From the NCBI RefSeq assembly GCF_013401515.1, contig NZ_CP058529.1, positions 992,001 through 1,056,000 on the forward strand: 64,000 nucleotides of DNA. Direction: 5' to 3'. Position numbers and translations under genes: made by a program. The notes below the pieces were generated by a model. The model was not told the origin of the DNA. It saw only the letters and a program-made list of their open reading frames with translations, and ran no database searches. The stretch comes from Halorarum halophilum. Its GTDB lineage: Archaea; Halobacteriota; Halobacteria; Halobacteriales; Haloferacaceae. Every line of letters begins with the position of its first letter. Position 1 is the first letter of the stretch. This document shows positions 1 to 64,000 of this stretch, piece by piece.

Positions 1-1
1 G

Positions 2-268
2 GTCCAACGCGTCGTCCGCGACCACGCGACCGCCATGGGCTGGTACGAGTCGGGCGCCGGGGCCGCAGAGAACGTCACGCCCCACTACTTCCGACACTTC
101 TTCACGACACACCTCCGGGACCGGACCGGGGAGCGCGGCGTCGTGAAGTACCTCCGCGGCGACGTCGCGAAGGACATCATCGACACCTACACGCACAACT
201 GGGGCGACAACGTCCGCGAGACGTACGAGCGACACATCTACTCGCTTCTCGACTTACCGCCGAGGTGA
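2..268 (+). CDS. Tyrosine recombinase/integrase, C-terminal fragment (5' end outside window)
   Basis: The frame is open from the first bases, so only the last ~88 residues are visible. The HxxR box is seen as HYFRH, followed by TTHLRD, then the LRGDVAKDIIDTY stretch that carries the nucleophilic Tyr in haloarchaeal integrases (the usual LGH is replaced by LRGD in this subfamily). The protein ends shortly after the RETYERHI helix. Family knowledge: site-specific recombination of integrated plasmids, viruses or islands. Nothing downstream looks like phage cargo, so this may be the edge of an island to the left. It could also be a chromosomal XerA-like enzyme, but the LRGD motif argues for the mobile-element type. 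Confidence 0.8.
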   Translation, partial: VQRVVRDHATAMGWYESGAGAAENVTPHYFRHFFTTHLRDRTGERGVVKYLRGDVAKDIIDTYTHNWGDNVRETYERHIYSLLDLPPR

Positions 269-1282
269 CTCGGAGGGTAGTCAGGTGATGTTCGTCCGCA
301 GAACCGGTCGAGACGGGGCTAACGTGATCGAGACGTCGGGAACGGGTGGCGCGACGCCTCCCTCTGCCCTATCCCGATGAACAGGATCGCCTGCTCAGAG
401 ACGATCCCGAAGGTCGACAACTGATGGCTTCCGCCGTGGATCGCCTGTCGCGGTCGACGTATACCGGTTCGGGTATTGCGGTGTCGAGCTCCGAACGTCG
501 ACTCGATCGAACAGACGGACGATGGCTGTCCGAAACGCGGGCTGACTCCCCTGGGCACCCGCGCCACATCGTCGGCTTCACCCCACGAGATCACCACTGA
601 GCCCGTCTCGACGGTACTGGAATCGGGTGCAGACTGGGGCTCACGGCGGAGTTATCGAGCGGCCCATTCCGGCGGTTGATTTTGTCTCCAACCTCGAGGG
701 CGTCGGAACGGCCGGCTCGCGCTTTCGACGTTACCGTCGACGCTGATTTCGGACTCCGCCGACCGATGAGGAGTCCCGCCGACAGGCGGACAGTCACGGT
801 TCGTCCCGCCACCTGGCTAGTTCCCGAATCCGCCGTTGAGGCGTTCGAGACAGTACTCAGTTCCGGAATGAAGGTAATCAGGGGGCGCCTTCGTCGCGAC
901 ATATAAACCTTATACGGCTATAGCAAAGTGTAGTGTATGTGTGCCCACCAGCGATGGCGCTCTCGGGACAATCGACCGCGCCTGCGTCTCGGCGAACGGG
1001 GCGCGTGCCATCGAATCCGCGAATCTGGCTTTCCCCGGTTGATCGATAACCACTACAAATGGCCGGAGGTCCGACCCGGGTGATCACGAAGCCCCGTTTC
1101 GACCGAGATTCGTCGGGCGACGCTCGCAACACGCGTTTTGGTTCGATGCGTACCAGTCGCAGGCGACGAGTAGAGGTCCGGGGAACGCGGGAGGCTTCCG
1201 AGGGAGTGGAACACCCAGAGCCGCCGGTTCGATGGGGCTGAGCGGCGGTATCTTTCATTAGCAGGGACGTGTCCACTCGACC
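269..1282. other. Long gene-poor interval beside the integrase
   Basis: About 1 kb holds only short open frames on both strands. None has a recognisable domain, a promoter at the right distance or haloarchaeal third-position bias over its length. A TATA-like stretch (ATATAAA, around 901-908) lies in the middle with no good gene after it. The likeliest reading is decayed DNA at the boundary of an integrated element. I see no tRNA remnant that would mark an attachment site. Confidence 0.5.
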
Positions 1283-2059
1283 GTGAAACGAACGACCATC
1301 GCCGAACGACTGGAGACCGGCGCCGACGTGCTCGGCGCGCGAACGGTGACGATGAGCCCGTCGATGGTCGAGGTGTACGGCCACCTCGGACTCGACTTCA
1401 CGTGGCTCGACTTCGAGCACTGCGGCGGAAGCCCGTCGGACAGCGACCTCCTCGAGCGGTACACGCGCGCCGCCGACGTCGCCGACGTAGACCTCCTCGT
1501 CCGACTCCCCCAGGGGGACCCGTCGCTCGTCCGCAAGGTGCTGGACACGGGCGTCCGTACCCTGCTCGTCCCGCAGGTCGAACGTCCGGGGGACATCCGA
1601 CCCGCGATCGAGGCCTCGAGGTTCACCTACGACGGCGCACCCGGGACGCGGGGGAGCGGCATCGGCCGGGACAACGTCTGGACCGCCGAGATTCCGGACG
1701 ACGTCGACGAGGTGGATTCGGAGATCGCCGTCGGCTGCATGATCGAGACGCGCACGGCGGTCGAGAACGTCGAGGAGATACTCTCCGTGCCGGGACTGGG
1801 CTTCGTCGTAATCGGCCCGTCGGACCTCTCCATCTCATACGGCCACCCCTTCGACCGGGACCACCCCGAGGTTCGGGACGCGATAGACACCGTCCGGGAG
1901 GCGTGCCTCGACGCCGACGTCCCGGTCGGCGGCGTGACCGACGACACCGACGACGCCCGGACGAAACTGGACGAGGGATACCGGCTCCTCCGGGTCGGCG
2001 ACGAGGTGTCCTCGGCCCGAACCGTCCTCGGCGAGCGACTCGATACGCTGACGGACTGA
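1283..2059 (+). CDS. HpcH/HpaI aldolase family protein
   Basis: This 258-residue TIM-barrel protein has the family length. The catalytic Arg lies in LLVRLPQGD, and the two metal ligands are visible as Glu in GCMIETRTAVENV and Asp in IGPSDLSISYG. The family cleaves or forms 2-oxo-3-deoxy acids (for example 4-hydroxy-2-oxoheptanedioate or 2-keto-3-deoxy-rhamnonate) to pyruvate plus an aldehyde, using a divalent metal. The start is GTG (MKRTTIAERL). It has no obvious operon partner and no neighbour reveals the substrate, so only the family is assigned. Confidence 0.88.
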   Translation: MKRTTIAERLETGADVLGARTVTMSPSMVEVYGHLGLDFTWLDFEHCGGSPSDSDLLERYTRAADVADVDLLVRLPQGDPSLVRKVLDTGVRTLLVPQVERPGDIRPAIEASRFTYDGAPGTRGSGIGRDNVWTAEIPDDVDEVDSEIAVGCMIETRTAVENVEEILSVPGLGFVVIGPSDLSISYGHPFDRDHPEVRDAIDTVREACLDADVPVGGVTDDTDDARTKLDEGYRLLRVGDEVSSARTVLGERLDTLTD

Positions 2060-2145
2060 ACGGGAACGGGACGGGGACAGGCCGGTACGGCTCGATGACC
2101 GAGAGGTGTCGCGACGTCGAGTCGGCCGGCGTGATGGACAGTCCG

Positions 2146-2886
2146 TCAGGTACCGAGCTCGACCGGTTCGACGAGCGACGGGTCGTCGTTGGCGGGCGAG
2201 TTCACCCGGGTCGACACCGGGTACGCACGGAGGTCGCGGTCGGGGTACGGGGTGAGCAACGATTCGTGATCGAGACCCCCCGACAGCCAGGCCGACTCGT
2301 CGTCCGGATCGAGCACGACCGCCATCCTGTCGTGGAGTTCCGACACGAGGTCGTTCGGCCGGGTGGTGATCACCGTGAACACCTCGATCCGCTCCGCCTC
2401 GTCGCCCTCCGGACCGCCGTTCTCGGCTCCGTCGCCCCCGCTGGTGGTTCCGGACGCCCCTCCGAACTCACCCAGCCCCGACTGGCGTTCCGACGGCTCC
2501 CACGTCTCGTACAGCCCGGCCATCGCGAAGGCGCGGTCGTCGTCGAACGCGACCCTGTACGGCTGTTTGGCACCGCCCACCTCCGTCCACTCGTAGAAGC
2601 CGTCCGCCGGAACGAGACACCGCCTCGACTCGTACGCGTCGGCGAACGTCCGCTTCTCGCGGACGGTCTCCGCCCTCGCGTTGATGAGGTCGAACGACTC
2701 GTCCGCCCACGACGGCGTGAACCCCCAGGTCATGCGCCGCATCCGGCCCTGCTCGTCGTTCGGGACGACCGGGAGGGCCTGACCGGGCGCGCAGTTGTAC
2801 CGTGGCCGGAAGTCCGCGGGCGGCGTCGCCTCGAAGCGCGCTTCGAGGTCTTCGGATGGCACGGACAGCGAGAAGCGGCCGCACAT
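2146..2886 (-). CDS. SOS response-associated peptidase (SRAP/YedK/HMCES family)
   Basis: I chose the internal ATG that gives MCGRFSLSV because Cys2 must become the N-terminal residue: it forms a thiazolidine crosslink with abasic sites in single-stranded DNA. The open frame extends 11 codons upstream, but starting there would bury Cys2. Other active-site residues are visible: Asn in PRYNCAPGQ, Glu in DGFYEW and His in LHDRMAVVL. The acidic insert near residues 140-170 (SGGDGAENGGPEGDE) is a typical halophilic surface loop. The length of 246 residues is normal. Role by family knowledge: shields abasic sites and supports their repair. It stands alone and divergent from the exonuclease gene at 3036. 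Confidence 0.93.
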   Translation of the reverse strand: MCGRFSLSVPSEDLEARFEATPPADFRPRYNCAPGQALPVVPNDEQGRMRRMTWGFTPSWADESFDLINARAETVREKRTFADAYESRRCLVPADGFYEWTEVGGAKQPYRVAFDDDRAFAMAGLYETWEPSERQSGLGEFGGASGTTSGGDGAENGGPEGDEAERIEVFTVITTRPNDLVSELHDRMAVVLDPDDESAWLSGGLDHESLLTPYPDRDLRAYPVSTRVNSPANDDPSLVEPVELGT

Positions 2887-3035
2887 GGTGATCACGGACA
2901 GTTCGGCTCCAGTTCGCATAACGGTTCCGCGCCGTCGACGTCCGAATCGCGTACCGGTTCCGAACGTTTAGAAACCAGAGGGACGGAGAGTGCATCGACA
3001 GGCGTGCATCCCGCGCGCGAGAGAGGTACCACCAG

Positions 3036-3791
3036 ATGCGAATCGAGAACAGTTTCATACCGGTGAAGGGTGTCGGCGAGGCGACCGAGCGGCGACTGTG
3101 GGAGAGCGGCGTCACGGAGTGGGGCGAGTTCTCGGGCGGGACGGTTCGCGGCGTCGGCGCCACGACGGCCGGCCGCATCGAGTCGTTCATCGACGAGGCG
3201 ACCGAGCGGCTCGACGACGGCGACGCGAGCTACTTCGACGCCGCCTTCCCGAGCGGCGAGCGGTGGCGGCTGTACGAGAACTTCCGGGAGTCGGCGTGCT
3301 TCTTCGACATCGAGACGACGGGCCTCTCCCAGCACCGCGACCGCGTGACGACGGTGTCGTTCCACACGGCGGACGAGACGACGACGCTCGTCCGAGGGCA
3401 GGACCTGACCGACGAGGCGATCCGCGAGCAACTGGACGCGGCCGACCTCCTCGTGTCGTTCAACGGCAAGCGGTTCGACGCGCCCTTCCTCGAGGCGTCC
3501 TTCGACCTGACGGTGGACACGCCGCACCTCGACCTCATGTACCCGTGTAAGCGACTGGACCTCACCGGCGGCCTCAAGCCCATCGAGCGGGAGATTGGCA
3601 TCGCCCGCGATGGCCCCGAACTGACCGGTCGCGACGCCGTCCGCCTCTGGTACGAGTACGAGGACGGCGACGAGGGGGCGCTGGAGACGCTCATCTCGTA
3701 CAACCGCGACGACACGGTGAACCTGCGGACGCTCGCCGACGAGATCGCCGACCGCCTCCACCGCGACACGTTCCCCGACGCCGACGAGTAG
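3036..3791 (+). CDS. RNase H-like 3'-5' exonuclease with N-terminal helix-hairpin-helix (YprB-type)
   Basis: Residues 1-55 look like a helix-hairpin-helix region (PVKGVGEATERRL, VRGVGATTAGRI), which implies DNA binding. From about residue 85 a DEDD-type exonuclease core follows: FFDIETTGLS (Exo I, Asp and Glu), LVSFNGKRFDAPFL (Exo II, Asp) and YNRDDTVNL (Exo III, final Asp). The family is ribonuclease H-like, similar to bacterial YprB. The pairing of HhH and DEDD domains suggests action on DNA ends or structures, but the substrate is unknown. The gene at 3817 follows after 25 nt in the same direction and may be co-transcribed. Confidence 0.85.
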   Translation: MRIENSFIPVKGVGEATERRLWESGVTEWGEFSGGTVRGVGATTAGRIESFIDEATERLDDGDASYFDAAFPSGERWRLYENFRESACFFDIETTGLSQHRDRVTTVSFHTADETTTLVRGQDLTDEAIREQLDAADLLVSFNGKRFDAPFLEASFDLTVDTPHLDLMYPCKRLDLTGGLKPIEREIGIARDGPELTGRDAVRLWYEYEDGDEGALETLISYNRDDTVNLRTLADEIADRLHRDTFPDADE

Positions 3792-3816
3792 CCCCCGTCA
3801 CGCTTTTGCACCCGGC

Positions 3817-4086
3817 GTGAGCGAAGCGGGTGTGACCGACGAGGACGCCGACGAACGAGACGGGAGTGACAGTGGCGACGAGGATACGGAGAACGGGCAC
3901 CCGGACGCGGGAGCCGACACCGTCCCCGAGGTGGAGCTGTCGCTGTACCAGGTGTCGGTTCGCGTCAGGGGACGCGGCGACGACGGCCTGTCGACCGTCG
4001 AGGAGACCGCGATCAGACTCGTCGATCACCTCGTCGAGCGCGCGGAGACGCTCGAGGAGGAACCCGACAAGCGCGGCCTCGGCTAG
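3817..4086 (+). CDS. Small acidic haloarchaeal protein of unknown function
   Basis: An 89-residue protein with GTG start. About 30 very acidic residues (SDSGDEDTENG) lead into a conserved-looking stretch VELSLYQVSVRVRGRGDDGL and a helix IRLVDHLVERAETL. No catalytic motif or membrane segment is visible. A second GTG at 3832 (giving TDEDADE) is an equally possible start. It lies 25 nt after the exonuclease gene, so the two may share a transcript. Confidence 0.6.
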   Translation: MSEAGVTDEDADERDGSDSGDEDTENGHPDAGADTVPEVELSLYQVSVRVRGRGDDGLSTVEETAIRLVDHLVERAETLEEEPDKRGLG

Positions 4087-4142
4087 GCACCGGCGTCGTC
4101 GCTCCTGGGCAGAAGACCCGGGGGGAACCCCGGCAGGCTCGG

Positions 4143-4337
4143 TTACAGGATATCGCCGACCCGGCGCGGCTCACCAGACAACGACGGGTCCTCCTCGACG
4201 ATCTTGAGGACCTCGTGGTCGGTCACGTCAACGTACGACTTCCCGATGGCCTCCTCGACGAGCGACTTCTCCAGCCGGAACTCGGTCCCCTCGTAGACGA
4301 CGTCGACGCCGGTCTCGTCGAACGACAGCACGGTCAT
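4143..4337 (-). CDS. DUF5800-like small haloarchaeal protein
   Basis: A 64-residue protein starting at the ATG of MTVLSFDETGVDVVYEG. The open frame runs far upstream, but that extension is arginine-rich shadow sequence, so the short start is chosen. The body is strongly charged (EFRLEKSLVEEAIGKSY, DHEVLKIVEEDPSLSG). I recognise it as a widely conserved haloarchaeal family without known function, probably DUF5800; that name is from memory. There is no transmembrane segment or metal motif. Confidence 0.78.
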   Translation of the reverse strand: MTVLSFDETGVDVVYEGTEFRLEKSLVEEAIGKSYVDVTDHEVLKIVEEDPSLSGEPRRVGDIL

Positions 4338-4445
4338 GGGCCGTCGTACGTGGTCGCCGCCTAAAAGCCCGAACACTCGTCCGACCGAACCCGTCAGCGT
4401 CGTTTCACCTACAGTTATACGGGTGGAACCCACCCACTCGCGGGT

Positions 4446-4811
4446 ATGAAGGGCGACGCGAACGGCGGCCGCTCGGTACGCTGGCGAGCGGTGACGACGC
4501 TCGCGGAGTCCTCCCGTCACGACTGCCGGTCGTTCGACCCCGAGGAGGCGTCGCCGGCCGACGCCGTCGCGAACGGCGTCGACCCGCTCCTCGGGGAGTA
4601 CGTCCGCTGCTGTCGCGACGGGATCCGCCTGTCGGCCGTCGAACGCTCCCTGCTGGAGGGCGCTCTCAACGACTGGCTCCGGGCGTACGCGACCGCCAGG
4701 GGCCTCCCGGGCTTCGAGGGAACCGCCTTCTCCGTCCACGAACTCGCCATCGAGTACGCCCGCGCGGGCGACACCGCCGAGGCGGTCGAGCGACTGTTCA
4801 GGGGACGCTAG
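4446..4811 (+). CDS. Haloarchaeal hypothetical protein
   Basis: A 121-residue, mainly helical protein with no recognised domain. Visible features are the CRSFDPEEA start of a helical body, ECVRCC-like cysteines (GEYVRCCRDGIRL, near residues 51-59) and a C-terminal helix FSVHELAIEYARAGDTAEAVERLF that resembles a single TPR-like helix pair. Codon use matches the neighbours. It converges on the small membrane-protein gene at 4821 with only 9 nt between stops. Function unknown. Confidence 0.65.
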   Translation: MKGDANGGRSVRWRAVTTLAESSRHDCRSFDPEEASPADAVANGVDPLLGEYVRCCRDGIRLSAVERSLLEGALNDWLRAYATARGLPGFEGTAFSVHELAIEYARAGDTAEAVERLFRGR

Positions 4812-4820
4812 GAGAACTGC

Positions 4821-5129
4821 TCACCCGAGCCAGCGCACCAGACCGGTTCCGAGCAGCGCGATTCCGCCGGCGGCGACGACGAGCGCCGTCCTGCCGGAGA
4901 CGACGCCGTCGTTACGCAGTCCCGCGGCGGTCACGGTCGCCAGCGCGCCAGCGATCACCGGACCGTACACGAGCCACGTCCCCGGTTCCGAGGCGGCGCC
5001 CTCGTGGCCCGGGTGGGCGAGCGCCCGACCAGCCGAGACGACGAGACCGAGGGACAGGGTCGTCGCGAGCGCGGTGAGGGACCGCGCAGTCGACCGGAGG
5101 GGCGAACCGTCGCCGCCGTTCGAGGACAT
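4821..5129 (-). CDS. Small membrane protein with a periplasm-facing HPGHE motif
   Basis: A 102-residue protein. Residues ~18-38 form a signal-anchor-like hydrophobic segment (ALATTLSLGLVVSAGRALA), followed by AHPGHEGAASEPG, then two more transmembrane stretches near residues 52-70 and 78-100. The HPGHE motif just after a signal-like segment is reminiscent of metal-binding membrane proteins, but that is only inference. It is divergent from ychF, and the 113 nt between them must hold both promoters. Confidence 0.65.
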   Translation of the reverse strand: MSSNGGDGSPLRSTARSLTALATTLSLGLVVSAGRALAHPGHEGAASEPGTWLVYGPVIAGALATVTAAGLRNDGVVSGRTALVVAAGGIALLGTGLVRWLG

Positions 5130-5242
5130 ATCCGGCCTTCGGCTGCGACGCTCGTGGGGGTTGCGGTTCGGACGGCGACGGATCGGCCGCCGGGCGTCGT
5201 CGGACCGAAAGGGGCTTTTCGCGTGGCGGGCCTACTCCGGGT

Positions 5243-6424
5243 ATGCTTTCGGTCGCGCTCGCGGGCAAGCCGAACGCCGGCAAGTCCACCTTCTACAAGG
5301 CCGCCACGATGGCCGACGTGGACGTGGGCAACTACCCGTTCACCACCATCGACCCGAACCGGGGCGTGACCCACGTCCGGACCGAGTGCCCCTGCCTCGA
5401 CCGCGAGGAACGCTGCGGCAACGAGAACTGCAGCGACGGCAAGCGGTACGTGCCGGTCGAACTGCTCGACGTCGCGGGACTGGTCCCCGGCGCCCACGAG
5501 GGGCGTGGGCTAGGCAACCAGTTCCTCGACGCGCTCACCGACGCCGACGTCATACTCCAGGTGGTCGACGCCGCCGGGGCGACGAACGCCGAGGGCGAAC
5601 CGGTCGAGGTCGGCGAGTACGACCCCGTCGACGAGGTCGACTTCGTCGAGGAGGAGATGGACCAGTGGCTCGCGGGCATCGTCGAGCGCAACTGGGAGTC
5701 CGTCGAGCGGAAGTCCCGGTCGCCCGACTTCGACATCGACGAGGCGCTGACGGACCTGCTGACCGGCTTCGGCGCGACGGAACGCGACGTGACCGAGGTC
5801 CTGCGCGACATCGACTACCCGGAGGACCCCATCCAGTGGACCGACGAGCACCGCGACCGCCTCGCCCGCGACCTGCGCGCCCGCACGAAGCCAATCGTGC
5901 TCGTCGCGAACAAGGCGGACATCGCCCCCGAGGGGAACGTCGAACGCCTCCGCGAGACCGACAAGCCCGTCATCCCGGCCACCGCCGACGGCGAACTCGC
6001 GCTGCGGAAGGCGGCCGAGGCGGGCGTCGTCGACTACGACCCCGGCGACGCGGACTTTGAGGTGGTGGGCGAGGTGAGCGACGCCCAGGCGGAGGGGCTC
6101 GAACGCATCCGCGAGGTGATGGCCGAGTTCGGCGGCACCGGCGTCCAGACCGCCCTGGACAGGGCGGTGTACAACCTGCTCGATCGGATCACGGCGTTCC
6201 CCGTCCAGAACGAGACGCGCTGGACCGACGCCCGCGGGAACGTCCTCCCGGACGCGTTCCTCCTCCCGCGCGGGAGCGGCCCTCGCGACCTCGCGTACGC
6301 GGTCCACACCGACATCGGGGAGGGCTACCTCCACGCGGTGAACGCCCGGACGGACCGGCGCATCGGCGAGGACTACGAGCTCGAGGAGGGCGACGTAATC
6401 AAGGTGGTAAGCACCGCGAGCTGA
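5243..6424 (+). CDS. ychF: YchF/OLA1-family GTPase with C-terminal TGS domain
   Basis: 393 residues, normal for the archaeal branch. The G1 P-loop GKPNAGKST is at residues 8-16, G3 is DVAGLVPGAHEG, and the YchF-specific helical insert follows. The TGS domain occupies about the last 70 residues (GYLHAVNARTDRRIGEDYELEEGDVIKVV). A cysteine cluster (CPCLDREERCGNENC, near residues 51-65) is present, as often in archaeal members. The G4 motif reads NKAD, the GTP-type version, whereas classical YchF/OLA1 has an altered G4 and prefers ATP. Role by family: ribosome-associated P-loop NTPase in translation and stress. Confidence 0.92.
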   Translation: MLSVALAGKPNAGKSTFYKAATMADVDVGNYPFTTIDPNRGVTHVRTECPCLDREERCGNENCSDGKRYVPVELLDVAGLVPGAHEGRGLGNQFLDALTDADVILQVVDAAGATNAEGEPVEVGEYDPVDEVDFVEEEMDQWLAGIVERNWESVERKSRSPDFDIDEALTDLLTGFGATERDVTEVLRDIDYPEDPIQWTDEHRDRLARDLRARTKPIVLVANKADIAPEGNVERLRETDKPVIPATADGELALRKAAEAGVVDYDPGDADFEVVGEVSDAQAEGLERIREVMAEFGGTGVQTALDRAVYNLLDRITAFPVQNETRWTDARGNVLPDAFLLPRGSGPRDLAYAVHTDIGEGYLHAVNARTDRRIGEDYELEEGDVIKVVSTAS

Positions 6425-6496
6425 GGGAACGCGGATCGTGACCGGGGCCACCGGGGCGGCCACCACTCCTTTTCGGTCGGCGGACGACGTTCCGGT

Positions 6497-7240
6497 ATGG
6501 TCGAGGTCGTAACCGAGGGTGACGCCTCCCTCACCGACCCGGTGCTCGTCGAAGGACTCCCAGGCGTCGGGCTGGCCGGCAAGATCGCCGCGGACCACGT
6601 CCGCGACCAGCTCGACGCGCGGTACTACGGCGAACTGACCGGCGAGGACCTCCCCTCGGCCGCCGTCTTCGCCGAGAACGACCGAACGCTCCACTCGGCG
6701 ATCAGGCTGTTCGTCGACGAGGAGAACGACCTGCTCGTGCTCTCGGGCGACGTCCCGCTGGAGGCCATCGACGCCGACGGCCTCGCGACGGCCCTCTCGG
6801 ACTGGATGGACGAGGTCGGCGCGACCCCGCTGTACCTGAGCGGCCTTCCGGCCCAGCGGGAGCCCGACGACGTGCCGGAACTCTACGGCGTCGCCACCGG
6901 CGACGCGGGCTCCCTGCTCGACGAGGTGGACGTCTCCCCGCCCGTCGCGGACGGCCTCGTCCAGGGGCCGGCCGGCGCGCTGTTGAGCGTCGCCAAGGAC
7001 CGCGACCGGGACGCCTGCGGCCTGATCGTCGAGACGACGCCGAAGTTCCCGGACCCCGAGGGCGCACACGTGCTCGTTCGCGACGGGATCGCGCCGCTCG
7101 CCGGCGTCGAGATCGACACCGACCCGCTGGTCGAGAGCGCCGAGGAGATCATGGAGGGGCGCAAGCAACTCGCCGAGCGCATCCAGCAGTCGAGCGACGG
7201 GGACCAGTCCCGGGCGTCGACGACCGGGATGTTCCAGTAG
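6497..7240 (+). CDS. PAC2-family protein (proteasome assembly chaperone-like), copy 1
   Basis: 247 residues. The family signature VLVEGLPGVGLAGKIAADHV occupies residues ~15-35; later conserved blocks are LSGLPAQREPDDVPELYGVATGD and GPAGALL. A C-terminal helix (SAEEIMEGRKQLAERIQQ) leads to a disordered tail ending in GMFQ. Archaeal relatives (PbaA/PbaB type) interact with the 20S proteasome, and the Hb-aromatic-X tail fits docking between alpha subunits. A second copy lies at 14688. It follows ychF by 72 nt in the same direction and ends 17 nt before the convergent aminotransferase gene. Confidence 0.88.
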   Translation: MVEVVTEGDASLTDPVLVEGLPGVGLAGKIAADHVRDQLDARYYGELTGEDLPSAAVFAENDRTLHSAIRLFVDEENDLLVLSGDVPLEAIDADGLATALSDWMDEVGATPLYLSGLPAQREPDDVPELYGVATGDAGSLLDEVDVSPPVADGLVQGPAGALLSVAKDRDRDACGLIVETTPKFPDPEGAHVLVRDGIAPLAGVEIDTDPLVESAEEIMEGRKQLAERIQQSSDGDQSRASTTGMFQ

Positions 7241-7257
7241 TTCGGGGGCGCGGGCGC

Positions 7258-8376
7258 CTACCTGACAGCGGCCGCCGCGTCCTGCATGATATCCAGCGCC
7301 TCGCGGAGGTCCTCCTCCGCCGTCGCGTAGGAGATACGGGCGTAGCCTGCGCCGTGAGCGCCGAACGCCTCGCCCGGTACGATCACGACGCCACGCTCGA
7401 TGCATTCGTCCACGAACCCCTCGGGGACCTCCGGCATCGCGTAGAAGGCGCCATGCGGCGTCGGGCACTCCAGGCCCGCCTCGGCGAGGCCGTCGAGGAC
7501 GACGTCGCGGCGGCGCTCGAACGACTCGCGCATCTCGTCGACGACGTCCTGCGGCCCCGAGAGCGCGGCCTCAGCCGCGAACTGGGCCGGCGCGGACGCG
7601 CAGGCCTGTGCGTACTGGTGGACGCGGAGCATGCGCTCGATCCGCTCGTTCGTCCCGGTGACCCAGCCGAGCCGCCAGCCCGTCATCGAGTACGCCTTCG
7701 AGCAGGCGTTGACGACGACGACGTTCTCGCGCTCGTACTCGATGGGGGAGTAGTGCTCGCCCTCGAAGACGAAGTGCTCGTACACCTCGTCGGAGATGCA
7801 GAGCACGTCGTGCTCGTCGGCGATGCGGGCGAACTCACGCACGTCGTCCTCGCTGGCGACCGTCCCCGTCGGGTTCGCGGGGGAGTTGACGACGAACGCG
7901 GCGGTGTCGTCGGTGAGGTGCTCCTCGACGGTCGCGGGGTCGATGGTGAGGTCCTCGCGGAGCGGAATCGGCACGGGCTCTCCCCCCGCGAGTTTCGTCA
8001 GCGCGTCGTAGGAGACGAACCCGGGGTCGGGGATGATCACCTCGTCGCCGGGCTGGACGTGCGCCTCCAGCGCGAGGTGGAGCGCCTCGGAGCCGCCGGA
8101 GGTGGCGACGACGTCGGTGGGGTCGACCGTCACGCCCTGGTCGCGGTCGTGTTTCGCGGCGATGGCCTCGCGGAGTTCGAGCGTCCCCTTGTTCGACGTG
8201 TAGCCGTCGGTCCGACCGTCGCGGATGGCCTCGATCGCGGCCTCCTTCGCGTGGGCCGGGGTCGGGAAGTCGGGCTGGCCGAGGCCGAGGTTGATCGCGT
8301 CCTCGCCGGCCGCCTCGAACACCTCGCGGATGCCGCTGATGGAGATGGCCTCCACCCTGTCGGAGAACTGCGTCAT
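7258..8376 (-). CDS. PLP-dependent aminotransferase, class I/II (AspC-like)
   Basis: 372 residues starting at MTQFSDRVEAISISGIREV; the frame stays open upstream, but conserved sequence begins here. The N-terminal substrate loop GLGQPDFPTP, the SPANPTG motif, the ISDEVYEHF Asp/Tyr pair for PLP, and the Schiff-base lysine in NACSKAYSMTGWRLGW (Lys227) are all visible. The fold-type I aspartate/aromatic aminotransferase family is certain; the substrate is not. It is a monocistronic-looking gene convergent with the PAC2 gene. Confidence 0.9.
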   Translation of the reverse strand: MTQFSDRVEAISISGIREVFEAAGEDAINLGLGQPDFPTPAHAKEAAIEAIRDGRTDGYTSNKGTLELREAIAAKHDRDQGVTVDPTDVVATSGGSEALHLALEAHVQPGDEVIIPDPGFVSYDALTKLAGGEPVPIPLREDLTIDPATVEEHLTDDTAAFVVNSPANPTGTVASEDDVREFARIADEHDVLCISDEVYEHFVFEGEHYSPIEYERENVVVVNACSKAYSMTGWRLGWVTGTNERIERMLRVHQYAQACASAPAQFAAEAALSGPQDVVDEMRESFERRRDVVLDGLAEAGLECPTPHGAFYAMPEVPEGFVDECIERGVVIVPGEAFGAHGAGYARISYATAEEDLREALDIMQDAAAAVR

Positions 8377-8567
8377 ACCGACGTGAGCGGACCGGACCGG
8401 GATAGGTGTTGCCACACGGGCTCGGGCGGGTCCTCAATCGCGTCCGGACCTAACCCGTTAGGCCGGGTCGCTATTCGGTTCGAACTGCTTCCCCCGCCCG
8501 GGGAACGACGACCATGCTGGGGACGCCGACGTCGACGGTACAACGCGTTCCCACCCCACCCGAAACC

Positions 8568-8915
8568 ATGACCAGAACCAAGACCCTGCTGGGCACCGGC
8601 GTCAGCCAGCTCGACCGGCTCTTCACGTGCCTGAGCCACCCGAACCGCCGTCGGATCCTCACGACGCTCGCGGAGTCCGGTCCGCGCGGCGAGGACGGGC
8701 AGGCGTCGATCTCCCTGGACCCGAACGACGGGGGCCTGGAGGTGCCCGACGGCGACCTCGCACCGCTCGAACGCGCCGGCTTTGTCTCGTGGGACCGGCG
8801 CTCTGGCACCGTCACGCGGGGGCCGAACTTCGAGACGGTGCGGCCGTTCATCTCCCTCGTGCGCGAACACCGGGAGGAGCTTCCGGAGGACTGGCCGGAG
8901 CCCGTCGTCCGGTGA
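8568..8915 (+). CDS. Winged-helix DNA-binding protein (haloarchaeal ArsR-like)
   Basis: 115 residues from MTRTKTLLGTG. An upstream ATG at 8514 would add 18 unlikely residues. The winged-helix core begins LDRLFTCLSHPNRRRILTTLAE, the haloarchaeal pattern for small HTH regulators. It continues with a charged wing (LEVPDGDLAPLERAGFVSWD) and a C-terminal dimerisation-like helix (FISLVREHREELPEDWP). It has no sensor domain and no neighbour in the same operon, so the target is unknown. Confidence 0.78.
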   Translation: MTRTKTLLGTGVSQLDRLFTCLSHPNRRRILTTLAESGPRGEDGQASISLDPNDGGLEVPDGDLAPLERAGFVSWDRRSGTVTRGPNFETVRPFISLVREHREELPEDWPEPVVR

Positions 8916-9175
8916 GCGACGGGGGGAGATCGGACGCCCGGTGGCGCTCGGGGTAGGTGAGCCACGAATCGCCCGAGAACGGTTCCCGGCTCCGCGACCA
9001 TACACGTCACGGTCGCAAAACGAGCGGAGTGTACGTTCGGCGCCGCGGTTTCACGGCTCGTTCCCCGAGTTTACTGTTCGTTTCTCGATTTCACTTCTCG
9101 GCTCACCGTGTTCGGCGCCGTCACCGTGGGCAGTCGTTCCGTCCGACCGGAGCGGAGCACTACCGGCGGTCGCGG

Positions 9176-9322
9176 CTACGCGTCGTACTCCTCCCGCAGG
9201 TCCTCTATCTGCACCTCGAGCCGCGACAGCGCCGCGTCCGCGTCCATGTACCCCTGCTCGTACTCGCCGAGCACGTCGGCCGCCGCAGCCAGGAACTCCT
9301 CGACCGCTTCGTCGTTGCTCAT
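9176..9322 (-). CDS. 48-residue acidic coiled-coil protein divergent from rad25
   Basis: This is a short gene, ATG at 9322 to TAG at 9176. The protein starts MSNDEAVEEFLAAAADVLGE and ends in LSRLEVQIEDLREEYDA. It is almost entirely helical and acidic, with heptad-like leucines, so it probably forms a small coiled-coil adaptor. Codon third positions are G/C as in real neighbours. It is divergent from the XPB helicase gene with 99 nt between starts, which is its only functional hint. Confidence 0.7.
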   Translation of the reverse strand: MSNDEAVEEFLAAAADVLGEYEQGYMDADAALSRLEVQIEDLREEYDA

Positions 9323-9390
9323 GGTCCGCGTTCGACCGGGTGGTACGTGGGCGTTGTGCTCGAGGAGCGCAACCGAGAATCACCCGGAGG

Positions 9391-9400
9391 GAATAAGCGC
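9391..9400 (+). promoter_or_regulatory. TATA-like element before rad25
   Basis: GAATAAGCGC lies ~28 nt before the GTG start at 9422 and supports the choice of that codon over the longer open frame. Confidence 0.5.
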
Positions 9401-9421
9401 CGACGCCGACTACCCCAGGCA

Positions 9422-10768
9422 GTGACCGTCACGCTCCGGTTCGAGGACGGGGCCGTCGTCGTCGACGCCGACGACCTCGACCCGACGACGCTCCCCGGCG
9501 TCGAACGCGACGACCGGACGGGGAGCCACCGCGCACCCGCCCACCGGTACCGCGAGATCCGCGAGGCGCTCGACGAACGGGGAATCGACCTCGACGACCG
9601 CCTCGAACGTGCTGCACCCCTCGACCTCTCGCTCCGCTACGACCTCCGCGACTACCAGGAGGAGGCGCTGGACGCCTGGCACGACAACGGCGAGCGCGGC
9701 GTCGTCGAACTCCCGACCGGGAGCGGGAAGACGGTGCTCGCGCTCGCCGCCATTGCCGAACTCGGCGTGCCGACGCTGGTGGTGGTGCCGACCGTCGACC
9801 TGCTAGAGCAGTGGCGCCGCGAACTGGAGTCCGAGTTCGACGTCCCCGTCGGCCAGTTCGGCGGCGGCGAGCAGCGCGCCGAGGCGCTGACGGTGGCGAC
9901 GTACGACTCGGCGTACCTCCGCGCCGACGACGTCGGCGGCGACTTCGGGCTGGTCGTCTTCGACGAGGTCCACCACCTCGGCGGCGAGGGCTACCGCGAC
10001 ATCGCGCGGCTGTTCGCCGCCCCCGCCCGTCTCGGCCTGACCGCGACGTTCGAGCGGCCGGACGGCGCCCACGAGGTCGTCGCCGAACTCGTCGGTCCCG
10101 TGGTGTTCGAACTCGACGCGGACGCCCTCGCCGGGGAGCACCTCGCGGAGTACGAGGTGCGGAAGATCGAGGTACGGCTCTCCGAATCGGAGCGCGAGGA
10201 GTACGAGCGCGAGCAGGGCACCTTCGTCGACTACGTCCGCGACGCGGGCATCACGTTCTCCTCCGGGAGCGACTACCAGGAGCTGGTGTACCGCTCCGGG
10301 AGCGACCCGCGCGCCCGCGAGGCGTTGCTCGCCAAGCAGCGCGCACGCGAGGTGATGATGAACGCCGACGCGAAACTCGAGGAACTGGCGCGGATCTTCG
10401 AGCGACACCGCGGCGAGCGGATCATCGTCTTCACCGCCCACACCGACCTCGTCTACCGGCTCTCCGAGCGGTTCCTCGTCCCGGCCATCACCAGCGAGAC
10501 GGGCGCCGCGGAGCGCCGGGAGATCCTCCGGAGGTTCCGCGAGGGCGAGTACACCAGGGTCGTGGCCGCGAACGTCCTCGACGAGGGCGTCGACGTGCCG
10601 GACGCGAGCGTCGGAGTCGTCATCTCGGGGACGGGCTCGGAACGGCAGTTCACCCAGCGGCTCGGCCGGGTGCTGCGTCCCGGCAGCGACGGCGAGAAGC
10701 GGGCCGTCCTCTACGAACTGGTGACGAGCGAGACGGCCGAGGAGCGCGTGGCCGCCCGGCGTCGGTGA
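9422..10768 (+). CDS. rad25: XPB/Rad25-family DNA helicase
   Basis: 448 residues starting at the GTG of MTVTLRFEDG; the frame is open upstream, but a TATA-like GGAATAAG 28 nt before this GTG supports it. The DNA damage recognition-like N-terminus (residues 1-75) is followed by RecA-like motor 1: LPTGSGKTVL (Walker A), VVFDEVHHLG (DEVH box) and LGLTATFERPDG. Motor 2 contains RIIVFTAHTDLVYRL, DEGVDVPDAS and QRLGRVLRPGS (motif VI). Archaeal XPB unwinds DNA and acts with the nuclease Bax1, whose gene is at 11296. Between them a lipoprotein gene lies on the opposite strand. Confidence 0.93.
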   Translation: MTVTLRFEDGAVVVDADDLDPTTLPGVERDDRTGSHRAPAHRYREIREALDERGIDLDDRLERAAPLDLSLRYDLRDYQEEALDAWHDNGERGVVELPTGSGKTVLALAAIAELGVPTLVVVPTVDLLEQWRRELESEFDVPVGQFGGGEQRAEALTVATYDSAYLRADDVGGDFGLVVFDEVHHLGGEGYRDIARLFAAPARLGLTATFERPDGAHEVVAELVGPVVFELDADALAGEHLAEYEVRKIEVRLSESEREEYEREQGTFVDYVRDAGITFSSGSDYQELVYRSGSDPRAREALLAKQRAREVMMNADAKLEELARIFERHRGERIIVFTAHTDLVYRLSERFLVPAITSETGAAERREILRRFREGEYTRVVAANVLDEGVDVPDASVGVVISGTGSERQFTQRLGRVLRPGSDGEKRAVLYELVTSETAEERVAARRR

Positions 10769-10770
10769 GG

Positions 10771-11154
10771 TTACTGGACGTCGACCTGCAGGGATCCGTC
10801 GCCCGCGAACGCGTCGTACCCGATCTCGGTCGAGAGGGCCACCTCCCTCCGCTCGCCCGAATCGAGCGTGACCGACCGGGAGACCGTGGTCTCCGTCTCG
10901 CCCGCCCTGACGTCCACGACGACGGTCCCCGACTGGGACGCGTCCCCCTGGTTCTCCACGGTGACGCGGACGAGGAGGTTGCCGGCGTCGTCCTGCTCGT
11001 CGATCAGGTCGACGACGACGAGCCCCGACGCGGGCGTGCTGGTGGGTTCGGGCGAGCGCGGCGGCGTACGGGGGCCGGAGGGCCGGACGGTCTCCGTGCA
11101 GCCGGCCCCCGCGGCGAGCCCGGCCAACCCGATCAGCAGTCCGCGGCGCTTCAT
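10771..11154 (-). CDS. Tat-type lipoprotein with CARDB/FxLYD-like domain
   Basis: 127 residues. The signal is MKRRGLLIGLAGLAAGAGC, with a twin-arginine start and a lipobox ending at Cys19, typical of haloarchaeal Tat-exported lipoproteins. A Pro/Thr-rich linker (residues 25-42) leads to one beta-sandwich domain (LLVRVTVENQGDASQSGTVV, SVTLDSGERREVAL) of the CARDB/FxLYD kind found in surface-anchored proteins. It is convergent with rad25, with 2 nt between stops, and it splits the rad25-bax1 pair. Confidence 0.82.
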   Translation of the reverse strand: MKRRGLLIGLAGLAAGAGCTETVRPSGPRTPPRSPEPTSTPASGLVVVDLIDEQDDAGNLLVRVTVENQGDASQSGTVVVDVRAGETETTVSRSVTLDSGERREVALSTEIGYDAFAGDGSLQVDVQ

Positions 11155-11295
11155 ACCTGGGCCACAGTCCCGCCCGGTATGAGCCTTCTCAAATCGAGGG
11201 AACCCGGCGGGGGCCACCGACCGGATTCGACTCCCCTTCCGCCGCGGCCTCCGGGCACCGCGGCGACTAAACCCCCCGAACGGGTACCGTCGGGC

Positions 11296-12810
11296 GTGCT
11301 GCGAAAGGATCTCCTGCGCGTGTCGCGGCGCGGCGGGGGTTACCGCCCCGAGTTCGTCGCCGGCGACGCGGACGCCCGCGCGCTCGCAGCCCGTGCCCTC
11401 GGGACGTTCCAGGGGCACGTGGGCGAGCCGCGACGAGCGCTGGAGACCGCGCTCGAGGATCTCGAACGCGAGGCCCCCGATTTCAAGCTCGTCCGCGGGT
11501 TCGCCTCGCTGCTTGAACGCGAGGCGACCTTCGAGACGCGCGCGCCCCTCCCGCCCGAACGCGCCCGGCGCGCCGCCTTCGACGCCGCCGAACGCGTCGG
11601 CGTCTCCAGCGAGGACGAGCGCGCGCGTGCGCTCGCCGACGCCGCCGACGGCCTCGGCACAGACCCCGACGCCGTCGACGCCTCGCTGTACGCCGACCGC
11701 GAGCCGAACCGGGTGCTCGTCGAGTTCGACACCAGGTGGACCCCCGACACGCTGTGCGAGCAGTACGACCTCTCGCTCGCCCAGACGGCGCTGTTCGACG
11801 CGACGGAGGTCCGGATTCGATCCGCCGACCCGAAGGCGCTCGTCTCGGCTGCCAAGCGGCTCGGCCTGCTGTACGAGGTCGTGAAGACGGACGGCGGCGG
11901 TCGCGAGCTGATCGTCACCGGCCCCGACGCGCTGTTCCGGCGGAGCAGGCGCTACGGGACGGCGTTCGCCCGGCTCCTCCGGACGGTCGCCGGGAGCACG
12001 ACCGACTGGGAGCTGACCGCGACGATCGACGACCGGGGGACCGAGCGCGAACTCCGGCTCACCGACGCGGACGTGTCGGTTCCCGGGGTCGAGCCGCTCG
12101 CGGAGCCGGCGTTCGACTCGGGCGTCGAGGCGGACTTCGCCGCCCGGTTCCGCGCGCTCGACCTCGACTGGGACCTGGTGCGCGAGCCGGAGCCGCTCGA
12201 AACCGGCTACCGGGTGATGATCCCCGACTTCGCCTTCGAGTACGACCACGCCGACTTCCGCGTCTTCTTCGAGGTGATGGGGTTCTGGACGCCCGAGTAC
12301 GTCGAGAAGAAACTCGGCCAGCTCGCCGGCGTCGAGGACGTGGAACTCGTCGTCGCCGTGGACGAGTCGCTCGGTGCCGGCGAGGCGGTCGAAGCTCGGG
12401 ATCACCGTGCCATCCCCTACTCCGGAACCGTCCGGGTAAAGGACGTCGTGGACGCGTTACGGGAGTACGAATCGGAGCTCGAAGCCGAGGTGACGGCGGG
12501 GCTTCCTGCGGAGTTCGTCCCGGACGCCGACGTGGTCACGCTGGAGGCGGTCGCGGCCGACCACGCCGTCCCGATCGAAGCGCTCGACCACGTGGCGTTC
12601 CCCGAGCACGGGCGCGTCGGCGGGGCGCTCGTCCGCCCTGCCGTGCTGTCGGTCGTCGGCGACGAACTCGAACCGGGGATGACCTACGCGGACGCCGAGT
12701 CGGTCCTCGCCGAGCACGGGATATCCGACGCCAGCGCGGCGCTCTCTGAACTCGGGTACCGGGTCGCCTGGGAGGGGCTCGGCGGCGGGACGTTGCGGGA
12801 GAAGGACTGA
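11296..12810 (+). CDS. bax1: Bax1-like DUF790 nuclease, partner of XPB
   Basis: 504 residues, GTG start (MLRKDLLRVSRRGG). The family hallmark start LRKDLLRV, the conserved EFDTRWTPDTLCEQYDLSLAQTALF block, and a PD-(D/E)XK-like nuclease core (MIPDFAFEY followed by FRVFFEVMGFWTPEYVEKKL) identify DUF790/Bax1. Known biology: Bax1 binds archaeal XPB, and together they unwind and incise damaged or bubble DNA, resembling an XPB-XPG pair. The last ~120 residues (from about EAEVTAGLPAEFV) look like an extra helical domain. It normally sits directly after the XPB gene; here it lies 527 nt away, beyond the antisense lipoprotein gene. Confidence 0.9.
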   Translation: MLRKDLLRVSRRGGGYRPEFVAGDADARALAARALGTFQGHVGEPRRALETALEDLEREAPDFKLVRGFASLLEREATFETRAPLPPERARRAAFDAAERVGVSSEDERARALADAADGLGTDPDAVDASLYADREPNRVLVEFDTRWTPDTLCEQYDLSLAQTALFDATEVRIRSADPKALVSAAKRLGLLYEVVKTDGGGRELIVTGPDALFRRSRRYGTAFARLLRTVAGSTTDWELTATIDDRGTERELRLTDADVSVPGVEPLAEPAFDSGVEADFAARFRALDLDWDLVREPEPLETGYRVMIPDFAFEYDHADFRVFFEVMGFWTPEYVEKKLGQLAGVEDVELVVAVDESLGAGEAVEARDHRAIPYSGTVRVKDVVDALREYESELEAEVTAGLPAEFVPDADVVTLEAVAADHAVPIEALDHVAFPEHGRVGGALVRPAVLSVVGDELEPGMTYADAESVLAEHGISDASAALSELGYRVAWEGLGGGTLREKD

Positions 12811-12827
12811 CGGGAGTCGAGGCGGAG

Positions 12828-12998
12828 TTAGGGAGCGACGGTGGCCTCCCCGTACAGCGGTATCGTGACGACGAGGTGTGCGGCCGCACAGACTGCGGTG
12901 AGGATCGTCCCCCTCGCGCGTCCGGTCGAGGGACTCGAATGGACGACGTATTCGGCGAGGCCGACGCGCTTCTGTACCGTTCCGTGGTTCACCGACAT
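12828..12998 (-). CDS. Possible 56-residue single-span membrane protein
   Basis: A short open frame from ATG at 12998 to TAA at 12828. The N-terminal half is hydrophilic (MSVNHGTVQKRVGLAEYVV). Residues ~31-49 form a hydrophobic span (TILTAVCAAAHLVVTIPLY). Third codon positions are mostly G/C. No family is recognised and no clear TATA box precedes it, so it is a candidate rather than a firm gene. Confidence 0.4.
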   Translation of the reverse strand: MSVNHGTVQKRVGLAEYVVHSSPSTGRARGTILTAVCAAAHLVVTIPLYGEATVAP

Positions 12999-13052
12999 CG
13001 AGCAACCGGTAGGAGGCCCGGTTCGATCGGTGAACAGCCCCGCTCCCGACCG

Positions 13053-13574
13053 CTACCGCTCCGGCAACTCCTCCTGGTACCCCTTCGGCACGACCGAGCG
13101 GAGTTCGTCGTAGAGGTACAGTCCTACCCCGATGGGTTCGCGCTCGCCGGCGATCTCGTGGGTCGCGATCAGGTAGCCCCAGTCGCCGTCCCACTCGGGC
13201 AGGTCCTGGTCGTGGCCGGCCGCGAACGCACGGGCCTGTCCGGGCGACAGCTCGATGACGTTCCTCGTCGCCAGCCGCCCCCACCGCATGGCCGCCGTCG
13301 TCGTCGGCTTCCAGTGCTCCTGTCGCGTTCGGAGGAAGGTGATGCCGACGCCCTCGCGCCGCTGCGGCGTCGGGATGTCGGCCGCGAACGCCCAGATCTT
13401 CCCGGCGCCCTTCTCCCAGAAGGTGTACCCGTCGAACGTCTCGGGCGGGACGGCGAAGCGGTCCTCCCACCACTCCAGTACCTCCTCGCGCGACGCGCGA
13501 CCCTCGACCTCGCGCTCGTCGGCGGTGGCGGGGAGTCGGTCGAACTGCTGGCCGTGGTTGCTGTGGTCCGCCAT
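13053..13574 (-). CDS. PUA-like partner of NSUN RNA methyltransferase (DUF7122-like)
   Basis: 173 residues. The sequence DGYTFWEKGAGKIWAFAADI, GVGITFLRTRQEHWKPTTTAAMRWG and a C-terminal VPKGYQEELPER resembles the RNA-binding C-terminal region that in bacterial RsmF-type methyltransferases is fused to the catalytic domain. Its start codon overlaps the stop of the methyltransferase gene by one base (TGATG), so the two are translationally coupled and probably work together on rRNA or tRNA. The family number is from memory. No membrane segment or catalytic motif is visible. Confidence 0.75.
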   Translation of the reverse strand: MADHSNHGQQFDRLPATADEREVEGRASREEVLEWWEDRFAVPPETFDGYTFWEKGAGKIWAFAADIPTPQRREGVGITFLRTRQEHWKPTTTAAMRWGRLATRNVIELSPGQARAFAAGHDQDLPEWDGDWGYLIATHEIAGEREPIGVGLYLYDELRSVVPKGYQEELPER

Positions 13575-14527
13575 CAGGCGTCCACCTCCTCGGTGCCCTC
13601 AACGTCGACCTCCGTCTCGCCGCCGCCGACGCGGAGTTTCGCGAGGAAGAACCCGCCCGTGTCGTTGAAGTGCGGGTACACCCGCGTCGCCCGCGTCACC
13701 GCCTCGTCGAACCGCTCGTCCTCCCACTCGGTCACGCCGGGTCGGGAGTCGAGGGGACAGTCCCAGTCGATGACCTCGCAGTCCTCCTCGCCGAGCACGT
13801 GGTCGATGACCGCCTCGTTCTCCTCCGGTGCGAACGTGCAGGTGGAGTAGACGACCGTGCCCCCGGGCTTCGTCGCCTGTACCGCGCGCTTGAGGATGCC
13901 CTTCTGGATGCCGGCGACCTCGCGGACGTGCTGGAGCGTCCACTTGTCGAGCGCGTCGGGGTTCTTGCGGACCGTCCCCTCACAGGAGCACGGCGCGTCC
14001 ACGAGCGCGCGATCGAACTCGTCGAAGCCGAGGCCGTTCGTGGAGTAGTTCCGCGCGTCCTGGTGGTCGACGACGAGGTTCGTCACGCCGAGGCGTTCGG
14101 CGTTGTGCCGGAGCGCCGAGATGCGCCCGAGGTTCGAGTCGTTGCCGACGAGGGCGCCGCGGTCGTCCATCAGCCCGGCGAGCTGGCTCGTCTTGCTCCC
14201 CGGCGCGGCGCAGGCGTCCCAGACCCGCTCGCCCGGCTTCGGGTCGAGCGCGAGCGCGGGGAGCGCGGACACCTCCTCCTGACCGTGGACCCAGCCGTGG
14301 GCGTACGGCCACGTCGTCCCCGGCGTGCGCTCGTCGAGTCGGAAGAGGCCGTCGTGCCAGCTGGCGCGCTCGTAGCCGGTCCCCTCCTCGTCGAACGCTC
14401 GGGCGACCCGGTCAGAGGTGGCCCTGATGGGGTTGGTCCGGACGACCGATGGGAGCGGCCGCTCGCAGGCGGCCCGGAACGCCGCCTCGTCCTCGACGAG
14501 GGGCGCGTAGCGGTCGAGCGGGTTCAT
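13574..14527 (-). CDS. NOL1/NOP2/Sun-family RNA (cytosine-5)-methyltransferase
   Basis: 317 residues. A short N-terminal region (MNPLDRYAPLVEDEAAFRAA) is followed by the Rossmann methyltransferase core: SAM motif I VWDACAAPGSKTSQLAGL, motif IV DAPCSCEGTVRKNP and motif VI STCTFAPEENE with the catalytic Cys. Motif VIII is seen as HFNDTGGFFLAKL. The enzyme makes 5-methylcytosine in rRNA or tRNA. The family is certain, the target base is not. The PUA-like RNA-binding module is encoded separately by the next gene with a one-base overlap. Confidence 0.93.
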   Translation of the reverse strand: MNPLDRYAPLVEDEAAFRAACERPLPSVVRTNPIRATSDRVARAFDEEGTGYERASWHDGLFRLDERTPGTTWPYAHGWVHGQEEVSALPALALDPKPGERVWDACAAPGSKTSQLAGLMDDRGALVGNDSNLGRISALRHNAERLGVTNLVVDHQDARNYSTNGLGFDEFDRALVDAPCSCEGTVRKNPDALDKWTLQHVREVAGIQKGILKRAVQATKPGGTVVYSTCTFAPEENEAVIDHVLGEEDCEVIDWDCPLDSRPGVTEWEDERFDEAVTRATRVYPHFNDTGGFFLAKLRVGGGETEVDVEGTEEVDA

Positions 14528-14687
14528 GCGCCGGGGTTGGCCGGGGGTGCGTTTGTCGGTTTCGACACGATCGCGGTGTCGTGACGTGCGGGTGGACCCA
14601 CGCCGCGCTCGGGGCAGAAACGTGGAGAGGACCCGATTCCGTCCCGCGTCGGCGCACCTTTACGGTCTTCCCACGAGGAGACCCGCC

Positions 14688-15428
14688 ATGGCACGCATCG
14701 ACGTACGTACCGAGGTGTCGCTCAGCGAGCCGACGCTCGTCGAGGGGTTCCCCGGCGTCGGCCTCGTCGGGAAGATCGCCGCGGACCACCTCGTCTCGGT
14801 GCTCGAGATGACCCACCACGCGGACGTTCACTGCGAGTCGCTCCCGAAGGCGGCCTCCTTCGGTGCCGGCGACGACGGGCTCCGTACGCCGGTCCGCCTG
14901 TACGCGGACGCCGAGAACGACCTGCTCGTCCTCCAGTCCGACGTACCGGTGTCGCCCGACGCCGCGACCGAGTTCGCCGAGTGCGTCGACGACTGGTTCC
15001 GTGAGGAGTCCGTCACGCCCCTGTACATCGCGGGGCTCAAGCGCGAACGACCGACCGAGGACGACCCCGCGGTGTTCGGCGTCGCCGCCGGCGACGGGGC
15101 GGCGTTGCTCGACCGGACGGACGTCCCCGAACCGACAGACGCCGGCATCGTCTCCGGGCCGACCGGAGCGCTATTGAACCACGCGCTCGCCACCGACCTG
15201 ACCGCCGTCGGGCTCTTCGCCGACTGCGACCCGCGGTTCCCGGACCCGCGTGCGGCCCGTGCGGTGCTGGAGGACGGCGTGGCACCCATCGCGGACGTCG
15301 ACGTTCCCGTGGACGGTCTGGAGGCCCACGCGAGCCAGATTCAGCGGACGAAAGAGCGGCTCGCGAGGCAGATGAACGAGGAGGGCGAGAACTCCTCGCA
15401 GGCGCAACGGCTCCGGATGTACCAGTAG
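14688..15428 (+). CDS. PAC2-family protein (proteasome assembly chaperone-like), copy 2
   Basis: 246 residues from MARIDVRTEVSLSEPTLVEG; upstream in-frame ATG codons give arginine-rich nonsense. Signature block TLVEGFPGVGLVGKIAADHL, then LYIAGLKRERPTEDDPAVFGVAAGD and SGPTGALL, parallel to the copy at 6497. The C-terminal helix (QIQRTKERLARQMNEE) leads to a tail ending RLRMYQ. A terminal hydrophobic-Tyr-X matches the HbYX motif that opens or docks on 20S proteasomes. The two copies are clearly paralogous but diverged. Confidence 0.88.
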   Translation: MARIDVRTEVSLSEPTLVEGFPGVGLVGKIAADHLVSVLEMTHHADVHCESLPKAASFGAGDDGLRTPVRLYADAENDLLVLQSDVPVSPDAATEFAECVDDWFREESVTPLYIAGLKRERPTEDDPAVFGVAAGDGAALLDRTDVPEPTDAGIVSGPTGALLNHALATDLTAVGLFADCDPRFPDPRAARAVLEDGVAPIADVDVPVDGLEAHASQIQRTKERLARQMNEEGENSSQAQRLRMYQ

Positions 15429-15473
15429 GTCGAGCGCGGGAGGGTTCGAGGGTCGAGAGGTCGCCGTGCCCGA

Positions 15474-15611
15474 CTACGGGCCCTCACCGCTTCCATCGCG
15501 ACCGTCGCCGTCGTCGCCCCGCCGCCGCAGCAGTTCGACGGCTATCGCCCCGACGCCGATGGCCAGCGCCCCCAGCGCGAGCACCCACGGTCCCGTCTGG
15601 TCGTTCGTCAT
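15474..15611 (-). CDS. 45-residue single-span membrane protein
   Basis: ATG at 15611, TAG at 15474. The protein starts MTNDQTGPWVLALGALAIGV, has one transmembrane span (residues ~9-26) and a positive stop LLRRRG followed by an acidic tail (DDGDGRDGSGEGP). The positive-inside rule places the tail in the cytoplasm. Codon use is normal. It converges on the PAC2 gene 45 nt away and is divergent from grpE. Confidence 0.65.
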   Translation of the reverse strand: MTNDQTGPWVLALGALAIGVGAIAVELLRRRGDDGDGRDGSGEGP

Positions 15612-15725
15612 GGGAACCGATACGGTCCCCGGACGGAAGAATCAGTCCCTCGTTCGCGGCGGATCCCTCCGGGGACGCGTCGCTCGTTCGTGGTCGCGTC
15701 CCCCGGCCCGACCGGATTCTACAAC

Positions 15726-15733
15726 CCTTATCC
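15726..15733 (+). promoter_or_regulatory. grpE TATA box
   Basis: CCTTATCC is centred 27 nt before the grpE ATG at 15757. Confidence 0.6.
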
Positions 15734-15756
15734 CCGCCGACCGACTCCCCTCGTGT

Positions 15757-16437
15757 ATGAGCGAGGACGCCGGAACCGAGCCGGAGGAATCGGAAGCAGC
15801 GGGGCCGGAGACCGAGTCGGGGGACGCCGAGAGCGCCCCCGACGCGGAGGCGGACGACGCCGACGGAGAGCGTGCGACGGAGGGACGATCCGTCGCCGAC
15901 GACGTGGCCGAGTACGACGACGATCTCGCCGAGGCGGTCGCCGACCTGGAGGAGCGGGTCGAGGCGGCCGAGACGCGAGCGGACGAAGTGGAGACGCGAG
16001 CGGAGGAAGCCGAGGAGCGTGCGGAGGAACTCGAGTCCAGCCTGGCCCGGACGAGGGCGGACTTCCAGAACTACAAGAAGCGCGCGAAGAAGCGCCAGGA
16101 GCAGCAGAAGGAGCGGGCCACCGAGGACGTGGTCTCGCGGCTCACCGAGGTCCGGGACAACCTCGTTCGCGCGCTCGAACAGGACGAGGACGCCGACATC
16201 CGTCCGGGCGTCGAGTCGACGCTGGAGACGTTCGACCGCGTGCTGGCCGAGGAGAACGTCACCGTCGTCGAACCGGACCCCGGCGAGGACGTCGACCCGG
16301 AGCGCCACGAGGTGATGATGCGCGTCGAGAGCGACCAGCCCGCGGGGACCGTCGCCGACGTGTACAAGCCCGGTTACGAGATGGCCGGGAAGGTCATCGA
16401 GGCCGCGCAGGTGACCGTGAGCGAGGACGACGAGTAG
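15757..16437 (+). CDS. grpE: GrpE nucleotide exchange factor
   Basis: 226 residues from MSEDAGTEPEESEA. The first ~60 residues are an acidic disordered leader. A long coiled coil follows (repeated EERVEAAETRADEVETRAEEAEER-type heptads, residues ~65-100), then the GrpE core: ARTRADFQNYKKRAKKR, VRDNLVRALEQDEDADIRPGVESTL, and the beta domain (RHEVMMRVESD, VYKPGYEMAGKVIEAAQVTV). It releases ADP from DnaK. It lies 211 nt before dnaK in the same direction, and a TATA box CCTTATCC is at 15726-15733. Confidence 0.95.
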   Translation: MSEDAGTEPEESEAAGPETESGDAESAPDAEADDADGERATEGRSVADDVAEYDDDLAEAVADLEERVEAAETRADEVETRAEEAEERAEELESSLARTRADFQNYKKRAKKRQEQQKERATEDVVSRLTEVRDNLVRALEQDEDADIRPGVESTLETFDRVLAEENVTVVEPDPGEDVDPERHEVMMRVESDQPAGTVADVYKPGYEMAGKVIEAAQVTVSEDDE

Positions 16438-16611
16438 CCGACGCGGAGGGCGGCCCGTCGGCCCCGCCGGACGCCCCACCGCCCGCGACGGTCGCGACCG
16501 TCGCCTCGAATCGCGGTTCGTGATAAGGTTTGTCACTCGCGCCCCGGCAGTGGGGGAAAACCGCAAGACGTGAGCGACCCGCGATTCGCACGACCGGCAC
16601 GCTGACTAGTA

Positions 16612-16622
16612 ACCTTTAACGG
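16612..16622 (+). promoter_or_regulatory. dnaK TATA-like element
   Basis: ACCTTTAACGG lies ~32 nt before the dnaK ATG, giving dnaK its own promoter apart from grpE. Confidence 0.5.
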
Positions 16623-16648
16623 AATCGGGCCGCGTAGTTGGTGACAAC

Positions 16649-18571
16649 ATGGCGAGTGACAAGATTCTGGGGATCGACCTCGGAACGACGAACTCCGCGT
16701 TCGCGGTGATGGAGGGTGGCGACCCCGAGATAATCGTGAACGGCGAGGGCGACAGAACCACGCCGTCGGTGGTCGCGTTCTCCGAGGACGGCGAGCGTCT
16801 CGTCGGGAAGCCGGCGAAGAACCAGGCCGTCCAGAACCCCGATCGGACGATCCAGTCCATCAAGCGACACATGGGCGAGGACGGCTACACCGTCGAGATC
16901 GACGGCGAGGACTACACGCCCGAGCAGCTCTCGGCGATGATCCTCCAGAAGATCAAGCGCGACGCGGAGGAGTACCTCGGCGACGACGTGGAGAAGGCCG
17001 TCATCACGGTGCCCGCGTACTTCAACGACAAACAGCGCCAGGCGACGAAGGACGCCGGCGAGATCGCCGGCTTCGACGTCGAGCGCATCGTCAACGAGCC
17101 GACCGCCGCGTCGATGGCCTACGGGCTCGACGACGACTCCGACCAGACGGTTCTCGTCTACGACCTGGGCGGGGGCACCTTCGACGTCTCCGTGCTCGAT
17201 CTCGGCGGGGGCGTGTACGAGGTCGTCGCCACGAACGGTGACAACGACCTCGGCGGCGACGACTGGGACGAGGCGGTCATCGACCACCTCGCCGAGGAGT
17301 TCCAGAACGAGCACGGCATCGACCTCCGCGAGGACCGACAGGCGCTCCAGCGGCTGAAGGACGCCGCCGAGGAGGCGAAGATCGAGCTCTCCTCGCGCAA
17401 GCAGACGAACATCAACCTCCCGTTCATCACCGCGACCGACTCGGGCCCGGTCCACCTCGAGACCGAACTGACGCGCGCGACGTTCGAGTCGATCACCTCG
17501 GACCTCGTCGAGCGCACCGTCGGGCCGACCGAGCAGGCACTCTCGGACGCGGGCTACGACGCCGACGACATCGACGAGGTCATCCTCGTCGGCGGGTCGA
17601 CCCGGATGCCGCAGGTCCAGGAGAAGGTCGAGGACGTGCTCGGCGTCGAGCCCCGGAAGAACGTCAACCCGGACGAGGCCGTCGCGCTCGGCGCGGCCAT
17701 TCAGGGCGGCGTGCTCTCGGGCGACGTCGACGACCTCGTCCTGCTCGACGTGACGCCGCTCTCGCTCGGCATCGAGGTGAAGGGCGGGCTGTTCGAGCGG
17801 CTCATCGACAAGAACACCACCATCCCGACGGAGGAGTCGAAGGTGTTCACCACGGCGGCCGCGAACCAGACGTCGGTCCAGGTCCGCGTGTTCCAGGGCG
17901 AGCGCGAGATCGCCGAGGAGAACGAACTGCTCGGCGAGTTCCAGCTGTCGGGCATCCCGCCCGCGCCCGCCGGCACGCCCCAGATCGAGGTGTCGTTCAA
18001 CATCGACGAGAACGGCATCGTCAACGTCGAGGCGGAGGACCAGGGCTCGGGCAACGCCGAGTCGATCACCATCGAGGGCGGCGCCGGCCTCTCCGACGAG
18101 CAGATCGAGCAGATGCAGGAGGAGGCCGAGCAGCACGCCGAGGAGGACGAGGCGCGCCGCGAGCACATCGAGGCGCGGAACGAGGCCGAGAGCGCGGTCC
18201 AGCGCGCGAACTCCCTGCTCGAGGAGAACGAGGAGCAGGTCGACGACGACCTCCGGGCCGACATCGAGGACGCCATCGAGGACCTCGAGGAGGTCCTCGC
18301 GGACGAGGACGCCGAGACCGAGGAGCTCCGCGACGCGACCGAGGAGCTCTCGACGGAGCTCCAGGAGATCGGCAAGCAGATGTACCAGCAGCAGGCCCAG
18401 CAGGCCCAGGCCGGACCCGGCGGGGCCGGCGGCGCTGCGGGCACCGGTCCGGGCGGCATGGGCGGCGGGGCCGGTCCCGGCGGCGCCGCCGGCGCCGAGG
18501 GCGACGACGAGGAGTACGTCGACGCCGACTTCGAGGACGTAGACGAGGACGGCGACTCCGACGACGAGTAA
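16649..18571 (+). CDS. dnaK: Hsp70 chaperone DnaK
   Basis: 640 residues, full length. Phosphate-1 motif [13 protein letters not shown] at the N-terminus, [63 protein letters not shown], then the linker [15 protein letters not shown] and the substrate-binding domain. The C-terminal lid is followed by a Gly-rich tail (residues ~588-620) and a final acidic stretch. It folds and protects proteins with DnaJ and GrpE. A TATA-like ACCTTTAACGG at 16612-16622 suits the start. Confidence 0.97.
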
Positions 18572-18635
18572 CGCCGCCACACCCGGCTTTCCTCCCTGCT
18601 TCGCTCGATTCGATAGCCGATGCGGTGGCGCGCGG

Positions 18636-18716
18636 CGGCGGGCCTGCGTTCACGCGAGCGAACGCAGTGAGCGAGGGTGAACTCATGGGACCGAAGGTCC
18701 CAGGTAGTGCCCGCCG
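18636..18716. repeat. Three-way-junction inverted repeat between dnaK and dnaJ
   Basis: An 8-bp closing stem (18636-18643/18709-18716) encloses hairpins 18644-18651/18660-18667 and 18686-18692/18696-18702. All paired by direct reading; the first hairpin stacks directly on the closing stem. Confidence 0.65.
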
Positions 18717-18787
18717 TCGTCGCGCGAGGGATGAGTGAGGAGCGGTAGCGACGAGCGAATCGGCTGGGGAGGTCGTGGCTCTCATCA

Positions 18788-18814
18788 CGCCAAGCAGTAG
18801 TGGTCTGCTTGGCG
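18788..18814. repeat. 10-bp perfect hairpin upstream of dnaJ
   Basis: CGCCAAGCAG (18788-18797) pairs with CTGCTTGGCG (18805-18814) around a 7-nt loop. No T-run follows, so it is not a classical terminator; it may be an operator or RNA element. Confidence 0.6.
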
Positions 18815-18917
18815 AGTCAAGTTGCGGAGCGGGAAAGCCCGACGAACCAACAAACGACGAAAACCGCGAGTCACGCGTTTCAAATAGGCCGACGGACATA
18901 GGACCTACAACACGACC

Positions 18918-20084
18918 ATGAGCGAGGACTTCTACGAGGTTCTGGGGGTCTCGCGCGACGCCTCCGAGGACGAGATCAAGCAGGCGTACCGCCAGAAGGC
19001 GACGGAGTACCACCCCGACGTGAGCGACGAGCCGGACGCCGAGGAGAAGTTCAAGAAGGTCAAGAAGGCCAAGGAGGTGCTCGCCGACGGCGAGAAGCGC
19101 CAGGCGTACGACCAGATGGGCCACGACCGCTTCGAACAGGCGGAGAAGCGCGGCGGCTTCGACGGCGGCCGCGGCGGCGCAGGCGGCATGGGCGGCGACC
19201 CGTTCGGCGGCATGGGTGGCGGAATGGGCGGCGGCGGCATGGGCGGTCTCGGCGACATCTTCGAGGAGTTCTTCGGCGGCGGCGGTCGGGGGCGGGGCGG
19301 CCCGCGGCCGGGCAAGGACCTCCGGACGAGTCTCGACATCACGCTGGAGGAGGCGTACGAGGGCGTCTCGAAGCAGTTCACCGCGGCGCGACCCCAGCGG
19401 TGTCCCGAGTGCGACGGGTCGGGCCACCCGCCCGAGGCCGACGTGCAGACGTGTCCCGAGTGCAACGGACAGGGGCAGGTGACCCAGGTCCAGCAGACAC
19501 CGCTCGGGCGCGTCCAGCAGACCGCGGCCTGCCCGCGCTGCGAGGGCGAGGGCGAACTGTACTCCGAGGACTGCGCGCGGTGTGACGGCGGCGGCGTCGT
19601 CCGCGAGGAATCCACGCTCACCATCGACGTGCCGGCGGGCATCCGCGACGGCCAGAGCCTCCGGATGGAGGGCGAGGGCGCGCCCGGCGAACCCGGCGCG
19701 CGTGACGGCGACCTGCTCATCGAGATCCGGGTCGAGGAGGACGAACGGTTCGACCGCGACGGCGCCGACCTGCAGCTCACCCAGCCCATCTCGTTCCCGC
19801 AGGCGACGTTCGGCGACACGGTCGAACTCGAGACGCTCGACGGTGCCGTAGAGTTCGAGGTGCCCGCCGGAACCCAGTCGGGCGAGACGTTCCGCCTGCG
19901 CGGGAAGGGGATGCCCCGCCTGCGCGGCCGGGGGAACGGCGACCTCTACGTCCAGGTGCAGGTCGTCACGCCCGAGGAACTCAGCGACGAACAGCGCGAG
20001 GCGCTGAAGACGTTCGCGGAGGCCGGCGGCGAGGAGATCGACGTGAGCGAGGGCTTCTTCGAGAAGATCAAGAACTCCTTCTGA
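18918..20084 (+). CDS. dnaJ: Co-chaperone DnaJ (Hsp40, type I)
   Basis: 388 residues. J domain residues 1-70 with the HPD tripeptide in EYHPDVSDE. A Gly/Phe-rich linker with repeated GGMGG units (residues ~75-130) follows, then the zinc domain with four CxxCxGxG repeats (CPECDGSG, CPECNGQG, CPRCEGEG, CARCDGGG). Two C-terminal beta domains for substrate binding (VDVPAGIRDGQSLRMEGEG, FEVPAGTQSGETFRLRGKG) complete the type I layout. It stimulates DnaK ATPase activity. Confidence 0.97.
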   Translation: MSEDFYEVLGVSRDASEDEIKQAYRQKATEYHPDVSDEPDAEEKFKKVKKAKEVLADGEKRQAYDQMGHDRFEQAEKRGGFDGGRGGAGGMGGDPFGGMGGGMGGGGMGGLGDIFEEFFGGGGRGRGGPRPGKDLRTSLDITLEEAYEGVSKQFTAARPQRCPECDGSGHPPEADVQTCPECNGQGQVTQVQQTPLGRVQQTAACPRCEGEGELYSEDCARCDGGGVVREESTLTIDVPAGIRDGQSLRMEGEGAPGEPGARDGDLLIEIRVEEDERFDRDGADLQLTQPISFPQATFGDTVELETLDGAVEFEVPAGTQSGETFRLRGKGMPRLRGRGNGDLYVQVQVVTPEELSDEQREALKTFAEAGGEEIDVSEGFFEKIKNSF

Positions 20085-20105
20085 CCGCCTCGCCGTCCGT
20101 CGGTG

Positions 20106-20115
20106 TTTTTATAAC
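20106..20115 (+). promoter_or_regulatory. AtoE-type transporter TATA box
   Basis: TTTTTATAAC is centred ~28 nt before the ATG at 20139 and is one of the best TATA matches in the window. Confidence 0.7.
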
Positions 20116-20138
20116 ACCTCCTGCGAGTTTCCCGGCGG

Positions 20139-21524
20139 ATGTCAACACGTAACGGAGGAACTGTCGTACAGCGGTTCGGACGCGGGCTCGCGGCGACCGT
20201 CGAGCGGTGGATGCCGAGCCCGTTCCTGTTCGCGATCCTGTTGAGCTACATCGTCTTCGTCGCCGGCGTCCTGCTGCAGGGCGAGGGGCCGGTCGCGATG
20301 GTCGGCCACTGGTACGACGGCTTCTGGGCGCTGCTCACCTTCGGGATGCAGATGGTGCTCATCCTCGTGACCGGGTACGTCATCGCGTACCATCCGCGCG
20401 TCCAGAGCCTCATCGGACGGCTCGCCGGGATCCCGAACTCGGGGGCCGGCGCGGTCGTCCTCGTCGGCGTCGTGGCGATGGTCGCCTCGTGGATCCAGTG
20501 GGGGATGGGGCTCATCGTGGGCGCCGTCGTCGCCCGGGAGGTCGGCCGACAGGCGTACCGGCGCGACATCTCCGTCCACTACCCGCTGCTGTGCATCGCG
20601 GGCTACATGGGGCTCGGACTGACGTGGCACTGGGGGCTCGCCGGCTCCGCGCCGCTGCTCATCAACACGCCGAACAACGTGTTCATCGAGCAGGGCGTGC
20701 TCGACTCGCTCGTCCCCATCTCGCAGACGGTGTTCTCGGGGTACTCGCTCACGCTGACTGTGCTCGCCATCGTCTACGCCTCGCTCGTGCTGTACCTGCT
20801 CGCCCCCAGCCCCGAGCACGCGGAGGGCATCGAGGAATACCTCGACGAGGACGAACTGGGCGAGACCGCCGGCGAGACGGGGCCGGCCATCGAGACGCCC
20901 GCGGACGCCATCGACCAGAGCCGGCTCGTCGGCGGGCTCATCGCGCTCACCGGCGTCCTCTTCTCCGTCTGGACGTTCGCCCAGGAGGGGCTGAACGCGC
21001 TCAACCTCAACGTCGTCAACTTCGCGTTCATGTTCGTCGGCCTGCTGCTGTTCACTCGTCCGCGCGCCTACCAGGAGCAGTTCTACGACGCCGTCACCGC
21101 GACGGGCGGCATCATCCTCCAGTTCCCGTTCTACGCGGGAATCATCGGGATGATGAACGGGTCCGGGCTGACCGACACGCTGGCTAACGCGCTGGTGAAC
21201 GTGGCGACGCCGACGACGTTCCCCGTCATCGCGTGGCTCACCGCCGGCGTCATCAACATGTTCGTCCCCTCCGGCGGCGGCGAGTGGACGGTCGTCGGCC
21301 CGACCATCCTCGCGGCCGCGCAGGAACTCGGCGTCCCGGTCGGCAAGGCGACGGTCGCCTACGCCGTCGGCGACGCCCACACGAACCTGTTCCAGCCGTT
21401 CTGGGCGCTCCCCCTGCTCGGTATCACCGGGATGCGCGCGCGGGACATCTTCGGCTACGGGATGGCGATGCTGCTGCTGCTCATCCCCTTCCTGGCGATC
21501 GCGCTCACGTTCGTCCCCTACTAA
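20139..21524 (+). CDS. atoE: Short-chain fatty acid transporter, AtoE family
   Basis: 461 residues with about 11-12 transmembrane spans and an acidic cytoplasmic loop near residues 228-260 (EEYLDEDELGETAGETG). Family blocks: RWMPSPFLFAILLSYIVF, WIQWGMGLIVGAVVAREV, SAPLLINTPNNVFIEQG, PFYAGIIGMMNGSGLTD and FVPSGGGEWTVVGPTI. The AtoE/TIGR00366 family takes up short-chain fatty acids such as butyrate. The next gene begins 87 nt later in the same direction, and the acyl-CoA synthetase at 23409 would be a logical metabolic partner. A strong TATA (TTTTTATAACA, 20106-20115) lies 28 nt before the ATG. Confidence 0.9.
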   Translation: MSTRNGGTVVQRFGRGLAATVERWMPSPFLFAILLSYIVFVAGVLLQGEGPVAMVGHWYDGFWALLTFGMQMVLILVTGYVIAYHPRVQSLIGRLAGIPNSGAGAVVLVGVVAMVASWIQWGMGLIVGAVVAREVGRQAYRRDISVHYPLLCIAGYMGLGLTWHWGLAGSAPLLINTPNNVFIEQGVLDSLVPISQTVFSGYSLTLTVLAIVYASLVLYLLAPSPEHAEGIEEYLDEDELGETAGETGPAIETPADAIDQSRLVGGLIALTGVLFSVWTFAQEGLNALNLNVVNFAFMFVGLLLFTRPRAYQEQFYDAVTATGGIILQFPFYAGIIGMMNGSGLTDTLANALVNVATPTTFPVIAWLTAGVINMFVPSGGGEWTVVGPTILAAAQELGVPVGKATVAYAVGDAHTNLFQPFWALPLLGITGMRARDIFGYGMAMLLLLIPFLAIALTFVPY

Positions 21525-21611
21525 ACGGACCCGATCGACTGCGGACCGGGAGTGCGGCGCTCCTACGATACCGCCCAACCGCTTTTCGGGCGCGTCGACA
21601 CGTCCGATGTG

Positions 21612-22094
21612 ATGACACTCGAAGGCGAATCCGCACCGGAGTTCACACTCGAGAGCACCGCGGGCGGAACGGTCACGCTCTCGGAGACGCTCGAATCGGG
21701 GCCGGCAATCGTGCTGGTAAACCGGGGTCACTGGTGCAGTTTCTGTGCCGAACAGCTCGAAACGTTCGACGGGGTCGCCTACGACCTCTGGTTCAACGAC
21801 GACGTCGACGTGCTCCCCGTCGTGACCGACACCGTTCCGAAACTCCGGGAGATGCGGGACCGGTTCGACCTCGACTTCCAGCTGCTCGCCGACCCGGCCG
21901 GCGAGGTCGCCGAACGGTACAGCGGCACCGAGCAGACGAGCCACGGGGTCACCGGTGTCGCCGCGACCTACGTCGTCGACGAGGAGGGAACCGTTCGGTA
22001 CGAGCAGGTCGCCGACCACCCCGCGGACCGGACGTACGGGAACTGGGTCCGGTACTTCATCCGGAACGAGTACGAGGACCCGTTCGGGGAGTGA
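21612..22094 (+). CDS. AhpC/TSA-family peroxiredoxin-like protein
   Basis: 160 residues from MTLEGESAPEFTLES (a GTG directly before it is an alternative). Thioredoxin fold: APEFTLESTAGGTVTLSE, then VLVNRGHWCSFCAEQLETF with a CxxC pair near residues 44-47, VLPVVTDTVPKLREMRDRF, LADPAGEVAERYSG and GVAATYVVDEEGTVRYEQV. The first Cys is in the peroxidatic position; the second makes it resemble the AhpC/TSA group with a resolving Cys close by. Role: thiol-dependent peroxide reduction. The electron donor is unknown. Confidence 0.85.
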   Translation: MTLEGESAPEFTLESTAGGTVTLSETLESGPAIVLVNRGHWCSFCAEQLETFDGVAYDLWFNDDVDVLPVVTDTVPKLREMRDRFDLDFQLLADPAGEVAERYSGTEQTSHGVTGVAATYVVDEEGTVRYEQVADHPADRTYGNWVRYFIRNEYEDPFGE

Positions 22095-22228
22095 ACCGGC
22101 CGACTCGTCCCAGATTCGCCTTTCCCGCTGTGACTCGATGCAGGAGTCAGAGACGTTCACGGAGGTGACAGCGGACCAGAAGGTGGCCCCGGCGAATAAT
22201 GCGGTGGCGACCGAATTGTCACGATTGC

Positions 22229-22528
22229 ATGAGCACGCCGGAGGAGAACTTCGAGACGGCGGTCGACGAGTCCAGCGACAGCGAGGCGCGTCTGCAGGCG
22301 ATCGGCGTCCTCGAGACCGCGAACGAGTGCGACAGCCTGGCCGAAATCGTCACGAGGGAGGACCTCGAGGAGCAGTACCGCGAGGAGGCGCTGGATGGCC
22401 TCGCCCATCCACAGTGCAAATCGACGCTCGAGGCGCTCGTCGACGACGGGGACCTGACGGGGTCGCTGCGGGAGCACGCGGAATCGCTCCTGTCGGAGAC
22501 GCCGGACGGCGCTGGGGGCGGCCCGTAG
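22229..22528 (+). CDS. Small HEAT-like helical protein
   Basis: 99 residues from MSTPEENFETAVDESS; an upstream ATG at 22199 gives an unlikely extension. The repeated helical pattern (EARLQAIGVLETANECDSLAEIV, EQYREEALDGLAHPQCKSTLEALVDDG, REHAESLLSE) resembles two or three HEAT-type helix pairs as seen in haloarchaeal scaffold proteins. No catalytic motif or membrane segment. Function unknown. Confidence 0.7.
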   Translation: MSTPEENFETAVDESSDSEARLQAIGVLETANECDSLAEIVTREDLEEQYREEALDGLAHPQCKSTLEALVDDGDLTGSLREHAESLLSETPDGAGGGP

Positions 22529-22633
22529 GCCCCCTCCTCGCTTCCCGCGACGACCCACCGATCGACTCCCCGTCCGGCACGGCCCCGTTCCTGGTCCGAC
22601 CGACTCTTTGCCCCCTCCACCCAACCGGGTCGC

Positions 22634-23407
22634 ATGCCCGAACCGGAGGCCGACGCTGCGCTCGTCGGCGACCTCCTCGCGCGCGACCGGCGGGACGGGT
22701 CGCCCGCGCTGCACGCCGCCGCCCCCGACCGGACGATCAGCTACCGCGACCTCTGTACGACGGCGTACAAGGTCGGAAACGTCCTCAGCCACCACGGCGT
22801 CCGCGCGGGCGATCGCGTCGCCGTCGAACCGCTCCCCCTCCCCGAACCCGTGCTGACGTTCCTCGGGGCGGCGATGCTGGGCGCCGTGACGGAGTTCCGC
22901 GCGGAACCGGGTACCGACGCCCGCGCGGCCGTCGTCCACGCCGACCGCGAGGACGAGTTCGACCTCCCGCCGGGGTCGCGACTGGTCGCCTTCGGAGGGG
23001 CGCCCGAGCGCGCGACGACGACTCACTGGGAGGGCGAGGTGTGGAGCGAGAACCCGGCGTTCCCGCCGACCGACGTCGAGCCCACCGACCCGGTGCTCGC
23101 GGCCGAGGACGACGGCGGAGTCGAACAGTTCTCCCACCGGGACCTCCTGGTGGTCGCTCGCGACGCCGTCGAACGGCTAGAATTGGACGGGGGCTCGAAC
23201 CTGGCGCTGCACGCGTCGCTCGCGGACCCGTACGCAGTCGCGGCCGGCGTGCTCGCGCCGCTGCTCGTCGGGGGGTGCATCTGTCTCCCGGACGAGGACG
23301 GGAACGAACCGTCGGCGACGGCTGCGATCACGGACGGCCGCCCGGTCGCGGATGACCGACCTACCTCCGAGCGCCGGGTCCTCCAGCTCGACTCGCTCCG
23401 GCCGTGA
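22634..23407 (+). CDS. Orphan N-terminal half of an AMP-binding (acyl-CoA synthetase-like) protein
   Basis: 257 residues. Residues ~28-80 match the N-terminal subdomain of AMP-forming synthetases (LHAAAPDRTISYRDLCTTAYKVGNVL, GVRAGDRVAVEPLPLPEPVLTFLGAAMLGAV). The glycine-rich A3 phosphate loop and all later motifs are absent. The second half keeps a related outline (DPYAVAAGVLAPLLVGGCICL). It therefore cannot adenylate on its own. It is convergent with the complete synthetase gene at 23409, one base apart, and could be a degraded paralogue or a regulatory pseudoenzyme. Confidence 0.68.
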   Translation: MPEPEADAALVGDLLARDRRDGSPALHAAAPDRTISYRDLCTTAYKVGNVLSHHGVRAGDRVAVEPLPLPEPVLTFLGAAMLGAVTEFRAEPGTDARAAVVHADREDEFDLPPGSRLVAFGGAPERATTTHWEGEVWSENPAFPPTDVEPTDPVLAAEDDGGVEQFSHRDLLVVARDAVERLELDGGSNLALHASLADPYAVAAGVLAPLLVGGCICLPDEDGNEPSATAAITDGRPVADDRPTSERRVLQLDSLRP

Positions 23408-23408
23408 C

Positions 23409-25421
23409 TCAGGAGGCCTCCCTCAACTTCTCCAGCGACCCGGGGTTCTCCATTGAGGAGAGGTCGCCGGGGTCCTCGCCCTCGTGGACCGCCGAGATGG
23501 CCCGGCGGATGATCTTGCCCGACTGCGTCTTGGGGAACTCCTCGACGAACAGGAGTTCGCGCGGGCGGAACGGCTTGCCGTGCTCCTCGCCGACGAGCGC
23601 GACCAGTTCGTCGCGGAGCTCGTCGCTCGGCTCGATTTCGTCCTCCACGACGACGTAGGCGACGACCGCGGTGCCAGTCGTCTCGTCGGGGACGCCGACC
23701 GCCGCGGCCTGGTTCACCGCGTCGTGGTCGATGAGCACGCCCTCGATCTCGGCGGGGCCGATCTTCCGTCCGGCGACGTTGAGCGTGTCGTCGGCGCGCC
23801 CGTGGAGGAACCAGAAGCCGTCCTCGTCCTTCTGGGCCCAGTCGCCGTGGTTCCACAGCGGCGGGTCCTCGAACGTCGACCAGTACTCCGCCAGGTAGCG
23901 CTCGTCGCCCGACCAGAGGCTCTTGGTCATGCTCGGACAGGAGTCGCGTGCGACGAGGTAGCCGCGCTCGTGGCCGTCGGCGATCGAGTTCCCGTCGGCG
24001 TCGACGATGTCGATGTCCATCCCGAGCCCCGGCCCGCCTAGCGTGCAGGGCTTGAGCGGCCGGTCGGGCATCGGCATCAGGAAGCAACCGCAGATCTCGG
24101 TGCCCCCGGAGATGTTGATGATGGGGCAGTTTCCGCCGCCGACGTTGTCGTAGAACCACTGCCAGCTCTCGGGGTCCCACGGCTCGCCGGTCGAGCCGAG
24201 CAGGCGCAGGCTGGAGAGGTCGTACTCGTCGACGTTCGCGTCGCCGTGCTTTCGGAGCGCCCGGATGGCCGTGGGGGAGATGCCGAAGGCGGTGAGGCCG
24301 TGGCGCTCGATCATGTCCCAGAAGCGGTCGGGACCGGGGTGGTCGGGCGCGCCCTCGTACATGAACACCGTCCCCCCGAACGTGTGGTTCCCGACGAGCG
24401 TCCACGGCCCCATCATCCAGCCGATGTCCGACACCCAGAAGAAGCGGTCCTCCGGCTTGTGGTCGAAGCCGAAGTGGAGCTCCTTCGCGCACTGCATCTG
24501 GATGCCGGCGTGGGTGTGGACGATGCCCTTCGGCGTCCCCGTCGTCCCGGAGGAGTACAGCAGCATCGACTCCTGGTCCGAGGGGAGCGACTTCGTCTCG
24601 TACGCGCTCGACTGCGACGCCACCGCGTCGTCCCACCACTCGTCGCGGTCGTCGTTCCAGGGGATCTCCACGTCGCCATCGCGGGCCCCGAGCCGGTCGT
24701 AGACCACAGCGTGCTCGACGTGACCGGCCTCGTCGATGGCCTCGTCGGCGGTGTCCTTCAGGAGGACCTCGCCCCCGCGGCGGTAGAAGCCGTCGCCGGT
24801 GAACAGCACCGAGCACTCTGAGTCGGAGATGCGGGTCGCGGTCGCGTCCGTTCCGAAGCCGGAGAAGATGGGGACCGCGATGGCTCCGACCTTGAAACAG
24901 CCGTAGAGGATGGCGATGACCTCGGGCACCATCGCCATGTACAGCCCGACCGTGTCGCCGGTCTCCACGCCGACCGATTCGAGGTAGTTCGCGACCCTGT
25001 TGGCCCCCCGGTGGAGGTCGTGGTAGGTGACGTGGCGCTCGTCGCCGGGTTCGCCCTCCCAGATGCACGCCACGCTGTTCCGCGCCGCCGCGTCCGTGGC
25101 CGCGTGGCGGTCGAGGACGTTGTGCGCGATGTTGAGCTCCCCGCCGGGGTACCAGTCGGTGAACTGCGGGCCGTCGGTGTCGTCCCGCACCGCGTCGTAC
25201 TCCTCGTAGAACTCGATTCCGAGGTAGTCGACCAGTTCGTCCCAGAACCAGTCGACGCCGGACTCCTCGACGCCCTCGACGCCCGTGCACGTCCGCTCGA
25301 TGAGGGCGTCGTAGTCCTCGATGCCGTACTCCCGCATGAACTGACGGACGTTGGTGGCCTCGGCGAACGCCTCGTCGGGTTCGTGGACCACTTCGTCCGT
25401 GTCGACCTCGGTGGGCGCCAT
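23409..25421 (-). CDS. AMP-forming acyl-CoA synthetase (acetyl-CoA synthetase-like)
   Basis: 670 residues from MAPTEVDTDEVVHEPDEAF. Start chosen because a TATA element (TACTTATCC on this strand, 25446-25454) lies 29 nt upstream. Motifs: A3 LLYSSGTTGTPKGIVHTHAG, the A5 region ISGGTEICGCF, A7 YLVARDSCPSMTKSLWSGDE, A8 GRADDTLNVAGRKIGPAEIE, and the catalytic lysine near the end in KTQSGKIIRRAI. It converts a short acid to acyl-AMP and then acyl-CoA. The ACS-like N-terminal cap supports a short-chain substrate, but acetate is not proven. The nearby AtoE transporter would be a sensible supplier. Confidence 0.9.
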   Translation of the reverse strand: MAPTEVDTDEVVHEPDEAFAEATNVRQFMREYGIEDYDALIERTCTGVEGVEESGVDWFWDELVDYLGIEFYEEYDAVRDDTDGPQFTDWYPGGELNIAHNVLDRHAATDAAARNSVACIWEGEPGDERHVTYHDLHRGANRVANYLESVGVETGDTVGLYMAMVPEVIAILYGCFKVGAIAVPIFSGFGTDATATRISDSECSVLFTGDGFYRRGGEVLLKDTADEAIDEAGHVEHAVVYDRLGARDGDVEIPWNDDRDEWWDDAVASQSSAYETKSLPSDQESMLLYSSGTTGTPKGIVHTHAGIQMQCAKELHFGFDHKPEDRFFWVSDIGWMMGPWTLVGNHTFGGTVFMYEGAPDHPGPDRFWDMIERHGLTAFGISPTAIRALRKHGDANVDEYDLSSLRLLGSTGEPWDPESWQWFYDNVGGGNCPIINISGGTEICGCFLMPMPDRPLKPCTLGGPGLGMDIDIVDADGNSIADGHERGYLVARDSCPSMTKSLWSGDERYLAEYWSTFEDPPLWNHGDWAQKDEDGFWFLHGRADDTLNVAGRKIGPAEIEGVLIDHDAVNQAAAVGVPDETTGTAVVAYVVVEDEIEPSDELRDELVALVGEEHGKPFRPRELLFVEEFPKTQSGKIIRRAISAVHEGEDPGDLSSMENPGSLEKLREAS

Positions 25422-25445
25422 CTCGGTTGTGGGTTCTCCGGTGAG

Positions 25446-25454
25446 GGATAAGTA
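25446..25454 (-). promoter_or_regulatory. TATA box of the acyl-CoA synthetase
   Basis: TACTTATCC on the minus strand lies 29 nt before the ATG at 25421 and supports that start. Confidence 0.6.
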
Positions 25455-25608
25455 GGTTTTCGGAAAACTTGCCCGAAGCGAAACGCGGAATCGGAGCACG
25501 GGGACGACCTACCGACCACGTCGTCGAGGACGGCCCGGCGGACAGGGCTCGATCGAGGAACGGGTATCCGTGGACAAGAACGAAGCCGCGGGCGCACGAC
25601 CCGCCGAC

Positions 25609-26421
25609 ATGGACGGATCCGAAGCGGACCCCGACGGCGAACCGGCGTTCGACCCCGCGACGGCGCTCGACCTCTCCGGTCGCGTCGCCGTCGTGACCGG
25701 CGGGACGCGGGGCATCGGTCGGGCGATCTCCCTCGGTCTGGCACGCGCCGGCGCCGACGTGGTCCCGACCTCCCGGACGGCCGAGGACGTCGACGACGCG
25801 GTCTCGGCGGTGGAGTCGACGGGCGCCGACTCGCTGGCCCGGCCGACCGACGTGACCGACCCCGACGCCGTGGTGGACCTGGTGGGGGCCGTCGAGGACG
25901 AGTTCGGACGGCTGGACGTCGTCGTGAACAACGCCGGCGTCAACCCGCGCGACGCGCTCGGAACGCCGGAGGCGACGACGGAGGCGGGGACCAGGACGAC
26001 CCTCGACGTCAACCTGGAAGGGGCCCTCAGGTGCGCCCGCGCTGCAGCGGAGGCGCTCCGCGCGGACGGCGGCGGCGCGCTCGTGAACGTCGCCAGCGTC
26101 GGCGGCCTGGTCGGCCTCCCGCGCCAGCACCCGTACGTCGCCTCGAAGCACGGACTCGTCGGGGTGACGAGGAGCATGGCGCTGGACTGGGCGCCGGACG
26201 TCCGCGTGAACGCCGTGGCGCCGGGCTACGTCCTTACCGGGTTGACCCAGGGCATCGCGGACGACGAGGACCTGCGCGACTCGGTCCTCGCGCGGACGCC
26301 GCTCGGCCGGTTCGCGGAGCCCGAGGAGGTCGCCGCCCCGGTCGTCTTCCTCGCCTCCGGGGCCGCCTCGTACGTCACTGGGGCCTGCCTCTCGGTCGAC
26401 GGCGGCTGGACCGCCCGATAG
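25609..26421 (+). CDS. Short-chain dehydrogenase/reductase (SDR), FabG-like
   Basis: 270 residues if started at the ATG of MDGSEADPDGEPAF; a GTG 39 nt earlier is possible. Rossmann motif VAVVTGGTRGIGRAI, VVNNAGVNPRD, catalytic Ser in VNVASVGGLVG and the YVASK catalytic Tyr/Lys pair, then VNAVAPGYVLTGLT and the C-terminal LSVDGGW. A classical NAD(P)-dependent SDR; substrate unknown. It is divergent from the acyl-CoA synthetase. Confidence 0.88.
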   Translation: MDGSEADPDGEPAFDPATALDLSGRVAVVTGGTRGIGRAISLGLARAGADVVPTSRTAEDVDDAVSAVESTGADSLARPTDVTDPDAVVDLVGAVEDEFGRLDVVVNNAGVNPRDALGTPEATTEAGTRTTLDVNLEGALRCARAAAEALRADGGGALVNVASVGGLVGLPRQHPYVASKHGLVGVTRSMALDWAPDVRVNAVAPGYVLTGLTQGIADDEDLRDSVLARTPLGRFAEPEEVAAPVVFLASGAASYVTGACLSVDGGWTAR

Positions 26422-26549
26422 TCGCCCGCCCGTTACCCGCCACCTCCCGGGCGCGTTCGGGTCGCAGTCCGCCCTGCGTCGCAGGCTCCCCCACCGCCGA
26501 CCTCCCAGTTCCCCAAAACGACTTTCCACCCCGGGGCGTAGAGGGGTGT

Positions 26550-27134
26550 ATGTACGTCCGTGATGCCAGGAACCGGGACGAGGTCTGGCTGCTCGACCAC
26601 ATCGAGGAGATGGGGTTGGACGAGGGTTCCTTCCGGTCCCGCGACTACGTCATCGCGGTCGACGAGGGGAGCAACGAGCGGGCCGGCTTCGGCCGCTTCA
26701 GGATCCACAAGACCGACGAGGGCGAGTTCTGCGAGCTGACGAGCATCGGCGTGCTGGAGGCGTGGCGCGGGCAGGGCGTCGGCGCGCACGTCCTCGAACG
26801 CCTCGTCGGCGAGGCGGGCGACGACGGCTTCGACGTCCTGTTCTGTTTCACCGAGACGCCGGACTACCTGACGCGGTTCGGCTTCGAACGCGTCGACGAG
26901 GACGCGCTGCCGGAACCCATGCGCGACCGGCTCGACCGCGTTCGGGAGGACCAGCCCGACGCCGTCCCGCTCGCGCTGGACCGGTCGGCCTTCGAGATGC
27001 CCGACCATCTCCGCGAGCAGTTCAAGAACGCGTCGCCCGCGGCCGGTGAGCCGGAGCCCGAGCCGGAGGATACCCCCGAGGACTTCGGGATCGATCCGGA
27101 CGAGGCGACCTACAAGTACGACACCGGACGGTAG
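26550..27134 (+). CDS. GNAT-family N-acetyltransferase
   Basis: 194 residues from MYVRDARNRDEVWLLDH. The acetyl-CoA-binding motif A is visible as LTSIGVLEAWRGQGVGAHVLERLV (Q/RxxGxG/A as RGQGVG), followed by FCFTETPDYLTRFGFERVD, the typical motif B end. The last ~40 residues are an acidic tail with Glu-Pro repeats (EPEPEPEDTPEDFG) ending in DEATYKYDTGR. Acetylates an amine; substrate unknown. Confidence 0.85.
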   Translation: MYVRDARNRDEVWLLDHIEEMGLDEGSFRSRDYVIAVDEGSNERAGFGRFRIHKTDEGEFCELTSIGVLEAWRGQGVGAHVLERLVGEAGDDGFDVLFCFTETPDYLTRFGFERVDEDALPEPMRDRLDRVREDQPDAVPLALDRSAFEMPDHLREQFKNASPAAGEPEPEPEDTPEDFGIDPDEATYKYDTGR

Positions 27135-27179
27135 CGCGCGTTCCCGCGGACGACCGCGGTCGGTCGTGGTCCCGTCACC

Positions 27180-27452
27180 TCACGTTCGGTCGTGGAGGAA
27201 GTCCGTCGAGAACACGATGTACGCGAGCACCGAGCAGAACAGGATGGGCGGGAGGATGGCGAAGCCCCACAGCGGCTCGATCCCCCAGAAGAGCAGGAGG
27301 ACGATGTCGGCGAGGCCGATGCCGAGGAACGGGAGCGTCGCCAGCACCCCGCGCTTCCGGTTTCGGCCGCCCGGCACGTCGTCGGGGGCGGTCCCCTCCC
27401 CGTCCGGTTCGCCCGCCCTGACGTCGGCGTCCTCCTCCGGCGTCGTGGCCAT
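27180..27452 (-). CDS. Small two-span membrane protein
   Basis: 90 residues from MATTPEEDADVRAG. An acidic N-terminal third leads through NRKRGVLATL into two hydrophobic spans (FLGIGLADIVLLLFWGI and FAILPPILFCSVLAYIVF), ending FLHDRT. The basic cluster before span 1 suggests a cytoplasmic N-terminus. It precedes no recognisable partner; the gene at 27489 upstream of it on the same strand is another two-span membrane protein, so they may be one unit (36 nt apart). Confidence 0.72.
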   Translation of the reverse strand: MATTPEEDADVRAGEPDGEGTAPDDVPGGRNRKRGVLATLPFLGIGLADIVLLLFWGIEPLWGFAILPPILFCSVLAYIVFSTDFLHDRT

Positions 27453-27488
27453 ATCCGACGTCCGCCACCGGGACACAAAAGGCGTCCG

Positions 27489-27770
27489 CTACGGCGCCTC
27501 CTCGTACCGGGAGACGACCGAGACGAGGCCGAAGAGGACGCCGAGGACGATCAGCGACAGGACGGCGCCGTACAGCGCCATCGCCGCTGGCGCCCCGGGA
27601 AGCCGGACGAGTCCGAACACCGTCACCGCGTCGACGGCGTTGTTCGCGGCGACCACGTAGCCCGCAGCGGCCGCGAACAGCGTCACCACCCCAGCAGCAC
27701 CGAGGAGGTACGGCCTGCCGTCGACGCCGGTCCCCACGTCGCCGTCGTGTCGGTCGGTCTGGTTCGCCAC
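27489..27770 (-). CDS. Small membrane protein with GTG start
   Basis: 93 residues, GTG at 27770 (MANQTDRHDGDVG). Two long hydrophobic stretches (LLGAAGVVTLFAAAAGYVVA and MALYGAVLSLIVLGVLFGLV) flank a loop. Start choice: the longer in-frame extension upstream crosses the divergent cytidine deaminase gene and is unlikely. It probably forms an operon with the membrane protein at 27180. Function unknown. Confidence 0.7.
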   Translation of the reverse strand: MANQTDRHDGDVGTGVDGRPYLLGAAGVVTLFAAAAGYVVAANNAVDAVTVFGLVRLPGAPAAMALYGAVLSLIVLGVLFGLVSVVSRYEEAP

Positions 27771-27842
27771 GTTCCGGGCTTGGACCGGCCCCCGCAAGGG
27801 TCTGTCGGGATTTATGTGTCCGGACCGGATGGGTTCGATACC

Positions 27843-28274
27843 ATGACCGACCCGAGCGACGACCCCCTGCTGGTCCGGGCACGCGAGGCCCTCGCGGACG
27901 CCTACGTCCCGTACTCGGAGTACCCCGTCGGCGCCGCCGTCCGGACCGCCGACGGCTCCGTCTTCGTCGGCTGCAACATCGAGAACGCGAACTACTCCAA
28001 CTCCCTGCACGCCGAGGAGGTCGCCATCGCCGAGGCCGTGAAGAACGGTCACGACGAGTTCGAGCGCGTCGCCGTCTCGTCCGGGGTCCGGGACGGAGTC
28101 ACGCCCTGCGGGATGTGCCGCCAGACGCTCGCGGAGTTCTGCGACGGCGAGGTCGAGGTCGTCTGCGACGAGGGCGACGACGTCGCCAGCTACGCGCTCG
28201 GGGAACTCCTACCGAACACCATCAGCCTGGAGACGCTGGAGGAGGCCGACGCGGCACGCGGGCGGGAGGAGTAG
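27843..28274 (+). CDS. cdd: Cytidine deaminase
   Basis: 143 residues from MTDPSDDPLLVRAREAL. Zinc and catalytic motifs: CNIENANYSNSLHAEEVAIAEA (His ligand and proton-shuttle Glu in HAEE) and TPCGMCRQTLAEF (two Cys ligands). Converts cytidine to uridine plus ammonia. The nucleoside phosphorylase gene follows 205 nt later in the same direction, giving a cytidine to uridine to uracil plus ribose-1-phosphate route. A TATA (GATTTATGTG, ~27810-27818) lies about 30 nt upstream. Confidence 0.95.
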   Translation: MTDPSDDPLLVRAREALADAYVPYSEYPVGAAVRTADGSVFVGCNIENANYSNSLHAEEVAIAEAVKNGHDEFERVAVSSGVRDGVTPCGMCRQTLAEFCDGEVEVVCDEGDDVASYALGELLPNTISLETLEEADAARGREE

Positions 28275-28295
28275 CGGACGGGCGTGAACGACGGC

Positions 28296-28309
28296 CCGCC
28301 TTCGGGCGG
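28296..28309 (+). terminator. Short UUCG-loop hairpin after cdd
   Basis: CCGCC-TTCG-GGCGG makes a 5-bp stem with a TTCG tetraloop 22 nt after the cdd stop. The TTC that follows is not a long T-run, so termination is only suggested. Confidence 0.35.
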
Positions 28310-28479
28310 CTTCGTGAACTCCCCCTCCGACGGACGACGGCCTCCCTTCTTGCTCGTTCGAATCGAGGAACGCAGTGACTTCTACGGTACTCCCGCGTTC
28401 CCGACTGGCGAGAGCGCGGGGGAGGGTCGGGACGCGCGACGCGGAAGGACTAACACGCGCGTCGCCGAACCTCGCCGTC

Positions 28480-29301
28480 ATGACCGACGCGAGCGAGGAC
28501 CCGAACGACGACGTGGGGTACCACGTCGAGGTCGGGCCCGACGACGTGGCCGACACGGTGCTGTTGCCCGGCAACCCAGAGCGCGTGGACAAGGTGACCG
28601 CGCTGTGGGACGAGTCCAAGGAGGTCGGCCAGCACCGCGAGTACCGGACCGCGACAGGGAGCTACGACGGCGAGCGACTCTCGGTCACCTCCACGGGCAT
28701 CGGCTCCCCGTCCGCGGCTATCGCCGTCGAGGAACTGGCCCGCGTCGGCGTGGACACGTTCATCCGGGTCGGATCCTGTGGCGCCATCCAGGAGGGGATG
28801 GCCGTCGGCGACCTCGTCATCTCGTCGGGGGCCGTCCGCCAGGAGGGGACGAGCAAGGAGTACGTCCGGGAGGACTACCCGGCGACGGCGGACCACGAGG
28901 TCGTCTCGGCGCTCGTCGCCGCCGCGGAACGGCTCGGCTACGACTACCACGTCGGGCTGACGATGTCGGCGGACTCCTTCTACGCCGGCCAGGGTCGGCC
29001 GGGGTTCGAGGGGTTCCGCGCGGCGGGGTCGGAAGAGCTCGTCGACGAACTCCGGGAGGCGAACGTGAAGAACATCGAGATGGAGGCCTCCGCCATCATG
29101 ACCATCGCGACCGTCTACGGCCTCCGGGCCGGGGCGGTGTGTGCCGTCTACGCCAACCGGGTCACCGGCGAGTTCCGTACGGAGGGAGAGTCGCGCGCGG
29201 TCGAGTGTGCGAGCCTCGCCGCGGCGCTTCTCGCACGGATGGACCGCGTGAAGGCGGAGGCGGGCGTCGACCGCTGGCACGCCGGGCTGTCGCTGGAGTG
29301 A
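28480..29301 (+). CDS. udp: Nucleoside phosphorylase (uridine phosphorylase type)
   Basis: 273 residues from MTDASEDPNDDVGYHVEVG. NP-I family blocks: VLLPGNPERVDKV, STGIGSPSAAIAVEEL, FIRVGSCGAIQEGMAVGDLVI, MSADSFYAGQG and the ribose-binding NIEMEASAIMTIATVYG. The spacing fits uridine phosphorylase more than purine nucleoside phosphorylase, but specificity is inferred. Cleaves nucleosides with phosphate to base plus ribose-1-phosphate, which haloarchaea can feed into central metabolism. Follows cdd. Confidence 0.88.
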   Translation: MTDASEDPNDDVGYHVEVGPDDVADTVLLPGNPERVDKVTALWDESKEVGQHREYRTATGSYDGERLSVTSTGIGSPSAAIAVEELARVGVDTFIRVGSCGAIQEGMAVGDLVISSGAVRQEGTSKEYVREDYPATADHEVVSALVAAAERLGYDYHVGLTMSADSFYAGQGRPGFEGFRAAGSEELVDELREANVKNIEMEASAIMTIATVYGLRAGAVCAVYANRVTGEFRTEGESRAVECASLAAALLARMDRVKAEAGVDRWHAGLSLE

Positions 29302-29424
29302 GCGAGCCACCGACGGAGGTCTAGACCCCGACTATTGCGGTATGAGACCCTCCCACAGGACGCGCGAAACCGCACGACCGGAGCGGTTCCGGCGAGTTTG
29401 GGAGTTGGAACCCGTTTCAATACC

Positions 29425-29434
29425 CCTTTATTCC
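29425..29434 (+). promoter_or_regulatory. TATA box of the NDH-2-like gene
   Basis: CCTTTATTCC is centred 26 nt before the ATG at 29455. Confidence 0.65.
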
Positions 29435-29454
29435 CGGCCGGGAAATCGCACCAC

Positions 29455-30636
29455 ATGAGTACGAACGTCGTCGTCATCGGGTCCGGCTACGCCGGCGCGG
29501 GCGCCGTCAAAGCGTTCGAGGACGAGATCGAACCCGGCGAGGCGAACCTGACGTGGGTCTCCGAGCACGACTACCACCTCGTGCTCCACGAGGTCCACCG
29601 CTGCATCCGCGACCCGGGGGTCGAGTCGAAGGTCGCCATCCCGGTCGACGAGATCAAGGACGACGACACCGCGTTCGTGAAGGGTCGCGTCACCGACGTC
29701 GACACCGACGAGCAGACGGTCCTCACCGAGGACGGCGAGGAGGTGCCGTACGACTACCTCCTCGTGGCTGTCGGCTCCGCGACGGCGTTCTACGGCATCG
29801 AGGGCCTCCGCGAGCACTCGCTCACCCTGAAGGGGCTCGACGACGCGCGCGAGATCCACCGCGAACTCGCGGACGCCGCGGAGGACGCCACGGAGATGGA
29901 GCCCGCGAGGGTGCTCGTCGGCGGCGCCGGCCTCTCGGGCATCCAGTCGGCCGGCGAGATCGCGGAGTACCGCGACGACTCCCGCGCCCCGATCGACATC
30001 ACGCTCGTCGAGGGGCTGGAGGAGGTCTTCCCCGGAAACGATCCCGAGGTGCAGGGCGCGCTCCGCAAGCGCCTCCTCGAGAAGGACATCGAGATCCTCA
30101 CCGGCGACTTCATCTCGAAGGTCGACGAGGAGACGGTCTACCTCGGCGGCGGCGAGGACGAGGAGCCGGAGGAACTGGAGTACGATATCCTGCTGTGGAC
30201 CGGCGGCATCACCGGTCAGGAGGAGATCGCCGAGGTCGACCTCGAGAAGGACGAGCGCTCCAACCGCGTGTTCGCCGAGTCCACGTTCGAGACGAGCGAC
30301 GACCGCGTGTTCGCCATCGGCGACACGGCGCTCGTCGACCAGGGCGAGGACGAGGTCGCGCCGCCGACCGCGCAGGCCGCCTGGCAGGCCGCCGAGGTCG
30401 CCGGCGAGAACCTCGCACGGGCCGTCCGGGGCGCGCCGCTCCGCTCGTGGCGACACGAGGACAAGGGGACGGTCATCTCGGTCGGTGAGAAGGCAGTTGC
30501 CCACGACGTGCAGGGCGTCCCGATGAACACCTTCGGCGGTCCGGGCGCGAAGCTCCTGAAGAAGGGGATCGCCACGCGCTGGATCGTCTCCGTCTCCTCG
30601 CTGAGCCGCGGGCTCAGCGCCTGGAACGACATGTAA
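29455..30636 (+). CDS. FAD/NAD(P)-dependent oxidoreductase (type II NADH dehydrogenase-like)
   Basis: 393 residues. N-terminal FAD motif VVVIGSGYAGAGAVKAFE, a second dinucleotide fold ARVLVGGAGLSGIQSAGEIA, the FAD-contacting RVFAIGDTALVDQ near residue 290, and APPTAQAAWQAAEVAGENL. The family (NDH-2/sulfide-quinone reductase) transfers electrons from NADH or sulfide to quinone at the inner membrane face. The C-terminal amphipathic region (GIATRWIVSVSSLSRGL) could anchor it to the membrane. No sulfide-type Cys pair is evident, favouring NDH-2. TATA CCTTTATTCC lies at 29425-29434. Confidence 0.86.
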   Translation: MSTNVVVIGSGYAGAGAVKAFEDEIEPGEANLTWVSEHDYHLVLHEVHRCIRDPGVESKVAIPVDEIKDDDTAFVKGRVTDVDTDEQTVLTEDGEEVPYDYLLVAVGSATAFYGIEGLREHSLTLKGLDDAREIHRELADAAEDATEMEPARVLVGGAGLSGIQSAGEIAEYRDDSRAPIDITLVEGLEEVFPGNDPEVQGALRKRLLEKDIEILTGDFISKVDEETVYLGGGEDEEPEELEYDILLWTGGITGQEEIAEVDLEKDERSNRVFAESTFETSDDRVFAIGDTALVDQGEDEVAPPTAQAAWQAAEVAGENLARAVRGAPLRSWRHEDKGTVISVGEKAVAHDVQGVPMNTFGGPGAKLLKKGIATRWIVSVSSLSRGLSAWNDM

Positions 30637-30825
30637 CGCGGGAGGAGTCACCGATCCGTTCGTCGATTCGAAACTCGTCGATTACCGGGGGAGCCGTCCT
30701 CCGCCGTGCTCGGAGGGGGGGCCGGAGAGCCCGCGTCACCCGAACCTCGTCACTTTTCGCGCCGTCCGGAAGGAACCCCGACAGTCGTCGATCGGATCTT
30801 CTCGCTGCGGTTCGATATCGTCCGC

Positions 30826-31359
30826 TCAGTGCGCCGGCGGCTCGGAGGGCGCCTGCATCCCGTCGATCTTCAGGATGAGGACGCTTGCGGAGTCGTCCTT
30901 CCCGTCGACGGTCCCCTCGATGCGGAGCTTCGAGAGCGGCGTCGGGCCGACGATCACCGAGTCGCCCTCGTGGAAGTCACGGACCGACCCCTGCAGGTGG
31001 ACCTCGGCCCGGCAGAGCTCGGGGTGGTGGACCGACGTGAGGTTGATCTCCTGGACGTTGACGTTCTCCAGCTTCTCGCCCTCGTGGAACAGCGGCGTCG
31101 CCGCCGGTTCGTCGAGGCTCTGGAGGTCGAGCGCCTCGAAGGCGTTCGCGGTCGGCTTGTACCCGCCCTTCGGGCCGGGGACGCCCTCGACCAGCTGGAG
31201 CGCCTTCAGGCTCTGCATCTGGTTGCGGATGGTGCCGGGGTTGCGCCCCACCGCCTCCGCGATCGTTTCACCCTTTACGGCGTCCTCCTCCTCGCGGAAG
31301 ATGTTCACGAGTTCGTTGAGTATCTTCCGCTGACTGTCGGTGAGCTCTATTGACGACAT
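30826..31359 (-). CDS. Winged-helix transcriptional regulator with C-terminal sensor-like domain
   Basis: 177 residues. The N-terminal winged helix begins MSSIELTDSQRKILNELV and continues GETIAEAVGRNPGTIRNQMQSLKALQLVEG, a clear HTH with a GPKGGYKPT wing as in Rrf2-like proteins. The C-terminal half (from ~residue 95) is beta-rich (VNVQEINLTSVHHPELCRAEVHLQGSV, DSVIVGPTPLSKLRIEGTVDG) and may bind a ligand or metal via the HHPELC stretch; that is inference. A TATA (TTTTATG on this strand, 31386-31392) lies 30 nt upstream, suggesting a leaderless message. Confidence 0.82.
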   Translation of the reverse strand: MSSIELTDSQRKILNELVNIFREEEDAVKGETIAEAVGRNPGTIRNQMQSLKALQLVEGVPGPKGGYKPTANAFEALDLQSLDEPAATPLFHEGEKLENVNVQEINLTSVHHPELCRAEVHLQGSVRDFHEGDSVIVGPTPLSKLRIEGTVDGKDDSASVLILKIDGMQAPSEPPAH

Positions 31360-31385
31360 TTAAGTGGTGTATGCTCCGGAACGCG

Positions 31386-31392
31386 CATAAAA
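31386..31392 (-). promoter_or_regulatory. TATA box of the winged-helix regulator gene
   Basis: TTTTATG on the minus strand is centred 30 nt before the ATG at 31359. Confidence 0.55.
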
Positions 31393-31465
31393 CCACGGAA
31401 CGCGGTGCGGCGGTTGGCCGGGAACGACCGGTACCACTTTGCCGCCGGCCGTGGCGTCTGCGTGT

Positions 31466-32380
31466 ATGCAGGGCAAGCGGATTCTCGTCACCGGTGGCGC
31501 GGGGTTCATCGGTTCGAACCTCGCGAACCGGCTGGCCGAGGGGAACGAGGTCGTGGCGCTGGACGACCTGTATCTCGGTACCCCCGACAACCTCGACGAC
31601 GAGGTGGAGTTCGTTCGGGCGTCCGTTCTGGACGACGACCTCCCCGCCGACGTCGACGCGGTGTTCCACCTCGCGGCGATGTCCTCCCGGAACATGCACG
31701 AGGAGGATCCGGCCCAGGGGGCGCGCGTGAACGTCGAGGGGTTCGTCAACACCGTCGAACAGGCCCGACGGGAGGGGTGTGACCTCGTCGTGTACGCGTC
31801 GACGTCCTCCATCTACGGCAGTCGGACCGAGCCGTCCCCGGAGGACATGGAGGTGGAGGCGCGGACGGGCTACGAGGCGTCGAAGCTCGCGCGCGAGCAC
31901 TACGGGGACTACTACCGCAACCACCACGACATGGACGTCGCCGGCCTCCGATTCTTCTCCGTCTACCAGGGGTTCGGCGGCGCCGAGGAGCACAAGGGCG
32001 AGTACGCGAACACCGTCGCGCAGTTCGCCGACCGGATCGCGAACGGCGAGTCGCCCGAACTGTTCGGCGACGGGACGCAGACCCGCGATTTCACCCACGT
32101 CGACGACGTGGTCCGCGGGATCGAGACGGTCGCCGACCACCGGTTGAACGGCGTGTTCAACCTCGGGACCGGCGAGAGCTACAGCTTCAACGAGATGGTG
32201 CGGATGATCAACGACGCGCTCGGCACCGACGTCGAACCGGAGTACATCGAGACGCCGTTCGACGGCTACGTCCACGACACGATGGCCGACATCTCGAAGG
32301 TCCACGAGGCGACCGGCTGGGAACCGGAGATCGACTTCGAGGAGGGCGTCCGGCGCGTCTGCGAGCCGTATCGCGACTGA
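31466..32380 (+). CDS. NAD-dependent nucleoside-sugar epimerase/dehydratase (GalE-like)
   Basis: 304 residues from MQGKRILVTGGAGFIGSNLA. Extended SDR: GGAGFIG dinucleotide motif, VFHLAAMSSRN, YASTSSIYGSRTE, the YEASK Tyr/Lys pair, and NTVAQFADRIANGESPELFGDGTQTRDFTHVDD, which is typical of UDP-glucose/UDP-GlcNAc 4-epimerases. The product probably feeds glycan synthesis (S-layer or lipid glycosylation). No glycosyltransferase neighbours are present. The gene is divergent from the HTH regulator at 31359. Confidence 0.88.
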   Translation: MQGKRILVTGGAGFIGSNLANRLAEGNEVVALDDLYLGTPDNLDDEVEFVRASVLDDDLPADVDAVFHLAAMSSRNMHEEDPAQGARVNVEGFVNTVEQARREGCDLVVYASTSSIYGSRTEPSPEDMEVEARTGYEASKLAREHYGDYYRNHHDMDVAGLRFFSVYQGFGGAEEHKGEYANTVAQFADRIANGESPELFGDGTQTRDFTHVDDVVRGIETVADHRLNGVFNLGTGESYSFNEMVRMINDALGTDVEPEYIETPFDGYVHDTMADISKVHEATGWEPEIDFEEGVRRVCEPYRD

Positions 32381-32421
32381 GTACCGACCCTCCGTCGTCG
32401 CCCCGCCCACTTCCCGGCGCG

Positions 32422-33705
32422 TTACCCCGAGCGCGTCCGCTCGACGAACTCGATCTCGACGAGCGACGTCTCCCCGGTTCTGACCTCCACCGCCCGGCTG
32501 ATCGCATCCGCGAGCTGGGGGTACGCGCCGTCGGCCGGTCGGGCGATGGTGACGCTGATCGACGAGGAGTCGGGCGTCCCGGAGCCGAAGCCGACGTGGG
32601 TGGAGACGAGTTCGAGTTCGTCGTACTCGGGACGCTCGAGCGTCTCCTCGATGGCGTCGTTCGCGTCGTTCTCGAACACGACCTGGTTGGCGATGAGCGC
32701 GCCCGGCGCGAGCAGCAGGATCGCCGTCACCGCCGCCGCGACGAGCACGCGGCGGAATCTGGCCGCGCGGGCGAGGTCCGCCAGCGGTCCGTCCACTTCC
32801 TCCCAGGGTCGGTAGCCGAGCCCCCAGAGGACCGCGACCGCGGCGACGTTGATGGAGATCGCGTTGACGACGAGCAGGAGGCTCGCGCCGACGGTGACGC
32901 TGGGGTACCCCCAGGCGATACCGATCCCCGCCGCCGCCGCTGCCGGGACGAGCGCGACCGCGACCGCGACGCCCACCAGTGACTCGGGGATGTCCGACGC
33001 CAGGCTGAACCCGCCGGCCGCGCCGGCGCACAGCCCCACGAGCAGCGTGAGCAGCCCGGGCGAAGTCCGCGAGCTGATCTGGCTGACAGTCGAGATGTCG
33101 AGCATCGGCGGGACGAACCCCGCGTTCCGGATCGCCCAGCCGAACAGCGCAGCCGCGAGGACGGACCCCAGGAGGGAGTAGAACTGCAGGCGGAGGCCGT
33201 TCCAGAACATCAGCCGGTCGTCGAGGGTCGCGCCGACCGCGGTCGTCAGCGAGGCGCCGACCTGCGGGGCGACCACCATCGCGCCGACCACGACCGACGG
33301 TGCGTCGAGCAGGAGCCCCGCGACGGCCACGAGCACACTTAGGAGCGTCATCGCGTAGTAGACCAGACGGCTCGGGGTGAGGTTCAGCGTCTTCGAGCGG
33401 AGTTCCGCGTCGGTGAGCGCGTCCTCCGCGCCGGAGCCGGCGACGTACTGCTCCTCCAGTTCCTGGAACCGCGGCGACCGGGCCGTCTCGGCACTCGCGA
33501 CGACGGCGTAGCCGTCGTCCTCGAGGCCGACTTCGTGGACGGCGTCGAGGACGCTCTCGACCGCCTCCGTAGGCAACGGGAAGTGCACGAGCGTCGCGTC
33601 GCCGTCCGTCTCGGGTGTGTCGACGTGGTCGACCCCTTCCTCGTCGAGAACTTCGAGGACGGGTTCCCGGGATTCGACAGGAACGCGGAGCTGCACGAGT
33701 CGCAT
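32422..33705 (-). CDS. DUF389 (TIGR00341) family membrane protein
   Basis: 427 residues. An N-terminal soluble domain (residues 1-105, MRLVQLRVPVESREPVLEVL) precedes a membrane part with about 8 spans carrying the family signature SVVVGAMVVAPQVGASLTTAVGATL and ISSRTSPGLLTLLVGLCAGAAGG. A C-terminal soluble domain (residues ~355-427) ends VEIEFVERTRSG. Family function is unknown; members are widespread in haloarchaea. Convergent with the epimerase gene (41 nt between stops). Confidence 0.85.
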   Translation of the reverse strand: MRLVQLRVPVESREPVLEVLDEEGVDHVDTPETDGDATLVHFPLPTEAVESVLDAVHEVGLEDDGYAVVASAETARSPRFQELEEQYVAGSGAEDALTDAELRSKTLNLTPSRLVYYAMTLLSVLVAVAGLLLDAPSVVVGAMVVAPQVGASLTTAVGATLDDRLMFWNGLRLQFYSLLGSVLAAALFGWAIRNAGFVPPMLDISTVSQISSRTSPGLLTLLVGLCAGAAGGFSLASDIPESLVGVAVAVALVPAAAAAGIGIAWGYPSVTVGASLLLVVNAISINVAAVAVLWGLGYRPWEEVDGPLADLARAARFRRVLVAAAVTAILLLAPGALIANQVVFENDANDAIEETLERPEYDELELVSTHVGFGSGTPDSSSISVTIARPADGAYPQLADAISRAVEVRTGETSLVEIEFVERTRSG

Positions 33706-33872
33706 ACGGGAGCGACTGGAAGCCCGCCAAAATACCTTCTGTCCTCTCGTCGGATGGCGATCATTTGGCGGGACGTGGAGTACGGTTTCCTGCCGGATTT
33801 CTAATCCATCTCACTGTCCGTCCCCGGACCTCGATGCGACCCAGCCACATCGATCGGATCCCTCCGACACCA

Positions 33873-33880
33873 CTTTATCC
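33873..33880 (+). promoter_or_regulatory. Arginase TATA box
   Basis: CTTTATCC is centred 26 nt before the ATG at 33902. Confidence 0.65.
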
Positions 33881-33901
33881 GCGTCGGCGAACACTCGACA
33901 C

Positions 33902-34807
33902 ATGACCACAGTCCGCGTCATCGGCGTTCCGACGGACTACGGACAGGACCGACGCGGCGTCGATATGGGCCCGTCGGCCATCCGCTACGCCGGCCTCGCC
34001 GATGGACTCGCCGACGCCGGGGTCGAGGTGGAGGACGCCGGCGACCTGCTCGTCCCGCGCGCCGAGGAGCGCGACCCCGACTACCGCTCGCCGAGCCAGG
34101 GGAACGCGAAGTTCCTCCGCGAAACCGAGGAGGTCTGCACCAGACTGGCCGACGAAGTCGCCGACACCATCGACGACGGCGAGCTGCCGCTCGTCCTCGG
34201 CGGCGACCACTCCGTCGCAATCGGGACGCTCGGTGGCAGCGCCCGCGACGCGGAGGTGGGCGCCATCTGGTTCGACGCCCACGGCGACTACAACACGCCG
34301 ACCACCTCGCCGTCGGGCAACGTCCACGGGATGCCCATGGCGGCCGTGCTCGGCTACCAGGAGTGGGCGGACGTCGGGTGGGCGAACGCGCCCGGACTGC
34401 GCGAGGAGAACGTCGTCTACGTCGGACTCCGGTCGCTCGACGACGTCGAACGGGAGGCGATCCGGGACAGCGAGATGACCGCCTACACGATGTCGGACAT
34501 CGACGAGCGCGGCATCACCGAGGTGGTCGAGGCGGCGCTCTCTGTCGCGAGCGACGGCGTCGACAGCGTCCACGTGAGCCTCGACCTCGACTGGCTCGAC
34601 CCCGGCATCGCCCCCGGCGTCGGCACCCCGGTCCGCGGCGGCGTCACCTACCGGGAGGCCCACTACGCGATGGAGCGCGTCTGCGAGGCCGACGTGCTGC
34701 GCTCGATGGAGGTCGTCGAGGTGAATCCCGTACTCGACGACCACAACGAGACGGCGGAACTGGCGACCGAACTCGTCGCGAGCGCGTTCGGGAAGCGCAT
34801 TCTCTAG
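33902..34807 (+). CDS. rocF: Arginase/agmatinase family ureohydrolase, probably arginase
   Basis: 301 residues from MTTVRVIGVPTDYGQDRRGVDMGPSAIR. Binuclear manganese ligands are visible: LVLGGDHSVAIG (His), WFDAHGDYNTP (Asp, His, Asp) and VSLDLDWLDPGIAPGVGTP (two Asp). The SGNVHGMPMA segment and the N-terminal GVDMGPSAIR support arginase (arginine to ornithine plus urea) over agmatinase, but specificity is not certain. A good TATA (CTTTATCC, 33873-33880) lies 26 nt before the ATG. Confidence 0.9.
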   Translation: MTTVRVIGVPTDYGQDRRGVDMGPSAIRYAGLADGLADAGVEVEDAGDLLVPRAEERDPDYRSPSQGNAKFLRETEEVCTRLADEVADTIDDGELPLVLGGDHSVAIGTLGGSARDAEVGAIWFDAHGDYNTPTTSPSGNVHGMPMAAVLGYQEWADVGWANAPGLREENVVYVGLRSLDDVEREAIRDSEMTAYTMSDIDERGITEVVEAALSVASDGVDSVHVSLDLDWLDPGIAPGVGTPVRGGVTYREAHYAMERVCEADVLRSMEVVEVNPVLDDHNETAELATELVASAFGKRIL

Positions 34808-35121
34808 AACGCGACCTCTTTTGACGGGGGTCCTCCTCGCGCGGGCGGCTTCACCGCCCGCGCTCGTCGAACCCCCGCAAAACCCGTCGATGCTGTGGGA
34901 TTCCGAGGGAATCCCACTGCTGACGGGAAATCTTCGATTTCCCGTAATGCCAAAACCCTGCGAGCGAAGCCGACGGCCTCGCTCGCAGTACAGACGCTAG
35001 TTCCTCCGCCCCGTTACCGGTCGACGGAGCGACCACGGTCGGTGTCCATCGATAGAACGATAATCGTCCCCCCGTCACGGTCGATATCGACTTCGACGCC
35101 GTCGAGACCGACGCGGATATC
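34808..35121. other. Non-coding interval with four consecutive hairpins
   Basis: No convincing gene is present. It holds four separate inverted repeats within 150 nt (listed next). Past the last one, from about 35056, the frame of the SprT-like gene stays open but lacks a start codon until the GTG at 35122. Confidence 0.6.
34839..34988. repeat. Array of four hairpin-forming inverted repeats
   Basis: Stems: 34839-34848/34854-34863 (10 bp perfect, 5-nt loop); 34895-34904/34908-34917 (10 bp perfect, 3-nt loop); 34923-34932/34936-34945 (10 bp perfect, 3-nt loop); 34958-34971/34975-34988 (14 bp, one mismatch, 3-nt loop). The stems are unlike one another, so this is not a simple tandem repeat. The first could act as the arginase terminator. 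The set resembles a palindrome-rich mobile-element end or a structured RNA. Confidence 0.75.
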
Positions 35122-35709
35122 GTGGCCTACAGCCGCCGCTACGCCCGCGTGGCGGTCGTGGAGTTCGGCTTCGACGTGAACCTGGATCGGAGCGTCGGGT
35201 GGCGGGTCTCCGGACGGGCGAAGCGCCGCGCGGCCGCCGTGAAGCACCCGAAGGTCCCGGGTGCCGCCGTCGGTGAGCCGATGGACTGGGACCGGGCCCG
35301 GCGAGAGCACACCGACGCGCTCGACCGGTCGCGGTTCGAGGACCTCCACGCCTGCGAAATCGTGTGTTCGCGCCGGGCGGTCGACGCGTACGACGAGGCC
35401 GAGTGGCGCCGGACGCTCAGACACGAGCTCGTCCACGTCGAGCAGTTCCAGCGGTTCGGAGCGACAGGCCACGGTGCGTGGTTCCGGAGGCGTGCCGAGT
35501 CGGTCGATACCGAGAACCACTGCCCCGCATTCCACCGCGGGCGCTACCTCGTTCGGTGCCGCGACTGCCGCGAGGTCCGGTTCGACCGCTGTCGAGAGTG
35601 CGAGACCACGCGCCTCGCCGAACTCCCGCCGTCTAAGCAGGCGAGCAGGGTCAGGCCGACGGCGTGCTGCGGGGCGTACTACGAACTCGAGGACACGCGG
35701 GCAGACTGA
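35122..35709 (+). CDS. SprT-like zinc metalloprotease domain protein
   Basis: 195 residues from GTG. The HExxH zinc-protease motif is HELVHVEQF at residues ~101-109, embedded in WRRTLRHELVHVEQFQRFG as in SprT/Spartan-type proteins. A C-terminal zinc ribbon follows (CRDCREVRFDRCRECETT, later CC in TACCGAYYELED). Family knowledge: SprT/Spartan proteins are tied to DNA-protein crosslink repair or transcription. The start is unsure: the same frame reads sensibly (VTVDIDFDAVETDADIVAY) for ~20 codons before the GTG with no start codon, so the gene may be 5'-truncated. Confidence 0.78.
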   Translation: MAYSRRYARVAVVEFGFDVNLDRSVGWRVSGRAKRRAAAVKHPKVPGAAVGEPMDWDRARREHTDALDRSRFEDLHACEIVCSRRAVDAYDEAEWRRTLRHELVHVEQFQRFGATGHGAWFRRRAESVDTENHCPAFHRGRYLVRCRDCREVRFDRCRECETTRLAELPPSKQASRVRPTACCGAYYELEDTRAD

Positions 35710-35826
35710 GAAGGCGGAGTGTTCCGGTACAGATTTATTCACGGTGTTGTCATGAATATTTACCGGCCAGAACGTACCCCGTCGGTGTCTATAACCCGCC
35801 CGGCGACCTGGGTCCCGTATCGCAGT

Positions 35827-37911
35827 ATGGACCCCATAATCGAGGGAGGTGACGGGGGGCTCGAGATCAGGGACCCGATCGAGCGTCGGCGGGTCGTCCT
35901 CGAGACCGACCGGGCCGTCTCGCCGACCGAGGTCGACCCGTCGGCGCTCAGGGTCCCCGTGGGGTCGGCCGTCCGCGTCGCCGCCCGCGAGATCGTGCTC
36001 CCCCGGTTCGTCGACCTGTTCGTGCGGGACGCCTCGGGCGACGCGATCGCCGACGCGAACTCCCTCCAGTATCGGGCACTCCCGGCCGAGGAGTACGTCG
36101 TCGAGGTCAACGCGCCGGTCAAGGTGTACCTCACCGTCGACTCCGCGCTGGAACTGGTGGTCGGACCCGGCGGAATCCGCCTCGCGTTCCCGGAGTCCAC
36201 GCCGGTGACTGTCGGGGCGCGCTCGTATCACCACCGACCCTCGGCCACCATCACGACGACGACCGATCCGGCCGACCTCCGGACCGCGATCTCGTCGCTC
36301 TCGTCGGCGCTGAAGACGACCGGGCCCGAGCGGTCCTACCCGACGCTCCGGGGGCACCCGCCCCTCGTCGAACTCGGCGAGCGGCTCTCCGTCCCCGACG
36401 AGATCGCGAGACCGGAGACGGGCGTCCGGATGGCGGTCCCGTCGACCGTCGAGGCGCTGTTCGCGGCCGCGCCGCTCGCCTACTATCTCGGCGCTGAACT
36501 CGTCGCCGGCGAGGAGCCGCGACTGCTCACCGACGCGGGACTCGACTACGACCTCACCAGCGCGGGGAGTCTCGAATCCACGGTGCGGCGCGTGCTCGAG
36601 CGGGTGTTCTTCCTCGACTGCCTGCTCCGGACGGAGGGGTACGCCGGCGTCGACCTCTCGGAGCGGGCCGCGGTAGCGGACGCGGTGGATCTCGAGTTCG
36701 ACCGACTGTACGACGAGCCGCTCGCCGAACAGCTCGCGGCGTACCTCTCGGTTCCGTACGACGAAATCGCCGAGCAGATACCCACGTGGAGCCTCGTCGC
36801 CTGCTTTTCGCCGGACCCAGAGGGCATCGAGGCGCTCCCGTTCGTGGTCGACGAACTGGCGACCGTCCGCGTCGTGGAACCGGATCCGATCCCGCCGTCG
36901 GACCTCCGCGAGCGAATGGTCGCGGACTATCTGGACGCGGAGAACGGTATCCACTTCACCCGGGGGCGGGGTACCGAGAATCCCCCGTTCGAGTCGGTCG
37001 TCGCGCTCCCGGAGTCGAACGCCGTCGAGCAGGTGTGGTTCGGCCCGGGGCTCCCTTGGAACGCGAGCAAGGGGGTGCCGGACGCCTACCGCAACGGACT
37101 CGGCCGGGAGCCCAACGCGGGGCCCATCGACATCACCGTCGTCCGCAACGACTCGGCGATGGACGAGGAGTCGACCGCGGCCGCCGACGCCTACCGCTCG
37201 GGGATCGACCTCCCGTTCGACGTCCACGTCGAGACCGACCTCTCGACGTCGGAGCTCCGCCGGGCCTTGGCCGCGGATGCCGACTTCCTCCACTACGTGG
37301 GCCACATCGACCCCGGGGGGTTCCGCTGTCGGGACGGGCTGCTCGACGCCGAGAGCCTCGACGCCGTCGGCGTCGACGCGTTCCTCCTCAACGGGTGTCG
37401 CTCGTACGAGCAGGGGGTCGCACTCGTCGAGCGGGGCGCCATCGGCGGCGTCGTCACGCTGAGCGAGGTCATCAACAGCGGCGCCGTCGACGTCGGCCGG
37501 ACGATAGCCAGACTGCTCAACCGCGGGTTCCCCCTGCGGGCGGCGCTCGCGCTCGCACGGTCGGGGCACGCGCTGGGCGGTCACTACCTCGTCGTGGGGG
37601 ACGGGACGATCGACGTCGCGCAGAACTCGAACGGAGCGCCGATAGCGTGTGAACTAGAGCGAACTACCGACGGGGCAATTGAGTTGATTGCTCACACGTT
37701 TCTTCCGTCGGAAGGAGGGATGGGAACAGTTACGTATCCGTTCCTTCCCTCGAATGATCGACACCACCTCGCACCAGGTGCGTCGGGATCGTTCCAATTA
37801 CGGGAGACGGAGACGCGTCAGTTCTTCGACCGCTTTGCTCCCCCTGCTATCGTCGACGGGAACCTGTTGTTCAAGAACGTCGTCGACCAACTAAACGATC
37901 AAGGGCCGTGA
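35827..37911 (+). CDS. CHAT-domain (caspase-like) protein
   Basis: 694 residues from MDPIIEGGDGGLEIRDP; a TATA-like CTATAACC lies ~33 nt upstream (ATG at 35752 is an alternative). Residues 1-430 match no family I know: a beta-rich part to ~150 (VDLFVRDASGD, EEYVVEVNAPVKVYLTVD), then mostly helical. Residues ~434-600 form a CHAT domain: FLHYVGHIDPGGF with His493, FLLNGCRSYEQG with Cys524, then GAIGGVVTLSEVINSGAVDVGRTIA and FPLRAALALAR. CHAT enzymes are clan CD proteases cut from caspase/separase ancestry and usually act in regulated signalling. The catalytic pair is intact. The last ~85 codons are visibly less GC-rich. Confidence 0.82.
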   Translation: MDPIIEGGDGGLEIRDPIERRRVVLETDRAVSPTEVDPSALRVPVGSAVRVAAREIVLPRFVDLFVRDASGDAIADANSLQYRALPAEEYVVEVNAPVKVYLTVDSALELVVGPGGIRLAFPESTPVTVGARSYHHRPSATITTTTDPADLRTAISSLSSALKTTGPERSYPTLRGHPPLVELGERLSVPDEIARPETGVRMAVPSTVEALFAAAPLAYYLGAELVAGEEPRLLTDAGLDYDLTSAGSLESTVRRVLERVFFLDCLLRTEGYAGVDLSERAAVADAVDLEFDRLYDEPLAEQLAAYLSVPYDEIAEQIPTWSLVACFSPDPEGIEALPFVVDELATVRVVEPDPIPPSDLRERMVADYLDAENGIHFTRGRGTENPPFESVVALPESNAVEQVWFGPGLPWNASKGVPDAYRNGLGREPNAGPIDITVVRNDSAMDEESTAAADAYRSGIDLPFDVHVETDLSTSELRRALAADADFLHYVGHIDPGGFRCRDGLLDAESLDAVGVDAFLLNGCRSYEQGVALVERGAIGGVVTLSEVINSGAVDVGRTIARLLNRGFPLRAALALARSGHALGGHYLVVGDGTIDVAQNSNGAPIACELERTTDGAIELIAHTFLPSEGGMGTVTYPFLPSNDRHHLAPGASGSFQLRETETRQFFDRFAPPAIVDGNLLFKNVVDQLNDQGP

Positions 37912-38039
37912 TACGCCCCACAGCCCGATGTGGCCGCCATCGCCATCCCCGCCTGCGAGGAGAGGAGGACGAGCGTGAACAGCGCGCCGATCAGTTTCGG
38001 ATGCTCCGCGACCTTCGCCGTCAGTACGTTGTCGGACAT
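37899..38039 (-). CDS. 46-residue membrane peptide (DUF7503-like)
   Basis: ATG at 38039, TGA at 37899, overlapping the 3' end of the CHAT gene by 13 nt on the opposite strand. The protein starts MSDNVLTAKVAEHPKLIG, then has one hydrophobic span (GALFTLVLLSSQAGMAMA) with a signal-peptide-like AMA end, and finishes TSGCGAYHGP. The pattern 'MSDN-x-L-x(5)-EHP-x-hydrophobic' is one I recall from tiny haloarchaeal proteins named DUF7503; the name is from memory. Such peptides are often near the RecA-like/wHTH family seen at 38328. Function unknown. Confidence 0.72.
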   Translation of the reverse strand: MSDNVLTAKVAEHPKLIGALFTLVLLSSQAGMAMAATSGCGAYHGP

Positions 38040-38327
38040 TCGTGGTCACCTCGGATAGCCGGGGCGGCGGTCACCCCGACACGGTTCGGAGTTGGCGACG
38101 ACGTGTTTCGTTATGGATTACGTATCCCCAGTGCGCCCGCCGAATCCGTAAGCGTCGGCGGCGGTAGGGGCCGACTAGCGCAGAGATACCCCCCGGAACA
38201 GGGAGTGGAATACCCCACGGATAGACACGTTCGTCGAGCGTCGTTCGCAGAATGAGGCAACGTGTGACGCCGTAGGAGTGAACTTTAGTACGTCCCGTTT
38301 TATTACCCCGCCAAGAGTACGAATCGT
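38040..38327. other. Divergent regulatory region
   Basis: 288 nt between the starts of the membrane peptide (leftward) and the RecA-like/wHTH gene (rightward). The right end holds a clear TATA box. No well-placed TATA was found for the leftward gene, and no further gene is visible. Confidence 0.5.
38297..38306 (+). promoter_or_regulatory. TATA box of the RecA-like/wHTH gene
   Basis: GTTTTATTAC is centred 26 nt before the ATG at 38328, the spacing expected for a leaderless haloarchaeal transcript. Confidence 0.65.
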
Positions 38328-39230
38328 ATGGGTACGGAACGAGTACCGTCGCTCCTCCAGCGGGAAGACAGGCTCCTCGTCGCAGCGGACGAGAGCGACG
38401 ACGTCGGCGAACTCTGCATCGACTTCATCCTGAAGGATTCGACTCGCGAGGCAGCAGCGGTCGCCGTCACCAGCGGCCGCAACTCCGCCGCGCTGCTGGA
38501 TCGGTGGCAGCGGAGCGGGCGCGGTCGGTTCCGCGACCTCTCCGTCCTCGCGGTCGGCGGCGCTGACCGGTCGGTCGCCGCCGACGGGGCGTCCCAGTCG
38601 GCACTCGGGCTCGTCCAGTCCCTCGACGAGTCGATCACCGTGACCGAACTGGTCGAGCGCATCCAGGGCCAGTTACAGGAGTGGGCGGCCGACGAAGTGG
38701 CGCTCGGCGTGTACGTCGACTCGCTGGACGACTGGCTCGACCCGAAGTCCTACATCGAGCTGATCGACCGCCTCTCGTCCGTGCTCTCGGCACACGGCGG
38801 GGTCGGCGTCTTCCGCGTCTCCCCGGACGTGAGAGCACTCGCCGCGATACGGTCCCGGTTCGGGGCGGTGATCGAACTTGACTCCGACGGGGTTCGGACG
38901 GCGCCGACGGAGGAGCCCGTCCCGACCGAGGAGCTGTTCGACGCGCTCGGAACCAGACGCCGGTGGCGGGTGCTCCGGTACCTGCTCGGACGACGCGACG
39001 AACCGACGGACGTCGATGAACTCGCCCGGGCGCTCGTCCGGGAGGATCCCTCGGAGGAGGCCGTACAGAAGCGGTACGTGGGCCTCGTCCACAGCGATCT
39101 CCCTGTGCTCGCGGATCTCGGCGTCGTCACGTTCGAACGGAGTCGATCCGTCGTCGAACCGACCGACCGTATCGGGAGCGTGGAGCCCTTCCTGGCGCTC
39201 GCGGACGCGGAGTCTACCCAGCAGGTCTGA
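38328..39230 (+). CDS. RecA/KaiC-like protein without Walker A fused to winged helix (DUF7504/DUF7344-like)
   Basis: 300 residues. The first ~185 follow the layout of a RecA/KaiC-like fold (EDRLLVAADESDDVGELCIDFIL, AAAVAVTSGRNSAALLDRW, DEVALGVYVDSLDDWLDPKSYIELIDRLSSVL), but no GxxGxGKT phosphate loop is present, so ATP hydrolysis is unlikely. Residues ~200-290 are a winged helix (LFDALGTRRRWRVLRYLLG, DVDELARALV, LVHSDLPVLADLGVVTFE) of the haloarchaeal DUF7344 kind. It looks like a sensor-regulator that may control nearby genes. The next gene starts 4 nt after its stop. Domain numbers are from memory. Confidence 0.75.
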   Translation: MGTERVPSLLQREDRLLVAADESDDVGELCIDFILKDSTREAAAVAVTSGRNSAALLDRWQRSGRGRFRDLSVLAVGGADRSVAADGASQSALGLVQSLDESITVTELVERIQGQLQEWAADEVALGVYVDSLDDWLDPKSYIELIDRLSSVLSAHGGVGVFRVSPDVRALAAIRSRFGAVIELDSDGVRTAPTEEPVPTEELFDALGTRRRWRVLRYLLGRRDEPTDVDELARALVREDPSEEAVQKRYVGLVHSDLPVLADLGVVTFERSRSVVEPTDRIGSVEPFLALADAESTQQV

Positions 39231-39234
39231 ATCG

Positions 39235-39645
39235 ATGTACGACGAGGACGTCCGCGGCGACCTGGGACTGATAGTACTGGAGGCGTTCGCCCACGACGTA
39301 CCCGTCGTCGGGCTGCACGTCCTCACGCATCAGGACCCCGGGGTTCCGGACATCGCCGTCGACATCAGGTCGGACGACCCCGAGGCGCACGACCGTACCC
39401 ACGACGGGTCCGAGGCGGCCGCACGGCGACTCGAGGCGTTCGAGACCGCGCTCCAGGACCTACTGCTCACGGCCTACGCCGAGGACGAACTGGCCGACCC
39501 GGTCGGCGTCTGGCGCCTCGAGTTCCCGTCTCCGCACGTCCCAGACTGGTCCGTCGAGATCTCGTTCAGGATGTCGGACGGGGGCAGTTCCGAGCGATCG
39601 GCACCGGAACGACGGAAGCGACACGCGACCGCACGCGACTCCTGA
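39235..39645 (+). CDS. Unknown 136-residue protein co-transcribed with the RecA-like/wHTH gene
   Basis: From MYDEDVRGDLGLIVLEAFAHDVPVVG. The core mixes strand and helix (GLHVLTHQDPGVPDIAVDIRSDD, RRLEAFETALQDLLLTAYAEDEL, VWRLEFPSPHVPDWSVEISFRM) and the C-terminus is basic and disordered (SERSAPERRKRHATARDS). No family is recognised. It starts 4 nt after the previous stop, so translation is probably coupled. It ends 28 nt before the convergent gyrA stop. Confidence 0.7.
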   Translation: MYDEDVRGDLGLIVLEAFAHDVPVVGLHVLTHQDPGVPDIAVDIRSDDPEAHDRTHDGSEAAARRLEAFETALQDLLLTAYAEDELADPVGVWRLEFPSPHVPDWSVEISFRMSDGGSSERSAPERRKRHATARDS

Positions 39646-39673
39646 GAGAAAACGGGGCGACCCGACGGGCCCG

Positions 39674-42160
39674 CTACGAGTCGTCGGACGATCCGACCTC
39701 GACGCGGGCCGACGGTAGCACGTCGACCGCGGCGACCTTGTCCTCCGGGTCGAGGTCCATCACCTTCACGCCCATCGTGTTGCGCCCGATCGTCGAGATG
39801 TCCTCGACGCGGGTGCGCATGATCTGTCCGCCCTCGCTCAGCGCGAACAGGTGGTCGCCGGCCGAGACCGCCTCAACCGCACACGAGGGGCCGTTGCGGT
39901 CGTTCGTCTTGATGTCGATGAGCCCCTTCCCGTTCCGGCTCTGCCTGCGGTACTCGGCGAGGTCGGTCCGCTTGCCGTAGCCGTTCTTCGTGACCGTGAG
40001 CACCCAGTCGTGCTGGTCCGGGTCGAAGGCCGCCAGCCCGGCGACGGCGTCGTCCTCGGCCAGGTCGATGCCCCAGACCCCGCGGGCCGACCGACCCATC
40101 GCGCGCACCTCGGACTCGTCGAACCGGATGGCCATCCCGCCGCGGGTGCCGATGACGAGGTCGCGGGTGCCGTCCGTGACCTCGACGTCGGCGAGCTCGT
40201 CGCCGTCCTCGAGCCTGATGGCGCGGATGCCCGTCGAGAGGATGTTCCCGAAGTCCCCGCCGGCGGTCCGTTTCACGTAGCCGTCGCGGGTGACCATGGT
40301 GAGGTACTCCTCCTCGTCTCCCAGGTCGTCGCAGTTGACGACGGCGGTGATCTCCTCGCCGTCGTCGAGGTCGAGGACGTTGACCGCCGACTTCCCGCGG
40401 GCGGTGCGGCCCATCTCCGGCACCTCGTACGTCTTCAGCTGGTACACCTGTCCGTGGGTAGTGAAACAGAGCAGGTAGTCGTGCGTGGAGGCGAGGAACA
40501 CCGAGGAGACGCGGTCGCCCTCCTTCAGGTCCGCGCCGATGATGCCCTTGCCGCCGCGGTTCTGCGCGCGGAAGTCGGCCGCGGGCATCCGCTTGATGTA
40601 GTCGTCCTCGCTGACGACGACGACGGACTCCTCCTCGGGGATGAGGTCCTCGTGGGTGACCGAGCCGGTGTCCTCGACGAAGCCCGTCCGGCGGTCGTCG
40701 TCGTACTCCTCCCTGATCTCGCGGAGCTCGGTCTTGATGACCGACATGAGCTCGGACTCGGAGCCGAGGATCTCCTCCAGCCGCTCGATGCGGGCGGTCA
40801 CCTCCTCGTACTCCTCCTCGATCTCGGCCGCCTCGAGCGAGGTGAGCGAGCCGAGCTGCATCCGGACGATGTGCTCCGCCTGCGCCTGCGAGAAGTCGAA
40901 GGTCTCGCGCAGCGCCGCCTTCGCGGCGTCGCGGTCCTCGCTCTCGCGGATCGTCTCGACGACGTCCTCGACGTTGTCGAGTGCCTTGAGCCGCCCCTCG
41001 AGGATGTGGGCGCGGTCCTCCGCCTCCCCGAGTTCGTGCTCGGTCCGGCGGGTGACGACCTCCTTGCGGTGCTTGATGTACTCCTCGAGCGTCTCCTTCA
41101 GGGTGAGCACGCGCGGCTGGCCGTCGACCAGCGCGAGGTTGATGACGCCGAACGTCGTCTCGAGGTGGTGCTCGACGAGCTGGTTCTTCACCACCTCGAC
41201 GTTGGCGCCGCGCTTCAGCTCGACGACGACGCGGACGCCGTCGCGGTCGGACTCGTCGCGGAGGTCTGAGATGCCCTCGATGACGCCCTCGTTCACGTCC
41301 TCGGCGATGCGCTCGACGAGTCGCGCCTTGTTCTCCTGGTAGGGAATCTCCGTGACGACGATGCGCTTGCGGTCGCCGTCGAACTCCTCCGTCTCGAACT
41401 CGGCGCGGACGCGGACCCGGCCGCGTCCGGTCGCGTACGCCTTCTGGACCGCGTTGCGCCCGACGATGTTCGCGCCGGTCGGGAAGTCCGGACCCTTGAC
41501 GTGCTGCATCAGGTCCGCGAGCCCCGCGTCCGGGTCGTCGATGAGTTCGATCGTCGCGTCGATCACCTCGCCGAGGTTGTGCGGCGGGACCTTCGTCGAC
41601 ATCCCGACCGCGATGCCGGTCGAGCCGTTGACGAGCAGGTTCGGGTACGCCGCGGGGAGCACGTCGGGCTCCTGGAGGCGGTCGTCGTAGTTGGAGGAGA
41701 AGTCGACGGTGTCGCGCTCGATGTCCTCGAGCAGCTCCTCGGCGATGGGGGCCATCCGGGCCTCCGTGTACCGGGGCGCCGCGGCGGGGTCGCCGTCCAT
41801 CGAGCCGAAGTTCCCCTGCCCGTCGATGAGCGGGTAGCGCATGGAGAAGTCCTGGGCCATTCCGACGAGCGTGTCGTAGATGGCCGCGTCCCCGTGCGGG
41901 TGGTAATCGCCCATCGTCTCGCCGACGATGGAGGAGGACTTCCGGTGGCCCGTGTTGGAGCTGAGGCCCATCTCGTGCATCGCGTAGAGGATGCGCCGGT
42001 GGACCGGCTTCAGGCCGTCACGCACGTCCGGGAGCGCCCGGCCGGCGATGACGGACATCGCGTAGTCGATGTACGACTGTTCCATCTCGTCCTCGATACG
42101 GACGTGTTCGACCTGCGCGGCTCTGACGTCGCCCGGGTCGACTGGTGGTTCTGAGCTCAT
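39674..42160 (-). CDS. gyrA: DNA gyrase subunit A
   Basis: 828 residues, full length. Breakage-reunion domain start [28 protein letters not shown], catalytic Tyr131 in APRYTEARM, then the long coiled-coil and the C-terminal beta-pinwheel with GyrA boxes ([32 protein letters not shown]). Together with GyrB it introduces negative supercoils using ATP. In the quinolone-determining stretch ([17 protein letters not shown]) the position equivalent to E. coli Ser83 is Ala92, while the Asp87 equivalent (Asp96) is kept. It follows gyrB after 174 nt. Confidence 0.97.
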
Positions 42161-42334
42161 TCGTGTCTGGTTTCGTCGTCGTAAACTCGGCCGTCCGTCG
42201 ATTCGTCGCTACCGGAACTGCCGGTACCGGTCACGGAATCCCGCCCGACCCGAGGGCCGGTGGGTGTTCGCCCGTCACCGCGGTCGTCCCGGAATCGTCG
42301 CTCCCATGGAACGCGAATCATCGTCGATCCCATC

Positions 42335-44309
<1,975 letters not shown>

Positions 44310-44532
44310 TCTCGCACGCGCGCGTGAGAGCGAAGAAAACAGTCGGTGGGACTGACCGGTCGGGGAGCAGAATGCCGAACTATCCCCGGATCGGACGAGT
44401 TCTAGCCACCGCCGACCGCGGGTGCTCCGGATCGCCGACTCGCCGGTAGGTTCCGGGCTAACCTGCCGACCGGAAGGCGGCGAACACGGCCGTTTCGCCC
44501 GGCGGTTTCACTTACACTCCGCTGGAGAAGCC

Positions 44533-44541
44533 GTTTTAAGC
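44533..44541 (+). promoter_or_regulatory. top6B TATA box
   Basis: GTTTTAAGC lies ~32 nt before the top6B ATG. Confidence 0.6.
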
Positions 44542-44568
44542 CCCCGCCCGGTAGGGGTGTCCACGAGA

Positions 44569-46977
44569 ATGTCATCGTTCCAGTCGCAGCTCGGCGAGGA
44601 GGAGGGGATCGCCGACGAGTTGGCGGAGGGCCAGCGCGAGATCTCCATCGCCGAGTTCTTCGAGAAGAACAAGCACATGCTCGGCTTCGACTCGGGAGCC
44701 CGGGGGCTCGTCACCGCCGTCAAGGAGGCGGTCGACAACGCCCTCGACGCCTGCGAGGAGGCCGGCATCCGGCCGGACATCTACGTCGAGATCCGGGAGG
44801 TAGGCGACTACTACCGCCTCGTCGTCGAGGACAACGGGCCGGGCATCACGAAGGAACAGCTCCCGAAGGTGTTCGGGAAGCTGCTGTACGGGTCCCGCTT
44901 CCACGCCCGCGAACAGTCCCGGGGTCAGCAGGGGATCGGCATCTCCGCGGCCGTCCTCTACTCCCAGCTCACCTCCGGGAAGCCCGCGAAGATCACCAGC
45001 CGGCCGAAGGGCGACGCCCAGGCGCAGTACTTCGAGCTCATCATCGACACCGACACGAACGAGCCCGAGATCAAGGCCGACGAGCCGACCTCCTGGGACC
45101 GATCGCACGGCACGCGTATCGAGATCGAGATGGAGGCGAACATGCGCGCCAGGGCGCAGCTCCACGACTACATCAAGCACACCGCGGTCGTCAACCCCCA
45201 CGCGCGGCTCGAACTCCGCGAGCCCGGAAGCGACGAGCCGCTGAAGTTCGAGCGCGGCACCGACCAGCTCCCGGCCGAGACCGAGGAGATCCGACCCCAC
45301 CCCCACGGCGTGGAGCTCGGCACGCTCATCAAGATGCTCGAGGCGACCGAGTCCTACAGCGTCTCGGGGTTCCTCCAGGAGGAGTTCACCCGCGTCGGCA
45401 AGAAGACGGCCGACAAGGTGTGTGCCGGCTTCCGTGACCGCCACTTCGGGCGCGCGATGGGCTGGAGCGCCGGCCCCGACGCCGACCTCGAGGCGGCGCT
45501 CACCGAGGCGGTGTCGAACAAGGGCGCCGACGCGACGGGCTTTTTCGCCGAGGAGGTGACGGGGACGCTCGCCGAACGCGACCTCACGGCCCACCACGAA
45601 CTCGTCGAGGTCGTCGACAACGTCGCCGACGCGACCGAGGACGAGTACGGCGTGACGTTCGGCACCACCGTCCGGGAGAACGCGGTGGAGGCCGCCTGGG
45701 CGGAGCTGACCGGCTTCGACCCCGACGAGGAGCTCGACCGGCTCTCGTCGGATCTGTACGCCGTCGTCGACGAGGCCACGTCCACGCGGAAGGACGACGC
45801 GACGAAGCACGGGGTCGCCGAACGGCTGGCCCGCCGCGTCGCCGCCGGCGACGAGCGGCACCGCGCGACGCAACGGACCCTCCGGGCGTGGGTCGACGAG
45901 GCCGCGGCCGACACCGAGGAGTACGACGACGCGACGTTCGGGGAGACCGCACGTGAGAACGTCGTCGACGTGCTCTGGTCCCGGATGCGGACCGTCCCGG
46001 ACGACCTCCCGAAGGTGCGGGAGGTCGCCGCCGACCGGGACTCGGCCTCCGCGCTGCTGGAGGGGATGCGCGAGACGGACATCCTCGCCCCGCCGACCGA
46101 CTGTCTCGCGCCCATCACCGACGAACTCGTCGAGGCCGGGCTGAAGAAGGAGTTCGACGCGGACTTCTACGCCGCGGCGACCCGCGACGCCGACGTCCAC
46201 GGCGGCGACCCGTTCATCGTCGAGGCCGGCATCGCCTACGGCGGCGAACTGGGGTCGGAGGGACAGGTCGAGCTACTCCGGTTCGCGAACCGCGTCCCGC
46301 TTGTGTACCAGCGCGGCGCCTGCGCGACGACCGACGTGGTGAAGTCCATCGGCTGGCGGAACTACGGGCTCGACCAGCCCGGCGGCTCGGGGATGCCGAA
46401 CGGGCCGGCCGTGATCATGATCCACGTCGCCTCCACGAACGTCCCGTTCACGAGCGAGTCGAAGGACGCGCTCGCGAACATCCCGGCGATCGAGGACGAG
46501 ATCGAACTCGCGGTCCGGGAGGCCGCCCGCGAGCTGAAGTCGTACCTCAACAAGCGGCGGTCGCTCCAGAAGCGCCGCCAGAAGCAGGACGTGCTCGGGC
46601 GCATCCTCCCCGAGATGGCCGACAAGGTCGCCGAGGTCACCGGCCGCGACCGGCCGAACATCGACGGCGCGATGGCGCGCATCATGAACAACGTCAGCAT
46701 CGAGCGCGAGCGGGACGGCGACCTCGTCCGACTCGTGATCGAGAACCACTCCGACCGGACCGAGGAGCCCGACGTGACCGACATCGTGTCGGCGGAGCCG
46801 AGCGACCTCCCCGACGACGCGACGGTCGTCGACCTCGACGGCGAGTGGTTCGTGAAGTGGTCGCCGAGCATCCCCGGCGGGGAGGAGGCGACCCTGGAGT
46901 ACGCGGTGGACGAGGACGCCGAGTTCGACGTGAACGTCGACGGCGTCGAGGCGGAGAAACTCACGGTGAACGCGTAA
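44569..46977 (+). CDS. top6B: DNA topoisomerase VI subunit B
   Basis: 802 residues from [18 protein letters not shown]. The GHKL ATPase comes first: [61 protein letters not shown]. It is followed by the helix-two-turn-helix and transducer domains. An insertion of roughly 250 residues with acidic helical segments (around residues 285-530) lengthens it beyond the usual ~530-residue archaeal enzyme, as often in haloarchaea. A C-terminal beta domain ends [31 protein letters not shown]. Partners with Top6A to relax and decatenate DNA. Confidence 0.95.
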
Positions 46978-46978
46978 C

Positions 46979-48097
46979 ATGAGCACTGATTCGAACGGAG
47001 AGACGGACGCACAGCTGAACGAGGAGCGGGCCCGCGAACAGCTCGTGGAGCTCGCCGCCGAGTTCTACGACCAGTTCGACCAGGGAGACGTCCCGCGGAT
47101 GACGCTCCCGACCCGGACGAAGAGCAACATCGTCTTCGACGAGGACAGCGACGTCTGGGTGTACGGCGACCGCACCTCCTCACGGACGGCCAACTCCGTC
47201 CGCGGGGCGCGGAAGCTCCTGAAGGCGATCTACACGGTCGACTTCCTCGCCCAGCAACTGGAGGAGGACCGCTCGTCCACCCTGCGTGAGCTGTACTACC
47301 TCAGCGAGTCGTGGGACTCCGAGGACGCCCAGTTCAGCGACCAGGACGAGTCGAACCAGCTCGTGGAGGACCTCGAGATCGTCTCCGAGGTCACCCGCGA
47401 GGACTTCCACATGCGCCCGGAGGAGTCCGGCGCGACGCTGATGGGGCCGCTCCTCCTCAGGGAGCAGACCCGACGCGGCGAGCGCGAGATCCACTGCCAG
47501 GAGGACGTTGGCGAGGGGGGCTACCAGATCCCCAACAACCCGGACACCATCGAGTTCCTCGACCACGACATCGACTTCGTCATGTGCGTCGAGACCGGCG
47601 GGATGCGCGACCGGCTCGTCGAGAACGGGTTCGACGACGACTACAACTGCCTCGTCGTCCACCTGAAGGGCCAGCCAGCCCGAGCGACCCGGCGCATCAC
47701 CAAGCGCCTCCACGACGAACTCGACCTCCCGGTGCTGGTGTTCACAGACGGTGACCCGTGGTCCTACCGCATCTTCGGCTCGGTCGCGTACGGCTCCATC
47801 AAGTCCGCGCACCTCTCGGAGTACCTCGCGACGCCCGAGGCCCAGTACGTCGGCATCCGCCCGCAGGACATCGTGGAGTACGACCTCCCGACCGACCCGC
47901 TGTCGGACTCGGACGTCAACGCGCTCGAGTCGGAACTCGACGACCCGCGCTTCCAGACCGACTTCTGGGAGGAGCAGATCGAGCTCCAGCTCGACATCGG
48001 GAAGAAGTCCGAGCAGCAGGCGCTCGCCTCGCGCGGCCTCGACTTCGTGACCGACACGTACCTCCCCGACCGGCTGAAGGAGATGGGCGTCCTCTAG
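46979..48097 (+). CDS. top6A: DNA topoisomerase VI subunit A (Spo11 homologue)
   Basis: 372 residues. It starts one base after the top6B stop. The winged-helix 5Y-CAP part carries the catalytic Tyr in [13 protein letters not shown] (second Tyr of the pair, residue 107, by analogy with Spo11). The TOPRIM part shows [13 protein letters not shown] (Glu) and [20 protein letters not shown] (DxD). It makes the double-strand break through which another duplex passes. Its end overlaps the convergent zinc-ribbon gene by 4 nt. Confidence 0.96.
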
Positions 48098-48942
48098 GCG
48101 CGCTCGGTCTCGGTCGACTCGTCGAGTTCGGCTTCCACGTCCGGACCGTCGGTGTCGCTCTCACCCTCGAAACACTCGCGACAGTACACGTTCTCGCCCG
48201 ACTCGTACGTTCGGAGCGGTAGCCCCGCGAGGTACCACCGGTCCGCGTAGGCGCGACGCACCCCCGATCGGACCCGGTCGCCGCAGGCCGCACACGGCTC
48301 CGGAGGGTTGCGGACGCGGTCGGTCGAGACCGTCCGTTTCCGCCCGACCGTCGAGAGCGGGACGTTGCCCTGCCGCGCGGCGAGCGGGAAGTAGGTCACC
48401 CCGAGGGCGATCGCGAGGAACAGCACGCCGGTGACCAGCACGAGCGGCCCGGACGCGGCGGAGGCGGCGCCGGCCGCGAACGTGAGTGCGGCGGTGACGA
48501 CGAACAGGAAGCCGAGTACGGCGCCGGCGGCCATCCAGGGGTCCACGCCCAGGCGGGCGTCGTCGGGGTACGAGCGCTCGGAGCCGTCGGCGCGGATCTC
48601 CCGGCGGGGCGCTCCGGAGGTGTGGCGGTACCATGCGTAGAGGACGTTCCCGACGCCGCCCGTGAGCAGCAGCAGGACGAAGTGGACCGGGAGCGACCCG
48701 AACCCCCTGTCGACGAGCACCACGCGGTCGCCGTGGTCGTGTTCGAGCGTCCAGCCGCGCACCCGATAGTCCTCGACGCGGCGGCGGAGCCACGCCCGGT
48801 CGGCGTCGAGGGACGACCCGGAACTCGCCGAACCGCCGGCGGAGCCGCCGGTATCGACCCCGTTGCCGCACTGCGAGCAGAACCGGTCACCGGGTGTGAG
48901 TCGTGCGCCGCAGGCCGAGCAGTAGCGATCGCCGGAGGGCAC
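48094..48942 (-). CDS. Zinc-ribbon membrane protein
   Basis: 282 residues. An N-terminal double zinc ribbon ([21 protein letters not shown]) is followed by a Ser/Gly linker, then about three hydrophobic spans ([65 protein letters not shown]). A second cysteine pair set lies near the C-terminus ([13 protein letters not shown] and [11 protein letters not shown]), possibly another ribbon, before an acidic tail. No enzymatic motif. Probably a membrane scaffold or regulator. Overlaps top6A by 4 nt at the stops. Confidence 0.75.
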
Positions 48943-48977
48943 GCTACGTTGGACTCGGACACCGGGGGCGAAGAACC

Positions 48978-49709
48978 TTACGCGGGGGCGTCCACCTCCG
49001 ACAGTTCGACGCCGCGCTCGTCGAGGACGACCGGAACGCCGCGACCGGCCACGTCGGCCGCGAACGCGGCCGAGTCGGCCGCCAGCGACTCCGACGTCCC
49101 GTAGTGGACCGGGAGCACGAGGTCCGGGTCCATGCGCTCGGCGAGGTCGGCGCTCTCGTGCCGGTCCGGGACCGACCCGCCGCCGATGTTGGCGAGGAAC
49201 AGCGAGACGTCGAGTTCAGCGTAGGCGTCGAGCGCGTCGCCGTCCCCGGGCCAGAAGACGGAGACGCCGTCGATCGACAGCCGATAGCCGACGCCGAGGC
49301 CGAGCGGGTGCGGGACGGTCCCGTCCGCGCGGGCGTGCGGGCCGTCCGGGTCGTTGTACGCCGGGACGGTCCAGACGTCGACGGCGCCGACCGAGATGCG
49401 GTCCTCCTCGCCGACGCGCTCGACCGCCCGGTCGAGGTTCGCGACCGGGACCACGTCGCGATCGATCCGGTCGGCGTCGACCCCCTCGTAGACGACGACG
49501 GTCGCGTCCCGCGCGGCGACGCGCTCGATTCCGTCGCTGTCGTAGTGGTGGTCGTGCGTGACGCAGACCAGGTCGCCGTCCTTCGGGTAATCGTCGAGCA
49601 CGCCGTACCGGCCGGGGTCGAGGTAGACGACGAACCCGGACGTCGTCTCGATGCGGACCGTGGCGTAGCCGCGCCACTCGACCGACAGCGAGTCGTGGCG
49701 GATGGTCAT
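48978..49709 (-). CDS. Metallo-beta-lactamase-fold hydrolase (UlaG-like)
   Basis: 243 residues. Zinc motif VCVTHDHHYDSDGIERV (HxHxxD form), FWPGDGDAL for the Asp ligand and LPVHYGTSESLA for the last His, with WRGYATVRIETTSGFVVYLDPG at the start. This is the UlaG/RomA-type branch of MBL hydrolases; substrate unknown. The next gene on the strand (49735) is 25 nt upstream and may share its promoter. Confidence 0.82.
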   Translation of the reverse strand: MTIRHDSLSVEWRGYATVRIETTSGFVVYLDPGRYGVLDDYPKDGDLVCVTHDHHYDSDGIERVAARDATVVVYEGVDADRIDRDVVPVANLDRAVERVGEEDRISVGAVDVWTVPAYNDPDGPHARADGTVPHPLGLGVGYRLSIDGVSVFWPGDGDALDAYAELDVSLFLANIGGGSVPDRHESADLAERMDPDLVLPVHYGTSESLAADSAAFAADVAGRGVPVVLDERGVELSEVDAPA

Positions 49710-49734
49710 GCGTGTGGGTGTTCGGCCGCGAGAT

Positions 49735-49938
49735 TTACAGGTACCGTTCGCCGACCGGGCCGGCCCAGAACCCCGCCGCGAAGAACAGCAGGACGGCGGC
49801 GAGCGCGCCGAGTCGGAGCGTCGTCACGACGTCGTCGGTCGTCAGGGCCGAGGCGACGGTGGCGACCAGCACGGCGACGAACGCGACCGAGAACAGCACC
49901 GGCATCGGGTTGTCGGCGACGACGCCGCGGATGCTCAT
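49735..49938 (-). CDS. Small two-span membrane protein
   Basis: 67 residues. Two hydrophobic spans (VLFSVAFVAVLVATVASAL and LGALAAVLLFFAAGFWAG) are separated by TTDDVVTTLR; it ends PVGERYL. It starts MSIRGVVADNPMP. Codon use is normal. The MBL-fold hydrolase gene lies downstream on the same strand, so an operon is likely. Function unknown. Confidence 0.72.
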   Translation of the reverse strand: MSIRGVVADNPMPVLFSVAFVAVLVATVASALTTDDVVTTLRLGALAAVLLFFAAGFWAGPVGERYL

Positions 49939-50123
49939 GATGGCTGTGTGCGTGGTCGGCTGAAGTGTCTTACCGTCTCTGTCGCGTTCGATCCTTTTGG
50001 CATCCGTACGGAGTACTGGGTTGACCCGACCGCGAAAGCCCCGCGGCCCCTTTCAGTCCCACCCGTAGCGATCGTCGCCAACGTCGCCCGCGGTTGTTCG
50101 GGCAGTCGTACCGGGAGAACAGC

Positions 50124-51854
50124 TCACTGCGCGTCCGCGAGTCGCTCCACGCGCTCCAGCGAGTCGGCGTCGTCGGGGTCCTTGTCCTCGCGCACCTCGA
50201 CGAACCGCGGGAAACGGAGGGCGTAGCCGGAGGAGTACGTCGGGGATCGCTGGATCTCCTCGTAGCCGACCTCGAAGACGATCGCCGGGCGGATCTCCAC
50301 GTCCGTCCCTCGCTCGCGCACGACGTGGGGTTCGAGGCGGTCGGTCAGTTCGACCAGCTCCTCGTCGGTGATGCCCGTCGCTACCTTGCCGATCGTCTCG
50401 AACCCGTCGCCGTCCCGCGCGGACAGCAGGAACGTCCCGAGCAGGTTCGCGCGGCGGCCCTCGCCCCACTCCGCGCCGGTGACGACCAGGTCGAGCGTCT
50501 CCACGTCGGGCTTGCGCTTGAGCCAGTTCCGCCCGCGCTTGCCCGGCGAGTACGTCGAGTCCGGGTTCTTCAGCATGATCCCCTCGTGACCCGCCGCCAG
50601 CGACTTCGCCTCCACCGTCTCGATCCGCTCGGGGTCCTCCGTGACGAGCAGCTCCGAGACGCCCACGGCGAGCACGTCCGAGAGCCGCGCGTACCGTTCG
50701 GTGAGGGGGGCGTCGAGGAGGTCCTCGCCGTCCGCGTGCAGGCAGTCGAACGCGCGGAGTTCGACCGTCACCTCCTCGCGCAGTCGGTCGACCTCGTACT
50801 TCCGACGGAACCGGCGGAGGATCTCCTGGAACGGCAGCGGCTCGCCGTCCTCGTCCACCGCGACCGCCTCGCCGTCGACGATGGCCGGCGCGGCGAGGTG
50901 CTCGTCCGCGTGCTCGACGAGTTCCGGGAGGGCGTCGGTCACGTCCTCCATGTTCCGCGAGTAGACGCTCGTCTCCTCGCCGTCGTAGTGCAGCTGGACG
51001 CGGGCGCCGTCGTACTTCGTCTCGACGGCCACCGCGTCCCACTCCTCCAGCGCATCCGTCACGCCGCCGGCCTGCGCGAGCATCGCACGGACGGGGCGGC
51101 CGACCGCCAGCGAGACGTCGCGGAGGCCCGACACCCCCTCGTCGCGGGCGAGTTCGGCGACCCGGCCGTAGTCGTTCGTCACCTGGAGTGCTCCCTCGAC
51201 GGCGGCGACCAGCTCCTCGGTGTCGTCGTCCTCGTCGCGCTCCTCGACCGGGGTCGTGACGTTCGCCCCGAGGAATGCCTCGGCGATCGCGTCGCGGACG
51301 GTCCCGCCCCCGACGCCGATCCGCATCTCCCCGAGGACGAGCCGGGCGAGGTACTTCGCCTCGGCCGGCGAGGCGCGGTTGAACAGCCCGAACAGGGTGT
51401 CCCGCCGGGTGTCCTCGCTCCCGTCGCCCTCGGCGGCGGCGACGCGCTCGAACGCCTCGAACACCTCGCGGACGGTGAGGTCGCCGCCCGAACCGCCGTC
51501 GTCCGGGCCACCGCCGGCGTCGCTGCCGAAGGCGGCGAGCCCCGTCTGCCCGCCGAAGTCGTAGCTCGCGGCGACGGCGCCGATCTCGCCGGTCTCGGCG
51601 AGCCGATCCTCGACGTCGTCCGCGGTGACGTTCGTGCCGGCGGCGCGGGCGATCGCCTCGTGACACAGCGACGGGCCGACGGCGAGCTTGCGGGTGTCCC
51701 AGCCCGGGAACACCTTCCCCTGGAGGAACCGTGCGACGACCGCGAGGTCGTCGTCCGCGTCCGCGAGCGCGGCCGCCGCGAGGCCGACGGTCGCGAGGTC
51801 GGCCTCCTCGGCCTCGAGCGCGTCCGCGCGGTCGGCGAAGGCCGCGAAATCCAT
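50124..51854 (-). CDS. ligA: ATP-dependent DNA ligase
   Basis: 576 residues from MDFAAFADRADALEAEEADL; a TATA (TTTATT on this strand, 51878-51883) lies 27 nt upstream. An N-terminal DNA-binding domain contains a Gly/Asp-rich insert (~residues 111-125, SDAGGGPDDGGSGG). The adenylation domain carries catalytic Lys280 in VETKYDGARVQLHY, then YSRNMEDVT, IVDGEAVAVDE, HEGIMLKNPDS and NWLKRKP. The C-terminal OB fold is present. It seals nicks in replication and repair. Confidence 0.95.
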   Translation of the reverse strand: MDFAAFADRADALEAEEADLATVGLAAAALADADDDLAVVARFLQGKVFPGWDTRKLAVGPSLCHEAIARAAGTNVTADDVEDRLAETGEIGAVAASYDFGGQTGLAAFGSDAGGGPDDGGSGGDLTVREVFEAFERVAAAEGDGSEDTRRDTLFGLFNRASPAEAKYLARLVLGEMRIGVGGGTVRDAIAEAFLGANVTTPVEERDEDDDTEELVAAVEGALQVTNDYGRVAELARDEGVSGLRDVSLAVGRPVRAMLAQAGGVTDALEEWDAVAVETKYDGARVQLHYDGEETSVYSRNMEDVTDALPELVEHADEHLAAPAIVDGEAVAVDEDGEPLPFQEILRRFRRKYEVDRLREEVTVELRAFDCLHADGEDLLDAPLTERYARLSDVLAVGVSELLVTEDPERIETVEAKSLAAGHEGIMLKNPDSTYSPGKRGRNWLKRKPDVETLDLVVTGAEWGEGRRANLLGTFLLSARDGDGFETIGKVATGITDEELVELTDRLEPHVVRERGTDVEIRPAIVFEVGYEEIQRSPTYSSGYALRFPRFVEVREDKDPDDADSLERVERLADAQ

Positions 51855-51877
51855 ACCGTCGTTCGCCGGCCGTCGCG

Positions 51878-51883
51878 AATAAA
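51878..51883 (-). promoter_or_regulatory. ligA TATA box
   Basis: TTTATT on the minus strand is centred 27 nt before the ligase ATG at 51854. Confidence 0.6.
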
Positions 51884-51901
51884 CCCGCCGACTCCGGCCG
51901 G

Positions 51902-52369
51902 CTACTCCCCTCGCTGCCGCCGGATCGCCAGCTGCTCCGCGAGCCAGGTTCGCTGCCGCTCCTCCCCGCCGAGGCCGGCGAGCGGTTCGACCGTCGTCGC
52001 CCCCGCGGCGCCGATACGCGTGCGGAGGCCGCCGCGTTCGATCAGCGTTTCGCGGACGTCGCGGTCGGCGAGCACGGCGACCTCGTCGTACTCGTTCCGG
52101 CGGACCCTCGCCGCGAGGTCGGTCACGACGCCCATCGCCCACCGGGCGCGCCCGGCCGGCTCCATGTCGGCGAAGCGGACCCCCTCGCACTCGACCGTCT
52201 CGTCGGGCTCCACCAGCCCGTGTGGTCCCGATACGACGAGCCACTCGTCGTAACTGATCCGGGCGAACTCGCGCTTCAGGCGGAAGAACTCCGTGTCGTA
52301 CGCCGTCCCGGCGGGGGTCGGCTCGCGTGGCGCGTCCGAACCGGCCTGGACGAGTCCGAGCGTCGGCAT
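51902..52369 (-). CDS. DUF6884-like protein
   Basis: 155 residues from MPTLGLVQAGSDAPREPTPA. Chosen because a TATA-like GTTAAAT (52394-52400 region, this strand) sits ~27 nt before this ATG; a longer start at 52378 is equally near. The core TAYDTEFFRLKREFARISYDEWLVVSGPHGLVEPDETVECEG matches the 'SAKHGLL-x-P' pattern of the DUF6884 nucleotide-metabolism-like family from memory. No catalytic role is known. It is divergent from the GCS2-family gene. Confidence 0.68.
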   Translation of the reverse strand: MPTLGLVQAGSDAPREPTPAGTAYDTEFFRLKREFARISYDEWLVVSGPHGLVEPDETVECEGVRFADMEPAGRARWAMGVVTDLAARVRRNEYDEVAVLADRDVRETLIERGGLRTRIGAAGATTVEPLAGLGGEERQRTWLAEQLAIRRQRGE

Positions 52370-52533
52370 TCCCCCCATCTCGCCCGTCGCGGGATTTAAC
52401 GCTTCCCACACCAGCCACGCGCCCGGCGTCCCGCTCACGTCCTCGAGTTTCCAGTACGGTCGTCGATCGCGTTCCTGCTCAGCCCGCCATATCACCCAAC
52501 GCGTTCAAGGGGGACGGGAGCGGAATCGGGGGC

Positions 52534-54081
52534 ATGGAAGAGGGTGACGTCGGTCTCGCCGGGCGGGTGGAAGACGTGCTGGACGTGGACCTCGAGGAGT
52601 TCGGCCACCAGGCCGCCGTCGACGCGGAGACCGTGAAGGCGCTGCTCCGGGAGGGGGCGTTCGACAACCACCAGTCGATCGTCGGGCTCGAGTACGAGTT
52701 CTACGCCGTCTCCGAGGGGCGGTGGCGCGGCGACGAGGGGCCCGTGGAGGCGTACTCGCTCACGCGGGTCCCCCGGCGCCTGCTCGACCTCATCGGGTTC
52801 GAGAAGGAACTGGGACTGCACAACGCGGAGATGACGACCAGCCCGCAGCCGCTGAACGATCACGGCCTCCGGGCGCAGGGTGCCGAGGTGCGCGCGCGGC
52901 TCTCGGCCGCCCAGGAGACGACGGCCGCGGAGGGGATGCGACTCGTGAGCGACGGGATGTGGACGATCCCGCCGGCCGGTGAGACGGCGCGCGGCTACCT
53001 CGCCGACTCCGTCGTCGACGACGGCGTCCGGGTGGCGACCAACATGAGCGACTCCGTCAGGTACCACGCGATGGCGAACGGCCCGGCGACCGCGGAGACG
53101 TTCGCCATCGAGGCCCCCCACGTGGAACTGGAGGCCGACACCGTGATGCCAGAGAGCCTCATCACGTCCATCCAGCCCCACTACCAGGTGCCCAACGCCG
53201 AGGACGTCCCGACGTACCACAACATCGCGCTCAGGGTGGCCGGACCGCTGCTCGCGCTCGCCGTCAACTCCCCGTTCTTCCCGCCGGACCTGTACGCCGA
53301 CGACGCGTCGCCGGAGGAGATCCTGGACGACGGGTGGCACGAGAACCGCATCCCCGTCTTCGAGTCCGTGATGAACGGCGGCGACGCGGGCGAGAAGGTC
53401 CGGTTCCCGGACGACCTCGACACCGTGGCGGATGCGGTCGACCGCATCGCCGCGGACGCGACGATCGTCCCGATGCCCGTCGGCGGCGGGGACCGGTTCG
53501 ACGACGCCTTCGCGACCCTCCGGCGCAAGCACGGGACCTACTGGCGGTGGGTCCGGCCGGTGTTCGACGGGGCGACGCGTTCGGACGCGAACGCCCGCAT
53601 CGAGTTCCGCCCCCTGCCCGCCCAGCCCACGGTCCGGGACTCCGTCGCCTTCCTGGCCGCGTTCGCCGGCCTGATGGAGAGCCTCTCCCGCCGGCGCCAT
53701 CCGGTCGCCGACCAGGACTGGGCGACCGCCGAGGCGAACTTCTCCGCCGCAGTCGAGGACGGCATCGACGCCGATCTGACGTGGGTCACGACGGACGGCG
53801 CGGAGACGACCTCTCGCGAGGCCGTGTTCGAGGACCTGCTCGCGCACGCCGAGGCCGGCCTCGAGGACGCGGGGTGCGACGAGGAGACGGCGAAGCGCCA
53901 CCTCGCACCGTTGCGGCACCGCGTCGAGACCGGGGTGACGCCGGCCGGCTGGAAGCGTGCGGAGGTCCGCGACCGACTCGCGGACGGCGACGACTTCGAC
54001 GAGGCGGTCACGGGGATGCAACGCGAGTACATCGCGCGCCAGACGGACACCCTGCTCGACGGGTGCTTCGCCGACTGGTAG
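52534..54081 (+). CDS. Glutamate-cysteine ligase (GCS2) family protein
   Basis: 515 residues from MEEGDVGLAGRVEDVLDVDL. The GCS2 core shows SIVGLEYEFYAVSEG (metal/ATP-binding Glu residues), HNAEMTTSPQPLNDHG, SIQPHYQVPNAEDV, AVNSPFFPPDLYADD and ARIEFRPLPAQPT. Haloarchaea use gamma-glutamylcysteine as main thiol, made by GshA (~360 residues). This protein is longer and its motifs differ, so it may be a second ligase with another substrate. It should not be called GshA without testing. Confidence 0.72.
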   Translation: MEEGDVGLAGRVEDVLDVDLEEFGHQAAVDAETVKALLREGAFDNHQSIVGLEYEFYAVSEGRWRGDEGPVEAYSLTRVPRRLLDLIGFEKELGLHNAEMTTSPQPLNDHGLRAQGAEVRARLSAAQETTAAEGMRLVSDGMWTIPPAGETARGYLADSVVDDGVRVATNMSDSVRYHAMANGPATAETFAIEAPHVELEADTVMPESLITSIQPHYQVPNAEDVPTYHNIALRVAGPLLALAVNSPFFPPDLYADDASPEEILDDGWHENRIPVFESVMNGGDAGEKVRFPDDLDTVADAVDRIAADATIVPMPVGGGDRFDDAFATLRRKHGTYWRWVRPVFDGATRSDANARIEFRPLPAQPTVRDSVAFLAAFAGLMESLSRRRHPVADQDWATAEANFSAAVEDGIDADLTWVTTDGAETTSREAVFEDLLAHAEAGLEDAGCDEETAKRHLAPLRHRVETGVTPAGWKRAEVRDRLADGDDFDEAVTGMQREYIARQTDTLLDGCFADW

Positions 54082-54180
54082 CCGGTCGGTAACCGCTCGA
54101 GTTACGTCCCCTGGGTCTTCCATCCGACTCCGCCGTTCGCCGGTGGAAAGCGTCTTGCTTCCCGAGCGCCTAGCCAATCC

Positions 54181-55167
54181 GTGACCGATACCGGCGTCTC
54201 GCTACGGGACGGCATCCACATCGACCTCTCCGACGGGACGCGCGTCGTGGCCGACGCGTCCTCGCCGAGCGGCGACGTGAACGTCCTTACCCACGCCCAC
54301 GGCGACCACCTCTTCCGCGCCAGCCCTGGCCCCGTCGTCTGCTCCCCGGCCACCGCCGACATCGCGCGCCATCGCCGGACAAACGCCATCGTCGAACCGG
54401 GCACGGATCCGCGGGTCGAACTGGTGAGCGCCGGCCACGTCGCCGGCTCCACCGCCGCCGTCGTCACCGACCCCGACGGCACGCGCTACTGCTACACCGG
54501 CGACGTCTCGACGCGCGACAGGCTCTACCTCGACGGTTTCGACCCGCCGGACGTCGACGTGCTCGTCGTCGAGTCGACCTACGGGCGCCCGGAGTACGTC
54601 CTCCCATCGCAGGCCGAGGTGGAGGGGGAGATAAACGACTGGCTCGACGAGACGATGGACTGCCCAGTCCTGCTGTTCGGCTACTCGCTCGGCCGCGCCC
54701 AGAAGCTCCAGGTACTCGCCGAGGCGGCCGGCCGCGACCGGGTGTTCGTGACGGACGGCGTCGCCGGGGTGAACGCGGCGGTGGAGCCCCACGTCGACGC
54801 CACCTTCGGCTCCGCGACGTTCGGGCCGGACGTCGACCTCGGCCCGGGCGACGCGCTCGTGCTCCCCAGGGGGCGGGGAACCCGCGACCTCGTCGCGCGA
54901 CTGCGGGACGAGCGCGACGCCGTCACGGCCGGGTTCTCGGGCTGGGCGGTGGACGAGTCGTTCCGCTACCGCGGCGACTACGACGCGACGTTCCCGCTCA
55001 CGGACCACTGCGACTTCCGGGAGCTGTGCGAACTCGTCGAGGCGGCGAACCCCGACCGGGTGTACACGACCCACGGGTTCACCGACGAGCTGGCGATCGA
55101 GCTGACCAGGCGTGGGTTCGAGGCGACGGCGCTCCGGAAGGGACAGGCGATGCTCGGGGACTTCTGA
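54181..55167 (+). CDS. Metallo-beta-lactamase/beta-CASP-like nuclease (mRNA 3'-end processing factor-like)
   Basis: 328 residues, GTG start (MTDTGVSLRDGIHIDL). MBL motif VLTHAHGDHLFRASPG (HxHxDH), HVAGSTAAVVTDPDG, CYTGDVSTRDRLYLDG and, near the end, ATFPLTDHCDFREL and YTTHGFTDELA. The family (Ysh1/CPSF-73-like exonuclease annotated in archaea) processes RNA or DNA ends; here the beta-CASP insert is short. It starts 99 nt after the GCS2-family gene in the same direction. Substrate not known. Confidence 0.8.
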   Translation: MTDTGVSLRDGIHIDLSDGTRVVADASSPSGDVNVLTHAHGDHLFRASPGPVVCSPATADIARHRRTNAIVEPGTDPRVELVSAGHVAGSTAAVVTDPDGTRYCYTGDVSTRDRLYLDGFDPPDVDVLVVESTYGRPEYVLPSQAEVEGEINDWLDETMDCPVLLFGYSLGRAQKLQVLAEAAGRDRVFVTDGVAGVNAAVEPHVDATFGSATFGPDVDLGPGDALVLPRGRGTRDLVARLRDERDAVTAGFSGWAVDESFRYRGDYDATFPLTDHCDFRELCELVEAANPDRVYTTHGFTDELAIELTRRGFEATALRKGQAMLGDF

Positions 55168-55239
55168 GTTCGAAGGAGTTCCGCGTTCGGCGGGGAAGCG
55201 GCGGGACGACCGCGTCGCGTTGGGGTGCTGATTTGGCTT

Positions 55240-55974
55240 CTACGCTTCGGCGCCGAGCAGCTCGTCGATGTCCTTGTGGCGCGTGATGTCGACCCCCTCC
55301 TCGGTGACGACGGCGACGTTGATGCCGTTACCGGAGGCCAGGTCGCGCTCCACGGCGGACTTGATAGCGCGTGCGGCGACGGTCTTCGCGTCCCCGACCG
55401 TGAGGTCCTCGTCGTACTCCTGTTCGAGCACGCCGAGCGCGTACTGGGAACCGGAGCCGGTGACGGTGTACTCCTCCTCGGTCATGCCGCCGGCCGGGTC
55501 GATGGAGAAGACGTGCGGACCCTCCTCGTCGACGCCGCCGAGGATTGGCTGGACGATGTAGAAGGCGCCCGAGCGGAGCAGGTTGCCCGTCAGGGTCGAG
55601 AGCGCGCGCATGCTCATCTCCTTGCCGCGGCGGGCCTCGTAGAGGTTCGTCTCGGCCTTCAGCGTCTGGATGAGGTTCTGGGCGGCCGAGACCGACCCCG
55701 CGATGGTGAGCGCGCCGCGCGGGTGGATCTGCTCGACCTTCTGGACGTCCTTCGAGGAGACCATGCGGCCGAGGGAGGCGCGCATGTCGGTCGCCAGCAC
55801 GACGCCGTCGTCGGTCTTGAGGCCGACGGTCGTCGTCCCGGTCTTCATCCCCTCGCCCTTCTCGGCCGACTGGGCGCGCTGGTCGGCGTTGGGGAACTCC
55901 CCGAGTTCCGGACCGAAGACGGTCTCGTCGCCACGACGCGGGTTGAGATCACCGAGGTCGTCGGTTGGTCGCAT
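55240..55974 (-). CDS. psmB: 20S proteasome beta subunit
   Basis: 244 residues from MRPTDDLGDLNPRRGDETVF. A 46-residue propeptide precedes the cleavage site MKTG|TTTVGLKTDD, leaving Thr47 as the catalytic N-terminal nucleophile. The conserved LATDMRASLGRMVSSKDVQKVEQIH, LTIAGSVSAAQNLIQ and TVTGSGSQYALGVLEQEY follow, and Lys/Asp/Ser of the active site are in place. A TATA (ACTTTATC on this strand, 56000-56007) lies 29 nt before the ATG. The two PAC2 genes elsewhere in the window are potential helpers. Confidence 0.96.
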   Translation of the reverse strand: MRPTDDLGDLNPRRGDETVFGPELGEFPNADQRAQSAEKGEGMKTGTTTVGLKTDDGVVLATDMRASLGRMVSSKDVQKVEQIHPRGALTIAGSVSAAQNLIQTLKAETNLYEARRGKEMSMRALSTLTGNLLRSGAFYIVQPILGGVDEEGPHVFSIDPAGGMTEEEYTVTGSGSQYALGVLEQEYDEDLTVGDAKTVAARAIKSAVERDLASGNGINVAVVTEEGVDITRHKDIDELLGAEA

Positions 55975-55999
55975 TACCACGCGGTATGTCCGGGCCGCT

Positions 56000-56007
56000 G
56001 ATAAAGT
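56000..56007 (-). promoter_or_regulatory. psmB TATA box
   Basis: ACTTTATC on the minus strand is centred 29 nt before the psmB ATG. Confidence 0.65.
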
Positions 56008-56189
56008 CATTCCTTCCCGAAGGCGGGCCGTGCGGTCGAAACGGCCCCCGGAGAGAGCGAGACGGGTCCGCTGCTGGAGGGAAAACACGTAGCAGCCCGC
56101 GCCCGGAAGTGAGTGGGGCTACTCGGTTGCGGAGCTACCGACGGCGTACCTCCGAACGGAAAGTAAGTCTTCTCGGAGGGGCGGTCGAT

Positions 56190-56375
56190 CTACTCTTCGT
56201 CCTCGCGCTGTGCGGCGTAGGCGTGCGAGATGCGCGTCAGCACGTTGTCGAAGCCGAGGCGGACCCCGACGCGGCGCGTAGCGAGGACGAGCGGGAACAG
56301 GAGGATCCCGGTGAGGACGGTGAACTGGTGCAGGGTGAACAGCCCAGCGCGGCGGACAGAATCGGTCGCGGTCAT
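56190..56375 (-). CDS. Small haloarchaeal single-span protein
   Basis: 61 residues from MTATDSVRRAGLFTLHQFTV; the frame extends six codons upstream, but the TATA (TTATATATAC, 56401-56410 on this strand, ~30 nt before the ATG) supports this start. One hydrophobic span (FTVLTGILLFPLVLAT) is followed by a basic patch RRVGVRLGFD and a polar tail ending AAQREDEE. A conserved haloarchaeal membrane protein without known role. Confidence 0.75.
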   Translation of the reverse strand: MTATDSVRRAGLFTLHQFTVLTGILLFPLVLATRRVGVRLGFDNVLTRISHAYAAQREDEE

Positions 56376-56400
56376 TGCGTGCTCGGTTGGCAACCCGGCC

Positions 56401-56410
56401 GTATATATAA
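56401..56410 (-). promoter_or_regulatory. TATA box of the small membrane gene
   Basis: TTATATATAC on the minus strand is a strong archaeal TATA element ~30 nt before the ATG at 56375. Confidence 0.7.
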
Positions 56411-56663
56411 CTCTTGTGTCCCGAGTATCCGTTCTGAGGCTCCGCCGTCCTGCGGTTTTCGGAAATCGCCCTACGAGCGGCCGGTCGGCCGATACCGGGT
56501 CGCGAGAACCGGTGCTTTCCTGACGCCAACGCGCGTTATCGCCGTAACTTATGGGGAAGGCTCGGGTGGGGTGCGCGTTCCCACGTCAGGCGGACGAGCG
56601 GGTCTCGCCGCGGTGTGCGGGGCGAACCACAAGAGTCGAAACCCCGCCGACCCTCTTCCCCGT

Positions 56664-57029
56664 ATGAGCAACTACCTCGTCGCGCTCGAAGCGGCATGGT
56701 TGGTACGTGACGTCGAGGACATCGACGACGCCATCGGCGTCGCGGTCAGCGAGGCGGGGAAGCGGCTGAACCAGCAGGACAAGGAGTACGTCGAGGTCGA
56801 CGTCGGGGCGACGGGCTGTCCCGCCTGCGGCGAGCCGTTCGACTCCGCGTTCATCGCCGCCAACACGGCGCTGGTCGGACTCCTCCTCGAGATCAACATC
56901 TTCAACGCCGACAGCGAGGAGCACGCCAGCCGCATCGCCAAGAGCGAGGTCGGCGGCGCGCTCCGGGACGTCCCCCTCGACGTCATCGAGGTCATCGAGA
57001 CCGAGGAGGACGACGACACGGACCGCTGA
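56664..57029 (+). CDS. DUF555/UPF0212 family protein
   Basis: 121 residues from MSNYLVALEAAWLVRDVEDI. Family layout: VAVSEAGKRLNQQDKEYVEVDVG, a CPACGEPF cysteine pair (residues ~52-57) that could bind zinc, and FIAANTALVGLLLEINIFNADSEEHASRIA. It ends in an acidic tail. A conserved archaeal family of unknown function; length is normal. Confidence 0.9.
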   Translation: MSNYLVALEAAWLVRDVEDIDDAIGVAVSEAGKRLNQQDKEYVEVDVGATGCPACGEPFDSAFIAANTALVGLLLEINIFNADSEEHASRIAKSEVGGALRDVPLDVIEVIETEEDDDTDR

Positions 57030-57184
57030 GGCGACGGAGGGGAAACCGCCGCGGCCGCCGAGCCGATGCTATCGCGGCTACAGCCGACGAAAACCCCGCG
57101 GACCGGGGGCGTTGGCCGGGCGAACCCGAGGCCGTTAATCGGGGAGAGGAGGACGACGGCTGGTCCGCGCGATGGACCGAACGA

Positions 57185-57194
57185 TTTTTAATTA
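57185..57194 (+). promoter_or_regulatory. TATA box of the XRE-CBS gene
   Basis: TTTTTAATTA is centred 25 nt before the ATG at 57215, fitting a leaderless start. Confidence 0.65.
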
Positions 57195-57214
57195 CCCCGG
57201 GTTATTCGACCGAT

Positions 57215-57754
57215 ATGGACCTCCCGACGCCACAGGACCTGCGCGAACGGCGCACGTCCCTCGATCTCACCCAGGCCGCGCTGGCCGAGCGCGCCGGGGT
57301 CTCCCAGCCGCTCATCGCCCGCATCGAGGGCGGCGACGTCGACCCGCGCCTCTCCACCCTCCGGGGGATCGTCGAGGCGCTGGAGGAGGTGGAGGGCGAC
57401 GTCGTCCGCGCGCGGGACCTGATGCACGAGGAGATCATCAGCGTCGCTCCCGACGACAGCGTCCGCGAGGCGGTCGCGGAGATGGACGCCGAGGCGTACT
57501 CCCAGCTCCCGGTGCTCCAGGGCGGCATCCCGGTGGGCTCGATCTCACAGTCCGACGTCATCCACGCCGGCGAGGACGCCGGGGACCTCCCCGTGAGCGA
57601 GGTGATGTCGGAGTCGTTCCCGACCGTCGGCCCCGACGCGACGGTGGACGAGATCCGGAACCTGCTTGACCACTACAAGGCCGTGATGGTCACCGACGGC
57701 GGCGAGGCGGTCGGCATCATCACCGAGGCCGACCTCGCGGCGCAGTTGTCCTGA
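57215..57754 (+). CDS. XRE-type HTH regulator with two CBS domains
   Basis: 179 residues. An XRE helix-turn-helix occupies residues ~5-58 (LRERRTSLDLTQAALAERAGVSQPLIARIE). Two CBS repeats follow: LMHEEIISVAPDDSVREAVAEM...SQLPVLQGGIPVGSISQSDVI and VMSESFPTVGPDATVDEIRNLL...KAVMVTDGGEAVGIITEADLA. CBS pairs usually bind adenine nucleotides, so this looks like an energy-sensing transcription factor. Target genes unknown. Confidence 0.9.
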   Translation: MDLPTPQDLRERRTSLDLTQAALAERAGVSQPLIARIEGGDVDPRLSTLRGIVEALEEVEGDVVRARDLMHEEIISVAPDDSVREAVAEMDAEAYSQLPVLQGGIPVGSISQSDVIHAGEDAGDLPVSEVMSESFPTVGPDATVDEIRNLLDHYKAVMVTDGGEAVGIITEADLAAQLS

Positions 57755-57902
57755 CCCCGGCACCAAGAGCCCGACGCGCGGACGATCAGCCCTCCCCCCT
57801 TCCCTATTTCCGGTCGTCCTTCGTCACGGAACCGGCAAGCGAGCGGGCCCTCCCGGCGACGTCCTGCAGACGAACTAAATGGTCGAGCGACCGTTCAGGC
57901 GT

Positions 57903-58739
57903 ATGGACGTTCTCGTAACCGGCGCGCACGGCGTCGTCGGCACGGCCATCACGGACTACCTCGGCGACGACGACCGGTACGACTTCACGCTCCTCGACGT
58001 CGAGGAGGGGGACGGTCCCGGCGAGACCGTCGTCGCGGACGTTCTCGAGTACGAGGAGCTCCGCCCCCATTTCGATGATCAGGACGCGGTGGTCCACCTG
58101 GCGCGGATCCCGGGGCTGGACGGCCCGGACTCCCGGGCGGTCGGCTGGTCGGACCCGCTCGCCGGCGAACTCGAGGCGATCACCAACGTGTACGAAGCGG
58201 CGATCGACGCGGACCTCGACTCGGTCGTCTACGCATCGTCGAACCACGCGGTCGGGATGGTCGAGGTGCGGAACGAACCCGAGGTCTACCACGACACCGG
58301 AATCAGGATCGGCCACGAGGAGCCCCACCGTCCCGACTCGCTCTACGGCGTCACGAAGACGTACGGGGAGGACCTCGGCCGTCTCGCCGCGGAGGCCCAC
58401 GGAATCCAGTGCTACGGGCTGCGCATCGGCGCCGTCCGGTCCCCGGAGTACGACCACCCGTACGGCGACGCCGAGCGGGGCGTCGACGACGGCAAGTGGG
58501 AACGGGGGAGCGACGAGTACGAGGAGCAGGTCGCCCGCATGAAGGGGCTCTGGCAGTCGCGACGGGATCTGGCGCACCTCGTCGATTGCTGTCTGCAGGA
58601 CGACTCGGTCGAGTGGGACCACTTCTACGGCGTGAGCGCGAACGACCGGCGGTGGCTCGACGACCTCGACCGCTCCCGGACGGTCATCGGGTACGACCCG
58701 CGGGACAACGGCGAGGAGTGGGACGGGCCACCGGAGTAA
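57903..58739 (+). CDS. NAD-dependent sugar dehydrogenase (Azf/uronate dehydrogenase-like extended SDR)
   Basis: 278 residues from MDVLVTGAHGVVGTAITDYL. Rossmann motif GAHGVVG, the characteristic VVYASSNHAVGMVEV and YGVTKTYGEDLGRL (Tyr/Lys), then CYGLRIGAVRSPEY and FYGVSANDRRWLDDLDRSRTVIGYDP. This pattern is shared with haloarchaeal Azf (NAD-dependent glucose-6-phosphate dehydrogenase) and uronate dehydrogenases. Azf is plausible but paralogues exist, so the substrate is left open. A dehydrogenase gene follows 45 nt later. Confidence 0.8.
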   Translation: MDVLVTGAHGVVGTAITDYLGDDDRYDFTLLDVEEGDGPGETVVADVLEYEELRPHFDDQDAVVHLARIPGLDGPDSRAVGWSDPLAGELEAITNVYEAAIDADLDSVVYASSNHAVGMVEVRNEPEVYHDTGIRIGHEEPHRPDSLYGVTKTYGEDLGRLAAEAHGIQCYGLRIGAVRSPEYDHPYGDAERGVDDGKWERGSDEYEEQVARMKGLWQSRRDLAHLVDCCLQDDSVEWDHFYGVSANDRRWLDDLDRSRTVIGYDPRDNGEEWDGPPE

Positions 58740-58784
58740 GTGCGGCCGATACTGACTTCGGTCACAGGCCCCGTGAACTGACCG

Positions 58785-59798
58785 ATGCGCGCAGCAGCAT
58801 TCACCGACCTAATCGGCCCGGACGGGGTTAGCGTAATCGATCGACCGACACCCGAACCCGAGCCGGGAGAGGCGGTCGTCGACGTCGAGGCCTGCTCGAT
58901 CAACCGGCACGACCTCTGGATTCTCGAGGGCGACTCCGCGATGGTCGACGCCGCCGACCTGCCGTTCGTCACGGGTCTCGACGTCGCGGGCGTCGTCAGC
59001 GACGTGGGCGAGGGCGTCTCCGACGTCGCCCCCGGCGACAGGGTGCTCCTCTGTCCGAACGAGACGTGCGGCACCTGTCGCTTCTGTCGGGAGGGGCCCG
59101 AGAACCTGTGCGAGCAGTTCTCGCTGTACCACGGCGGGCTCGCGGAGGCGGCCCGCGTTCGGGCCGACCGGCTCGTCCCCCTCCCCGACGGCGTTCCGAC
59201 GACGGACGCGGCCGCGTTGCCGACGGCGTACGTGACCGCGTTCCGGATGCTCCAGCGGGCCGACGTCGGTCCGGGAGACCGCGTGTTCGTCCCCGGTGCG
59301 ACAGGGGGCGTCGGCGTGGCGGCAATCCAGCTCTGTGACGTCCTCGGGGCGCGGACGGTCGGCACCTCCTCGTCGGCGTCGAAGCTCGAGCGCGTCCGCG
59401 AACTCGGACTCGACCGCGGCATCCGGTCGACCGACACGGACGAGATCCGCGAGCGCGTCGAGGAGGAGGGAAAGGTCGACGCCGTCGTCAACCACCTCGG
59501 CGGCGAGTTCACCGGACTCGGCCAGTCGGTCCTCCGCCGCGGCGGCACGATGGTGATCTGCGGGCGGACGGCCGGCGGCGAGTCCACGATCAAGGTCGCC
59601 GACCTGTTCCTCCGACACAAGCGCGTCGTCGGCAGCACGATGGGAACGCAGAACGACCTTCGGCGGCTCGTCGACCTCGTCGCCGCGGGCGACCTGTCGC
59701 CCGTCGTGGACGAGACGTACCCCCTCGACGAGACGGGCGCCGCGTTCGAGGCGATGCAGGAGCGCGAGAGCGTCGGGAAGCTCGTGATCACGCCCTGA
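58785..59798 (+). CDS. Zinc-containing alcohol dehydrogenase/quinone oxidoreductase (MDR superfamily)
   Basis: 337 residues. The N-terminal GroES-like domain carries ACSINRHDLWILEG, the structural zinc lobe CPNETCGTCRFCREGPENLC (residues ~88-107), then the NAD(P) fold with VFVPGATGGVGVAAIQLCDVLGA. Ends VGKLVITP. Oxidises an alcohol or reduces a carbonyl; substrate unknown. It lies 45 nt after the Azf-like gene in the same direction, so the two may be one operon acting on sugars. Confidence 0.88.
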   Translation: MRAAAFTDLIGPDGVSVIDRPTPEPEPGEAVVDVEACSINRHDLWILEGDSAMVDAADLPFVTGLDVAGVVSDVGEGVSDVAPGDRVLLCPNETCGTCRFCREGPENLCEQFSLYHGGLAEAARVRADRLVPLPDGVPTTDAAALPTAYVTAFRMLQRADVGPGDRVFVPGATGGVGVAAIQLCDVLGARTVGTSSSASKLERVRELGLDRGIRSTDTDEIRERVEEEGKVDAVVNHLGGEFTGLGQSVLRRGGTMVICGRTAGGESTIKVADLFLRHKRVVGSTMGTQNDLRRLVDLVAAGDLSPVVDETYPLDETGAAFEAMQERESVGKLVITP

Positions 59799-59825
59799 AT
59801 CGACAAGTCTGAGCTCACTCCCTCG

Positions 59826-60851
59826 CTACAGTTCCATTCCGCGGATCGCCACGCCCTCGCCCTCCTCGACGCGTCCGATGACTCGTCCGTCGGTCTCCGA
59901 GGCCAGCCGCTCGGCGTCCTCCGGGTCCAGCGCAGCGACGAATCCGGTGCCCGTGTTGAAGGTCCGGTGCATCTCCTCGTCGCTCACGTTCCCGCGCTTC
60001 CGCACGAACTCGAAGACGGGCTGGATCGGCCACGGGTCGTCGACCACGTAGCGGAACTCCCCGAGCCGGTCGAGGTTCGTCCAGCCGCCGCCCGTGATAT
60101 GCGCCGCGGCGCGGACGCCGCGCTCGCGCATCGGGTCGAGCAGGCCGGTGTAGAGCCGCGTCGGCTCCAGCAGCGCCTCGCCGAGCGTGTCGTACCCCTC
60201 GAACGGACACGGGTCCGCGTAGTCGCCGTCGCGCGTGACTGCCTCCCGGGCGAGCGTGAGCCCGTTCGAGTGGATGCCCGAGGACGCCCAGCCGACGAGC
60301 GCGTTGCCAGGTTCCGCCTCGCCCTCGAACACCGCGTCCTTCCGCGCCAGGCCCGCGCACGTACCCGCGAGGTCGAGCCCCTTCACGACCTCCGGCATCA
60401 CCGCCGTCTCGCCGCCGACCAGCGCGACGTCGGCCTCCTCGGCGCCGGCTCGCAGCCCCTCGCCGACCTGCTCGGCGAACGTCTCGTCGGGTTCGTCCAC
60501 CGCGAGGTAGTCGACGAACGCGACGGGCCTGACGCCCGCGGCGACGAGGTCGTTCGCGTTCATGGCGATGCAGTCGATGCCGACCGTCGAGTAGTCCTCG
60601 AGCGCCTCGGCCACGAGCAACTTCGTCCCGACGCCGTCGGTCGCGAGCGCGAGGTAGCGGTCGCCGATGTCGAGCATGCCGGCGTAGTCGCTCCCGCTCG
60701 CCCCCTCGCCGCCGGCACCCGCCGCGCCGACGAGCGCCGCGGTGGCGGCCTCGCTCGCGTCGATGTCCACGCCGGCGTCGGCGTAGGTGAGCTCCTCGGC
60801 GTCGGTGTCGGTGGCGTCCCCGGCGTCCCCGGTCGCGCCGTCGTCTCCCAT
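59826..60851 (-). CDS. purM: Phosphoribosylformylglycinamidine cyclo-ligase (AIR synthetase)
   Basis: 341 residues. An acidic N-terminal leader (~20 residues) precedes LTYADAGVDIDASEAATAAL, ATDGVGTKLLVAEALEDYSTVGIDCIAMNANDLVAAG, VALVGGETAVMPEVVKGLDLAGT, GWASSGIHSNGLTLAR, HITGGGWTNLDRLGEF and the C-terminal NTGTGFVAALD. ATP-dependent ring closure of FGAM to AIR in purine synthesis. It converges on the MDR gene with 27 nt between stops. Confidence 0.95.
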   Translation of the reverse strand: MGDDGATGDAGDATDTDAEELTYADAGVDIDASEAATAALVGAAGAGGEGASGSDYAGMLDIGDRYLALATDGVGTKLLVAEALEDYSTVGIDCIAMNANDLVAAGVRPVAFVDYLAVDEPDETFAEQVGEGLRAGAEEADVALVGGETAVMPEVVKGLDLAGTCAGLARKDAVFEGEAEPGNALVGWASSGIHSNGLTLAREAVTRDGDYADPCPFEGYDTLGEALLEPTRLYTGLLDPMRERGVRAAAHITGGGWTNLDRLGEFRYVVDDPWPIQPVFEFVRKRGNVSDEEMHRTFNTGTGFVAALDPEDAERLASETDGRVIGRVEEGEGVAIRGMEL

Positions 60852-60974
60852 GCTCGCGGGGGCGACGGGACGGGGGAAAAGCCCTCCGACCCCGCCGCGT
60901 GACGTGGACGCTCGACGGCCGGGGTGGGTGGAGGAAAGTCGGACGCGGCGAGCCTGCGCCGGAAGCCGCGACCG

Positions 60975-62555
60975 TCAGCCGTCCAGCACGACCTCGACGA
61001 GCGATAGCTCGTCGGAGTCGACGGCATCGAGCGCCTCGCCGAACTCCGCGAGCGACTCCACCCGACGGGCCGGGACGCCGAAGCTCTCCGCGAAGGCGAC
61101 GAGGTCGGGGTTGGTGAACCGGGTGCCGAACGACTCGCCGCGGTGCTCCTCCTGGTGCTCCGTGATGACGCCGTACTCGTCGTCGCGGTAGACGACGACC
61201 GTGAACGAGCAGCCAAGACGGGTCGCCGTCTCCAGTTCGGCGGCGTTCATCAGGAACCCGCCGTCGCCCGTCGCCACCACGACGTCGTCCTCCAGCGCGA
61301 GGTCCGCCGCCAGCCCGCCCGGGACGCCGATTCCCATGCTCGCGAGGCCGTTCGAGATGACGCAGCGGCCGGGTTCGTACGTCGGGAAGTCGCGCGCGAT
61401 GGCGAGCTTGTGGCTCCCGACGTCCGAGATCAGCACGTCCGCGTCCGCCATCGCCTCCCGGAGGAGCGGGAGCGTGTTGCTCACCGTGACCGGGTCGTCC
61501 GGACGGGGGGTTCGCGTCGCGTGCTCGTACACGCGCTCGTGAGCGTCGGCACACCAGACGTCCCACTCGCCGTCGACCGCGTCCGCGAGGCGTTCGAGCC
61601 CCGCCGAGGGGTCGGAGACGACCTCGACGTCCGGGGTGTAGTGGGCGTACACCTCCGCCGGTTCGACGTCGAGGTGGACGACGCGCTTGTCGCGGTCCGG
61701 GTTCCAGCCGGCAGGGTCGTGCTCGGCGATGTCGTAGCCGATCGCGAGCACGCAGTCGGCGCGTTCGACCGCACGCGCCGCCTCGTCGTCCGGCCCCGAG
61801 TCGAGCGTCATCAGCGACCGCTCGTCGCGGTCCGACAGCGCCCCTTTCCCCATGTAGGTTCCCACGACGGGCATCCCCGTCTCGTCGACGAACGACCGGA
61901 GCGCGGCCGCCGCGTCCGTTCGGACTGCGCCGTTGCCGGCGAGTACGAGCGGGCGCTCGGCGGACTCGATCGTCTCCACGGCCGCGGCGAGCGCCTCGTC
62001 GTCGGGCGCGGGTCGTGCGACCGGTCCGTAGTCGGGCAACGGCTCGCCCTCGACCTCCTCGGCCGCCACGTCCTCGGGCACCTCGACGTGGGTCGCGCCG
62101 GGCTTCTCGTGCTGGGCCACCTTGAACGCCTTCCTGACCGTCTCGGCCGTCGCCTCGGCGTCCGAGAGCTGGGCGTTCCACTTCACGAGCGGCCCGAACG
62201 CGTGGACGACGTCGAGCTTCTGGTGGCTCTCCTTGTGGAGCCGTTCGCGCCCGCCCTGCCCGGTGACGGCGACGAGCGGCGCCTTGTCGAGCTGGGCGTC
62301 GGCGACGCCGGTGATGAGGTTCGTCGCGCCCGGGCCGAGCGTGGCGAGACAGACGCCGGCCTCGCCGGTCAGCCGACCGTGGACGTTCGCCATGAACGCG
62401 GCGCCCTGCTCGTGGCGGACCGGGACGAACGTCACGGATGAGTCCCGCAGCGCGAACAGCAGGTCCTCCAGTTCCTCGCCGGGGACCCCGAACACGTTCT
62501 CGACGCCCTCCGACTCCAGACAGCTCACGAGGAGCTCCGCGACGGTCCCGGTCAT
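60975..62555 (-). CDS. Thiamine diphosphate-dependent enzyme (acetolactate synthase-like large subunit)
   Basis: 526 residues from MTGTVAELLVSCLESEGVEN. The catalytic Glu lies in VRHEQGAAFMANVHGRLTGE, then LGPGATNLITGVADAQLDKAPLVAVTGQ. The middle domain follows, and the ThDP motif is GDGGFLMNAAELETATRLGC...VYRDDEYG, where the usual WNDD reads YRDD. Family members make acetolactate or decarboxylate 2-oxo acids. The ATG lies inside the end of the aldehyde dehydrogenase gene (4-nt overlap ATGA), so the two are translationally coupled; a 2-oxo acid to aldehyde to acid route is likely, but the substrate is unknown. Confidence 0.85.
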   Translation of the reverse strand: MTGTVAELLVSCLESEGVENVFGVPGEELEDLLFALRDSSVTFVPVRHEQGAAFMANVHGRLTGEAGVCLATLGPGATNLITGVADAQLDKAPLVAVTGQGGRERLHKESHQKLDVVHAFGPLVKWNAQLSDAEATAETVRKAFKVAQHEKPGATHVEVPEDVAAEEVEGEPLPDYGPVARPAPDDEALAAAVETIESAERPLVLAGNGAVRTDAAAALRSFVDETGMPVVGTYMGKGALSDRDERSLMTLDSGPDDEAARAVERADCVLAIGYDIAEHDPAGWNPDRDKRVVHLDVEPAEVYAHYTPDVEVVSDPSAGLERLADAVDGEWDVWCADAHERVYEHATRTPRPDDPVTVSNTLPLLREAMADADVLISDVGSHKLAIARDFPTYEPGRCVISNGLASMGIGVPGGLAADLALEDDVVVATGDGGFLMNAAELETATRLGCSFTVVVYRDDEYGVITEHQEEHRGESFGTRFTNPDLVAFAESFGVPARRVESLAEFGEALDAVDSDELSLVEVVLDG

Positions 62556-63952
62556 TCCTGGACGGAGCCGAGGTCCGAGCTCCCCTCCCCGTGCTGGACC
62601 CAGACGGTCTTCCGGTTCACGAACTCCCTGATGCCGTGCTCGGAGAGCTCGCGTCCGTACCCGGAGTTCTTCACGCCGCCGAACGGGAGCCGCGGGTCCG
62701 ACTTCACGAGCTCGTTGACGAAACAACAGCCCGCCTCGAACTCGCGGGCGACGCGCTCGCCACGTTCGAGGTTCTCGGTCCAGACGCTCGCCCCCAGTCC
62801 GAAGTCGGTGTCGTTCGCGAGTTCGATCGCCTCCGCCTCGTCCTCGACGCGGAACACCGCTGCGACCGGCCCGAACGTCTCCTCGGTGGCCGCCGCCGCG
62901 TCGCGCGGGACGTCGATCAGCACCGTCGGCGGGTAGAACGGGCCCTCCAGGTCGAGGGGTTCGCCGCCGGTCGCGACCTCGGCGCCGGCGTCGACCGAGC
63001 GCTCGACCTGGTCGTGCAGGTCCTCCATGAGCCCCTGCCTCGCCTGCGGGCCGACGTCGGTGTCCTCGTCGGCCGGGTCGCCGACCGACAGGTCGTCCAT
63101 CCGGTCGACGAAGCCGTCGACGAACTCGTCGTAGGCGTCGTCGTGGACGATGAACCGCTTCGCCGCGATGCACGACTGGCCGTTGTTCTGGGTCCGCGCC
63201 TGGACCGCCTTCTCCAGGGTGTGCTCCATCGGCGCGTCGTCGAGGACGACGAACGGGTCGCTCCCGCCGAGTTCGAGCACGGTCTTCTTCAGTTCGCCCC
63301 CCGCCTGCCCCGCGACGGCGCGACCGGCGCCCTCGCTCCCGGTGAGCGTGACCCCGCGGAGGCGGTCGTCGGCGATCACGTCCTCGACCGTGTCCGACCC
63401 GACGAGCAGGCTCTGGAAGGTGTCCTCCGGGAAGCCCGCGTCGCGGAACACCTCCTCGATCGCGAGCGCGCAGCCCGGGACGTTCGAGGCGTGTTTCAGC
63501 AGGCCGACGTTGCCGGCGGCGAGGTTCGGCGCGGCGAAGCGGAACACCTGCCAGAACGGGAAGTTCCACGGCATGATGGCGAGCACCGGCCCGATGGGCT
63601 CGTAAGAGACGAGCGTGTGGGCGGCCGCGTCGCTGCCGATGACCTCGTCCGAGAGCTGTTCCTCCGCACGTTCGGCGTAGTAGTCGCAGACCCACGCGCA
63701 TTTCTCGACCTCGGAGCGCGCCTGCGCCACTGGTTTGCCCATCTCGCGCACCATGAGGTCGGCGTACTCGTCGACCCGGTCGCGGAGGACGTCGGCCGCG
63801 TCGGCGAGCAGCGTTCGTCGGTGCTGGATGGGGGTTTCCGACCACGAGCCGAACGCGTCGGTCGCCGCCTCGAGCGCTGCGTCCACGTCGGCGCCGGTCG
63901 GCTCCTCGTAGGTTTCGAGCGTCTCGCCAGTCGCGGGGTTCACACTCTCCAT
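62552..63952 (-). CDS. gabD: NAD(P)-dependent aldehyde dehydrogenase (succinate-semialdehyde dehydrogenase-like)
   Basis: 466 residues from MESVNPATGETLETYEEPTG; the frame extends nine codons further, which look non-conserved. Motifs: VLAIMPWNFPFWQVFRFAAPNLAAGN (cofactor site), VTLTGSEGAGRAVAGQAG, LELGGSDPFVVLDDA (general base Glu), QNNGQSCIAAKRFIV (nucleophilic Cys), EETFGPVAAVFR and LPFGGVKNSGYGRELSEHGIREF. This is the GabD-type branch of ALDH; succinate semialdehyde is the usual substrate, but not certain. It overlaps the next gene by 4 nt. Confidence 0.88.
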   Translation of the reverse strand: MESVNPATGETLETYEEPTGADVDAALEAATDAFGSWSETPIQHRRTLLADAADVLRDRVDEYADLMVREMGKPVAQARSEVEKCAWVCDYYAERAEEQLSDEVIGSDAAAHTLVSYEPIGPVLAIMPWNFPFWQVFRFAAPNLAAGNVGLLKHASNVPGCALAIEEVFRDAGFPEDTFQSLLVGSDTVEDVIADDRLRGVTLTGSEGAGRAVAGQAGGELKKTVLELGGSDPFVVLDDAPMEHTLEKAVQARTQNNGQSCIAAKRFIVHDDAYDEFVDGFVDRMDDLSVGDPADEDTDVGPQARQGLMEDLHDQVERSVDAGAEVATGGEPLDLEGPFYPPTVLIDVPRDAAAATEETFGPVAAVFRVEDEAEAIELANDTDFGLGASVWTENLERGERVAREFEAGCCFVNELVKSDPRLPFGGVKNSGYGRELSEHGIREFVNRKTVWVQHGEGSSDLGSVQE

Positions 63953-64000
63953 GCACCGGGATACGCAGGGGAGTCCCAAAGGTGTGACCCGTGCTAACGG

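Follow-up and report, generated by a model that had tools for sequence, protein, structure and literature searches.

The window analysed here, a 64,000-nucleotide stretch of the Halorarum halophilum genome, carries four open reading frames between positions 35,827 and 39,645, all of them at the coordinates given in the original prediction. The first encodes a protein of 694 amino acids (35827..37911, plus strand; ATG at 35827, stop at 37911). It is met tail-to-tail by a gene on the minus strand (37899..38039) for a micro-protein of 46 amino acids, MSDNVLTAKVAEHPKLIGALFTLVLLSSQAGMAMAATSGCGAYHGP, and the stop codon regions of the two genes overlap by 13 nt. Gene 3 (38328..39230, plus strand) lies beyond the micro-protein, and gene 4 (39235..39645, plus strand), encoding 136 amino acids, starts 4 nt after gene 3.

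The 694-residue protein gave zero matches to Pfam or NCBIfam models, with the CHAT model PF12770 absent even at E 1, and a sequence search of the PDB with it returned no match. Its AlphaFold2 model (pLDDT 90.8, pTM 0.91), when searched against the PDB with Foldseek, matched separase best (E 1.5e-7), followed by gingipain and caspases. Comparison by hhalign with true PF12770 members aligned profile positions 443–599 (probability 97.3, E 2.6e-11), including the His and Cys motifs. The predicted catalytic residues are His493 in an HYVGH motif (codon 37303..37305, plus strand) and Cys524 in an NGC motif (37396..37398, plus strand). Both are invariant in alignments of 44 and 71 sequences (A1 and A2), as are His489, Gly492, Cys501 and Asn522. 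The dyad is intact at 138 of 143 unique loci; of the other five, four belong to dead paralogues and one lies on a truncated contig. Fold, dyad and profile alignment together identify this protein as a genuine CHAT/separase-fold enzyme with predicted proteolytic activity. This bears out the original prediction of a CHAT protein with an intact His493/Cys524 pair, and the structure prediction that had been suggested as a check gives a caspase/separase-type fold, with the dyad in the HxxGH and Cys motifs. The same prediction had described about 430 N-terminal residues without a known domain. We likewise could assign none to residues 1–430 using Pfam, NCBIfam or the model, in which residues 1–145 are beta-rich and residues from about 145 to 430 are alpha/beta.

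The closest described relatives by profile are CHAT proteins (PF12770) such as the TPR-CHAT of type III-E CRISPR (Craspase), with which the window protein shares the CHAT domain and the HxxGH/Cys motifs. It differs from them in falling below Pfam detection and in its N-terminus, which consists of beta and alpha/beta domains and lacks TPR: none appeared in Pfam, NCBIfam or the top Foldseek hits. Its partner also differs from that of Craspase, being a micro-protein and not Csx30/Cas7-11. A Pfam CHAT search of the whole source genome gave zero matches, which we take as a limit of sensitivity and not as absence of the family; a divergent family member (G026) also scores under the PF12770 cut-off. 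The family is in fact present in 29 of 40 relatives, with up to 12 matching places per genome and five in the source genome. It is found in 144 of the 170 genomes of the taxonomic family, and a search of the public genome collection found 399 stretches with a gene for a relative. This is a large haloarchaeal protease family that the Pfam CHAT model misses. All 15 genomes of one genus (Haloferax-type) and all 12 of another carry exactly one copy, so in these two sampled genera the gene is core and probably vertically inherited. Twenty-five haloarchaeal plasmid records, all predicted to be non-mobilizable, also carry it, mostly annotated as 'hypothetical protein' and rarely as 'CHAT domain-containing' or 'caspase family protein'. 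The family was looked for in viral contigs and phages and none was found there, and a fold search of BFVD yielded two partial matches only.

The micro-protein belongs to DUF7503 (PF24335; E 7.8e-16, 57.8 bits against a cut-off of 27), and this family follows the protease closely. Each of the 45 DUF7503 genes detected in 40 genomes has a CHAT match no more than 500 nt away, and every one of the 126 DUF7503-positive genomes among the 170 of the taxonomic family is also CHAT-positive. A profile of the window peptide found a convergent relative, always tail-to-tail, at 48 of 64 CHAT loci in relatives and at 74 of 85 in named genomes. Across the 143 unique loci the profile placed a convergent peptide beside CHAT in 116, a number that rose to 126 when ORFs ending in Gly-Pro (GP) within 350 nt were added. 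This recurrence, like that of the CHAT family among relatives, is far more than chance would give, and the median gap between the last sense codons of the two genes was 6 nt. The micro-protein was found beside 125 of 138 dyad-intact proteases; four of the 13 proteases with no recognised peptide are second copies in tandem loci. It was absent from the four paralogues that lack both catalytic residues (L034, L039, L089 and L090) and from the truncated contig. The corresponding Fisher p value (1.8e-5) is indicative only, as the truncated contig was entered among the non-intact cases and the relatedness of paralogues was ignored. These comparisons strongly support the view that CHAT and DUF7503 form an obligate pair, in which the peptide is dropped when the catalytic pair is lost. 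The gene pair is widespread and apparently undescribed: our literature searches found no paper naming DUF7503 or DUF7504 and none on the CHAT domain with haloarchaea.

Gene 3 encodes a DUF7504 domain (PF24336; E 3e-11, 44.4 bits, cut-off 27) fused to a DUF7344 winged helix (E 3e-13, 50.3 bits, cut-off 27.8). AlphaFold2 and Foldseek give it the fold of a RecA/KaiC-like ATPase, without Walker A, and both parts of the predicted architecture therefore stand. The TATA box proposed ahead of this gene can be read directly as the AT-rich, TATA-like TTTTATTA (38298..38305, plus strand), a candidate promoter element. DUF7504, which like DUF7503 has no known function in Pfam, occurs within 4.5 kb of 64 of 149 CHAT loci (43%), most often directly upstream of CHAT and in the same orientation (54 of 72 matches). 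The window differs in having DUF7504 beyond the peptide, a layout that recurs at loci of Halobaculum salinum, Halegenticoccus and Haladaptatus. The domain is also common away from CHAT (39 of 40 genomes). Its role as a recurrent accessory of CHAT loci is moderately supported. Gene 4, which has an apparent internal two-fold repeat and no Pfam match, is syntenic at three loci only (two in Halobaculum, one in Halegenticoccus), with relatives only in L051 and L063. The neighbourhood comparison thus divides what had been proposed as a single four-gene system: the CHAT–peptide pairing is conserved at more than 200 loci, DUF7504 is a recurrent neighbour, and a module that includes gene 4 was rejected.

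The micro-protein ends in Gly-Pro (codons 37902..37907, minus strand). Among 116 peptides found by profile, the last residue is Pro in 113 and the one before it Gly in 112, and this end is preceded by 105 different hexamers in which charged residues make up about 3%. A convergent ORF with this ending is present at 120 of the 143 unique loci, compared with 1–7 of 143 for eight other dipeptide endings. Further loci gave the same picture, with a GP-ending peptide in 30 of 30 picked by protease similarity (one with partly masked sequence) and in 97 of 100 picked for having DUF7503. Both sets used for the correlation analysis below were selected for the Gly-Pro end, so the 232 unique CHAT–peptide pairs that carry it are a count and not a rate. 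Only 19 of 1432 predicted genes in CHAT loci end in Gly-Pro, most of them the micro-proteins themselves. All synonymous Gly and Pro codons are used at this end and third positions change most, which indicates that selection acts on the protein. Comparison of related peptides shows amino acid differences at 54% of tail positions and at 15% of helix positions. The window CHAT protein and its H. salinum orthologue end in Gly-Pro as well; since they are the only predicted CHAT genes to do so, we judged this a by-product of the overlapping stop regions.

Loci missed by the peptide profile often still carry a convergent GP-ending ORF, in some cases (Halococcus, Haloplanus) one with no hydrophobic segment. 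Twelve species of the Haloplanus-like genus carry one protease each, 79–100% identical to the query. Three of the 12 keep the membrane form of the micro-protein (e.g. ...LLLLSQAGTVAASNGGGISGP). In the other nine (one with a masked stretch), the helix is replaced by tandem units of 13 amino acids, [YFMS][TN]AD-GN[GS][GS][GA][IV]SGP, in two to more than ten copies that are near-homogeneous within a gene. These repeat forms are not recognised by the DUF7503 model. Their end is always SGP, at a distance of 3 nt from the stop of the protease gene, and they share an identical 8-mer, NGGGISGP, with the membrane forms. Relatives in Haloplanus and Halococcus have lost the helix but kept the Gly-Pro tail, which suggests that function is conserved in the tail and that the membrane segment is dispensable; this makes the originally proposed role as a membrane target doubtful. 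The repeat forms have no signal peptide, which argues for a tail that acts inside the cell. Ribosome arrest by a SecM-like Gly-Pro end was also considered; we discarded it, as a stall there would have no downstream target in cis and stalling at internal repeats would serve no purpose.

Divergence of the tail was compared with that of individual protease regions. Column-wise covariation across all pairs was weak, and we used instead greedy, non-overlapping, independent sister pairs, after removing overall divergence by regression. Changes in the tail tracked divergence of a variable C-terminal domain of the protease, residues 601–694 (37627..37908, plus strand), in a first set (r 0.557, p 0.001, 63 pairs) and in a second (r 0.615, p 0.002, 39 pairs), with both permutation p values at their floor. 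The region was picked after scanning several regions in the first set, so only the second is a fair test; this set consists of 84 further loci, disjoint from the first and with near-identical proteases removed, and is not fully independent because it shares genera with the first. For the N-terminal and catalytic-core regions, the correlation with the tail was below significance. The peptide helix did not track residues 601–694 (r −0.01 and 0.02 in the two sets), although its conservation leaves little power, and the peptide N-region gave a weak correlation in the second set (r 0.34). The tail correlation was unchanged once both helix and N-region had been controlled for. These comparisons support joint divergence of the tail and residues 601–694, as would be expected of matched partners. 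Base composition also shifts here: GC3 of the window CHAT gene falls from 0.92 in the rest of the gene to 0.60 in residues 601–694. In CHAT genes the drop over the last 95 codons is 0.156, compared with −0.005 in other genes (p 1e-34); it is strong in the window gene and absent from the H. salinum orthologue. It looks as if the CHAT 3′ end were exchanged, or evolved differently from the rest of the gene, and recombination of the physically adjacent tail and domain as a block could cause part of the correlation. The tail-to-tail order keeps both specificity ends within about 300 nt, which may be why the orientation is fixed.

A cognate ligand fits these data, and restraint of the enzyme by the tail is more likely than a role of the micro-protein as target. 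The sequence comparisons would suit activation as well as inhibition, and both the activating partner and the substrate of the original prediction are candidate roles only. That the tail is the protease's own ligand and holds it in check is close to an even call, with inhibition suggested by analogy to securin, which blocks the separase active site with a Phe-Pro-containing pseudosubstrate (PMC6858450). The proposed system would comprise two genes, for a cytosolic CHAT/separase-type cysteine protease and for the tail-to-tail micro-protein, whose C-terminal tail (about 6–9 uncharged, hypervariable residues ending in Gly-Pro-COOH) would be the ligand. The tail would dock at the protease domain via the C-terminal domain, its Gly-Pro end occupying the active site or its vicinity as a pseudosubstrate that cannot be cleaved. 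It would keep the enzyme silent or hold it at the membrane, in the way that securin controls separase. With the tail lost or displaced, the protease would become active. In the tail-to-tail layout, the two ends that determine specificity would lie side by side and so remain matched, and DUF7504-type proteins would provide accessory signal inputs at a subset of loci. We favour restraint because the peptide is lost with the dyad, its Gly-Pro end would be uncleavable, the tail is multiplied in a soluble form, and securin offers a precedent. The likeness to separase–securin lies in a clan CD protease of separase fold, as in the best Foldseek PDB matches, with a dedicated small partner. The haloarchaeal partner, however, is only 40–50 amino acids long, hypervariable, Gly-Pro-ending, encoded convergently and not a securin homologue, and the protease is archaeal and has no helical-repeat domain.

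A more specific proposal is possible, though we would lean against it. Here, the separase-like protease would use its variable C-terminal domain to read both the free Gly-Pro carboxyl end and the hypervariable tail. Every paralogue would have a private tail, and the specificity ends, side by side, would be renewed jointly. Such a system, previously unrecognised in archaea, might serve to control cell fate in a self/non-self or paralogue-specific manner.

The weak point of restraint is that the membrane form resembles a Sec signal peptide, with Ala-x-Ala ahead of the tail in 105 of 107 micro-proteins and a short, uninterrupted hydrophobic core of 13 residues in most; the tail would then be extracellular and separated from a cytosolic enzyme. 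Arbitrium (AimR–AimP) and other RRNPP systems combine a short variable peptide tail, conserved C-terminal residues and an adjacent receptor gene. The haloarchaeal pair shares these traits, with the protease in the place of the receptor. A Sec pre-peptide might accordingly be cut at Ala-x-Ala to release a pheromone of 6–10 residues ending in Gly-Pro, which would be re-imported and sensed by CHAT, and the tandem Haloplanus copies do resemble multi-copy pheromone precursors. We consider such an exported signal unlikely, given that signal peptide and hydrophobic segment are both missing from the Haloplanus repeat and Halococcus forms and that the protease has no TPR or known peptide-receptor domain. 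Our literature search also yielded no haloarchaeal peptide pheromone.

It is less likely still that the micro-protein is a substrate, cleaved by activated CHAT to give a product that acts on the membrane like a miniature gasdermin. A caspase-like protease beside a hydrophobic micro-protein, the missing peptide where the dyad is lost, and the Haloplanus linker [YFM][TN]AD-G, which looks like a caspase site, would all suit this. Nothing follows the Pro, however, so the conserved end cannot be the scissile bond, and several lineages drop the helix and keep the Gly-Pro end. The partner also differs from bacterial gasdermin systems in being a DUF7503 peptide with no gasdermin match in Pfam.

A dedicated small partner, several paralogues per genome and the plasmid copies might instead point to a toxin–antitoxin-like addiction or antiviral pair kept by mobility. 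We regard this as very unlikely, since the gene is single-copy in every sampled genome of two genera and not found in viral contigs or phages, and the pair is convergent and not operonic. Least probable of all is that the pairing is real and the tail/domain correlation mere hitch-hiking of a shared 3′ end that recombines as one DNA block with no functional matching: the GC3 drop, the span of about 300 nt and the weak N-region signal would fit, but the conserved helix, nearer the tail than most of the domain, goes untracked, for what little power it has, and the correlation withstands the controls.

The analysis ties DUF7503 and DUF7504, both without an assigned function, to a protease, and shows a convergent layout kept across more than 200 loci. 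It predicts a code by which a protease domain would recognise a short peptide end, for which Haloplanus provides a natural experiment. Strong caspase-like activity has been reported in Haloferax volcanii, where the gene is not known (PMC3615174). The CHAT family is a candidate for the missing gene behind this haloarchaeal activity: DUF7503 is found in H. volcanii and, given the obligate pairing, this species should carry a CHAT protease.

A paralogous protease subfamily at four haloarchaeal loci (L034, at G000:C1:2141672-2142736, L039, L089 and L090) has lost both the His and the Cys of the catalytic dyad. Its members retain the conserved N-terminal Arg/Trp residues and occur without the micro-protein. 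At L156, L160, L163 and L165 (Natronorubrum and Haloterrigena), CHAT genes are arranged as tandem pairs, with the usual peptide beside the first copy. The second copy has an intact catalytic dyad, and no peptide was recognised for it at these loci. One peptide may be common to both copies.

The window CHAT protein itself also ends in Gly-Pro (window 37900-37911), as does that of Halobaculum salinum (L051), apparently because the 3' end of CHAT overlaps the peptide's Gly-Pro codons on the opposite strand.

At L108 (6987-7583) and some 20 further loci, the gene directly past the peptide is often one for a HalX response regulator, read from the same strand as the peptide; in Haloferax-type loci it is followed by TrmB-like and guaB genes. 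One protease clade is repeatedly adjoined by a TbsP-type transcription regulator (L048:3811-4632 and about 14 other loci), and several of its members have longer micro-protein tails, for example GEGVTKTGP.

Downstream (3') of CHAT, the Haloplanus-type loci L171-L177, L179 and L182 carry tandem repeats of 39 bp that are nearly uniform in sequence and vary in number of copies from species to species; they could serve as a fast-evolving marker. By eye, gene 4 of the window (39235-39645) appears to encode two copies of a motif of approximately 60 residues, L..hhL.AhA....G.W.L....hPDh.VeI.
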